Origin: Bifidobacterium breve
GTDB taxonomy: Bacteria; Actinomycetota; Actinomycetes; S36-B12
DNA: 38,799 nt
Direction of reading: 5' to 3'
Assembly: GCA_945877545.1 (NCBI GenBank)
Contig: CAMCSO010000007.1
Coordinates: 1 to 38,799 of the forward strand
Shown here: piece after piece, positions 1 to 38,799 of the stretch
Numbering within the stretch: position 1 is the stretch's first letter
Layout: each line of letters opens with the position of its first letter
Notes under the pieces: model-generated
Told to the model about the DNA's origin: nothing
The model's input: the letters and a program-made list of their open reading frames with translations, nothing else
Databases searched by the model: none
Translations under genes and position numbers: made by a program

Positions 1-248
1 CCGATCGTGTTGCTGACCCCACTTATCCTCGCCTGGGCTTGGAACTGACTTCCAGGTGGCGGCAGCAGACCCGGGGTGCCTCCGGGTGGTGGGGTTGCGC
101 CTCCGGGTGGTGGGGTTGCGCCTCCGGGTGGTGGGGTTGCGCCTCCGGGTGGTGGCGTGAGCGCTCCGAAGACCGGGTCCAAAGGTCCGAGCACCGGGTC
201 GAGGGGGCCTGGCTGCGGAGTCGAGTTCTCAGAGGATCCGTCTGTCAT
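1..248 (-). CDS. Proline-rich protein, N-terminal part (runs off left edge)
   Basis: Reading leftward from an ATG at 248-246, the reverse strand is open to the window edge, about 82 codons. A GGGAAGG ribosome binding site lies about 6-7 nt upstream of the ATG. The protein opens MTDGSSENSTPQPGPLDPVL and then carries three to four copies of the heptad ATPPPGG (about residues 31-60), followed by GTPGLLPPPGSQFQAQARIS at the edge. There is no signal peptide. Proline/glycine-rich cytoplasmic N-termini of this type often precede transmembrane helices in actinobacterial membrane proteins, but the part that would show this is missing, so no function is assigned. The forward-strand reading of the same DNA has a stop at 46-48 and no ribosome binding site, so the reverse frame is preferred. 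The gene lies 43 nt downstream of the reverse-strand lipoprotein gene and may be co-transcribed with it. Confidence 0.72.
   Translation of the reverse strand, partial: MTDGSSENSTPQPGPLDPVLGPLDPVFGALTPPPGGATPPPGGATPPPGGATPPPGGTPGLLPPPGSQFQAQARISGVSNTI
79..157. repeat. 21-bp tandem repeat (ATPPPGG-coding)
   Basis: Three identical consecutive copies of a 21-bp unit (79-99, 100-120, 121-141) are followed by a partial, diverged fourth copy from 142. The unit is exactly seven codons, so copy-number change keeps the reading frame of the reverse-strand protein. The copies are identical at DNA level, including third codon positions, which suggests recent expansion. Confidence 0.9.
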
Positions 249-291
249 GACTGCCTTCCCTTGGGGTTCAATGGGCGCCGTGCAAGTCCGA

Positions 292-1026
292 TTACTGCTC
301 GGCGTTGGCCTTGTCGAGTGCCGCGATGACGCAGGCCTCGCTCGGCGAGGAGCGCGGTGAGTTGTCGTCGCAGATGATGTCGCCCGAGGTTACGGCCTGA
401 GCGATGATCTCGTAGACGACAGCCGCGGACAGGGTGAGCGTGCAGGTGAGCCCAGAACCGTCGATCTTGGCCTCGAGGGGGTCGACGGTGGCAGGATCAC
501 AGGCCCCGCTGATGATCGCCTCGGGCTTTACGGTCAGGACGCAACTGACCGCGGCATCGTCGAATACGGCTGTGACAGTGTTGTCGCCGACAATGGCATC
601 GCACCCAGCCTTGACGCTGACCGGGTTATCGGATGTCATCGAACAGGTTCCGGCCTCAGGGTCGTTCGTGAAGACGAGCGCGGGGTCCGTGGAGGCGCAC
701 ACCTCATTGAAGAGGGAAACCCGGTCGAGGGTAAGGGAGCAGCTGTAGTCCTCTGCGCTGTAGTCGGCACTGAGGTAGGTGGCGGGGGACTGGCAATTTG
801 GCTCGATGGCGACGGACGACATCTTCTCGAAGACTGCCGAGCTGTAGGTGACCGAGTTGTCCGCCGCGGTCAGGGGCTCGGCAGATGAACCGCTCGTAGC
901 GACCGCGGTCGACTCGGGGGCATCTGACGCATCCGTGAGTGAACTGCTGCCGCTGCACCCTGACAGCAGGAGGGCGCCCACGGCCATGGCTGCCGCGAAT
1001 TGGATGGCCAGCTTGGGTCGATGCAT
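292..1026 (-). CDS. Lipoprotein with tandem cysteine-spaced repeats
   Basis: This 244-residue protein has a lipoprotein signal peptide: MHRPK, a hydrophobic stretch, then lipobox LLSG-C with C24 as the expected lipidated residue. It is therefore inferred to be anchored on the outer face of the membrane. A Ser/Thr/Ala-rich linker (about 25-65) follows. The remainder contains cysteines at 78, 96, 110, 128, 142, 162, 176, 195, 219 and 232. Spacing alternates 18/14/18/14/20/14/19 and then becomes irregular. This defines about four tandem units of 32-34 residues, each with a pattern like C-x(17-19)-C-S/T/V-L/M-T. Extracytoplasmic location and even cysteine number in this region suggest disulfides. 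I do not recognise a family. GAGAGG precedes the ATG by about 6 nt, which supports this start. The gene is divergent from the lipoprotein gene at 1205. Confidence 0.85.
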   Translation of the reverse strand: MHRPKLAIQFAAAMAVGALLLSGCSGSSSLTDASDAPESTAVATSGSSAEPLTAADNSVTYSSAVFEKMSSVAIEPNCQSPATYLSADYSAEDYSCSLTLDRVSLFNEVCASTDPALVFTNDPEAGTCSMTSDNPVSVKAGCDAIVGDNTVTAVFDDAAVSCVLTVKPEAIISGACDPATVDPLEAKIDGSGLTCTLTLSAAVVYEIIAQAVTSGDIICDDNSPRSSPSEACVIAALDKANAEQ

Positions 1027-1204
1027 GTTCAGCCTCTCAGAGGTGGTGGGAGATGAAGCTCAACATACCCGACCTGCCTCGAAGGTAGATCGCCGCGCGG
1101 CGGCTCATCCAGACTCCTGCTTGCGGCTTGTGTATTCCCTCGCCGCGTGTTCTTATATACGAATAGTTGTTCTTCGTCACACCACTTCGAATTCTGGGGT
1201 TCAC

Positions 1205-3091
1205 ATGCTGGTTCGGACATCGCGATTCATGACTGTGCTCGTGCCGATGGCGGTGCTGACGGTTGTCCTAGCCGCGTGTGGATCCAGTGAGCCAGACTCC
1301 TCCGGTGCCTCGGCGTTGGCGGGCGCAAATGGCGGATCCGGAGTTGCGGGGGAGTGGGGGGAAAGTTACCCGCTTCCTGACTGCACTGGGCAGGATCCTG
1401 CGACCTGCTCCTATGACGGATTCGATCCCTTGGTCGACGGGTTCAGCTTCGCGAACTGGGGCGATACCGGCAAACTCGATGCGACAGGCCTCATCGCCCT
1501 GTTCGGCGAGTCGGAGGTATGCGCGACGTTGAAGAACGGTGGCTGCGTGCTTTACCCGGCTGCGCAGGAGTGGGCCGATCAAATCAATGAGGCAATGGCC
1601 GGCGGTCATTGCGAGGGTATGGCGGTCATGGCCGCTCGGCTGTTCCGAGGCGACGACGACCTGCAGGACCTTGATCCTGCTGCTGAGTCCACATTCGATC
1701 TGCTCTTCGCGGATCCTGATGTTGCTAGTGCGATCGATACCTGGTGGGCGACGCAGATGCTCGCACCGGTTCAGGAGGCCTACATGGCCTTCCACGAGTA
1801 CCAGCCGAGTGAGATTGCAGCGGAACTTGCGGCCGGTCTCCAGCGTGGGGACGGCTACACGATGGGGATCTATTCACCCGCTGGTGCCCATGCGATCACT
1901 CCATTCGCCGTCACTCAAGAGGGCGATCAGATTGCGATCTCGGTCTACGACAACAACTTCCCTGGAACTGTGCAGCGCATCATGATTGATCCCGCAGCGG
2001 AGCAGTGGAGTTATGCGATGGGCTCGACGAATCCGGACGAGCCGACAGGTGGCTGGGAGGGAGGTATCGGCACGATCGAACTCACGCCGATGTTGAGCCG
2101 CGCACTGCCTTCCGTCGCCCCTTTCGATGACTCGCCGGCGAAAGGGGTTGCTCGCGGAAAGGCAGCAACCACCCACGTGCTCTTGACGTCTCCGGATCCG
2201 CAGGCGCAGACGTCAGTCCTGCTCACCATTGATGGGCAGACCTACGACACTGCTAATCGGGCCGTGCCACTACCGGAAGGTGTGATCGTCCGTTCGACGC
2301 TTGGTGCCGTGCTGTCAGGGAAAGGAACGTCAATCGCGGTCGATGGTTCCAAGGTGAAGTCGTTCTCGGCAAAGCCGAGGACAACGGGCGGCGCTTCAGC
2401 CTCGACACCGTTCACCATGTCGGCGGACGCCGTCGGCGCCCCGCGATCCACCGTCCATGCGGTGACGGCAACAGGTGAGTCCGCTGGTCAGTTCACGGTT
2501 GATGAGCAGGGAAATCTCACGATTGACTCGGAAGGTTGGACGGACGCTGAAGTCAACGTTGCCAACGGTCTCAACAGTGCCGACTTCCCGCTGGAAGAAA
2601 ACCTCGAAATGGCCATCAGCACCGACGATGAGGGTGTCGCCGATGTCGAATTTGTTGACGAGGACGGAAACGTGATCGGCGAGTTCGCCGTTGATGACGA
2701 GACCGAGAACGGCATGGTCATGGACAGCACGGTCGAATTCGACGCACAGACCGGCGATTTCGATGTGACTGAGGAGGCGGCAGAGCCTGAGGACGTCGAT
2801 GAGGACGCACTGGCATGGCTTGCCGACATGAGTGCGGATGAAGGCTCCGAAGATTCGACCGAGCCCTCCGACGGTTCGATGGATGTGGGCGATTCGACTG
2901 ATGGCGATGGCGCCGGTAGCGAGGAGTCCAATGATGCCGGGAGCGGCGACGCTGACGATCCGGGTACAGACTCAGAAGAAGAGTCGGGAAGTGACCCGGT
3001 TGAAGACCCGCAGGGTGATTCGGGTGCGGACTCCGAGGGTGATTCGGGTGCGGACTCCGAGGCGGATCCCGGTGCAGAGGCCGACGAGTAA
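1205..3091 (+). CDS. Lipoprotein with papain-like cysteine-peptidase signature and acidic tail
   Basis: The chosen ATG at 1205 gives 628 residues with a lipoprotein signal (lipobox VLAA-C25). An alternative ATG at 1229 also keeps the signal peptide. The frame is open upstream, but that extension would bury the signal peptide and is rejected. Residues about 75-265 hold GFSFANWG, then GGHCEGMA (C136), AHAITPF (H229) and VYDNNFPG (D249/N250). Cys, His and Asp/Asn in this order and context resemble bacterial papain/transglutaminase-fold proteins with a G-x-C-x-G-M motif, so a surface-anchored cysteine peptidase-like domain is inferred; activity is unproven. Residues about 300-520 look like a threonine/serine-rich beta region. 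The last 110 or so residues are extremely Asp/Glu/Ser/Gly-rich and include a perfect 24-bp DNA duplication (3014-3037 and 3038-3061). Confidence 0.82.
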   Translation: MLVRTSRFMTVLVPMAVLTVVLAACGSSEPDSSGASALAGANGGSGVAGEWGESYPLPDCTGQDPATCSYDGFDPLVDGFSFANWGDTGKLDATGLIALFGESEVCATLKNGGCVLYPAAQEWADQINEAMAGGHCEGMAVMAARLFRGDDDLQDLDPAAESTFDLLFADPDVASAIDTWWATQMLAPVQEAYMAFHEYQPSEIAAELAAGLQRGDGYTMGIYSPAGAHAITPFAVTQEGDQIAISVYDNNFPGTVQRIMIDPAAEQWSYAMGSTNPDEPTGGWEGGIGTIELTPMLSRALPSVAPFDDSPAKGVARGKAATTHVLLTSPDPQAQTSVLLTIDGQTYDTANRAVPLPEGVIVRSTLGAVLSGKGTSIAVDGSKVKSFSAKPRTTGGASASTPFTMSADAVGAPRSTVHAVTATGESAGQFTVDEQGNLTIDSEGWTDAEVNVANGLNSADFPLEENLEMAISTDDEGVADVEFVDEDGNVIGEFAVDDETENGMVMDSTVEFDAQTGDFDVTEEAAEPEDVDEDALAWLADMSADEGSEDSTEPSDGSMDVGDSTDGDGAGSEESNDAGSGDADDPGTDSEEESGSDPVEDPQGDSGADSEGDSGADSEADPGAEADE

Positions 3092-3149
3092 CTCTGGCCC
3101 GTACTGACCATCCCACCGTCAGGTGAGATGCGTGATCGGCAGTTGCGCG

Positions 3150-3785
3150 TTAGTCGCTGAGTTGAAGCGGCGCGCCGGTGGCGTTGCGTACCTCGTTCTC
3201 GGTGACGCCGGGTGCCGTCTCGATGAGCACGAGGCCGCGCGGGGTGATGTCGATGACGGCCATGTCGGTGATGATGCGGTTGATGACGGCCTTGCCGGTG
3301 AGCGGGAGGGTGCATTCTTCAATGATTTTGTGGGTGCCGTCCTTGGCGACGTGCTCCATCATGACGATGACGCGCTTGGCTCCGTGAACGAGGTCCATCG
3401 CGCCGCCCATGCCCTTGACCACTTTGCCGGGGATCATCCAGTTCGCGAGGTCGCCTGTCGCGGAGACCTGCATGGCACCGAGGATGGCGATGTCGATGTG
3501 ACCGCCGCGGATCATCGCGAAACTGGTCGCCGAGTCGAAATAGGAGGCGCCGGGCAGGATCGTCACGGTTTCCTTGCCCGCGTTGATGAGGTCGGGATCG
3601 ACCTCTGCCTCGACCGGGTAGGGGCCGGTGCCGAGGATCCCGTTGTCCGACTGAAGGACCACATGGATGCCGTCGGGCAGGTGGTTTGGAACAAGGGTCG
3701 GCAGGCCGATGCCGAGGTTGACGTACTGGCCGTCAGAGAGTTCGCGGGCGACGCGGGCGGCGAGTTCCTCGCGGGTGAGGGTCAT
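3150..3785 (-). CDS. scoB: 3-oxoacid CoA-transferase subunit B
   Basis: This 211-residue protein is the beta subunit of a succinyl-CoA:3-oxoacid CoA-transferase (SCOT/PcaJ/AtoA family). The family moves CoA between succinyl-CoA or acetyl-CoA and acetoacetate or 3-oxoadipate in the cytoplasm. Family blocks are clear: [19 protein letters not shown] (19-37), [59 protein letters not shown]. The motif normally written SENG, which carries the glutamate that forms the acyl-CoA thioester intermediate, reads S-D-N-G here (D47), a notable deviation at the catalytic residue. The ATG overlaps the end of scoA by 4 nt (ATGA), indicating translational coupling. PcaJ, AtoA and ScoB cannot be separated by sequence alone; the neighbouring thiolase fits either acetoacetate or 3-oxoadipate metabolism. 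Confidence 0.92.
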
Positions 3786-4447
3786 GACGACTCCGTTCCT
3801 GACGCGGCGGCGGTGGAGGCGGTGACGGTGCGGCGCTCGACCTCCGCGATCGTGATCCGCCCGGCTGTCGCGGCGAGGGGGTTGAAGTTGCGGGTCGCCT
3901 TGTCGAACACGAGATTGCCGTGCCGGTCGCCGAGGCTCGCCCGGACGATCGCGAAGTCCGTGACGATGCCATGCTCGAGGACGTAGTCGCGTCCGTCGAA
4001 GGACCGCACCTCCTTGGGATCCGATTCCAAATCGACCGGTCCGTCGGTTGCGTGCCGCAGCGGCATCCCGCCGTCGGCGACGGGCGTGCCGACCCCGGCG
4101 GGGGTGAAGAATGCCGGGATTCCCGCTCCGCCTGCGCGTAGCCGCTCCGCGAGGGTGCCCTGCGGGATGAGCTCAACCTCGAGCTCTCCCGACAGGAACT
4201 GCCGTTCGAATTCCTTGTTCTCACCCACATAACTCGCGATGACTCGAGCGATCCGCCGCTGGCCGAGCAGTATGCCAAGGCCCCAGTCGTCCACCCCGCA
4301 GTTGTTGCTCACCACCCGAAGGTCAGTCGCAGGACCCGAGACCAGCGCATCGATAAGGGTCTGCGGGATCCCGCACAGGCCGAACCCACCAACCGCCAGC
4401 GAGGCACCGCTGGCGATGTCGGCAACAGCCTCCGCGGCACTCGCCAC
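3782..4447 (-). CDS. scoA: 3-oxoacid CoA-transferase subunit A
   Basis: This 221-residue protein is the alpha subunit of the SCOT-type transferase. Diagnostic blocks are [20 protein letters not shown] near the N-terminus (CoA-transferase family I pattern), [13 protein letters not shown], a [12 protein letters not shown] segment, [13 protein letters not shown], and [18 protein letters not shown]. It would form a heteromer with ScoB. The start is uncertain. GTG at 4447 gives [11 protein letters not shown], but homologues usually carry about four more residues (pattern [11 protein letters not shown]). The GAGGAGG Shine-Dalgarno lies about 16 nt before this GTG, which is too far, and no standard in-frame start codon lies closer. 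A rare start codon or small sequence change upstream is possible. The gene is divergent from the aminotransferase gene across a 190-nt gap that should contain both promoters. Confidence 0.9.
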
Positions 4448-4637
4448 GACCGTGTCCGCAGGACCTCCTCGTTCGCGTCGTCTCGTCCGAACTTTGCGAA
4501 CGATACTGGGCCTACCCGGCGGAGGATCCCTACCACCGAGTACGGGCTATTCCTCGCGATGGCAAGATGGGCAGCCGGTGCCAACCTGTGATGGCTGGAG
4601 TGGGCACCGACCGACGCGAGAGGGACGACGAGGACCA

Positions 4638-5708
4638 ATGGCACCGATCCGACTACGGAGCACGCTCAACGGGATCCCTGCCTACAAGGCTGGGCAGCCT
4701 GCGACGGTTGCGCCCGGCGTAATGTCTTACAAACTCTCGAGCAACGAGAACCACCACGACCCTCTTCCTTCAGTGCTCAAGGCCGCCGAGCGTGCCCTCT
4801 ACGACATGCATCGGTACCCGGACTACGGATCGTCCGCGCTCGTTAGCGAGATTGCCCAGCATTTCACGGTCCCGGTCGGCGATATTGCGGTGGGAACTGG
4901 CAGCGTGGGGCTCCTCCAGCAGCTCGTCCAGATCACCGCCGGCCCGGGTGATGGAGTCCTGTTCGGATGGCGCTCATTCGAGGCGTATCCCATCATGACC
5001 CAGATCTCGGGAGCGACAGCCCAAAAGGTGTCGCTCGACGACGATGACCGACATGATCTCGGGGCCATGCTTGCGGCGATCGACGACACCACTTGTATTG
5101 CCCTCATCTGCAATCCGAACAACCCGACCGGCACTGCGGTCGGGCGCGAGGCCATCACCCGGTTCGTTGAGGCCGCCCCGCGGGATCTCCTTATCGTCAT
5201 CGACGAGGCCTACTGCGAGTTCGTTGATCCCGAGAAGATCCCAGACGGGCTCGATTTCTACCGCGCGTACGAGAACGTTGCGGTGTTGAGGACCTTCTCC
5301 AAGGCGTACGGCCTTGCCGCCTTGCGCGTCGGATACTGCATCGCTCATGAGCCGGTTGCCGAGGCACTGCGCAAGGTCCAGGTTCCCTTCGGGGTCAACT
5401 CGGTGGCCCAGGCCGCAGCCATCGCCTCGCTCCATGCCGAGGGGGAGCTCCTCGAGCGAGTGCGGACGATCATGGGGGAGCGCGGCCGGGTGCAGGCGGC
5501 GCTCGAATTGGTCGGTCTGCACCCTGCGGAGTCGGAGGCCAACTTCGTTTGGATCAGGCTTGGTGAGCGGACCATGGAGTTCGCCGCCGCGTGCGATGCC
5601 ATCGGTCTTTCAGTGCGACCATTTGCAGGTGAGGGCGTGCGCATCACGATCGGTGAGCCGGAGGCCAATACCCGCTTCATCGAACATGCCAAGGCCTGGG
5701 TGGGCTAG
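4638..5708 (+). CDS. HisC/Pat-like PLP-dependent aminotransferase
   Basis: The 356-residue protein is a class I/II, fold-type I aminotransferase of the histidinol-phosphate/aromatic (HisC/Pat) group. Visible are SSNENHHDP (substrate loop, about 34-42), CNPNNPTG (158-165), the PLP ring-binding block VIDEAYCEF (187-195) and the Schiff-base lysine K222 in TFSKAYGLAALRVGY. The chosen ATG has GAGGA about 6 nt upstream and begins MAPIRLRSTLNGIPAYKAG, as usual for the family; the longer open frame upstream overlaps the scoA promoter region and is rejected. No other histidine genes are nearby, so an aromatic or broad-specificity transaminase is as likely as HisC. It is followed after 71 nt by an IclR regulator. 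Confidence 0.88.
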   Translation: MAPIRLRSTLNGIPAYKAGQPATVAPGVMSYKLSSNENHHDPLPSVLKAAERALYDMHRYPDYGSSALVSEIAQHFTVPVGDIAVGTGSVGLLQQLVQITAGPGDGVLFGWRSFEAYPIMTQISGATAQKVSLDDDDRHDLGAMLAAIDDTTCIALICNPNNPTGTAVGREAITRFVEAAPRDLLIVIDEAYCEFVDPEKIPDGLDFYRAYENVAVLRTFSKAYGLAALRVGYCIAHEPVAEALRKVQVPFGVNSVAQAAAIASLHAEGELLERVRTIMGERGRVQAALELVGLHPAESEANFVWIRLGERTMEFAAACDAIGLSVRPFAGEGVRITIGEPEANTRFIEHAKAWVG

Positions 5709-5779
5709 CGACAAACCCCGCTACTGGGCCGTCACTATCCTGTGACTGCCGGCAACCCAACAAGAAGCGAGGGACAACG

Positions 5780-6556
5780 ATGGCCACCCCCTCCGGCGAG
5801 ACCGACGGCCGCTCCGGAATTCAGGTGCTCACTCGGGCGGTCGACATCCTTCGCCAACTTCACGGCCATCCAGGCGGGTTGAGTCAGTCTGAGATCGGTG
5901 AGCGACTTGGGCTTGCCCGCTCAACCGTGAGCCGGCTGCTCATGGCCCTCGACAGCGAGGGCCTCGTGATGTCCCTCGGCCCGCGAGGCCGCTACCGGCT
6001 CGGTCCTGAACTCATCCGGCTTGCAGCCTCCGCCCGGCGCACGGCTTGGCTTGACCTTCATCCGCTCCTCGTCGAGTTCTCCTTTGAGATCGGCGAGACG
6101 GTCGACCTGTCGGTCCTCGAAGGCGACCGTGCAATCTTCGTCGATCAGGTGGTCGCCGACAATCGGTTGCGGGCGGTGAGTGCGGTTGGCGACTTGTTCC
6201 CGCTGCACGCGAGTGCCAATGGAAAGGCGATGCTGGCTGCGATGCCCGCTCCCGACGTCAACCGCGTTCTGGGTGGGCGACTTGAGTCGCTCACCGAGAA
6301 CACCCTCGTGACTGCTGCTGATATCCGAGCCGAACTCGAACGGATCAGGGCGGCTGACGGCGTGGCCTTCGATCGCGAGGAGCAGTCAGTGGGCGTCAGC
6401 GCGATCGGGGCGGTCATCGGGACCATTGATCACGACCTGCTGGCGCTGAGCATCCCCGTTCCAACCCAGCGGTTCACCGGCCGTGAGGCAGCGTTGCAGG
6501 CGGCGGTTCTCGACTTCGTGAGCCGCGTCGATGTGTGGATAGCCAGTCGCCGCTGA
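5780..6556 (+). CDS. IclR-family transcriptional regulator
   Basis: The 258-residue protein has an N-terminal winged helix-turn-helix (about residues 15-75; SQSEIGERLGLARSTVSRLL is the recognition part) and a C-terminal IclR effector-binding domain (about 85-250) with family blocks such as LHASANGKAMLAAMP and GVAFDREEQSVGVSAIGAVI. The family usually controls adjacent catabolic genes in response to a small aromatic or organic acid. The gene lies 49 nt upstream of the thiolase on the same strand and near scoAB, so it probably regulates this short-chain or 3-oxoadipate acyl-CoA block. The ATG has a good GAGGGAC site about 4-6 nt upstream. A PcaR/PobR-like role is possible but not shown by the sequence. 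Confidence 0.9.
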   Translation: MATPSGETDGRSGIQVLTRAVDILRQLHGHPGGLSQSEIGERLGLARSTVSRLLMALDSEGLVMSLGPRGRYRLGPELIRLAASARRTAWLDLHPLLVEFSFEIGETVDLSVLEGDRAIFVDQVVADNRLRAVSAVGDLFPLHASANGKAMLAAMPAPDVNRVLGGRLESLTENTLVTAADIRAELERIRAADGVAFDREEQSVGVSAIGAVIGTIDHDLLALSIPVPTQRFTGREAALQAAVLDFVSRVDVWIASRR

Positions 6557-6605
6557 AGGTGAGAAACCGGTCGCGATCACGGTCGCGTGAGCAAGGGAGT
6601 CAGGC

Positions 6606-7799
6606 ATGTCGTTCGACAACGGTTCGGTCATCGTCGGGGGAGCGCGTACGCCGATGGGGCGCCTCCTCGGCTCGCTGTCTTCCTTCTCGGCGACGGATCT
6701 CGGCGGGGTCGCGATCGCCGGGGCCCTCGAAAAGTCGGGTGTCTCGGCCTCCGAGGTGGAGTACGTGATCATGGGACAGGTGTTGCAGGCGGGTGCGGGC
6801 CAAATGACGGCGCGTCAGGCAGCCATCAACGCGGGCATCTCGATGGACGTTCCCGCGCTCACGATCAACAAGGTGTGCCTGTCGGGTATCGACGCCATCG
6901 CGCTTGCGGACCAACTCATTCGCGCTGGCGAGTTCGACTGCATCGTGGCGGGCGGCATGGAGTCAATGACGAATGCACCGCACCTGCTCATGGGCTCGCG
7001 CACCGGCGTGAAATACGGCGACTGGACAATGGTTGATTCGATGGCCTTCGATGCGCTCACGTGTGCGATTGACGAGTGCGGCATGGGGGAGAGTACTGAA
7101 CGTGCGAATGCCCGCTATGACCTCAGCCGCGAGGACCAGGATGCGTTCTCGGCTGCCTCGCATCAGCGCGCCGCTCGCGCCCAGGAGGCGGGCATCTTCG
7201 CCGCGGAGATTGCGCCGGTAGCCGTGCCGCAGCGCAAGGGTGACCCGATCATGGTGACCGAAGACGAAGGGATCCGGGCCGACACGACCGCCGAAGGCTT
7301 GGGAAAACTTCGTCCCGCATTCGCCAAGGACGGCACCATCACGGCGGGCAGTGCGTCGCAAATATCGGACGGAGCTGCGGCCGTTGTGATCATGAGCAGG
7401 CGCAAGGCTGCTGAACTTGGGTTGACCCCGCTGGCTGTCATTGGCTCACACGGAGTGGTGGCCGGGCCCGATGCCTCGCTCCAAGAGCAGCCGGCCAATG
7501 CCATCAATAAGGCCTGCGCCCGCGAGGGCATTGCGGTTTCCGATCTCGACCTGCTCGAGATCAACGAGGCTTTCGCCGCGGTCGGCGTGGTCTCGATGCG
7601 GGCGCTCGGCGTCGACGCCAGCGTCGTGAATGTCAATGGTGGGGCCATTGCACTCGGCCACCCGGTCGGCATGTCGGGTGCCCGAATCGTCCTGCACCTT
7701 GCCCTCGAGTTGCAGCGCCGCGGCGGTGGCACGGGAGCCGCGGCCCTATGCGGTGGAGGCGGTCAGGGCGACGCCCTCCTCATCCGAGTCCCGAACTAA
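6606..7799 (+). CDS. Acetyl-CoA C-acetyltransferase / 3-ketoacyl-CoA thiolase
   Basis: This 397-residue thiolase shows the full catalytic set. C91 in [12 protein letters not shown] is the acyl-accepting nucleophile, NEAFA lies about residues 320-324, the histidine is in [17 protein letters not shown], and the second cysteine is in [11 protein letters not shown] near the C-terminus. Length matches the AtoB/PcaF family. The reaction is cleavage of acetoacetyl-CoA or 3-oxoadipyl-CoA with CoA, or the reverse condensation. AGGGAG lies about 7 nt before the ATG. With ScoA/ScoB nearby it completes a CoA-transfer plus thiolysis route. Which 3-oxoacid is used cannot be told from sequence alone. Confidence 0.92.
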
Positions 7800-7820
7800 C
7801 CACCCATCCCGGTCATTTCA

Positions 7821-7877
7821 CCCAGATTCTGGGCGTGATGAACGAAAGGAGCTCATTTGAGCCTCGAATCGTTCATC
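7821..7877. repeat. Inverted repeats downstream of the thiolase gene
   Basis: A 5-bp stem CCCAG/CTGGG (7821-7825 and 7829-7833) is followed by a perfect 9-bp inverted repeat (GATGAACGA at 7837-7845 and its complement at 7869-7877, 23-nt interval). No run of T follows, so this is at best a weak or factor-dependent transcription end for the thiolase, in the gap before the convergent vapC gene. Otherwise nothing is seen in 7800-7968. Confidence 0.4.
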
Positions 7878-7968
7878 TTGACCGCGGGTACTCGCTTTTG
7901 TTGATCGGGGATCATCTAGACAGTTGGTGGCTGCGTAGTCGCGGAGCGCCAATGACGGCAGTGCGGCG

Positions 7969-8373
7969 TCAATAGCTCGCTAGGTCAATCCACTGCAGCC
8001 CGGTAACCGAACTGAAACTCCGATCTGCGGAGACAGCTTCCCAACCATGGGCGATCGCAACGGCTGCGACCACCGAGTCGACGGCGCCTAAGGACGACGT
8101 TTGCGACCAGATGCGCAAGCCTTCGAGCACATCGCGGGTACTGACGACGGTAAGTGGTCCGAGGAGCTCGGCGAACCGCTCCGTTTGCGCGAAGGCGTCG
8201 GCGCGGTCACGGCGACGAGCCCGCACGTGCGCATATTCCTGCAACACTTCCGGGGTGGTGGTTGCGCTGACGCGAGACGCAACGACATCGTGCAGGAGTC
8301 GAACCGCCGGCTCACGAAGCGGGTGGTCTGCGCCTGTTGCGTACACCAGGACCGAGGTATCAAGGACGAGCAT
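7969..8373 (-). CDS. vapC: VapC-type PIN-domain ribonuclease toxin
   Basis: The 134-residue protein is a single PIN domain. Acidic active-site candidates are D5 (MLVLDTSVLVYA), E42 or E46 (PEVLQEYAHV), D99 (GAVDSVVAAVAI) and D117 (VSADRSF), the pattern expected for Mg-dependent VapC RNases. Family toxins cleave tRNA or rRNA and are neutralised by the partner VapB. The ATG overlaps the stop of the upstream antitoxin gene by one base (TGATG), the classic coupled order antitoxin then toxin. All acidic positions are intact, so it is expected to be active when freed. The target RNA cannot be inferred. Confidence 0.88.
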   Translation of the reverse strand: MLVLDTSVLVYATGADHPLREPAVRLLHDVVASRVSATTTPEVLQEYAHVRARRRDRADAFAQTERFAELLGPLTVVSTRDVLEGLRIWSQTSSLGAVDSVVAAVAIAHGWEAVSADRSFSSVTGLQWIDLASY

Positions 8374-8630
8374 CAGGAATCCAGAAATCGTGAGCCACGG
8401 ATTTCATCGAGTTCTAGGGCCAAATCTGCTGGCTTGGGTACCGACATCGGCCCGTCCGCGAGAATCGCGTCGAGCAATGCAGCTTTGCGGATATCGGTAC
8501 CTGTCCACATGTGATCGACGGCTTCACGGATCAAGGCCCCAACACTGCGCCCCTGCGCCTTTGCCCGCTGGGTCAGCCGGTCGTATTGCTCCTCATCGAG
8601 CAGGATTTGCAGGCGGTGGGACATCGGCAT
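8373..8630 (-). CDS. vapB: VapB-type ribbon-helix-helix antitoxin
   Basis: This 85-residue protein begins MPMSHRLQILLDEEQYDRLT and continues AKAQGRSVGALIREAVDHM, a ribbon-helix-helix DNA-binding fold (about residues 4-45). The acidic C-terminal tail (about 46-85) would wrap the toxin. Family members repress their own operon through operator half-sites near the start. The gene lies 24 nt downstream of the VWA gene and is coupled to vapC by TGATG. Two ATG codons (8630 and 8624) are possible starts; no clear Shine-Dalgarno precedes either. Confidence 0.85.
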   Translation of the reverse strand: MPMSHRLQILLDEEQYDRLTQRAKAQGRSVGALIREAVDHMWTGTDIRKAALLDAILADGPMSVPKPADLALELDEIRGSRFLDS

Positions 8631-8633
8631 ACG

Positions 8634-8653
8634 CCTACAGTAGCGTGTGTAGG
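8634..8653. promoter_or_regulatory. Candidate VapB operator (inverted repeat)
   Basis: The hexamer CCTACA at 8634-8639 and its complement TGTAGG at 8648-8653, separated by 8 nt, lie only 4-23 nt upstream of the vapB start. Autorepression by RHH antitoxins at short inverted repeats over the promoter is typical of VapBC operons. The assignment rests on position and symmetry only. Confidence 0.45.
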
Positions 8654-8654
8654 T

Positions 8655-9296
8655 TTACCGAGACTGCGATCTCGGGTCCTCGTCGTCATCCTCGGGGATG
8701 TCCACGGGCATTGAGAAGGCCGCTTTCATCGTGGGGTCTGCGCGGAAGGCCATCATCGAGTCGTCGATGGTCTTGTAGGCATTGCGCGTGCCCTTGCCCG
8801 ATGGCCGGTACCTAGCGGTCTTCATGCCCATGGACTCGCCCTGCCACGCCGCGTCGTCGGCGCCGATGAACTGGAAGACCCACTGATAGGCAGAAATCTG
8901 CTCCTCGACAAGGGCACGGACCTGCTCGAACCGGTACTCGCTGCTCGAGTTCTCCTGGCCGTCCGTGACGACCACGAAGAGTACCCGGCCGGGGCGCTCT
9001 GCCTCATCGATCGAGGCGAGATCGGCACCGGTTTGCTTGATTTCGATGCCGGCTGCATCAAGGAGACGGGTCATGCCTCGTGGTTCGAGCAGGTACGTCA
9101 CCGGCTCAGTACCCATTCGCACCACGGTATCGATCTCGGTGTCGAACTCGACGAGGGTGACCGTGAGCTTGCCGGGCAGGGCGAACTGTTTGGCCAACAG
9201 TTCGTTGATGCCCCCTTGGGCATCGGTCTGAACGGACCCCATGGATCCGGATCGATCGACGAGCAGAGTCAGGTGTGTGTAATCGGCGTTTGTCAT
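8655..9296 (-). CDS. VWA-domain protein
   Basis: This 213-residue cytoplasmic protein is one von Willebrand factor A domain. The metal-ion-dependent adhesion site appears as LLVDRSGSMG (D14, S16, S18), a threonine in the GMTRLLDA region, and VVVTDGQENSS with the third-loop aspartate. There is no signal peptide or membrane helix. The C-terminus ends in an acidic PEDDDEDP segment. Proteins of this kind are bacterial VWA-only proteins whose partners are usually unknown; related ones occur with tellurium-resistance and ternary systems, but no such partners are visible here. It is followed after 24 nt by vapB on the same strand, so transcription may continue into the toxin-antitoxin pair. Confidence 0.82.
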   Translation of the reverse strand: MTNADYTHLTLLVDRSGSMGSVQTDAQGGINELLAKQFALPGKLTVTLVEFDTEIDTVVRMGTEPVTYLLEPRGMTRLLDAAGIEIKQTGADLASIDEAERPGRVLFVVVTDGQENSSSEYRFEQVRALVEEQISAYQWVFQFIGADDAAWQGESMGMKTARYRPSGKGTRNAYKTIDDSMMAFRADPTMKAAFSMPVDIPEDDDEDPRSQSR

Positions 9297-9451
9297 CGGG
9301 CTCCCCTGTCAGCAGTTGTTGGCACGAAGGACCTATCGGCCCGTCCGTCATGCGTGAGCATCCTCGGGGGGTCTGACATTGGGGACTCTTCGCCACAAGG
9401 GCGGGTGCGGAAGACCGCCCTCCTGCATCGGCAGGGCCCGGTTTCCCTGGT

Positions 9452-9463
9452 TATATTCTGCTC
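9452..9463 (+). promoter_or_regulatory. Candidate -10 box for a leaderless transcript
   Basis: TATATT at 9452-9457 ends 6 nt before the multicopper oxidase ATG at 9464, and no Shine-Dalgarno sequence lies between them. This spacing would place the transcript start at or next to the ATG, which implies leaderless translation, common in actinobacteria. No good -35 element is visible. Confidence 0.4.
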
Positions 9464-11011
9464 ATGGAGATCACACGACGACGGATGCTCGGATCATCAG
9501 CATTGATCGCCGCTGGCCTCGGCATCGCCGGCGGAAGCGGTTCCGCCGTCATGGCGGCCGCGGGAAGCAGGCAACCGACACCTTCGACGGGTCCGGCATG
9601 GCGCAGTTCGAACGGGGTGCTCAGCGGAACCCTCACCATGCAGACGGGCACGGCGCAGGTGGCTGGCAATCCGCTCGCAGGGGTCTCAAGTTATAACGGA
9701 ACATTCTCTGGTCCAACGCTGTTCGCCCGGCCTGGCGACAGACTCGACCTGACGTTGCAGAACCGTATTGATACCCCATCGAACCTGCACTTTCACGGAC
9801 TCCATGTATCACCGCGTGGCCACGGGGACAACGTCTTCCTGGACATCCCACCGGGCTACGACTTTCGGTACAACGTCCAGATTCCAGCGGATCACCCGTC
9901 CGGGCTCTACTGGTACCACCCGCACCGACACGGCTACGTGAACGCACAGGTCTACTCCGGACTCCAAGGGCTCATCGTCATCGAAGGGGGGGCTGCGGAT
10001 TATCCTCAGGTCGCCCCGCTGCGCCGACGAATCCTCAACATCCGCAACATTGGCATCACGAACCTTGGGGCAGGGCAAGCTTTCGTACCTATCGACCAGA
10101 TGACGGTCACTCAGATGGTGACTCTGGTGAACGGTGCATTTCAACCGAACATCGACATGCATCCGGGTGAAACGCAGTTCTGGCAGATCGCCAACACGTC
10201 GACGCGTAGCTATTGGAAATTACTTGTCCCCGGGGCCACTTTCCAGGTTATCGAGGAGGACGGTTGCCCAACCTGGCAGACGTGGAGGCCAGACACACTA
10301 TTCATGCCGCCCGGCAAGAGATTGGGGGTGCTGGTTACTGCACCCCCAGCGCCGGGACAGACAGCGCTCATGACCGAGGCGTTCGCGCAGAATTTGTCGT
10401 GGTCGTTGCCGGAGGCGACCCTCGCATCGGTGACCGTCAGCGGGCCGCGGCGCGATCCGGTCACGCTCCCTGAGGTGATGGCGCCGAGCCCGAAGTACCT
10501 CGAAGGTCCAGTGGCCGAGCGGCGCTTGCTGACCTTGGGCGCAACGACCCGCACGCCACTGCCACCAGACTTCTGGTTTGACAACGTTCCGTATCAAAAC
10601 ATCACGCTAGAGAACGTCATCACCGTCCGCGTCGGCACGACGGAGGACTGGATCCTCAAGAACACCAATGTGGCGCCCTTCAGCGCGTTTGTTGAGAATC
10701 ACCCATTCCATATCCACGTGAATTCATTTTGGGTCGTCGATCATGGTGAGTTCGATCCGGCGACCGGTGCCATCCTTACGCGCACAAAGTCATATCCACG
10801 AGCGGAGCTCGACACCCTCAATATTGCCCCCGGGGAATGGGTTCGCATCCGCATCCGTTTCGCCGACTACGTGGGCCGCACGGTGTTCCACTGCCACGTC
10901 CTCGGGCATGAAGATCTCGGCATGATGGGGGTCATCGACATCGTCGACGCTGACGGAAATGGGGCAGGAGTCGGACAACTGCTCCCGACGCAGACGGGTC
11001 ACGGGCACTGA
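9464..11011 (+). CDS. Tat-exported multicopper oxidase
   Basis: The 515-residue protein begins with a twin-arginine signal (ITRRRMLGSSALIAAG) and is inferred to be exported folded. All four copper-binding blocks are present: HFHGLH (about 109-114), WYHPHRHG (150-157), HPFHIHVNSFWV (about 420-431) and HCHVLGHEDLGMMG (about 480-493), with the last holding the type 1 Cys-His-Met set. The family oxidises phenols, Cu(I), Fe(II) or Mn(II) with reduction of O2 to water. It is of the CueO/laccase type by length, but there is no methionine-rich insert and no copper-resistance gene nearby, so the substrate is unknown. The gene is divergent from the VWA gene, with a possible leaderless start. Confidence 0.92.
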   Translation: MEITRRRMLGSSALIAAGLGIAGGSGSAVMAAAGSRQPTPSTGPAWRSSNGVLSGTLTMQTGTAQVAGNPLAGVSSYNGTFSGPTLFARPGDRLDLTLQNRIDTPSNLHFHGLHVSPRGHGDNVFLDIPPGYDFRYNVQIPADHPSGLYWYHPHRHGYVNAQVYSGLQGLIVIEGGAADYPQVAPLRRRILNIRNIGITNLGAGQAFVPIDQMTVTQMVTLVNGAFQPNIDMHPGETQFWQIANTSTRSYWKLLVPGATFQVIEEDGCPTWQTWRPDTLFMPPGKRLGVLVTAPPAPGQTALMTEAFAQNLSWSLPEATLASVTVSGPRRDPVTLPEVMAPSPKYLEGPVAERRLLTLGATTRTPLPPDFWFDNVPYQNITLENVITVRVGTTEDWILKNTNVAPFSAFVENHPFHIHVNSFWVVDHGEFDPATGAILTRTKSYPRAELDTLNIAPGEWVRIRIRFADYVGRTVFHCHVLGHEDLGMMGVIDIVDADGNGAGVGQLLPTQTGHGH

Positions 11012-11068
11012 ATCGACTCCTACGTCTCACGATAAGACGGTGCTCAGCGTTCGAAGGATGTTCCTGCT

Positions 11069-11617
11069 CTAACGAGAGCGTCTACCGAATAGGTTCTTCC
11101 AGTTCCACTTAAATGGATTGAAGGAACCATTGAAGAAGCCGGGTCGGCGCGCACCGGACTCAGGAGCGGGACCCGAGGATGCGGACGACAAGGAACTGTA
11201 TTCGGACGAGGTGTTCTCGGCCCTCCTCAGCGGTTGCCGGTGTCCTGGGAACTCACCCTGTCGCTCTATGTCCTGGATCTTGCTGAACATGGATGGGTTG
11301 CGCTTTACTCGATTGCCGATGGAGTTAGAGGTCATGTCGCTTTTCACACTCTCGGAGCGAAACCGGTCGGCAAAATCGTCGTTCTGATAGCCGGCGCCGT
11401 CGCCCCCGCCTTCCATGCCCGCGAAGCTGCCAGCGCGATCGACGTCGTAGATGTCGTTCGCTCTCAGGTTGGACTGCGCTTGGCCATCAAAGCTCGTGGC
11501 TTGGCCGAAGACGCCCCTCTTGAGGAACTTGTCGGCGCCGTCAGGATCACCAATGTGAAACCCGCGAGCCCTGGCATCGTCCTCGAAATTCCCGCTACCG
11601 ATGTCGAAGGAAGACAT
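11069..11617 (-). CDS. Unrecognised disordered protein, aromatic-basic C-terminus
   Basis: This 182-residue reading frame matches no family I recognise. It is hydrophilic and Gly/Asp/Arg/Ser-rich, with phenylalanine or tyrosine recurring roughly every 8-12 residues in the first half (for example RGFHIGD, GVFGQATSFDG, GSFAGMEGG, GYQNDDFADRF), and is predicted by eye to be largely disordered. The last residues (FFNGSFNPFKWNWKNLFGRRSR region) are aromatic and basic and might form a short membrane- or partner-binding helix. It has no signal peptide. AGGG lies about 9 nt before the ATG. A forward-strand open frame over the same DNA lacks a ribosome binding site and is judged less likely. Confidence 0.62.
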   Translation of the reverse strand: MSSFDIGSGNFEDDARARGFHIGDPDGADKFLKRGVFGQATSFDGQAQSNLRANDIYDVDRAGSFAGMEGGGDGAGYQNDDFADRFRSESVKSDMTSNSIGNRVKRNPSMFSKIQDIERQGEFPGHRQPLRRAENTSSEYSSLSSASSGPAPESGARRPGFFNGSFNPFKWNWKNLFGRRSR

Positions 11618-11814
11618 GCTGCAACCCTAGCGCCAAGCGCGGTCGAATGGCCGCCAAGGAGTTGAGGTACAAGTCGAAGTCGGTGCGCCTGCGACGCCTT
11701 CTCATTGGAATCTGTTGCATGAGAGATGGTTTACGTTGGAAGATGAGAAGGGAGGTTCGCGCCCAAAAGCTTGACTGAGGTGGTGAACGACCGGGCGAGG
11801 GGCAGAGTGATTGC

Positions 11815-12372
11815 ATGGGTGAAGTTTTCGTCATCGCAGGCGCTGCAGGCAGCGGCAAGACGACGTTCGGCCGAGCACTGGCGAAGCGGCTCGCGATACC
11901 GCTCCTTGACCTTGATGACGTGACGGCCCCGCTCGTCGAGAACTTCCGCGCTGCCCATCCTCAGCACGATGAGGCTGAGGCGCTCAGGCTCCTGAGGGAT
12001 GACCGGTACCGGGAACTTCAGCAGGCCGCGGTTACGGCGACATCGAACAGAAAATCGGTGATCGTCGCAGCACCGTTCACCTCGGAGGTCTCGTCGCCGG
12101 AACGATGGCTGGGCTTTACATCCCCCTTCGGCTCGCTGAACACTGTGCAACTCATCTGGCTCGAGGTTAGTCGCGAGGAGCGGTTGCGGCGAATGAAGGC
12201 GCGGGGGGCGAGCCGTGACGCTCACATGACCTCGGCGGGCAGCGGTGTAGGGGGCCTGGCCCCTGTCATTCCGCCAGTGGTCGGGCATCTGAGTATTGAC
12301 GCCGAACTGACGAACGAGGAGAAGATCGCCTTGGTGCTCTCTTGCTTCGGGGGCGATTCCCTCCCGGTCTAG
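11815..12372 (+). CDS. P-loop ATPase / small-molecule kinase-like protein
   Basis: The 185-residue protein has an N-terminal Walker A (GAAGSGKTTFGRALAKRL, about 8-25) and a DLDD segment after it, as in shikimate/gluconate kinase-like and AAA_33 P-loop proteins. It also has a likely Walker B/strand region (VQLIWLEVSREERLRRMKARG) whose arginines resemble a lid. This suggests phosphotransfer to a small molecule, but the acceptor is unknown. The C-terminal half ends with DAELTNEEKIALVL. No strong Shine-Dalgarno is visible near the ATG. It sits alone between intergenic gaps of about 200 nt on both sides. Confidence 0.72.
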   Translation: MGEVFVIAGAAGSGKTTFGRALAKRLAIPLLDLDDVTAPLVENFRAAHPQHDEAEALRLLRDDRYRELQQAAVTATSNRKSVIVAAPFTSEVSSPERWLGFTSPFGSLNTVQLIWLEVSREERLRRMKARGASRDAHMTSAGSGVGGLAPVIPPVVGHLSIDAELTNEEKIALVLSCFGGDSLPV

Positions 12373-12523
12373 GCGCCGAATCATCACGACGTGTTCATCC
12401 GGCAACGAGAGCGGAGATACACATCATTTTGGCAAGCTTTACGAGAAATCGGCGCCACCGGGAGGATGCCCCTCGCATGATGTGACGGGCCGTACTCCCG
12501 TGTTTCATCAGCCCTGCCTCTAA

Positions 12524-12545
12524 GGTATCTTGACGTCGAGATACC
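12524..12545. promoter_or_regulatory. Palindromic operator candidate upstream of mdh-icd
   Basis: A 22-nt palindrome has arms GGTATCTTGAC and GTCGAGATACC that match in 10 of 11 positions. It is centred about 45 nt upstream of the mdh start in the 207-nt gap. The length and symmetry suit a dimeric repressor or activator of the mdh-icd pair. The cognate regulator is unknown. No second copy was noticed in this window. Confidence 0.55.
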
Positions 12546-12579
12546 CCCCGTCCACCTTTTCGGAAGGCATTGGTCTGCC

Positions 12580-13536
12580 ATGGCTCGTCGCGGCAAGGTT
12601 TCAGTCATTGGTGCAGGTTTCTACGGCTCGACGACGGCCCTGCGCCTCGCCGAGTACGACATCTTTGAAACGGTGGTGCTCACCGACGTCCTTGAGGGCA
12701 AGCCCGAGGGCCTCGCGCTCGACCTCAACCAGTCGCGCTGGATCGAGGGCTTCGAGACGAAGCTCGTAGGCCAGACCACAGGCCCGAATGGCGAGGGCTA
12801 CGAGATGATCGCGGGATCGGAGATCGTCATCATCACGGCGGGCCTACCGCGCAAGCCTGGCATGAGCCGGATGGACCTCATCGAGACGAACGCGAAGATC
12901 ATGCGCTCCGTCGCTGAAAACATCGCCAAGCACGCCCCCGGCGCGATCGTCATCAATGTCGCGAATCCGCTCGATGAGATGACTGCCCTTGCCCAGATCG
13001 TCACCGGGTTCCCGTATCAGCGGGTTATCGGCCAGGCGGGCATGCTCGATACAGCTCGATTCACCAACTTCGTCGCTGAGTATCTCGGGGTCCCGGTGGC
13101 GTCTGTGCGGACCCTCACCCTCGGCTCGCACGGCGACACCATGGTCCCCGTGGCCTCGGCATGCACGGTCGATGGCAAGCCGCTCGCCGACCTCATGTCG
13201 GCCGACCGGATTGAGGAGCTCGTCGTGCGGACCCGCAACGGCGGCGCCGAGGTCGTGGCGCTCCTCAAGACCGGGTCCGCCTACTACGCCCCGTCGGCGG
13301 CGGCAGCTCGGATGGCGAAGGCGATCCACGAGGACTCTGGCGCGGTGATGCCGGTCTGTGCGTGGGTTGATGGCGAGTACGGTCTGTCGGGCGCATACCT
13401 CGGCGTCGAGGCCGAGCTCGGCAAGGAGGGCATCCGTAAGGTCGTCGAGACCCCGCTCACCGATGCTGAGAAGGCCCTGCTCGTCGAGGCATACGAGGCT
13501 GTCAAGGCCAAGCAGGCAGACGTCAAAGACCTCTAA
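12580..13536 (+). CDS. mdh: Malate dehydrogenase, LDH-like type
   Basis: The 318-residue protein belongs to the lactate/malate dehydrogenase family. It has the N-terminal NAD-binding fold [20 protein letters not shown] (about 8-27) and the acidic end of the second strand (LTDVLEG, D35-like), favouring [11 protein letters not shown] carries the substrate-loop arginines, VANPLDEMT follows, and GSHGDTMVP contains the catalytic histidine. The Arg-rich loop and LDH-like length indicate malate dehydrogenase of the homotetrameric LDH-like class rather than the usual actinobacterial Mdh class. GGAAGG lies 12 nt before the ATG. It is followed 25 nt later by icd, forming a two-gene TCA-cycle operon. 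Confidence 0.9.
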
Positions 13537-13561
13537 CCCACTTCCCCAAGGAGACATTCAG

Positions 13562-14779
13562 ATGAGCAAGATCAAGGTGACGAACCCGGTCGTCGAGCTT
13601 GACGGTGATGAGATGACGCGCATCATCTGGCAGTTCATTAAGGATGAGCTCATCGTCAAGTACCTCGATATCGACCTCAAGTACTACGACCTCGGAATCG
13701 AGCACCGTGATGCCACCGATGATCAGGTAACCATCGATTCGGCCCTCGCGATCCAAAAGTACGGGGTCGGCGTCAAGTGCGCGACGATCACGCCGGACGA
13801 GGCCCGGGTCGAGGAATTTGGACTGAAGAAGATGTGGAAGTCGCCGAACGGGACGATCCGAAACATTCTCGGCGGCGTCATCTTCCGCGAGCCGATCATC
13901 ATCTCGAACATTCCTCGACTGGTGCCCGGCTGGACAAAGCCGATCATCGTCGGCCGTCACGCCTTCGGTGACCAGTACAAGGCGACCGACTTCAAGGCCC
14001 CGTCTGCGGGAACACTCACCATGACCTTCACTCCGGCCGATGGGTCGGAGCCGATGGAGTTCAACATCTTCGACTTCCCGAGCTCGGGCGTTGCGATGGG
14101 CATGTACAACCTCGACGACTCGATCCGCGACTTCGCGCGTGCCTCCATGCGCTACGGCCTTGCCCGCGAATATCCCGTGTACCTCTCGACGAAGAACACG
14201 ATCCTTAAGGCGTATGACGGCCAATTCAAGGACATCTTCGCAGATGTCTATGAGGCCGAGTTCCGCAAGGAGTTTGAAGCGGCGGGTATCACCTATGAGC
14301 ATCGACTCATCGACGACATGGTCGCAGCGGCCATGAAGTGGGAGGGGGGCTATGTCTGGGCGTGCAAGAACTACGACGGCGATGTGCAGTCCGACACCGT
14401 CGCCCAGGGCTTCGGGTCCCTCGGACTCATGACGTCGGTCCTGATGACCCCGGACGGTCGCACCGTCGAAGCCGAGGCAGCCCACGGCACTGTCACGCGT
14501 CACTACCGCCAGCACCAGCAGGGCAAGCCGACCTCGACGAACCCGATCGCGTCGATCTTCGCGTGGACGCAGGGGCTAGCCCACCGCGGGAAGATGGACG
14601 GCACCCCCGATGTCACCGCCTTCGCGGAGACACTCGAGCGCATCTGCATCGAGACGGTCGAAGAGGGCAAGATGACCAAGGACCTCGCAATGCTCATTGG
14701 CCCGGAGCAGCCATGGCAGACCACCCAGGACTTTCTCGCATCGATTGACGAGAACTTGCAGAAGGCAATGTCCTCGTAA
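13562..14779 (+). CDS. icd: NADP-dependent isocitrate dehydrogenase, homodimeric eukaryote-like type
   Basis: The 405-residue protein converts isocitrate to 2-oxoglutarate and CO2 with NADP. It is highly typical: [14 protein letters not shown] near the N-terminus, [27 protein letters not shown] (isocitrate-binding serine and arginine), [34 protein letters not shown] (metal-binding aspartates) and [11 protein letters not shown] (NADP-binding). The ATG is preceded by AAGGAG at 8 nt. A longer frame upstream overlaps mdh and is rejected. This subfamily is the eukaryote-like one also found in several actinobacteria. Downstream is a secreted protein gene after 50 nt. Confidence 0.95.
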
Positions 14780-14829
14780 ACACCGCCCGAATCGGCGATG
14801 GCATCCGGCGCCCCACCAGTGAGGCAGTC

Positions 14830-15774
14830 GTGACGTATCGTTGTCGCATGATGAACTTCGACGGCCCTTCATTGCGCATTTCATCGGCGGCGTTCCTGCT
14901 CGTGGCCGGCCTCGCCGGCGGGGCGCTCACATCATTGGCCCCAATCGCCGTCGCTGCGCCTGACACCTCGCAAACAGCGAAAACCTGGCAGGAGGCTGCC
15001 TCGCTACTCGGCAGCGCGGGCTCGCTGTGGGAGCCGAGCAACACCGCCGGTCTACGGCGGACAAAGCCGATCGATGTGTTCGCCGACGGATTGACATTCA
15101 CGAACGGGTCCGCGAGTTCCGGTGAGACCTATGCCGGAGCGACCTACGGGGCACTTCGCGCCGCATCGACCTCCCGTCCGTCATTCACCATTGCAGAAAA
15201 GTGGGCTGATACCGGATGGGCGGCGGAGCCCGCCTACTCGACGAGCATGGCACCGGTCGGCAGCGCCACGATCCCCCTCGGATCTCCCGGAACCCAAGTG
15301 AATGTGAAGGCGCAGGTGTTCGCGAACTGCTTTGACCAACCGTCGAGTGCGAACCCACGTCAGGTCCCTGCGGGCTACCGGTGCTCGAAGGCTGATGTTG
15401 CCAAGAGCGGCGGAGTACTCCGCATGACCGCTCGGCCGGCATCGACGATGACCGACCCTGGCCGCACCTCAATCGTCATCACGACCACTGGCCTGTCATA
15501 TGCGCAACTCATCTCAATTGCCTCGAGCCTTGCGCAGGTGAGCGGAGGCGGTGGCGAGATCACCGGTTCGGCGCAAATGGTCGCCATGTGCGGGCAGATG
15601 GTCGATGGCGCGATGACCTCCGAGAAGGCGGCAGCGTTCGCTGCGTCGAACGGTTACTCAATGCGTGTCGGTAGCATCGATGGCGCGCCGAGGATGCTCA
15701 CGATGGATTTTCGATGGGATCGTTTCACGGTCAGTCTCGTCAAGAACGAGGTAACGTCCTGCACCTACGGATGA
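14830..15774 (+). CDS. Secreted protein of unknown function
   Basis: The 314-residue protein has an N-terminal signal peptide: a hydrophobic stretch SSAAFLLVAGLAGGALTSLA (about 19-38) and a likely AxA cleavage site at IAVAA-P. No lipobox is present, so it is secreted or wall-associated. The mature part is Ser/Thr/Ala-rich with four cysteines in the second half (ANCFD, YRCSK, MCGQM, TSCTYG), which may form disulfides. I do not recognise a domain. The GTG at 14830 is chosen because GAGG lies about 6 nt upstream; ATGs at 14848 and 14851 would also keep the signal peptide but have no ribosome binding site. Confidence 0.72.
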   Translation: MTYRCRMMNFDGPSLRISSAAFLLVAGLAGGALTSLAPIAVAAPDTSQTAKTWQEAASLLGSAGSLWEPSNTAGLRRTKPIDVFADGLTFTNGSASSGETYAGATYGALRAASTSRPSFTIAEKWADTGWAAEPAYSTSMAPVGSATIPLGSPGTQVNVKAQVFANCFDQPSSANPRQVPAGYRCSKADVAKSGGVLRMTARPASTMTDPGRTSIVITTTGLSYAQLISIASSLAQVSGGGGEITGSAQMVAMCGQMVDGAMTSEKAAAFAASNGYSMRVGSIDGAPRMLTMDFRWDRFTVSLVKNEVTSCTYG

Positions 15775-15784
15775 CCTGTGATCC

Positions 15785-16651
15785 TCAAAGTTTTCGATTG
15801 CGCATGAGTGACTCTTGGACGACCGAGGCGACGAGCACACCCTTCGTGTCGTAGAACAGGCCGCGGGCCAAGCCGTGACCTGCATTCGCGACAGGGGTGT
15901 CCTGGGCGAAGAGCAGCCACTCGTCGACGCGGACAGGGGCGTGGAACCACATCGCATGGTCGATCGAGGCGAGTTGCAGACCATCTCGAAGATTATGGTG
16001 CGGCGCAAGCGCTGTGCCCACCATTGTGAGATCGGAGAGGTAGGTGAGCGCGCACGCCTGAATGAGCGGATCGTCTGGAAGCGGCTGGGTGATTCGAACC
16101 CATGTCGTGCGCTCGTATCGGTCGTCGACGAGCGGCAGGGTCTCGTGCTCGTCCTCGACGAACCGCAATTCGAAAAGCTGCTCCTCGGGGTAGTCCAGAC
16201 GCCGGCGCTCGCGAATCTCTGTTGGGACGGTGTCAGCAATGCGCGACCCGGGCAGCGACGAAGGGGTCGCGATGGTCGGCGCGGTGAACTGATGTGTGGG
16301 GCCGGGGTCGGTCAGGGCGAATGACGCGGTCATCATGAAAATCGTCTCGCCATCCTGCACGGCGCGCACGAACCGGGTCGAGAACGACCTCCCGTCACGA
16401 GGTCGGTCGACGAGGTAGGTGATCGACTCTTTGGTGCGCCCGGGGCGCAGGAAGTAGCCGTGGAGTGAATGGACGTGGCGGCTCGGATCGCTGACCGTGG
16501 CCCCGGCGGCCATGAGCGACTGCGCGGCAATCTGCCCGCCGAAGGCGCGCATGGGCGCACCTGAGTGACAGATGCCGGTGAAGATGTCGCGGTCGATCGG
16601 CACGAGGGTGAGACGATCAATGAAGTCGTGGTCGCCAGTTCCGTCCGTCAT
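15785..16651 (-). CDS. tesB: Acyl-CoA thioesterase II
   Basis: The 288-residue protein is a double hot-dog acyl-CoA thioesterase of the TesB family, hydrolysing medium- and long-chain acyl-CoA to free acid and CoA. Family blocks are GGQIAAQSLMAAGATV (about 39-54), VHSLHGYFLRPG (first hot-dog), and in the second hot-dog ASIDHAMWFHAPVRVDEWLL, with the catalytic aspartate, and GHGLARGLFYDTKGVLVASVVQESLMR. The ATG at 16651 is chosen because it gives the usual N-terminus; a longer frame reaches over the divergent CNNM promoter and is rejected. It is convergent with the secreted protein gene and divergent from the CNNM gene, 72 nt away. Confidence 0.9.
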   Translation of the reverse strand: MTDGTGDHDFIDRLTLVPIDRDIFTGICHSGAPMRAFGGQIAAQSLMAAGATVSDPSRHVHSLHGYFLRPGRTKESITYLVDRPRDGRSFSTRFVRAVQDGETIFMMTASFALTDPGPTHQFTAPTIATPSSLPGSRIADTVPTEIRERRRLDYPEEQLFELRFVEDEHETLPLVDDRYERTTWVRITQPLPDDPLIQACALTYLSDLTMVGTALAPHHNLRDGLQLASIDHAMWFHAPVRVDEWLLFAQDTPVANAGHGLARGLFYDTKGVLVASVVQESLMRNRKL

Positions 16652-16723
16652 GGGCTCGATCCTACGGAGGCGCCTTTGCACCGGTGGGGGCGTGAGGTTA
16701 GGGGGCGCCCCTATTGTGGTTGC

Positions 16724-19088
<2,365 letters not shown>

Positions 19089-19107
19089 CGGGCGCCTCGG
19101 CCGAACG

Positions 19108-20268
19108 TCACAGCGGCTGATACGGCCGGTACTGACGTTTGGCGCGGGGTGCCTGATGCACCCCTGACCCTCTGTTTTCTTGCCGTCGCTTGCTGATCCA
19201 GCCGAGGGCGAGCGTGCAGACGGCGAGGGCGATGATGAGCCAGAACCACAAGGGCGCCATGGAGTCTTGCGCAGGGGGGATGCCGAGGCCGGCGTTGGCG
19301 AGGGCTTCGTCCGATGCGCCGGTTGGGGTGTCTAAGAGTGCCGCATCGTCTGCTGCCGGCGCAATCGGCCCGACCATGACTCCGACTGGCGTCACTTTGC
19401 CGAGATTCTTGAAGCCCCACCGCAGGGCCTTCTTGGCAGCGGAATCGCTCCCGTCGTGGATGCCCATCCCGACGAATATGAGGGTCGTTCCCTTGCGGGT
19501 GGCGGCTCCGACGAAGGTACGCCCTGCGTTCGAGGTGAAGCCGGTCTTCACGCCGATCGCACCCTTGAATCCGCCCATAAGCAGGCGGTTCTGGTTATAG
19601 ATGGTGTAGGTGCTGCCCCCACCGCCGGGAAACCGGTACGTCTTTGTGCGGACGAACGTCGCGAAATCTGGCCTCGCGAGCCCGGCGCGGGCAATGAGTG
19701 CAAGGTCATAGGAGCTCGACAGCTGTCGCTTGTGGTCAAGGCCGGTCGGGTTCTTCGCCGTGGTGTCATTCGCCTGTAATTGCCTCGCAACCTCATTCAT
19801 GCGGCCGACGGTGCTCTTGATGCTGCCGGGAGCCCGGGCGAGCGCCTGCGCCGCGTCGTTGCCGCTGCGCAGGAACATGCCGTAGAGGAGGTCCTCGATC
19901 GTGTAGCGCTTGCCGGCGATAAGGCCGGCCCTAGCGCCTGAGATCAAGGTGTCCTTCCTCTTCGCGACGTAGGTCTGGTCGAGTGTGAGCTCCTGGAGGA
20001 CAGTGAGGGCTGTGAGGGTCTTCAGGGTGCTGGCCGGTGGTCGCCGGTCGTGCGAGTTCTTTGCGGCGAGCACGGTGCCGTTTGTCGCATCGACGAGGAT
20101 CCAGGTCTCCGCCCAGATCTCCGGGAACGGCTTGGCCCCGGGACCGGGGTTGACCTGCACACCCCGCTTGGCGAGCTGCTCGCCGCCGATGGTCTCGGCG
20201 ACAGCGGCTCCGGCCGCCCCGAGGGCGAGCGAGCAGGCGAGTCCGAGGGTAAGCAGGAGCCGGCGCAT
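19108..20268 (-). CDS. D-alanyl-D-alanine carboxypeptidase (PBP5-like)
   Basis: The 386-residue penicillin-binding protein of the peptidase S11 family trims the terminal D-Ala of peptidoglycan stem peptides outside the membrane. It has an N-terminal signal peptide (LLLTLGLACSLALGAAGAA), catalytic SxxK as S80-T-L-K83, SxN as S134-G-N136, and KTG at 240-242. Instead of the amphipathic tail of PBP5 it has a Pro/Ala-rich linker and a C-terminal transmembrane helix (APLWFWLIIALAVCTLALGW), followed by a basic tail. This is the actinobacterial DacC-like layout. It is divergent from the aldehyde dehydrogenase gene across 94 nt. Confidence 0.92.
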   Translation of the reverse strand: MRRLLLTLGLACSLALGAAGAAVAETIGGEQLAKRGVQVNPGPGAKPFPEIWAETWILVDATNGTVLAAKNSHDRRPPASTLKTLTALTVLQELTLDQTYVAKRKDTLISGARAGLIAGKRYTIEDLLYGMFLRSGNDAAQALARAPGSIKSTVGRMNEVARQLQANDTTAKNPTGLDHKRQLSSSYDLALIARAGLARPDFATFVRTKTYRFPGGGGSTYTIYNQNRLLMGGFKGAIGVKTGFTSNAGRTFVGAATRKGTTLIFVGMGIHDGSDSAAKKALRWGFKNLGKVTPVGVMVGPIAPAADDAALLDTPTGASDEALANAGLGIPPAQDSMAPLWFWLIIALAVCTLALGWISKRRQENRGSGVHQAPRAKRQYRPYQPL

Positions 20269-20362
20269 GACCGCTCAATGCTAAGCCGGTGCCATTCGAT
20301 AGCGGACCGCGGGACACGCCGACTAGGCTGCCATCGCCCTGAACACGACCGTTGGAGGATCA

Positions 20363-21796
20363 ATGTCATCGACCATCGCGCCGACCGGACTGCTCATATC
20401 TGGGGAGTGGCTGCAGACCTCTGCTCGAATGCCCGTGATCGACCCGGCAACGGGATCATCCATCGCTGAGATCTCCAATGCGTCGATTGCCGACGGTATC
20501 GACGCCGTGACCTCCGCCCACAATGCCTTCCAGACATGGGGAGCAACACCGGCCCGGGTCAGAGCCGAGATTCTGCGCAAGGCGTTCGAGATCATGTCCG
20601 CCGAGCTCGAGACCTGCGCACTCCTCATCAGCCTAGAAAATGGCAAGGCCCGGCGCGATGCGATGGGCGAGGCAGCCTACGCCGCTGAGTTCTTCCGTTG
20701 GTTCTCAGAGGAGGCCTCGCGTATCGAGGGCGGGTTCCGATACGCACCGTCCCGCGACAAGACGATCATCACCGACCACCGGCCCATGGGTGTTGCCTAC
20801 ATGATCACCCCGTGGAACTTCCCGGCGGCGATGGCGACTCGCAAGCTGGCCCCGGCGCTCGCTGCTGGCTGCACCGCGGTGCTCAAGCCGGCTGGCGAGA
20901 CCCCGCTCACCGCCCTGTGGATCGGTGATGTCCTCCAGCGTGCGGGGGTTCCTGCGGGCGTCGTGAACATCATCACGACCTCGACGAGCGGCGCTGTGTC
21001 GTCGGCGATTCTCGCCGATCCGCGTGTTGCGACACTGTCGTTCACTGGCTCGACGTACGTCGGGAAGATGCTCCTCGTTCAGACGGCCGAGCGGGTGCTC
21101 CCGTCATCGATGGAGCTCGGTGGCAATGCTCCGTTCCTCGTCCTCGAGGGCGCCAACGTCGATGAGGCCATTGCCGGCGCCATGATCGCGAAAATGCGCA
21201 ATGGTGGTGCGGCCTGCACCGCGGCCAACCGCTTCTACGTCCACGAGTCGGTAACCGAGGAGTTCTCGTCCAAGCTTGAGGGCGCGTTCGCGGCACTGAA
21301 GATCGGCCCGGCCAGCGATCATTCCAATGATCTCGGTGCGATGGTCTCGGTGAAGGAGCGCGACAAGATCCACGAGCTCCTTGAGGAGGCTGCAGGTGAA
21401 GGTGCCGTTCTGAACGCTTCGTCGGTGGCACCCACGGAGGGTGCCTTTATCGCGCCCTACGTCGTTCGTGGGGTTGAGCATGGGTCGGTGCTCACCCGCA
21501 ACGAGATCTTCGGTCCGGTGGCCCCGATTGTCACCTTTACCGATCAGGCCGATGCCGTTCGCATGGCAAACGACACGGAGTACGGCCTCATCTCATATGT
21601 ATTCGCCAAGGATGCCGGGGCGGGCATCAAGGTGGCCCGTCAGATGGAGTCGGGGATGGTCGCGATCAACCGCGGACTCGCCTCCGACCCGGCGGCGCCG
21701 TTCGGCGGGATGAAGGAGTCGGGCCTAGGCCGGGAGGGCGGGTTCGCCGGCATCCACGAGTTCCTCGAGACCCAGTACTTCGCGGTCGACCTGTAG
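20363..21796 (+). CDS. Aldehyde dehydrogenase, succinate-semialdehyde dehydrogenase type
   Basis: The 477-residue NAD(P)-dependent aldehyde dehydrogenase has the cofactor block TPWNFPAAMATRKLAPALAAG (about 149-170), TFTGS-like LSFTGSTYVGK (about 225-235), catalytic E251 in MELGGNAPF and nucleophile C285 in GGAACTAANR. The context sequence around the cysteine matches actinobacterial GabD-type enzymes, so oxidation of succinate semialdehyde to succinate is the best guess. That would feed the sdh genes just downstream. GGAGG lies 5 nt before the ATG. Other aldehydes cannot be excluded from sequence alone. Confidence 0.85.
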   Translation: MSSTIAPTGLLISGEWLQTSARMPVIDPATGSSIAEISNASIADGIDAVTSAHNAFQTWGATPARVRAEILRKAFEIMSAELETCALLISLENGKARRDAMGEAAYAAEFFRWFSEEASRIEGGFRYAPSRDKTIITDHRPMGVAYMITPWNFPAAMATRKLAPALAAGCTAVLKPAGETPLTALWIGDVLQRAGVPAGVVNIITTSTSGAVSSAILADPRVATLSFTGSTYVGKMLLVQTAERVLPSSMELGGNAPFLVLEGANVDEAIAGAMIAKMRNGGAACTAANRFYVHESVTEEFSSKLEGAFAALKIGPASDHSNDLGAMVSVKERDKIHELLEEAAGEGAVLNASSVAPTEGAFIAPYVVRGVEHGSVLTRNEIFGPVAPIVTFTDQADAVRMANDTEYGLISYVFAKDAGAGIKVARQMESGMVAINRGLASDPAAPFGGMKESGLGREGGFAGIHEFLETQYFAVDL

Positions 21797-21816
21797 CAGC
21801 CCTTGATCGCTCGGCC

Positions 21817-21873
21817 TGCACGTTACTGTCGTGAAACTCGCGGTTTCGACGAGTTTCACGACAGTAGCGTGCA
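21817..21873. repeat. Long near-perfect palindrome (24-nt arms, 9-nt loop)
   Basis: The left arm (21817-21840) and right arm (21850-21873) are complementary at 23 of 24 positions; the exception would be a G-U pair in RNA. The loop is CGGTTTCGA. The arms contain ACTGTCGTGAAACTCG. It lies 20 nt after the aldehyde dehydrogenase stop and about 165 nt before sdhC. No T run follows, so it is not a standard intrinsic terminator. It may be an intergenic repeat element, a very large operator or an mRNA-stabilising hairpin. The rest of the gap 21874-22038 shows no gene. Confidence 0.8.
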
Positions 21874-22038
21874 TCGCCATGTGTGGCGCGGCGTTTGCGG
21901 AGCCGTGCGGCGGTGTGGGTGGCCGCGTGTGATGAACCTCGCACGCTGTGCCGGTGCCGCCATCAGCCGCTTCCCGTAGCATTCAACGGACCGCGAAGAG
22001 CAACCCCGCGGAATGAAGCCACTGTGGGAGGACCGAGC

Positions 22039-22866
22039 ATGGCAACTGTTACTAGCCCACCATCGAGCCAGGGCGCTCCGGATCGGCGGGCGCAGATCAA
22101 GGCCCGCACGCTGCGAACTGATGCATGGTGGATCCAACCGGCAATCACGGCCGCGGTGCTTGTGCTCTTTGTCATCTACTCGACGTGGCGGGCCTTTGAG
22201 AACGACTTCTACTTCGCTGAGCCGCTCATTTCGCCGTTCTACTCGCCGTGCCTTTCAACCGCTTGCCCACCGGGCGCGACCCTGTTGGGCTTCACCCCGT
22301 TCGGGGACTGGATGTTCGGCGGCTACGCGTTCTCACCGGCGCTCTTCATCCTCATCTTCCCGCTCGGCTTCCGCCTTACCTGCTACTACTACCGAAAGGC
22401 GTACTACCGCTCCTTTTGGCAGTCGCCGCCGGCGTGCGCAGTAGCCGAGCCGCACAAGCGCTACACCGGTGAGACACGATTCCCGCTTATCATCCAAAAC
22501 AGTCACCGCTACTTCTTCTACGCGGGTCTGATTTTCAACGTGATCCTCACCTACGACGGAATCCTCGCGTTCCGCAACGCCGAGGGCGCCTGGGGCCACA
22601 TGAGCATCGGCACTCTCATCCTCCTGATGAACGCTTCATTCCTGTGGATGTACTCGCTCTCGTGCCACTCGTGCCGTCATGCAATGGGTGGTCGTCTCAA
22701 GCACTTCTCGGCCCATCCGGTTCGGTACAAGGCATGGACGTGGGTGTCGAAGATCAACGTCCACCACCCGAAGTTCGCTTGGATCTCACTCATCTTCGTC
22801 GCGTTCACGGACTTCTATGTCCGCGAGGTCGCATCCGGCGCCATCACAAACTTCTACTTCTTCTAA
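22039..22866 (+). CDS. sdhC: Succinate dehydrogenase membrane subunit (cytochrome b)
   Basis: The 275-residue integral membrane protein is the actinobacterial single-gene anchor of succinate dehydrogenase. Several hydrophobic helices are visible: IQPAITAAVLVLFVIYSTW, FSPALFILIFPLGFRLTCYYY, YFFYAGLIFNVILTYDGILAF, GTLILLMNASFLWMYSLSCHSC, and FAWISLIFVAFTDFYV. Histidines in SHRYFFY, CHSCRH and VHHPKF are candidate haem ligands. The segment PLISPFYSPCLSTACPPG, with two cysteines, lies in an exposed loop and is typical of this group. The ATG has GGGAGGA about 6 nt upstream. sdhA starts 10 nt after its stop. It passes electrons from SdhB to the quinone pool. Confidence 0.88.
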   Translation: MATVTSPPSSQGAPDRRAQIKARTLRTDAWWIQPAITAAVLVLFVIYSTWRAFENDFYFAEPLISPFYSPCLSTACPPGATLLGFTPFGDWMFGGYAFSPALFILIFPLGFRLTCYYYRKAYYRSFWQSPPACAVAEPHKRYTGETRFPLIIQNSHRYFFYAGLIFNVILTYDGILAFRNAEGAWGHMSIGTLILLMNASFLWMYSLSCHSCRHAMGGRLKHFSAHPVRYKAWTWVSKINVHHPKFAWISLIFVAFTDFYVREVASGAITNFYFF

Positions 22867-22876
22867 GAGGGACACC

Positions 22877-24784
22877 ATGTCGGACACAGAGCGTTATTCC
22901 TTCGACGTCGTCGTTATCGGAGCGGGCGGGGCCGGACTTCGTGCAGCCATTGAGGCTCGCGAGGCCGGTCATACCGTCGCGGTCATGAGCAAGTCACTCT
23001 TCGGAAAGGCACACACGGTCATGGCTGAGGGCGGTATCGCCGCGTCGATGGCGAACGTCAACTCCAAAGATGGCTGGAGCGTCCACTTCTGCGACACCAT
23101 GCGCGGCGGCAAGTTCACGAATCATTACCGAATGGCGGAGATTCACGCCAAGGAATCCCCCGATCGGGTGTGGGAGCTTGAGTCCTGGGGGGCGCTTTTC
23201 GACCGCACGCCCGAGGGCAAGATCAGCCAGCGCAACTTCGGTGGGCATGAGTACCCGCGCCTCGCGCATGTCGGCGACCGCACCGGCTTGGAGATGATCC
23301 GAACGCTCCAGCAGAAGGTCGTCCAACTGCAGCAGGTCGATAAGCAGAACACCGGCGATTATGAGTCGGGTATCAAGATCTTCGCCGAGTGCTCGGTCAC
23401 CGACGTTTTCATGGCCGGCGAGGGGGCTGAGCGCCACGCGACCGGAGTTTTGGCCTACTGGCGCTCCACCGGTGACTTCGTGATTATCGATTCGCCGTCA
23501 GTGATCATTGCCACCGGCGGTATCGGAAAGTCTTTCAAGGTGACGAGTAATTCATGGGAGGGCACCGGTGACGGACATGCCCTTGCAATGATGGTTGGTG
23601 GCTCGCTGGTCAACATGGAGTTCATCCAGTTCCACCCGACTGGCATGGTGTGGCCGCCGAGCGTCAAAGGCCTGCTTGTCACCGAATCAGTTCGTGGCGA
23701 TGGCGGAGTTCTCACCAACTCTGAGGGTCGCCGGTTCATGTTCGACTACATTCCCGATGTCTTCAAGGCGCAGTACGCGAAGACCGAGGAGGAGGCCGAC
23801 CGCTGGTATAACGATCCCGACAACAACAAGCGCCCGCCGGAACTCCTTCCGCGGGACGAGGTAGCGCGTGCGATCAATGCCGAGGTGAAGGCTGGTCGCG
23901 GGTCGCCTCACGGTGGTGTGTTCCTTGATGTCTCGAAGCGACTGCCGGCCGACGTCATCAAGGCGAAGCTGCCATCGATGTGGCACCAGTTCAAGGAGCT
24001 CGCTGACGTCGACATCACGGAAGAGTCGATGGAGGTTGGCCCAACCTGCCATTACGTGATGGGTGGCATTGAAGTTGACGCTGATACCCAGGAGCTCGTT
24101 GGGCTCCAAGGGCTGTTCGCGGCCGGTGAGTCATCGGGCGGGATGCACGGGTCAAATCGCCTAGGTGGCAATTCACTTTCGGACCTACTCGTGTTCGGAC
24201 GACGCGCAGGGCTCTACGCTGCTGAGTATGTTGGCAGCCTCAAGGCCAAGGGTGATCTCCCGGTAGTGTCCGAAGCGGAGATACAGGCGGCGATGGCGCG
24301 GGCAATTGCGCCATTTGACCCGTCGCGGGACGAGAACCCATTCTCGATCCAAGATGATCTGCAGACGATCATGAACGATCTCGTTGGGATCATCCGCACG
24401 GGTGACGAGATGCGCGCAGCGCTCGAGAAAATTGAGGCCCTCAAGGTGCGCATTAGTCGGGTTCACGCGATGGGTGACCGGGGCTACAATCCGGGTTGGC
24501 ATTTGGCCCTAGATCTACCCAAGCAGGTTCTCGTCTCCGAGTCCGTCGCGAAAGCGGCCCTCGCCCGCGAGGAGTCGCGTGGTGGTCACACCCGCAATGA
24601 CTTCCCGGTGATGAGCCCTGACTGGCGTCAGGTGAATCTCATCTGCCGCGTCAGCAACGACCAGATCGACGTCACCAAGCAGCCGGTGCCGACGATCCCG
24701 CTCGAACTGATTCAGTTATTCGATGCAGCAGAGCTAAAAAAGTACATGACCATTGAAGAACTCACTTCGGTTGGGATGGCCTAG
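22877..24784 (+). CDS. sdhA: Succinate dehydrogenase flavoprotein subunit
   Basis: The 635-residue protein has an FAD-binding dinucleotide fold (VVVIGAGGAGLRAAIEA, about 11-27) and the flavin-linking region FGKAHTVMAEGGIAA with H46 as the probable covalent site. ESVRGDGGVLTNSEGRRFM is the capping region, HYVMGGIEVD and HGSNRLGGNSLSDLLVFGRRAG follow, and the C-terminal helical domain includes RISRVHAMGDRGYNPGWH. It oxidises succinate to fumarate on the cytoplasmic side and belongs to the soluble catalytic part with SdhB. An upstream in-frame extension overlaps sdhC and is rejected; GAGGGAC lies before the ATG. sdhB begins 2 nt after the stop. Confidence 0.95.
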   Translation: MSDTERYSFDVVVIGAGGAGLRAAIEAREAGHTVAVMSKSLFGKAHTVMAEGGIAASMANVNSKDGWSVHFCDTMRGGKFTNHYRMAEIHAKESPDRVWELESWGALFDRTPEGKISQRNFGGHEYPRLAHVGDRTGLEMIRTLQQKVVQLQQVDKQNTGDYESGIKIFAECSVTDVFMAGEGAERHATGVLAYWRSTGDFVIIDSPSVIIATGGIGKSFKVTSNSWEGTGDGHALAMMVGGSLVNMEFIQFHPTGMVWPPSVKGLLVTESVRGDGGVLTNSEGRRFMFDYIPDVFKAQYAKTEEEADRWYNDPDNNKRPPELLPRDEVARAINAEVKAGRGSPHGGVFLDVSKRLPADVIKAKLPSMWHQFKELADVDITEESMEVGPTCHYVMGGIEVDADTQELVGLQGLFAAGESSGGMHGSNRLGGNSLSDLLVFGRRAGLYAAEYVGSLKAKGDLPVVSEAEIQAAMARAIAPFDPSRDENPFSIQDDLQTIMNDLVGIIRTGDEMRAALEKIEALKVRISRVHAMGDRGYNPGWHLALDLPKQVLVSESVAKAALAREESRGGHTRNDFPVMSPDWRQVNLICRVSNDQIDVTKQPVPTIPLELIQLFDAAELKKYMTIEELTSVGMA

Positions 24785-24786
24785 AC

Positions 24787-25545
24787 ATGAGCTACATGGC
24801 AAAGTTTCGCCTCTGGCGTGGCCCGGACGGCACGGGCGAACTCAAGGATTACGACGTCCAAGTGCAAGAGGGTGAGGTCGTCCTTGACGTGATTCACCGT
24901 ATCCAAGCTGAGCAGGCAACGGACCTCGCGGTTCGCTGGAACTGCAAGGCCGGTAAGTGCGGCTCGTGCAGTGTGGAGGTCAATGGTCGCCCGAGGCTCA
25001 TGTGCATGACTCGGATGAACACCTTCGAGGAAACGGACACCATCACGGTGACTCCTCTTCGGGCCTTCCCGGTCATCCGCGATCTCGTCACAGACGTTTC
25101 GTTCAACTACGCGAAGGCACGCGAGGTTCCCGCGTTCAAGCCGCCGGAGGGTCTCAAGCCGGGCGAGTACCGGATGGCACAGGAGGATGTTGCCCGCAGC
25201 CAGGAGTTCCGGAAATGCATCGAATGCTTCCTGTGCCAGAACACCTGTCACGCGGTGCGCGATCATGAGGAGAACAAGACGAACTTCGCGGGCCCGCGCG
25301 TGCTCATGCGGGTAGCTGAACTCGACATGCACCCCCTCGACACCGTCGATCGCCAGAAGATGGCGCAGGACGAACTAGGGCTCGGTTACTGCAATATCAC
25401 CAAGTGCTGCACCGAGGTGTGCCCTGAGCACATCAAGATCACCGACAACGCCCTCATCCCGCTGAAGGAGCGTGTCGCCGACATTAAGTACGACCCGATT
25501 CGGTGGCTCGGCAGCAAGATTCGGGTGCGTGCAGCAAGTGACTGA
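24787..25545 (+). CDS. sdhB: Succinate dehydrogenase iron-sulfur subunit
   Basis: The 252-residue protein carries three clusters. The [2Fe-2S] ligands are C53, C58, C61 and C73 (CKAGKCGSC...LMC). The second set is [12 protein letters not shown] and the third [12 protein letters not shown], for the [4Fe-4S] and [3Fe-4S] centres. An N-terminal plant-type ferredoxin fold is followed by the helical ferredoxin domain. It passes electrons from SdhA to SdhC. The end of the gene overlaps the start of the methylmalonyl-CoA mutase gene by 8 nt (if the mutase starts at the GTG at 25538), so translation of the two is probably coupled. Confidence 0.95.
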
Positions 25546-27130
25546 TGCGGGGGGCGCCCTAACGGAGTCTGGGCTTCCGCTCGCGGCGGTCTATAACCCT
25601 GGGGCGCTCGCCGATTGGGATCCTGACACGAAACTCGGCGAGCCCGGCGAGTTCCCGTACACCCGGGGCGTGTACCCGTCGATGTATACGGGCCGGCCGT
25701 GGACCATGCGCCAATACGCGGGGTTCGGCACGGCGGTTGAGTCGAATGAGCGCTACCGACAATTGCTTGCGGCGGGTACGACCGGTCTGTCGGTGGCGTT
25801 CGACCTGCCGACCCAGATGGGCTACGACTCTGACCATCCGCTTGCCCACGGCGAGGTCGGCAAGGTCGGCGTGGCCATTGACTCAATCGATGACATGCGC
25901 ATCCTGTTCGACCAGATCCCACTCGACCAGGTCTCGACCTCGATGACGATCAATGCACCGGCGGCGATTCTGCTCGTGCTCTACCAACTCATCGCCGAGG
26001 AACAGGGCATCACGGCCGACCAACTCAATGGCACGATCCAAAACGATGTGCTCAAGGAGTACATCGCTCGGGGTACCTATATCTATCCTCCAGCGCAGTC
26101 GCTCAGACTCATTACCGATATCTTCACGTACTGCCGCGCAGAGATCCCGCGCTGGAACACCATCTCCATCTCTGGGTACCACATGGCCGAGGCCGGAGCG
26201 ACCCCCGTTCAGGAGATCGCTTTCACCCTCGCAGATGGGATCGCGTACGTGCAGGCGGCCGTCGATTCCGGTCAGGATGTCGATGAGTTCGCGCCACGTC
26301 TAGCGTTCTTCTTCGTATCCCGTACGACAATCCTCGAGGAGGTCGCGAAGTTCCGGGCGGCCCGCCGGATGTGGGCGCACATCATGCGCGAGCAGTTCGG
26401 TGCCAAGAATCCGAAGTCGTGGATGCTGAGGTTCCACACCCAGACTGCCGGTGTTCAGTTGACTGCGCAGCAGCCCGAGATCAACCTGGTTCGGGTGGCC
26501 GTGCAGGGCCTCGCCGCGGTTTTCGGTGGAACACAGTCACTGCACACAAATTCCTTTGACGAGGCACTCGCCCTGCCGTCGCAAAAGGCCGCTCGACTCG
26601 CCCTGCGCACCCAGCAGGTGCTCGCCTATGAGACCGATATATGCGCGACCGTCGATCCCTTCGCTGGGTCGTATGTCGTTGAGTCGATGACCGATGAAAT
26701 CGAGCGAGAGGCCCTCGCGCTCATCGCTCGGATCACCGACATGGGCGGCGCTGTCGCGGCGATCGAGCAGGGGTTCCAGAAGGCTGAGATTGAGCGATCC
26801 GCCTACGAAATCACCCAGCAGATCGATGCAGGAGTGCGCACCGTCGTCGGAATGAACAAGTTCACGGTCGATGAGCATGAGCACTACGAACCGCTGAGGG
26901 TCAACCCGCTCATCGAGCAGGAGCAGGGAGCCCGCCTCGCAAAGCTTCGTGCTGAGCGCGATGGCGTGGAGGTCAGCCACCTGCTCGAACTCATCCGCGA
27001 GGCGGCGAAGGGTGATGCGAACCTTCTGTACCCGATCAAGGAGGCCCTGCGGGCGCGGGCAACAGTCGGCGAGGTTTCCGATGCGCTACGCGATGTCTGG
27101 GGGCAGTACCAGCCAGCCGATCGGTTCTGA
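25538..27130 (+). CDS. Methylmalonyl-CoA mutase large subunit, no B12-binding domain
   Basis: The 530-residue protein is the substrate-binding barrel of the acyl-CoA mutase family. Mutase-type specificity residues match methylmalonyl-CoA mutase: Y50 in [20 protein letters not shown] (equivalent to Tyr89 of the Propionibacterium enzyme) and R190 in [16 protein letters not shown] (Arg207). Isobutyryl-CoA mutases have Phe and Gln there. H215 in [13 protein letters not shown] is the conserved active-site histidine. The usual C-terminal cobalamin domain (with DxHxxG) is absent; the protein stops after [20 protein letters not shown], so a separate small subunit must exist elsewhere. Start: GTG 25538 overlaps sdhB by 8 nt; GTG 25529 is an alternative, and neither has a clear Shine-Dalgarno. 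The stop overlaps the next ATG (TGATG). Confidence 0.88.
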
Positions 27131-28125
27131 TGGGCGCGACGGGGGCGTTGGGCATCTCTCCTCGGCGCGTGCTGCTGGACTGCGACCCTGGTCATGATGA
27201 TGCAATCGCCATCATGCTCGCGGTGGCTGACCCGACGATCGATCTCATTGCTGTCACCACTGTCGCTGGCAATGTCACCTTGGAGCACACCACCCGCAAC
27301 GCCTTGCGGGTGCTTGATCTCATCGGACGCAGTGACATTCCGGTCGCCGCCGGCCGCGAGCGTCCACGGGTTCGCGATTTGTCGACAGCAGCCGTCATGC
27401 ATGGCGAGAGCGGCCTGGCCGGGCCCTTGCCGGTCGAGCCAAGCCGAGGCCCGTCCGACCTCACTGCGATCGAGATGATCGAGCGGGTCCTCCGCGAGGC
27501 GGATGAGCCCATCACCCTGGTCGCGACCGGTCCGCTCACGAACATGGCCGATGTCGTCGAGCGTCTCCCGCACCTGCATCACATGATCGAAGAGCTTGTC
27601 ATCATGGGAGGCGCCGTCGACCTCGGGAATTGGACCCCGGCAGCGGAGTTCAACATCTGGGTTGATCCCCATGCAGCAGACATCGTTTTTCGGGCGGCAT
27701 GCGTCCCGGGAACCGAACGAACCGGTATCCCACTCACAATGATCGGCCTTGACGTCACCCACCGTGCATGGCTCACCGATGAGCATGCTGACTTCCTGCG
27801 AGACACGGGCGATGTTGGCGCGTTCGTCGCAGAACTGCTCGATCACTTCGTTGGCTTTCATCAGGAGCGGTTCGGCTGGGAGGGCGCTCCGATCCATGAT
27901 GCCGTGACGATCGCGCACCTCATCGACCCAAGCCTGATCACGGCCCTACCCATGAATGTTCAGATCGAAACCGAGTCGGCCCTGTGCATGGGGCGCACGG
28001 TTGCTGACCGCTGGTCGGTTACCGGCCTGCCGGCGAATGCGCTCGTGGGCCTCGACATCGACCGTGACCGATTTGTGACCATGTTGGTGGATCGATTGCA
28101 ACGTATTGGGTCCGCGTCACGGTGA
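27130..28125 (+). CDS. Inosine-uridine preferring nucleoside hydrolase
   Basis: The 331-residue enzyme cleaves ribonucleosides to base and ribose. The calcium-binding cluster DCDPGHDDA (residues 17-25) is followed by VTTVAGNVTLEHTTRNAL, LVATGPLTNMA, IMGGAVDLGNWTPAAEFNIWVDPHAA and the second-site HDAV. These are all family hallmarks. The ATG overlaps the mutase stop by one base (TGATG), so it is translated from the same message. It is followed after 65 nt by the nucleoside-binding lipoprotein gene, which makes sense as one uptake and degradation route. The exact base preference is not visible. Confidence 0.92.
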   Translation: MGATGALGISPRRVLLDCDPGHDDAIAIMLAVADPTIDLIAVTTVAGNVTLEHTTRNALRVLDLIGRSDIPVAAGRERPRVRDLSTAAVMHGESGLAGPLPVEPSRGPSDLTAIEMIERVLREADEPITLVATGPLTNMADVVERLPHLHHMIEELVIMGGAVDLGNWTPAAEFNIWVDPHAADIVFRAACVPGTERTGIPLTMIGLDVTHRAWLTDEHADFLRDTGDVGAFVAELLDHFVGFHQERFGWEGAPIHDAVTIAHLIDPSLITALPMNVQIETESALCMGRTVADRWSVTGLPANALVGLDIDRDRFVTMLVDRLQRIGSASR

Positions 28126-28190
28126 GTGCTTCGTTAGGCTGAGCGCAGGCCGCGTCGAACGTCGTCCGCAGCCATCAACTAAGGAGATCA

Positions 28191-29324
28191 ATGAAGACCA
28201 ATGTGAAGATCGCATCAGCGGTGTTCGCTGTTGCTGCACTCGGCCTCGCCGGGTGTGGGGGCAGCACGTCCACTGCCGAGTCGTCCGCGGCGCCTGCTGC
28301 CAGTGTAGCGGCCAGTGCACCCGCAGCCAGCGAGCCGGCAGCCGCCGCACCCAAGGCGTGCGAGGTCACCGATGTCGGTGGCGTCGATGACAAGGGCTTC
28401 AACCAGAAGGCCTACAAGGGCGTCACTGACGCCGCGGATCAGCTTGGCGTCGAAGCAATCGTCCTCGAGTCTCAGGCCGAGACCGACTACGAACCGAACA
28501 TTCAGGCGTTCGTCGATCAGGGCTGCAACATCATCGTGACGGTCGGCTTCCTCCTCGGTGACGCGACCATGACGGCCGCCAACGCCAACCCCGACATCCC
28601 CTTCACCATCGTGGACTACGCCTACGGTGACAATGAGGATGGCACCCCGATGATCGCGAACAACAACGTGCTCGGGCAGATCTTCAACACCGATGAGGCC
28701 GCGTTCCTCGCGGGCTACCTCGCAGCCGGCACCACCAAGACCGGCAAGGTTGGCACCTTCGGTGGTATCAACATCCCGCCGGTGACGATCTTCATGGACG
28801 GCTTCTACTTCGGCGTCCAGAAGTACAACGCAGACAACGGCACCAACGTTGAGGTTCTCGGCTGGGATCCGAACACCCAGAAGGGCCTGTTCACCGAGAA
28901 CTTCGAGAGCCTCGCTGACGGCCGCGCCTTCGCCCAGAACCTCGTCGACGAAGGTGCTGACATCGTCATGCCCGTCGCCGGCCCGGTTGGCCTCGGTTCC
29001 GCTGCGCTCGCAACTGAGCTCGGCATGAACAAGTTGATGATCATCGGTGTCGACAGCGACCAGTACGAGAGCGACCCCGCCAACCAGGGCGTCTATCTCA
29101 CGTCAGTCCTGAAGAACATGGACGTCACGACGTTCAATGCGATCAAGGCTGTCATCGACGGCACCTTCGCCGGTGGCGTCACGGTCGGTACCCTCGAGAA
29201 CGGCGGCGTGGGCCTGGCCCCTTACCACGATATGGATTCCATGGTCTCTCCGGAACTCAAGGAGCAGATGACGGCACTTCAGGTGGGAATCATCGACGGC
29301 TCGGTGAGCGTCAAGAAGGGCTAG
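28191..29324 (+). CDS. BMP-family nucleoside-binding lipoprotein
   Basis: The 377-residue protein has a lipoprotein signal (VFAVAALGLAGC-GGS), an Ala/Ser/Pro linker, and a Bmp/Med periplasmic-binding fold from about residue 60: CEVTDVGGVDDKGFNQKAYKGV, DQGCNIIVTVGFLLGDA, TKTGKVGTFGGINIPPVTIFMDGF, DIVMPVAGPVGLGSAAL and IGVDSDQYESDPANQGVYLTSV. BMP proteins bind purine or pyrimidine nucleosides at the outer face for an ABC transporter. TAAGGAG lies 5 nt before the ATG. The hairpin after the gene may hold down readthrough so that the binding protein is made in excess over the transporter. Confidence 0.92.
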   Translation: MKTNVKIASAVFAVAALGLAGCGGSTSTAESSAAPAASVAASAPAASEPAAAAPKACEVTDVGGVDDKGFNQKAYKGVTDAADQLGVEAIVLESQAETDYEPNIQAFVDQGCNIIVTVGFLLGDATMTAANANPDIPFTIVDYAYGDNEDGTPMIANNNVLGQIFNTDEAAFLAGYLAAGTTKTGKVGTFGGINIPPVTIFMDGFYFGVQKYNADNGTNVEVLGWDPNTQKGLFTENFESLADGRAFAQNLVDEGADIVMPVAGPVGLGSAALATELGMNKLMIIGVDSDQYESDPANQGVYLTSVLKNMDVTTFNAIKAVIDGTFAGGVTVGTLENGGVGLAPYHDMDSMVSPELKEQMTALQVGIIDGSVSVKKG

Positions 29325-29351
29325 TCGTAAGCCGGCTCCATGTGAGTCGAG

Positions 29352-29390
29352 GGGAGGGTGGGGTTCGAGTGCATCGAACCCCACCTTCTC
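29352..29390 (+). terminator. Hairpin after the BMP gene (partial terminator or attenuator)
   Basis: A perfect 12-bp GC-rich stem (29357-29368 with 29374-29385) has a 5-nt loop GTGCA. It can extend to about 17 pairs (29352-29390) with two G-U pairs. The 3' side is CTTCTCC followed by CTGTATCC, so the U-rich tail is poor. It lies 32 nt after the BMP stop and before the ATPase gene, a common place for partial termination in binding-protein-dependent transporter operons. Confidence 0.7.
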
Positions 29391-29455
29391 CTGTATCCGG
29401 TCGCTAATCCGGATAACGTGTGCTGCACGGTTTGCGAGCGACGAGAGGATGAGGT

Positions 29456-30961
29456 GTGGAACTTCAGCTGCGGGGCATCACGAAGCGATTCCCCGGGGTG
29501 CTTGCGAATGACGATGTGAGCCTCACGGCCAGATCCGGCACGGTGCTCGCCCTCATCGGTGAGAACGGCGCCGGCAAGAGCACCCTCATGAACGTGCTGT
29601 CGGGTCTGTATCGGTCGGATGCTGGCGAGATCCTCATCGATGGCGTGCATCAGACGTTCCGTGATCCGGGTGACGCGATCAAGGCCGGTATCGGCATGGT
29701 TCATCAGCACTTCATGCTCGTCCCGGTGTTCTCGGTGTACGAGAACGTCATCCTCGGCGTGGAGCCCACGAAGGCCGGAGGAGTGCTGAACCGGCGTGAG
29801 GCACGCAGGGAGGTCAAGGAGATCTCGGAGCGGTATGGCCTCGCGGTCGATCCTGACGCGAGGATCGAGGATCTCCCCGTGGGTATCCAGCAGCGGGTGG
29901 AGATCATCAAGGTGCTCCTGCGGGGCGCGAGGATTCTCGTGTTCGACGAGCCGACCGCTGTGCTCACCCCGCAGGAGGTCGAGGAGTTCTTCGGCATCGT
30001 CGCCGAACTCAAGGCTCGCGGCGCGACGATCATCTTCATCACCCACAAGCTCAAGGAGGCCCTCGCGGTCGCCGACGACATCACCGTGTTGCGCGGTGGC
30101 AGGGTCGTCGGTCACGCCGACCCGACGACTGCGACCCCGGAGGAACTCGCTGCGATGATGGTGGGCCGCGAGATCGACCTCACGGTGGACAAGGAACCTG
30201 GCACCCCCGGGCGTACCGTGCTCGAACTCACCGACGTGACGATGGTTGATGACTACGGCCGCCCGCTCCTGAACAAGGTGAGCATGTCGGTCGCGGCGGG
30301 GGAGATCGTTGGCATCGCCGGTATCCAAGGCAATGGGCAGACGGAACTCGTTGAGGCAATCACCGGTCTACTACCAATCTCCAGCGGGCGGGTCGAGTTC
30401 GACGGCGCGGATATCTCAAACAAGAGTGTCCGCGATCGCCACGTGCAAGGCATCGCCCACGTGCCTGAGGATCGCAATGACATGGGCATGGTCGGGTCGT
30501 TCACCATCAAGGAGAACCTCGTCCTTGACTCCTACTATGCCGCGCCATACTCCAAGGCCGGACGCCTGCAGCGGGGGAGCATTGAGGAGTCCGCCCTCGC
30601 CCTCGTCGAGGCATACGACGTGAGGCCACCGCTCATCGAGAACACCGGCGCTGCCCTGTCGGGTGGCAATGCCCAAAAGATGATCGTGGCTCGCGAGTTC
30701 AGCCGCGATGTCCCGCTCGTCATCTGTGCCCAACCCACCCGAGGCATCGATGTCGGCTCGATTGAATACATTCACGAGCAGATCGTTCGCAAGCGCAACG
30801 AGGGCAAGGCGATCCTCATCGTTTCGACCGAGCTTGACGAGATCTTCGCGCTGTCGGATCGCATCCTCGTCATGTATGACGGGAAAATCGTGGCCGAGCG
30901 ACTCACAGGTGACACGACCCCGACGGAGATTGGGCTCTTTATGGCAGGAAAAGGCTCGTGA
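29456..30961 (+). CDS. Nucleoside ABC transporter ATP-binding protein, two ATPase domains
   Basis: The 501-residue protein has two fused ABC ATPase domains, as in the NupO/RbsA-type. The first domain has Walker A GENGAGKST (about 36-44), the degenerate signature LPVGIQQRVEI and Walker B ILVFDEPTAVLT. The second has a degenerate Walker A (GIQGNGQTELVEAI), signature LSGGNAQKMIVARE and Walker B VICAQPTRGIDVG. It powers nucleoside import with the two permeases that follow. GTG 29456 is chosen because GAGAGG/GATGAG lies upstream. The stop overlaps the next GTG by 4 nt (GTGA). Confidence 0.93.
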   Translation: MELQLRGITKRFPGVLANDDVSLTARSGTVLALIGENGAGKSTLMNVLSGLYRSDAGEILIDGVHQTFRDPGDAIKAGIGMVHQHFMLVPVFSVYENVILGVEPTKAGGVLNRREARREVKEISERYGLAVDPDARIEDLPVGIQQRVEIIKVLLRGARILVFDEPTAVLTPQEVEEFFGIVAELKARGATIIFITHKLKEALAVADDITVLRGGRVVGHADPTTATPEELAAMMVGREIDLTVDKEPGTPGRTVLELTDVTMVDDYGRPLLNKVSMSVAAGEIVGIAGIQGNGQTELVEAITGLLPISSGRVEFDGADISNKSVRDRHVQGIAHVPEDRNDMGMVGSFTIKENLVLDSYYAAPYSKAGRLQRGSIEESALALVEAYDVRPPLIENTGAALSGGNAQKMIVAREFSRDVPLVICAQPTRGIDVGSIEYIHEQIVRKRNEGKAILIVSTELDEIFALSDRILVMYDGKIVAERLTGDTTPTEIGLFMAGKGS

Positions 30962-32109
30962 CCGCCGCTCAGACCCCGCCGGAGGTAGCGCAGCGCGGGT
31001 TCGTCCAGCAACTCACGACGAGTGTGAACTGGCGCACCGGGCTCCTCATTCCTTTCCTCGCCGTCGTGACGGCACTCATCATCGGCATCGTTCTGATCAT
31101 GCTCACTGGCTCGAGTTTCGGCCAGGCAATGGACGCCTATGCCGCACTCCTGCAGGGGTCGGTGGGCTCAGTCAAGGCGATCTCGGAGACCCTCACCGCC
31201 GCAACGCCACTTATCTTGGCCGGTCTGTCCGTGGCCATCGCCTTTCGCGCTGGCCTGTTCAACATCGGCGCTGAGGGGCAGATGCTCGTTGGCGGCATGT
31301 GCGCGGTGTTCGTCGGCTTCAGCATCACCGGCCTGCCGATCTATATCCACCTGCCACTCGCGCTCCTCGCAGGTTTCATTGGCGGGGCCATCTGGGGTTT
31401 CATCCCAGGCGTCCTCAAGGCGAAGACCGGCGCGCACGAGGTCATCGTCACGATCATGCTCAACTACATCGCCCTGCGCCTCGTCGACTTCTTCCTCAAG
31501 ACAGAGCTCTTCCAGCGCGAGGGCCGAAACGACCCGGTCTCGAAGACGGTTGAGGCATCGGCGCAACTCACCCAGATGCTCGGCTGGATGAATCCAGCCC
31601 TGCGCGTGCACCTTGGGCTCATCGTGGCCCTCATTGCCGCAGGCGTCATTCACTGGCTGCTCTTTCGCACGACGACCGGCTTCGAGTTCAGGGCGGTCGG
31701 CGCCAACCCGAGCGCGGCCCGTTATGCCGGCATGTCGATCACCAAGGTCTATGTCCTTGTCATGATGATCGCAGGGGGGCTCGCGGGACTCGCCGGCTCC
31801 GGCCAGATCCTCGGTGTTCTGGATCGGGCCACTCCTGGGTTCTCATCGAACATCGGGTTCGACGGCATTGCTGTGGCCCTGCTCGGGAGGTCAAACCCCT
31901 GGGGGGTCGTGGCTGCCGCGGTGCTCTTTGGTGGGCTGCGGGCGGGTGGGCAGCAGATGCAGGTGTCCGCTGATGTCGGCATCGATCTCATCGCTGTCAT
32001 TCAGGCTCTCATCATCATCTTTGTCGCTGCACCCGCGCTCATTACTGCGATGTACCGGCTCAAGACCCCCGCCGTCTCCACCCAGATCAGCAAGGGATGG
32101 GCATCATGA
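30958..32109 (+). CDS. Nucleoside ABC transporter permease 1
   Basis: The 383-residue integral membrane protein is a branched-chain/BMP-type permease (family 2). Blocks are ALIIGIVLIMLTGSSFGQAM, ETLTAATPLILAGLSVAIAFRAGLFNIGAEGQMLVGG (about 75-111, the conserved NIGAEGQ motif), GAHEVIVTIMLNYIALRLVDFF, and GGLAGLAGSGQILG. It forms the membrane channel with permease 2. It starts with a GTG overlapping the ATPase stop (GTGA) and ends overlapping the next ATG (ATGA), so translation is coupled through the operon. Confidence 0.92.
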   Translation: MTAAQTPPEVAQRGFVQQLTTSVNWRTGLLIPFLAVVTALIIGIVLIMLTGSSFGQAMDAYAALLQGSVGSVKAISETLTAATPLILAGLSVAIAFRAGLFNIGAEGQMLVGGMCAVFVGFSITGLPIYIHLPLALLAGFIGGAIWGFIPGVLKAKTGAHEVIVTIMLNYIALRLVDFFLKTELFQREGRNDPVSKTVEASAQLTQMLGWMNPALRVHLGLIVALIAAGVIHWLLFRTTTGFEFRAVGANPSAARYAGMSITKVYVLVMMIAGGLAGLAGSGQILGVLDRATPGFSSNIGFDGIAVALLGRSNPWGVVAAAVLFGGLRAGGQQMQVSADVGIDLIAVIQALIIIFVAAPALITAMYRLKTPAVSTQISKGWAS

Positions 32110-33401
32110 ATCAGGCGAGCATGCCTATGCCGCGGGAGAGTTACGAGCTCACCGGCAAGCGCACGAAGGAGTTGACGAAGCGCCAGATCCGCAAGGCCCG
32201 CATCTCAGGCATCGTCCTGCTCCTGCTTTCAGGACTCGTCATGCTCGTGTTTGTCCCGGCGGTGAGCGGGGTCTCGACCTTCGGACTCAGCACCCCGGAT
32301 GATGCAATTCAGCTCGACTCTCTTGCAGTTCCGTCGGCGGGTTCGCTGTGGGTACTGTCCTCGGTCCTTGCCTTCCTCGGCGCTACGCAGTTCTTTCGGG
32401 GGTTTCAAGGCAAGACGACAATCATCCTCGGCATCTCGTTCGGTGTGTTCGCGATAGCCCTTATGGTGTGGGCTGCATCCGGCCAGGAGTTCTCCCTCAT
32501 CAGCATGCTTGTCGCGACAGTGTCGCGCTCAACGCCGATTGCTCTCGGGGCCTTGTCGGGCATTTTGTGCGAGCGCTCGGGCGTCGTGAACATCGGGATC
32601 GAGGGAATGTTGCTCGGTGGTGCGTTCACCGGGGTGGTCATGGGCTCGCTCCTCGGCGGCTGGATAGGGCTGCTGTCGGCCACCCTCACCGGCGGGGTCC
32701 TCGCGCTGCTCCTCGCAGTGCTTGCCGTGAAATTCCGGGTCGATCAGATCATCATCGGCGTGGTGATCAATATCCTCGTGCTCGGGCTTACGTCCTTCCT
32801 GACTGCGCAGGTGCTCGTAAAGAAGCCCGAGTTGAATGACGCCCCGATTTTCGCCGCCGTCAAGATCCCGGTCCTGGGCGATATCCCGATCATCGGTCCG
32901 ATGTTCTTCGACCAGACGATCATTGTGTACGGCATGTTCATCCTCATCGGGAGCGTGACGTATCTGCTCTTCCGCACTCGTTGGGGTCTGCGCACTCGAG
33001 CCGTTGGCGAGAACCCGAAGGCTGCCGACAGTCTCGGCGTGAGCGTGGCGAAGGTTCGCTACCTCGCCGTCATCTACGGCGGCATGGTGGGTGGGTTCGC
33101 TGGCGCCTGGTTCACCCTCGGCTCGGTCGGCAGGTTCGACGAGAACATGACGGGCGGCCGCGGATTCATCGGGCTGGCCGCGATGATCTTCGGGGCCTGG
33201 AACCCGATTGGAGCATTCCTCGCCGCCCTTATCTTCGGATTCTCAGAATCCCTTCAGCAGAAATTCGCGCTGCTGAACATTCCGATTCCGAGTGAGTTCC
33301 TCGCGATGGCGCCGTACCTTGTGACGATCGTCGTTGTTGCGGGCGTCGTCGGTCGGGTGCGCCCGCCTGCTGCTGATGGCCAGCCTTACGAGAAGCAGTA
33401 G
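32106..33401 (+). CDS. Nucleoside ABC transporter permease 2
   Basis: The 431-residue membrane protein is the second BMP-type permease. The conserved motif appears as GALSGILCERSGVVNIGIEGMLLGGAF (about 153-180), with GVVINILVLGLTSFL and RAVGENPKAADSLGVSV following. It has an unusually long N-terminus: about 30 basic residues (ESYELTGKRTKELTKRQIRK) and extra helices. ATG 32106 is preferred over 32097 because it overlaps the previous stop (ATGA) and has AAGGG at a proper distance; for 32097 the site would abut the start codon. The stop TAG lies 2 nt before the cytidine deaminase ATG. Confidence 0.92.
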   Translation: MNQASMPMPRESYELTGKRTKELTKRQIRKARISGIVLLLLSGLVMLVFVPAVSGVSTFGLSTPDDAIQLDSLAVPSAGSLWVLSSVLAFLGATQFFRGFQGKTTIILGISFGVFAIALMVWAASGQEFSLISMLVATVSRSTPIALGALSGILCERSGVVNIGIEGMLLGGAFTGVVMGSLLGGWIGLLSATLTGGVLALLLAVLAVKFRVDQIIIGVVINILVLGLTSFLTAQVLVKKPELNDAPIFAAVKIPVLGDIPIIGPMFFDQTIIVYGMFILIGSVTYLLFRTRWGLRTRAVGENPKAADSLGVSVAKVRYLAVIYGGMVGGFAGAWFTLGSVGRFDENMTGGRGFIGLAAMIFGAWNPIGAFLAALIFGFSESLQQKFALLNIPIPSEFLAMAPYLVTIVVVAGVVGRVRPPAADGQPYEKQ

Positions 33402-33403
33402 TG

Positions 33404-33823
33404 ATGGCTGACGTCGACTGGGATGCACTCACCGCGGAAGCGGTGACGGTCATGCACCGCGCCTACGCCCCCTACTCCAAGTTCAAGGTCGGGGTTGCTG
33501 GGCTCATGGACGACGGCCGCATCGTCACCGGCTGCAATGTCGAGAACGCCTGCTACGGCGTCGGCCTGTGCGCCGAGTGCGGCATGGTGTCGAATATTCA
33601 CGCGACCGGTGGCGGCACGCTCATGGCGATCGCGTGCGTCGATCAGCATGGTGATGCACTCATGCCATGCGGTCGCTGCCGGCAGTTGCTCTGGGAGCAC
33701 GGCCGGCCCACGAGCCTCATCCGGACTCCCGAGGGCATTATGACCCTCGCAGATATCCTCCCGCAGGCCTTCGGCCCGCAGGATCTCATCGATCGAGCAG
33801 AGGACCGCACCCACCGTGGTTGA
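33404..33823 (+). CDS. cdd: Cytidine deaminase
   Basis: The 139-residue protein deaminates cytidine and deoxycytidine to uridine and deoxyuridine. YSKFKVGVAG is the substrate loop, CNVENACYG follows, CAE (C56, E58) provides the first zinc ligand and the proton-shuttling glutamate, and PCGRC (C89, C92) the other ligands. This is the homotetrameric three-Cys type. GTG at 33401 is an alternative start; ATG 33404 has GAGAAG about 9 nt upstream. The end overlaps the deoA start by 8 nt. It works with the upstream importer on imported cytidine. Confidence 0.93.
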   Translation: MADVDWDALTAEAVTVMHRAYAPYSKFKVGVAGLMDDGRIVTGCNVENACYGVGLCAECGMVSNIHATGGGTLMAIACVDQHGDALMPCGRCRQLLWEHGRPTSLIRTPEGIMTLADILPQAFGPQDLIDRAEDRTHRG

Positions 33824-35105
33824 GCCATACGCCGCAGTCGACATCATCAGGGCCAAGCGTGACAGGGGTGCCCTCCGCCCCGAGCAGATCGATTGGGTCA
33901 TTGACGCGTATGTGCGCGGCGTCGTCGCGGAGGAGCAGATGGCGGCCCTTGCGATGGCGATTCTCCTCAATGGCATGGACGAGGCCGAGATTGTGCGCTG
34001 GACCGATGCGATGATCCGCTCGGGGGAGCGGATGGACTTCACCTCCCTCGAGCGGCCCACGGTCGACAAGCATTCGACGGGCGGTGTTGGGGACAAGATC
34101 ACCCTTCCGCTCGTGCCGGTTGTCGCAGCGTGTGGCGCTGCCGTGCCGCAGCTCAGCGGCCGCGGCCTCGGGCATACCGGCGGAACCCTTGACAAACTCG
34201 AGTCGATCTCGGGCTGGCGGGCAAACCTGAGCAATGACGAGATGTTCGAAGTGCTGCGGTCGTGCGGCGGTGTCATCTGCGCGGCCGGCCCGGGCCTGGC
34301 GCCCGCTGACAAGAAGCTCTATGCGCTCCGCGATGTCACCGGCACCGTCGAGGCCATCCCGCTCATAGCCTCGAGCATCATGAGCAAGAAGATCGCCGAG
34401 GGTGCGGGCGGCCTCGTGCTCGATGTGAAGACCGGCTCGGGTGCCTTCATGTCCGACCCGGTTCAGGCGAAGCGGCTCGCTGAGACGATGGTGAGAATTG
34501 GGCTCGATTCGGGGGTCAACACTCGTGCGCTCATTACGGCGATGGACGTCCCACTCGGCCTAACGGTCGGCAATGCCCTTGAGGTCCGCGAGTCGGTCGA
34601 GGTACTCGCAGGCGGTGGCCCGTCCGACGTCATCGAGTTGACGATCACTCTCGCCCGCGAGATGCTCGATCTGGCAGGCATCACCGGGATCGATCCGGCG
34701 ACGACCCTGCAAGACGGCAGTGCCATGGATGTATGGAATCGGATGATCCGGGCGCAGGGGGGTGACCCTGATGCCCCGCTACCGGTAGCGACGCACCGCC
34801 ACCAGGTCGTTGCGGAAACTCGCGGCACCATGACCGAACTCGATGCACTAAAGGTCGGGATTGCGGCGTGGCGTCTGGGTGCCGGCCGGGCTCGTAAGGA
34901 GGATTCGGTGTCGGAGGGTGCGGGAATCGAGATCCACGCCAAGCCCGGCGATGCTGTCACGGCGGGCATGCCCCTGCTCACCCTTCATACCGATGACGAT
35001 CGACGATTCTCGACGGCGATGCAGGCGCTCGAGGGAGCGGTTGTCGTCGGCGCCACCGGGGCGTCCGCCAATAGGCTCCCCCTCATCCTCGAGCGCATCA
35101 ACTGA
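33816..35105 (+). CDS. deoA: Thymidine phosphorylase
   Basis: The 429-residue enzyme splits thymidine or deoxyuridine with phosphate to base and deoxyribose 1-phosphate. The phosphate-binding block KHSTGGVGDKITLPLVP (about 86-102), the signature SGRGLGHTGGTLDKLESI (about 114-131), SSIMSKKIAEGAGG and DVKTGSGAF are diagnostic of the family. A C-terminal alpha/beta domain (about 345-429) is present. The GTG start overlaps cdd by 8 nt. It is the last clear gene of the nucleoside operon; a hairpin lies 21 nt after the stop. A pyrimidine-nucleoside (Pdp) specificity is possible. Confidence 0.94.
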   Translation: MVEPYAAVDIIRAKRDRGALRPEQIDWVIDAYVRGVVAEEQMAALAMAILLNGMDEAEIVRWTDAMIRSGERMDFTSLERPTVDKHSTGGVGDKITLPLVPVVAACGAAVPQLSGRGLGHTGGTLDKLESISGWRANLSNDEMFEVLRSCGGVICAAGPGLAPADKKLYALRDVTGTVEAIPLIASSIMSKKIAEGAGGLVLDVKTGSGAFMSDPVQAKRLAETMVRIGLDSGVNTRALITAMDVPLGLTVGNALEVRESVEVLAGGGPSDVIELTITLAREMLDLAGITGIDPATTLQDGSAMDVWNRMIRAQGGDPDAPLPVATHRHQVVAETRGTMTELDALKVGIAAWRLGAGRARKEDSVSEGAGIEIHAKPGDAVTAGMPLLTLHTDDDRRFSTAMQALEGAVVVGATGASANRLPLILERIN

Positions 35106-35126
35106 CCGATAGATTTCGTGCTGAAC

Positions 35127-35156
35127 GTCAGGGCCGTGCTTGGTCCTGGCCCTGAC
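35127..35156 (+). terminator. Hairpin after deoA
   Basis: A perfect 9-bp stem (GTCAGGGCC at 35127-35135 and complement 35148-35156) with a 12-nt loop follows deoA by 21 nt. There is no T run; instead AAGGAG, the ribosome binding site of the next small gene, follows directly. It may therefore be a transcription end for the operon or a structure affecting the next gene. Confidence 0.5.
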
Positions 35157-35168
35157 AAGGAGACGACC

Positions 35169-35366
35169 GTGGAAACCGAGCACGCCGAGAAGACCCACCC
35201 GATCGCCGGCTATATCTCAGCGCTGGTCCTCGCCGGGCTCGTCTTTTGGCTCATGGCTGCCCTCAACACCAATGAGAAGGCCATCGTGGGCGTGCCGTTC
35301 CTGTTCGGCTGGGCCGTCATCTCGCTCGTCATCTTCACCCGCCGCGAGGCCGGCGAGGAGCACTAG
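35169..35366 (+). CDS. Small two-helix membrane protein
   Basis: This 65-residue protein begins [20 protein letters not shown] and contains two hydrophobic segments (about 12-33 and 40-57), then a basic/acidic tail TRREAGEEH. No function is known to me. GTG 35169 is chosen because AAGGAG lies about 7 nt upstream; a longer frame from 35118 would cross the preceding hairpin. The stop codon overlaps by 4 nt the stop region of the reverse-strand DUF2256 gene, an unusual tail-to-tail arrangement. Confidence 0.7.
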
Positions 35367-35527
35367 GAGTCCTTGCGTGATTTCGGGCCCTTATCGCGGC
35401 AGGCCTGCGAGCAGTACTTGACCGACTCCCAATCCCGCGCCCACTTCTTTCGCCATTCGAAGGGACGCTGGCATACCGCGCATTCTTTGGGCTCGAAGCC
35501 GTTCTTGGTGCGGGGGACCGGAGCCAT
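35363..35527 (-). CDS. DUF2256 family small zinc-ribbon protein
   Basis: This 54-residue reverse-strand gene begins ATG at 35527 and ends TAG at 35363. The protein reads [15 protein letters not shown], then C16-AV-C19, [17 protein letters not shown]39-SQA-C43 and a basic end. The C-x2-C ... RPFxWRKKWxxxWxxVxYCSxxC pattern matches DUF2256. Four cysteines are placed to bind zinc. Family function is not established. It overlaps tail-to-tail with the small membrane protein gene on the other strand. No strong ribosome binding site was seen. Confidence 0.85.
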
Positions 35528-35637
35528 GGCCAGCACTCTAGATGAGCGGTGAGAACATGCGTAGAACCCGCGGCGGGTCTAGTCTTGCGAGTGCTTCGCA
35601 TGGCGCGCAGCAGTATCGGTGAACAAGGGAACGCGCA

Positions 35638-36012
35638 ATGGATGAAAAAGGCCTGCTAGAACTCTGGAACGTCAAGCGCACGCAGGTGATCAGCGCCCAG
35701 ATGGGCCCAACGATCATGCTCATCGCGGTGCTTGTCCTTGCTGCGATTGGTGCATTCGACGGCGCAACGGACAGCGTCAGGTATCTCGCCATTGGTATTG
35801 CCGCGGCGACGGGCATCCTCGCGATGATCACGCAGTACGCGACCATCCGTGAGGCCCAGGCTCTGGTCGCCGATCTGCAGAAGCTCGAGCAGCCATCGGC
35901 ACTGTCCGTAAAGATTGCAGCATCGCGCTCGTTCCTGTCGCTGACCGCGCTCGCTTTCGTCGTCATCGGGGTCGGAATCTTCGCCCTCGTCGTGTGGGCA
36001 GTTCTCGGTTAG
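35638..36012 (+). CDS. Small membrane protein, three helices
   Basis: This 124-residue protein begins MDEKGLLELWNVKRTQVISA. Hydrophobic segments lie at about 24-40 (IMLIAVLVLAAIGAF), 49-65 (YLAIGIAAATGILAMI) and 99-122 (FLSLTALAFVVIGVGIFALVVWAVLG), with a soluble helix (EAQALVADLQKLEQPS) between the second and third. I do not recognise the family. It lies 5 nt upstream of a 40-residue membrane peptide gene and is probably co-transcribed with it. Confidence 0.72.
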   Translation: MDEKGLLELWNVKRTQVISAQMGPTIMLIAVLVLAAIGAFDGATDSVRYLAIGIAAATGILAMITQYATIREAQALVADLQKLEQPSALSVKIAASRSFLSLTALAFVVIGVGIFALVVWAVLG

Positions 36013-36017
36013 TCACC

Positions 36018-36140
36018 ATGGCAGGGATCATTGTGGTGGCTATTTTTCTCGCCGTTGTCGTTCTCTTCGTCATTCGCTACGAGCGGCCCGCGGCCAATCG
36101 TAAGAAGATGAGCGGTAGGGGCGGGGACTTCGAGGCGTAG
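36018..36140 (+). CDS. 40-residue single-pass membrane peptide
   Basis: ATG 36018 opens a 40-codon frame ending TAG 36138-36140. It encodes MAG, a hydrophobic stretch IIVVAIFLAVVVLFVI and a basic tail RYERPAANRKKMSGR. It lies 5 nt downstream of the three-helix protein gene and just before a strong hairpin, which supports a real terminal gene of a short operon. No Shine-Dalgarno is clear, so translation may be coupled to the upstream gene. Function unknown. Confidence 0.55.
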   Translation: MAGIIVVAIFLAVVVLFVIRYERPAANRKKMSGRGGDFEA

Positions 36141-36153
36141 TCAAGTATTCGAG

Positions 36154-36185
36154 GCGTCGGTGTTGCTGGGCTAAGACACCGACGC
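36154..36185. terminator. Convergent (bidirectional) hairpin
   Basis: A perfect 10-bp stem (GCGTCGGTGT at 36154-36163 with 36176-36185) encloses a 12-nt loop that holds the stop codon of the reverse-strand LuxR remnant. It lies 14 nt after the 40-residue peptide gene, so it can end transcription from both sides. There is no T run on either side. Confidence 0.6.
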
Positions 36186-36669
36186 TCTCGCATGCGGAGC
36201 CCAGCCGTTGGGTTGCAGGATTCCGAGTGCAATCGCGTGCTGCACTGCGACCTTGCGATCCGGCGACCTCATAGCGCGCAGGAGGCGTTGGACGTCCTGT
36301 TTGACGGTCGATACCGAGACCCCGAGGGTGGCCGCGATCGAGTCGTTTGTTTTGTCCTGCGCAAGGAGTCTGAGCACGGCGTGCTGCCGGGTCGACAACT
36401 GCAAGCCTCCGTCATGGTCGGTGGTCACCGGTTCCGTGAGTCTCGTTCCGATGCAGGATGACGGGTGTGTCAACCACAGTCCGAGGACGGCAGCGAGGGC
36501 ATCAAGCAGAGCGAAGTCGCTAGGTCCCCAGATGAGTGCGATCCGAGATGAATCCGAAGGCTCCGATGCTCACACCTTGGCTCGAGATTGGGACACTCAC
36601 GAGTTCGAGCGCGGAAGTTGTCAACCCTGCTGGCCTGGCGGTTGTCAGATGCCACGCCCACGGTGATGC
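36171..36669 (-). pseudogene. Broken GAF-LuxR transcriptional regulator
   Basis: The C-terminal 100 residues form a LuxR-type helix-turn-helix: STRQHAVLRLLAQDKTND, SIAATLGVSVSTVKQDVQRLL and then KVAVQHAIALGILQPNGW. Reading upstream past the TTG at 36473, the same frame continues as WGPSDFALLDALAAVLGLW, the end of a GAF domain. It then needs a one-base shift at a run of four C (36526-36529; G on the coding strand) to join SVPISSQGVSIGAFGFISDR in another frame. Removing one base gives a smooth GAF sequence ...SDRTHLGPSDFALLDALAAV. Farther upstream the DNA is occupied by the forward RelA/SpoT-like gene, so the GAF domain also lacks its N-terminal part. The intact HTH piece alone could be translated from TTG 36473, but no good ribosome binding site is seen. 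Confidence 0.68.
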
Positions 36670-36670
36670 G

Positions 36671-37369
36671 ATGAGCGACCTGACGACCTCTCGGGTGAAC
36701 CGCGCCGGCCAGCGGATCCGCCGGATTGCTCGAGGGCAGGTGACCGATTCGGAGAGACTCGCCGCGGCCATTGACACCCTGGTGGGCTTTCGCGCACTGC
36801 ACGCGATCTCTCTCCAGACGGCGACCAGAGGCTTGCGTTCAGCCGTCACCTCTGAGCGACTTCCTGTTCAGGTGTCGCAGAGGCTGAAGCGAGTGTCCAC
36901 GATCATTGACAAGTTGCTGCGCGAGCCAACCCTGCCGCTATCCCGAATGCAGGACATCGGCGGCTGCCGTGCCATTCTGCCGACGATTCCCGATATCCGA
37001 GCAGTCCAAGAGCGGCTGGCCCGCCCCTCTCGGGCCCGCGAACTGGTGGCTGTCAGCGACTACATTGAGGATCCCCGTGATTCGGGGTATCGCGGAGTTC
37101 ATCTGATCATGCTCTATCGAGGCAGAATCGTTGAGATCTAGCAGCGGACGCCTGTGATGCATGAGTGGGCTGCCACCGTGGAGCGCCTGACTGATCGCTA
37201 CGGCGAGGACTACAAGGGGGCGTGGCATCCCGTTGTGGGTCCGTTCCTAGCGGTGGTTTCCGAAGCCATGTCCATCGAGGAGTCCGGGGGATCCGTTCGG
37301 GCGTCGCTGGTGACAGAAGTCGACCGTCAGCGCATAATAATGTCTAGGTATCTGCAGGGGAGGCATTAA
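36671..37369 (+). pseudogene. RelA/SpoT synthetase-domain protein interrupted by amber codon
   Basis: ATG 36671 begins MSDLTTSRVNRAGQRIRR. The frame is a RelA/SpoT nucleotide pyrophosphokinase domain without a hydrolase domain: RLKR (R71-R74), MQDIGGCRAIL (D95), SGYRGVHLI (Y140, the G-loop) and VEI (E155, the metal-binding glutamate). Directly after VEI the codon is TAG (37139-37141), where relatives have Q in VEIQLRT. After it the same frame continues QRTPVMHEWAATVERL and on to TAA at 37367, 75 further codons. So one CAG-to-TAG change splits the protein just after its last catalytic residue. The family makes (p)ppGpp or, in toxSAS toxins, pyrophosphorylates tRNA. As it stands the gene is inactive unless the amber codon is read through. 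A small gene starts at its stop codon (TAATG). Confidence 0.75.
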
Positions 37370-37620
37370 TGGACGACGCGATTCAGCATTACCTCCTTGT
37401 CTACAACCGTCATTCTGGACTGCTCGAAGATCTTCGAGAGTTCGGCATGGACTCGGCGGGAGCACTCGAGGCGTACGCCGCGGCCGAGGAAGACTTTCGT
37501 GACAGCGAATGGATGCAGGTCGTTCTGATCGGCAGCGACTCACTCGACACTGTGCGCATCACCCATCCAAACTACTTCGCCCCCGCTGGTAACCGATCGA
37601 AGTACTTCGCTGGCCTGTAG
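37369..37620 (+). CDS. Small acidic protein coupled to the RelA/SpoT-like gene
   Basis: This 83-residue protein begins MDDAIQHYLLVYNRHSGLLE and continues with an acidic helical segment (AYAAAEEDFRDSEW) and WMQVVLIGSDSLDTVRITHPNYF. Similar small proteins with a YLLVYDR start and an SLDxxRxxHxxYF end are, from memory, often next to actinobacterial RelA/SpoT-domain genes; some longer family members carry this as a C-terminal domain. The ATG overlaps the upstream TAA (TAATG) and has GGGGAGG 5 nt before it, so it can be translated independently of the broken gene. A partner or antitoxin role is an inference from coupling and acidity only. Confidence 0.7.
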   Translation: MDDAIQHYLLVYNRHSGLLEDLREFGMDSAGALEAYAAAEEDFRDSEWMQVVLIGSDSLDTVRITHPNYFAPAGNRSKYFAGL

Positions 37621-37684
37621 CACACGGCCCCGGCGAGACCGAGGACGGTTGCTGGGGAACACGGATGTGAGGACCCGCAACTCC

Positions 37685-37906
37685 TCACTGCCGTGCAGTC
37701 GGCCCACACCGATGAGAGGTATCGTTGTCGTCCTTACCGAGCAACTCCCATCGCCATTCCACCTGATCTAGCGAGGGGTAGAGGTTTGTAACGATCGTCG
37801 TGAGTGGTTGGTGCAGCGTCCTGCGGCCGAGACGTGCCCAATGGCCCTCGACCAGCGTCCCCGGATTGGACTCAATCAAATCACCTTGTGTTACGTTGTG
37901 ATTCAT
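37685..37906 (-). CDS. Possible small divergent protein
   Basis: A 73-codon reverse frame from ATG 37906 reads MNHNVTQGDLIESNPGTLVE, then LGRRTLHQPLTTIV and DQVEWRWELLGK. Its ATG overlaps the forward ATG at 37905 (both within CATG), so both genes would have to be leaderless from one point, which is unlikely for both. Third-position G+C is lower than in confident genes here. No family recognised. If it is not real, the 284-nt gap 37621-37904 holds only the regulatory repeat described separately. Confidence 0.25.
   Translation of the reverse strand: MNHNVTQGDLIESNPGTLVEGHWARLGRRTLHQPLTTIVTNLYPSLDQVEWRWELLGKDDNDTSHRCGPTARQ
37879..37903. promoter_or_regulatory. Candidate operator of the RHH/DUF433 gene
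   Basis: AATCAC (37879-37884) and its complement GTGATT (37898-37903) flank two direct TTGTG units spaced 10 nt apart, ending one base before the ATG at 37905. A TACGTT -10-like box (37892-37897) lies inside, consistent with a leaderless start and autorepression by the RHH protein. Support is from position and symmetry only. Confidence 0.4.
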
Positions 37907-38333
37907 GTCGATTTCCCAGTTGTCAGTGCAGAGGTCGTTCCGCATCTCCGCTCGAACGAGTGAGTTACTTGACTCACTTGCCGCGACATCGAATGAGTCC
38001 CGCAACAGCCTCGTCGAGCAATTGCTCGGGGAGGCTCTGCGGCTGGCGCGACACCCGTTGGTGCGGTTTCGTTCGGGGGCCGCTGGTCGCCGTGAGCCGT
38101 ACCTGACCGGAACCCGCCTGCTCGTTCGCCAGGTCGTGGCGCAACTCAGGGATGCGCGGGGCGACGTTGACGAGGTGGCCGGCTACCTCGGGATCGAGCG
38201 GCCCTTCGTACTCGCAGCCCGCGACTACTACGCCGACTTCGGCGCTGAGATTGATGTGGACGAAGAATGGGCGGCTTCGGTCGAAGCAAGTGAACATGCC
38301 CGCTGGGAGCGGCAGCAGGCTGCCCTCGCGTGA
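37905..38333 (+). CDS. RHH plus DUF433 antitoxin-like protein
   Basis: The 142-residue protein has an N-terminal ribbon-helix-helix (about 8-48: SVQRSFRISARTSELLDSLA, then SRNSLVEQLLGEALRL). It then has a DUF433-type winged-helix module (about 60-120) with RREPYLTGTRLLVRQVVAQL, AGYLGIERPFVLAARDYYADF and an acidic C-terminus (IDVDEEWAAS). DUF433 proteins are the usual partners of DUF5615 PIN-like proteins, and the DNA-binding part suggests autoregulation. The fusion of RHH and DUF433 in one chain is noteworthy. The stop overlaps the next GTG by 4 nt (GTGA). No Shine-Dalgarno precedes the ATG. Confidence 0.8.
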   Translation: MSISQLSVQRSFRISARTSELLDSLAATSNESRNSLVEQLLGEALRLARHPLVRFRSGAAGRREPYLTGTRLLVRQVVAQLRDARGDVDEVAGYLGIERPFVLAARDYYADFGAEIDVDEEWAASVEASEHARWERQQAALA

Positions 38334-38686
38334 GGCTCACCCTCGATCACCACTACTCCCCGTTGATCGCGGTCGGACTGCGTGATCGAGGTCATGATGT
38401 GCGTGCGGTCAGCGAACTCGGCTGGCAGTTGGAGGACGACGAGCCGCTGTTGGCGCGATGCAGTGCTGAGGATCTTGCACTCGTGACGAACAACGTCGTG
38501 GACTTCGCAGTCATCATCCAGCGATGGGCCGATGAGAGCCGGGTCCATGCAGGCCTGATCTTCACCTCCGATGCCAGATGGCCTCGGCGAAGGGACATGA
38601 TCGGCCGATTCGTCGATGCCCTTGACACATTGCTGACGGGCAACCCCGGCACGAGGAGTCTCGCCGGCCGCATCCACTGGCTGTGA
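38330..38686 (+). CDS. DUF5615 PIN-like toxin
   Basis: The 118-residue protein is of the DUF5615 (Mut7-C-like PIN) type. It has LDHHYSPLIAVGLRDRGHDV (D6 is an active-site candidate), a DDEPLLARCSAEDLALVTNN segment and VVDFAVI with a conserved aspartate, then ARWPRRRDMIGRFVDALDTL. Such proteins are thought to be VapC-like nucleases controlled by the upstream DUF433 partner. The GTG start overlaps the antitoxin stop (GTGA), the classic coupled order. All expected acidic positions appear intact. Confidence 0.8.
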   Translation: MRLTLDHHYSPLIAVGLRDRGHDVRAVSELGWQLEDDEPLLARCSAEDLALVTNNVVDFAVIIQRWADESRVHAGLIFTSDARWPRRRDMIGRFVDALDTLLTGNPGTRSLAGRIHWL

Positions 38687-38742
38687 CGAGCGAACGCATT
38701 GGACGATGAGAGGCCGGGGTTCTGATCTCAATACATTGGGTT

Positions 38743-38799
38743 TCAGGATCGCGCAGCGACCGCACGGTCGAAAGCCATCCGCCGGTCGGGCGAGCGCAG
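38743..38799 (-). CDS. Possible C-terminal end of a gene entering from the right edge
   Basis: Reverse strand from the edge reads 18 codons, LRSPDRRMAFDRAVAARS, then TGA at 38745-38743. The piece has a faint likeness to the end of the LuxR helix-turn-helix in this window (LLRAMRSPDRKVAV), but it is too short to assign. The interval 38687-38742 shows nothing else. Confidence 0.22.
   Translation of the reverse strand: MRSPDRRMAFDRAVAARS

What the first reader, a model, noticed from the sequence alone, without database searches (positions are those of the whole stretch)
36671..37620. Amber-interrupted RelA/SpoT pyrophosphokinase coupled to a small acidic partner (toxSAS-like module?)
Seen: the synthetase domain has its catalytic and G-loop residues (D95, Y140, E155) but TAG (37139-37141) replaces the glutamine of the VEIQLRT block; the frame then continues for 75 recognisable family codons. 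A second small gene starts at the final stop (TAATG) with its own strong ribosome binding site. Known: stand-alone synthetases include toxSAS toxins with adjacent small antitoxins, and toxin genes are often inactivated. Inference: the pair is a candidate toxin-antitoxin or alarmone module, either freshly inactivated by one C-to-T change or relying on amber readthrough. It lies next to an RHH/DUF5615 pair and a broken regulator, as in a defence or accessory island.
Basis: partly seen in the sequence, partly recalled or inferred. Interest (0 to 1): 0.72.

Follow-up and report, generated by a model that had tools for sequence, protein, structure and literature searches.

The report
Broken toxSAS toxin with intact antitoxin
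This is a two-gene bacterial toxin-antitoxin pair of the known CapRel anti-phage family whose toxin gene has been cut short by a stop codon while its antitoxin gene is intact; it is a nice but ordinary example of toxin decay, with no sign that the stop is read through.

Summary
At 36671-37369 a RelA/SpoT-fold pyrophosphokinase is interrupted by one in-frame TAG (37139-37141, residue 157), and an intact 83-residue gene starts on its final stop (37369-37620). Together they match one model, PADLOC PDC-S33 / phrog_4773. The nearest solved structure is the tRNA pyrophosphokinase CapRel-SJ46, by sequence and by predicted fold. Of 67 related genome loci, 22 carry the small gene separately, directly downstream, and 40 carry it fused. 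The window is thus a bicistronic CapRel-type toxSAS module, the form already reported as usual in Actinobacteria (PMC9712102). Relatives have glutamine at residue 157; no amber-suppressor tRNA was found among 43 tRNA matches; TAG ends 8 of 27 likely genes in the window; residue 158 is also aberrant. Inactivation is far likelier than readthrough. Other members have independently broken toxins with intact antitoxins. Two congeners lack the module at the same site but have the RHH/DUF5615 pair, so it is a small lineage-specific insertion, not part of an island shared with that pair. Verdict: new, inactivated member of a known kind; an assembly error cannot be excluded.

The parts
36671..37138 (+). 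N-terminal 156 codons of the toxSAS toxin (toxSYNTH domain), ending just after the catalytic E155
   Evidence: PF04607 E 6.7e-10 for this part alone; alignment A2
37139..37141 (+). in-frame TAG at residue 157, a glutamine in every relative aligned over the block
37142..37369 (+). remaining 75 codons of the toxin frame plus TAA; conserved but untranslated unless the stop is passed
   Evidence: conserved H164, W166, E171, K182
37357..37363 (+). GGGGAGG, ribosome binding site of the antitoxin gene
   Evidence: sequence
37310..37338 (+). sigma-70-like promoter match (GTGACA-17-CATAAT) inside the toxin frame upstream of the antitoxin; one found against 0.5 expected, so weak
37369..37620 (+). antitoxin gene, 83 aa, homologous to the C-terminal (pseudo zinc finger) domain of fused CapRel and to ATphRel; carries HPNYF in place of the YXXY motif
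36608..37886 (.). lineage-specific segment holding the module; congener G002 has about 316 bp of other sequence here
36171..36607 (-). remnant of a LuxR-type regulator, intact (221 aa) in congener G002; N-terminal part lost and frame disturbed in the window

Best explanation
The locus is a bicistronic (unfused) CapRel-type toxSAS toxin-antitoxin module that arrived in this lineage as a segment of about 1.3 kb and whose toxin gene has since been inactivated by a nonsense mutation, while the antitoxin gene has stayed intact. In an intact module of this kind, by analogy with CapRel-SJ46 and FaRel2, the toxin transfers pyrophosphate from ATP to the 3' CCA end of tRNA and stops translation when a phage is sensed, and the antitoxin blocks the ATP site with its (Y/H)XXY motif. 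Here the product should be a 156-residue fragment that lacks the end of the active-site strand and all that follows, so no catalysis is expected. The antitoxin has its own ribosome binding site and can still be made; it may be a harmless leftover or may give cover against related incoming toxins. Shown here: homology, gene order, interruption, absence of the module at the site in congeners, normal use of TAG. Inferred: chemistry, phage defence, loss of activity.
For: One PADLOC model and one PHROG cover both genes in order. The best PDB match of the toxin is CapRel (E 8e-18 single sequence, 4e-45 profile); fold search of the toxin model (pLDDT 94) puts CapRel first, TM 0.79-0.83. The antitoxin profile matches Phrann gp30 (hhalign 97%, 9e-12) and the C-terminal domain of the fused proteins (98.5%, 4e-15); its fold search also puts CapRel first, but weakly (E 0.22, probability 0.75). 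From the toxin side 26 other unfused loci all have the antitoxin just downstream; from the antitoxin side 28 of 31 loci have a toxin beside or fused to it. Toxin tree: window nested among unfused forms, one fused/unfused split, support 99/98. TAG: glutamine in every relative aligned over the block; no CUA anticodon among 43 tRNA matches; TAG ends 8 of 27 likely genes in the window. Comparable breaks elsewhere with intact antitoxin: L066, L069, L031, L034, L137, L175.
Against: The genome is a 307-contig draft, 90.5% complete, so the TAG could be an assembly or consensus error and a suppressor tRNA could lie in a gap. The frame after the stop is well preserved, as it would be under readthrough or in an intact gene. 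No copy closer than about 50% protein identity was found, so neither the age of the stop nor selection on the two halves can be measured.
Confidence: 0.82

Rival explanations
1. The TAG is a sequencing or assembly error and the module is intact and functional in the organism.
For: Draft genome in 307 contigs; apart from the stop and residue 158 the toxin has no more outlier residues than other members; the frame after the stop is conserved.
Against: It would need a substitution-type error, and the aberrant residue 158 directly after it would have to be a second error or a real change. Interruptions also occur in isolate genomes, so real breaks are common in this family.
Confidence: 0.12
2. Functional amber readthrough: the full toxin is made at low level from the TAG codon, keeping the toxin scarce relative to the antitoxin.
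For: The frame stays open and conserved for 75 codons; the stop is followed by CAG, which recalls half of the UAG-CAR-YYA leaky context (own knowledge; described for viruses of eukaryotes).
Against: No suppressor tRNA among 43 tRNA matches, TAG is an ordinary stop in the window, no relative has a stop at this position, no RNA structure beyond chance after the stop (z 0.5), and Q158 replaces a hydrophobic residue of the core strand.
Confidence: 0.03
3. The toxin is dead, but the antitoxin is kept by selection as protection against related toxSAS toxins carried by phages or plasmids (anti-addiction). This is an addition to the best explanation rather than its opposite.
For: Toxin breaks with intact antitoxin recur (L066 in-frame deletion of the active-site block, L069 frameshift, L175 nonsense) and two antitoxin homologues have no toxin beside them (L159, L174); unfused modules occur in viral contigs.
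Against: The toxin frame is nearly three times longer, so the excess of toxin breaks is not significant on its own (six breaks all in the toxin: about 0.16 by length); no selection test was possible.
Confidence: 0.15

Closest known systems
Unfused CapRel/ATcapRel toxSAS pairs of Actinobacteria (described in PMC9712102)
   Same: [quoted passage not shown] toxin catalytic columns conserved.
   Different: Toxin interrupted by TAG at residue 157 with an aberrant residue 158; no close sequence relative known (best about 50% identity).
CapRel-SJ46 (fused toxin-antitoxin, PDB 7ZTB, 9ERV)
   Same: toxSYNTH domain 34% identical over 188 columns, same predicted fold, same antitoxin domain by profile.
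   Different: Two genes instead of one; H instead of Y at the first position of the YXXY motif; toxin broken.
PhRel/ATphRel of mycobacteriophage Phrann (gp29/gp30)
   Same: Bicistronic, toxin first; antitoxin profile match 97% with the same T-H-x-x-Y-F motif; toxin profile match 99%.
   Different: PhRel is a long, divergent branch, 292 residues long; it is intact.
PADLOC PDC-S33 / phrog_4773
   Same: Single models covering both genes (PDC-S33: toxin E 8e-51, antitoxin E 2e-7).
   Different: The models describe a fused protein of about 350 residues.

Membership tests
toxSAS toxin (RelA/SpoT-type small pyrophosphokinase without hydrolase domain) | PF04607 synthetase domain with conserved catalytic columns and no hydrolase domain | tested here: met
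   PF04607 is the only Pfam match over its cut-off; catalytic columns invariant in A2
toxSAS toxin (RelA/SpoT-type small pyrophosphokinase without hydrolase domain) | complete, translatable toxin | tested here: not met
   TAG at residue 157; hence filed as an inactivated member, not as a working toxSAS
CapRel subfamily | toxSYNTH domain closest to CapRel among solved toxSAS/SAS structures | tested here: met
[quoted passage not shown]
   (and 58 for ATphRel); structural match weak
CapRel subfamily | YXXY neutralisation motif | tested here: inconclusive
   HPNY in the window; 46 of 48 unfused hits have HxxY, 52 of 57 fused hits have YxxY or FxxY (of the five fused exceptions, L069 is an unfused antitoxin misclassified because of a frameshift); Phrann gp30 also has H
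CapRel subfamily | toxicity by tRNA pyrophosphorylation, neutralised by the partner | not testable with these tools
   needs expression assays
CapRel subfamily | phage-triggered defence | not testable with these tools
   needs phage infection assays
Amber-readthrough gene | suppressor tRNA, or stop conserved in relatives with conserved context | tested here: not met

The most novel reading that the evidence does not exclude
Unfused CapRel-type modules repeatedly lose the toxin and keep the antitoxin, because a solitary HXXY antitoxin acts as an immunity factor against toxSAS systems carried by phages and plasmids; the window is one such case caught soon after the toxin died.
Probability: 0.15. 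Interest if true: 0.5.

Novelty: new member of a known kind. Interest (0 to 1): 0.27.

Why it matters
It places an actinobacterial pair in the CapRel anti-phage family and shows one way such modules end: the toxin is lost, the antitoxin stays. If the recurrent toxin loss with antitoxin retention holds up in a wider survey, solitary CapRel-type antitoxins would be a testable class of anti-toxSAS factors. The clean H/Y difference in the neutralisation motif between unfused and fused forms is a ready handle for comparing in-trans and in-cis neutralisation.

Tried and rejected
Recoded TAG: rejected. RNA element promoting readthrough: no structure beyond chance after the stop. Restart after the stop: a GTG-ATG pair lies at 37154-37159, but no ribosome binding site is visible before it. 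A closer copy with or without the stop: none in 395 genomes of the class, in the other held genomes of the genus, in plasmids and phages or viral contigs. A dN/dS test was not attempted because the nearest relative is about 50% identical. Direct sequence matches of the antitoxin to solved structures: none credible. In some searches the window toxin was read from an alignment file that holds gap signs; the other queries and the realignment in the tree were not affected. One search stopped with an error and was repeated. L168 is a doubtful antitoxin hit (no motif) and is not counted as a solitary antitoxin.

Full report
What is there. The + strand frame 36671-37369 encodes a 232-residue RelA/SpoT-type pyrophosphokinase interrupted once, by TAG at 37139-37141 (residue 157), and closed by TAA; an 83-codon gene starts inside that final stop (TAATG, 37369-37620) behind GGGGAGG. 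Pfam RelA_SpoT matches the read-through protein at 1.1e-15 and the part before the stop alone at 6.7e-10. The genome (G000, 2.97 Mb, 307 contigs, 90.5% complete) has two other RelA_SpoT matches on separate contigs, both scoring far above this gene, and only this one antitoxin homologue.

What family it is. PADLOC model PDC-S33 and phrog_4773, each of about 350 positions, match the toxin over their first 220 positions and the small gene near their end. In PDB the toxin is closest to CapRel-SJ46, by single sequence (8e-18) and by a profile of 18 toxins (4e-45; housekeeping synthetases follow at 5e-22 and FaRel2 at about 1e-4). The AlphaFold model of the toxin (pLDDT 94, pTM 0.86) has CapRel as best structural match, TM 0.79-0.83. 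The antitoxin model (pLDDT 85) also has CapRel first, but weakly, E 0.22; the stronger evidence for the antitoxin is profile comparison: 97%, 9e-12 to Phrann gp30, and 98.5%, 4e-15 to the C-terminal domain of the fused family.

Gene order. Of 67 genome loci found with the toxin, 22 have an antitoxin homologue as a separate gene directly downstream and 40 have it fused. With viral contigs and genomes of the class, 26 unfused loci besides the window were seen, all with the antitoxin. Searching from the antitoxin side, 28 of 31 loci have a toxin homologue beside or fused to it. The toxin tree separates fused from unfused forms by one branch (99/98) and nests the window among unfused Actinomycetota and Chloroflexota members; its nearest are L008, L009 and L010. 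The literature describes exactly this: CapRel is mostly fused except in Actinobacteria, where the pair is usually unfused (PMC9712102). The published mechanism is tRNA pyrophosphorylation, blocked by the antitoxin's YXXY motif at the ATP site and released by phage proteins (PMC9712102, PMC11782079). The unfused antitoxins here have H-x-x-Y (46 of 48 hits: 45 T-H, one S-H) where fused ones have Y or F (52 of 57); the Y355 equivalent is invariant.

The stop. Every relative aligned over the active-site block has glutamine at 157, and 158 is L, V, I, F or once A, never Q; only the distant, poorly aligned fragment L006 departs. So the window copy differs twice in a row. No tRNA with a CUA anticodon was found among the 43 tRNA matches, TAG closes 8 of 27 likely genes in the window, and the RNA after the stop folds no better than shuffles. 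The rest of the frame is no more deviant than other members (five outlier positions, against zero to six in other full-length members), so the stop is probably recent. Without a closer relative its age and the selection on both halves cannot be measured.

Toxin loss elsewhere. Other members have broken toxins and intact antitoxins: L066 (Brevibacterium isolate) lacks the active-site block by an in-frame deletion, L069 (Enteractinococcus isolate) is frameshifted, L175 (IMG/VR contig) has an in-frame TAA, L031, L034 and L137 are frameshifted; L159 and L174 are antitoxin homologues without a visible toxin. Some of the frameshifts are in metagenome-assembled genomes and may be errors. The toxin frame is nearly three times longer than the antitoxin, so this bias is suggestive only.

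Site. In two congeners the flanks are about 87-93% identical at the DNA level, but the module is missing: G002 has about 316 bp where the window has about 1280, G003 about 349 where the window has about 1930. G002 carries there an intact 221-residue LuxR-type gene of which the window keeps only a damaged C-terminal part. The RHH/DUF5615 pair downstream is kept in G002 and, over the part that aligns, in G003. The module is therefore most simply a small lineage-specific insertion, not one part of an island shared with that pair.

Judgement. The locus is an inactivated bicistronic CapRel-type toxSAS module. Its antitoxin is intact and probably expressible, with its own ribosome binding site and a weak internal promoter match. 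Whether it is a remnant or protects against related toxins is open.

Noticed in passing
A1 alignment; L134:2171-2383; unfused loci such as L008-L021: Unfused antitoxins carry T-H-x-x-Y-F where fused CapRel C-terminal domains carry mostly A-Y-P-N-Y-F; only three fused viral loci (L183, L184, L186) have H.
   Followed up: partly
L066:2962-3534: Brevibacterium sp. HMSC07C04 toxin has an in-frame deletion of the whole G-loop/catalytic block with an intact antitoxin after it.
   Followed up: partly
L175:2231-2794: A viral-contig toxin of this family is interrupted by an in-frame TAA near residue 188, again with an intact antitoxin.
   Followed up: partly
L159:1498-1746 and L174:2986-3216: Antitoxin homologues with no recognisable toxin upstream: possible solitary antitoxins.
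   Followed up: no
window 36171-36607: LuxR-type regulator remnant; the intact 221-residue gene sits at this site in congener G002, so the insertion coincides with loss of its N-terminal part.
   Followed up: yes
window 37905-38686: RHH-like/DUF5615 (PIN-like) pair, present at the same site in congener G002 and in part in G003, so probably older there than the toxSAS insertion.
   Followed up: partly
window 7969-8630: ORF pair on the minus strand (134 and 85 aa) that by its sequence looks like a PIN-domain toxin with a ribbon-helix-helix antitoxin; not searched.
   Followed up: no
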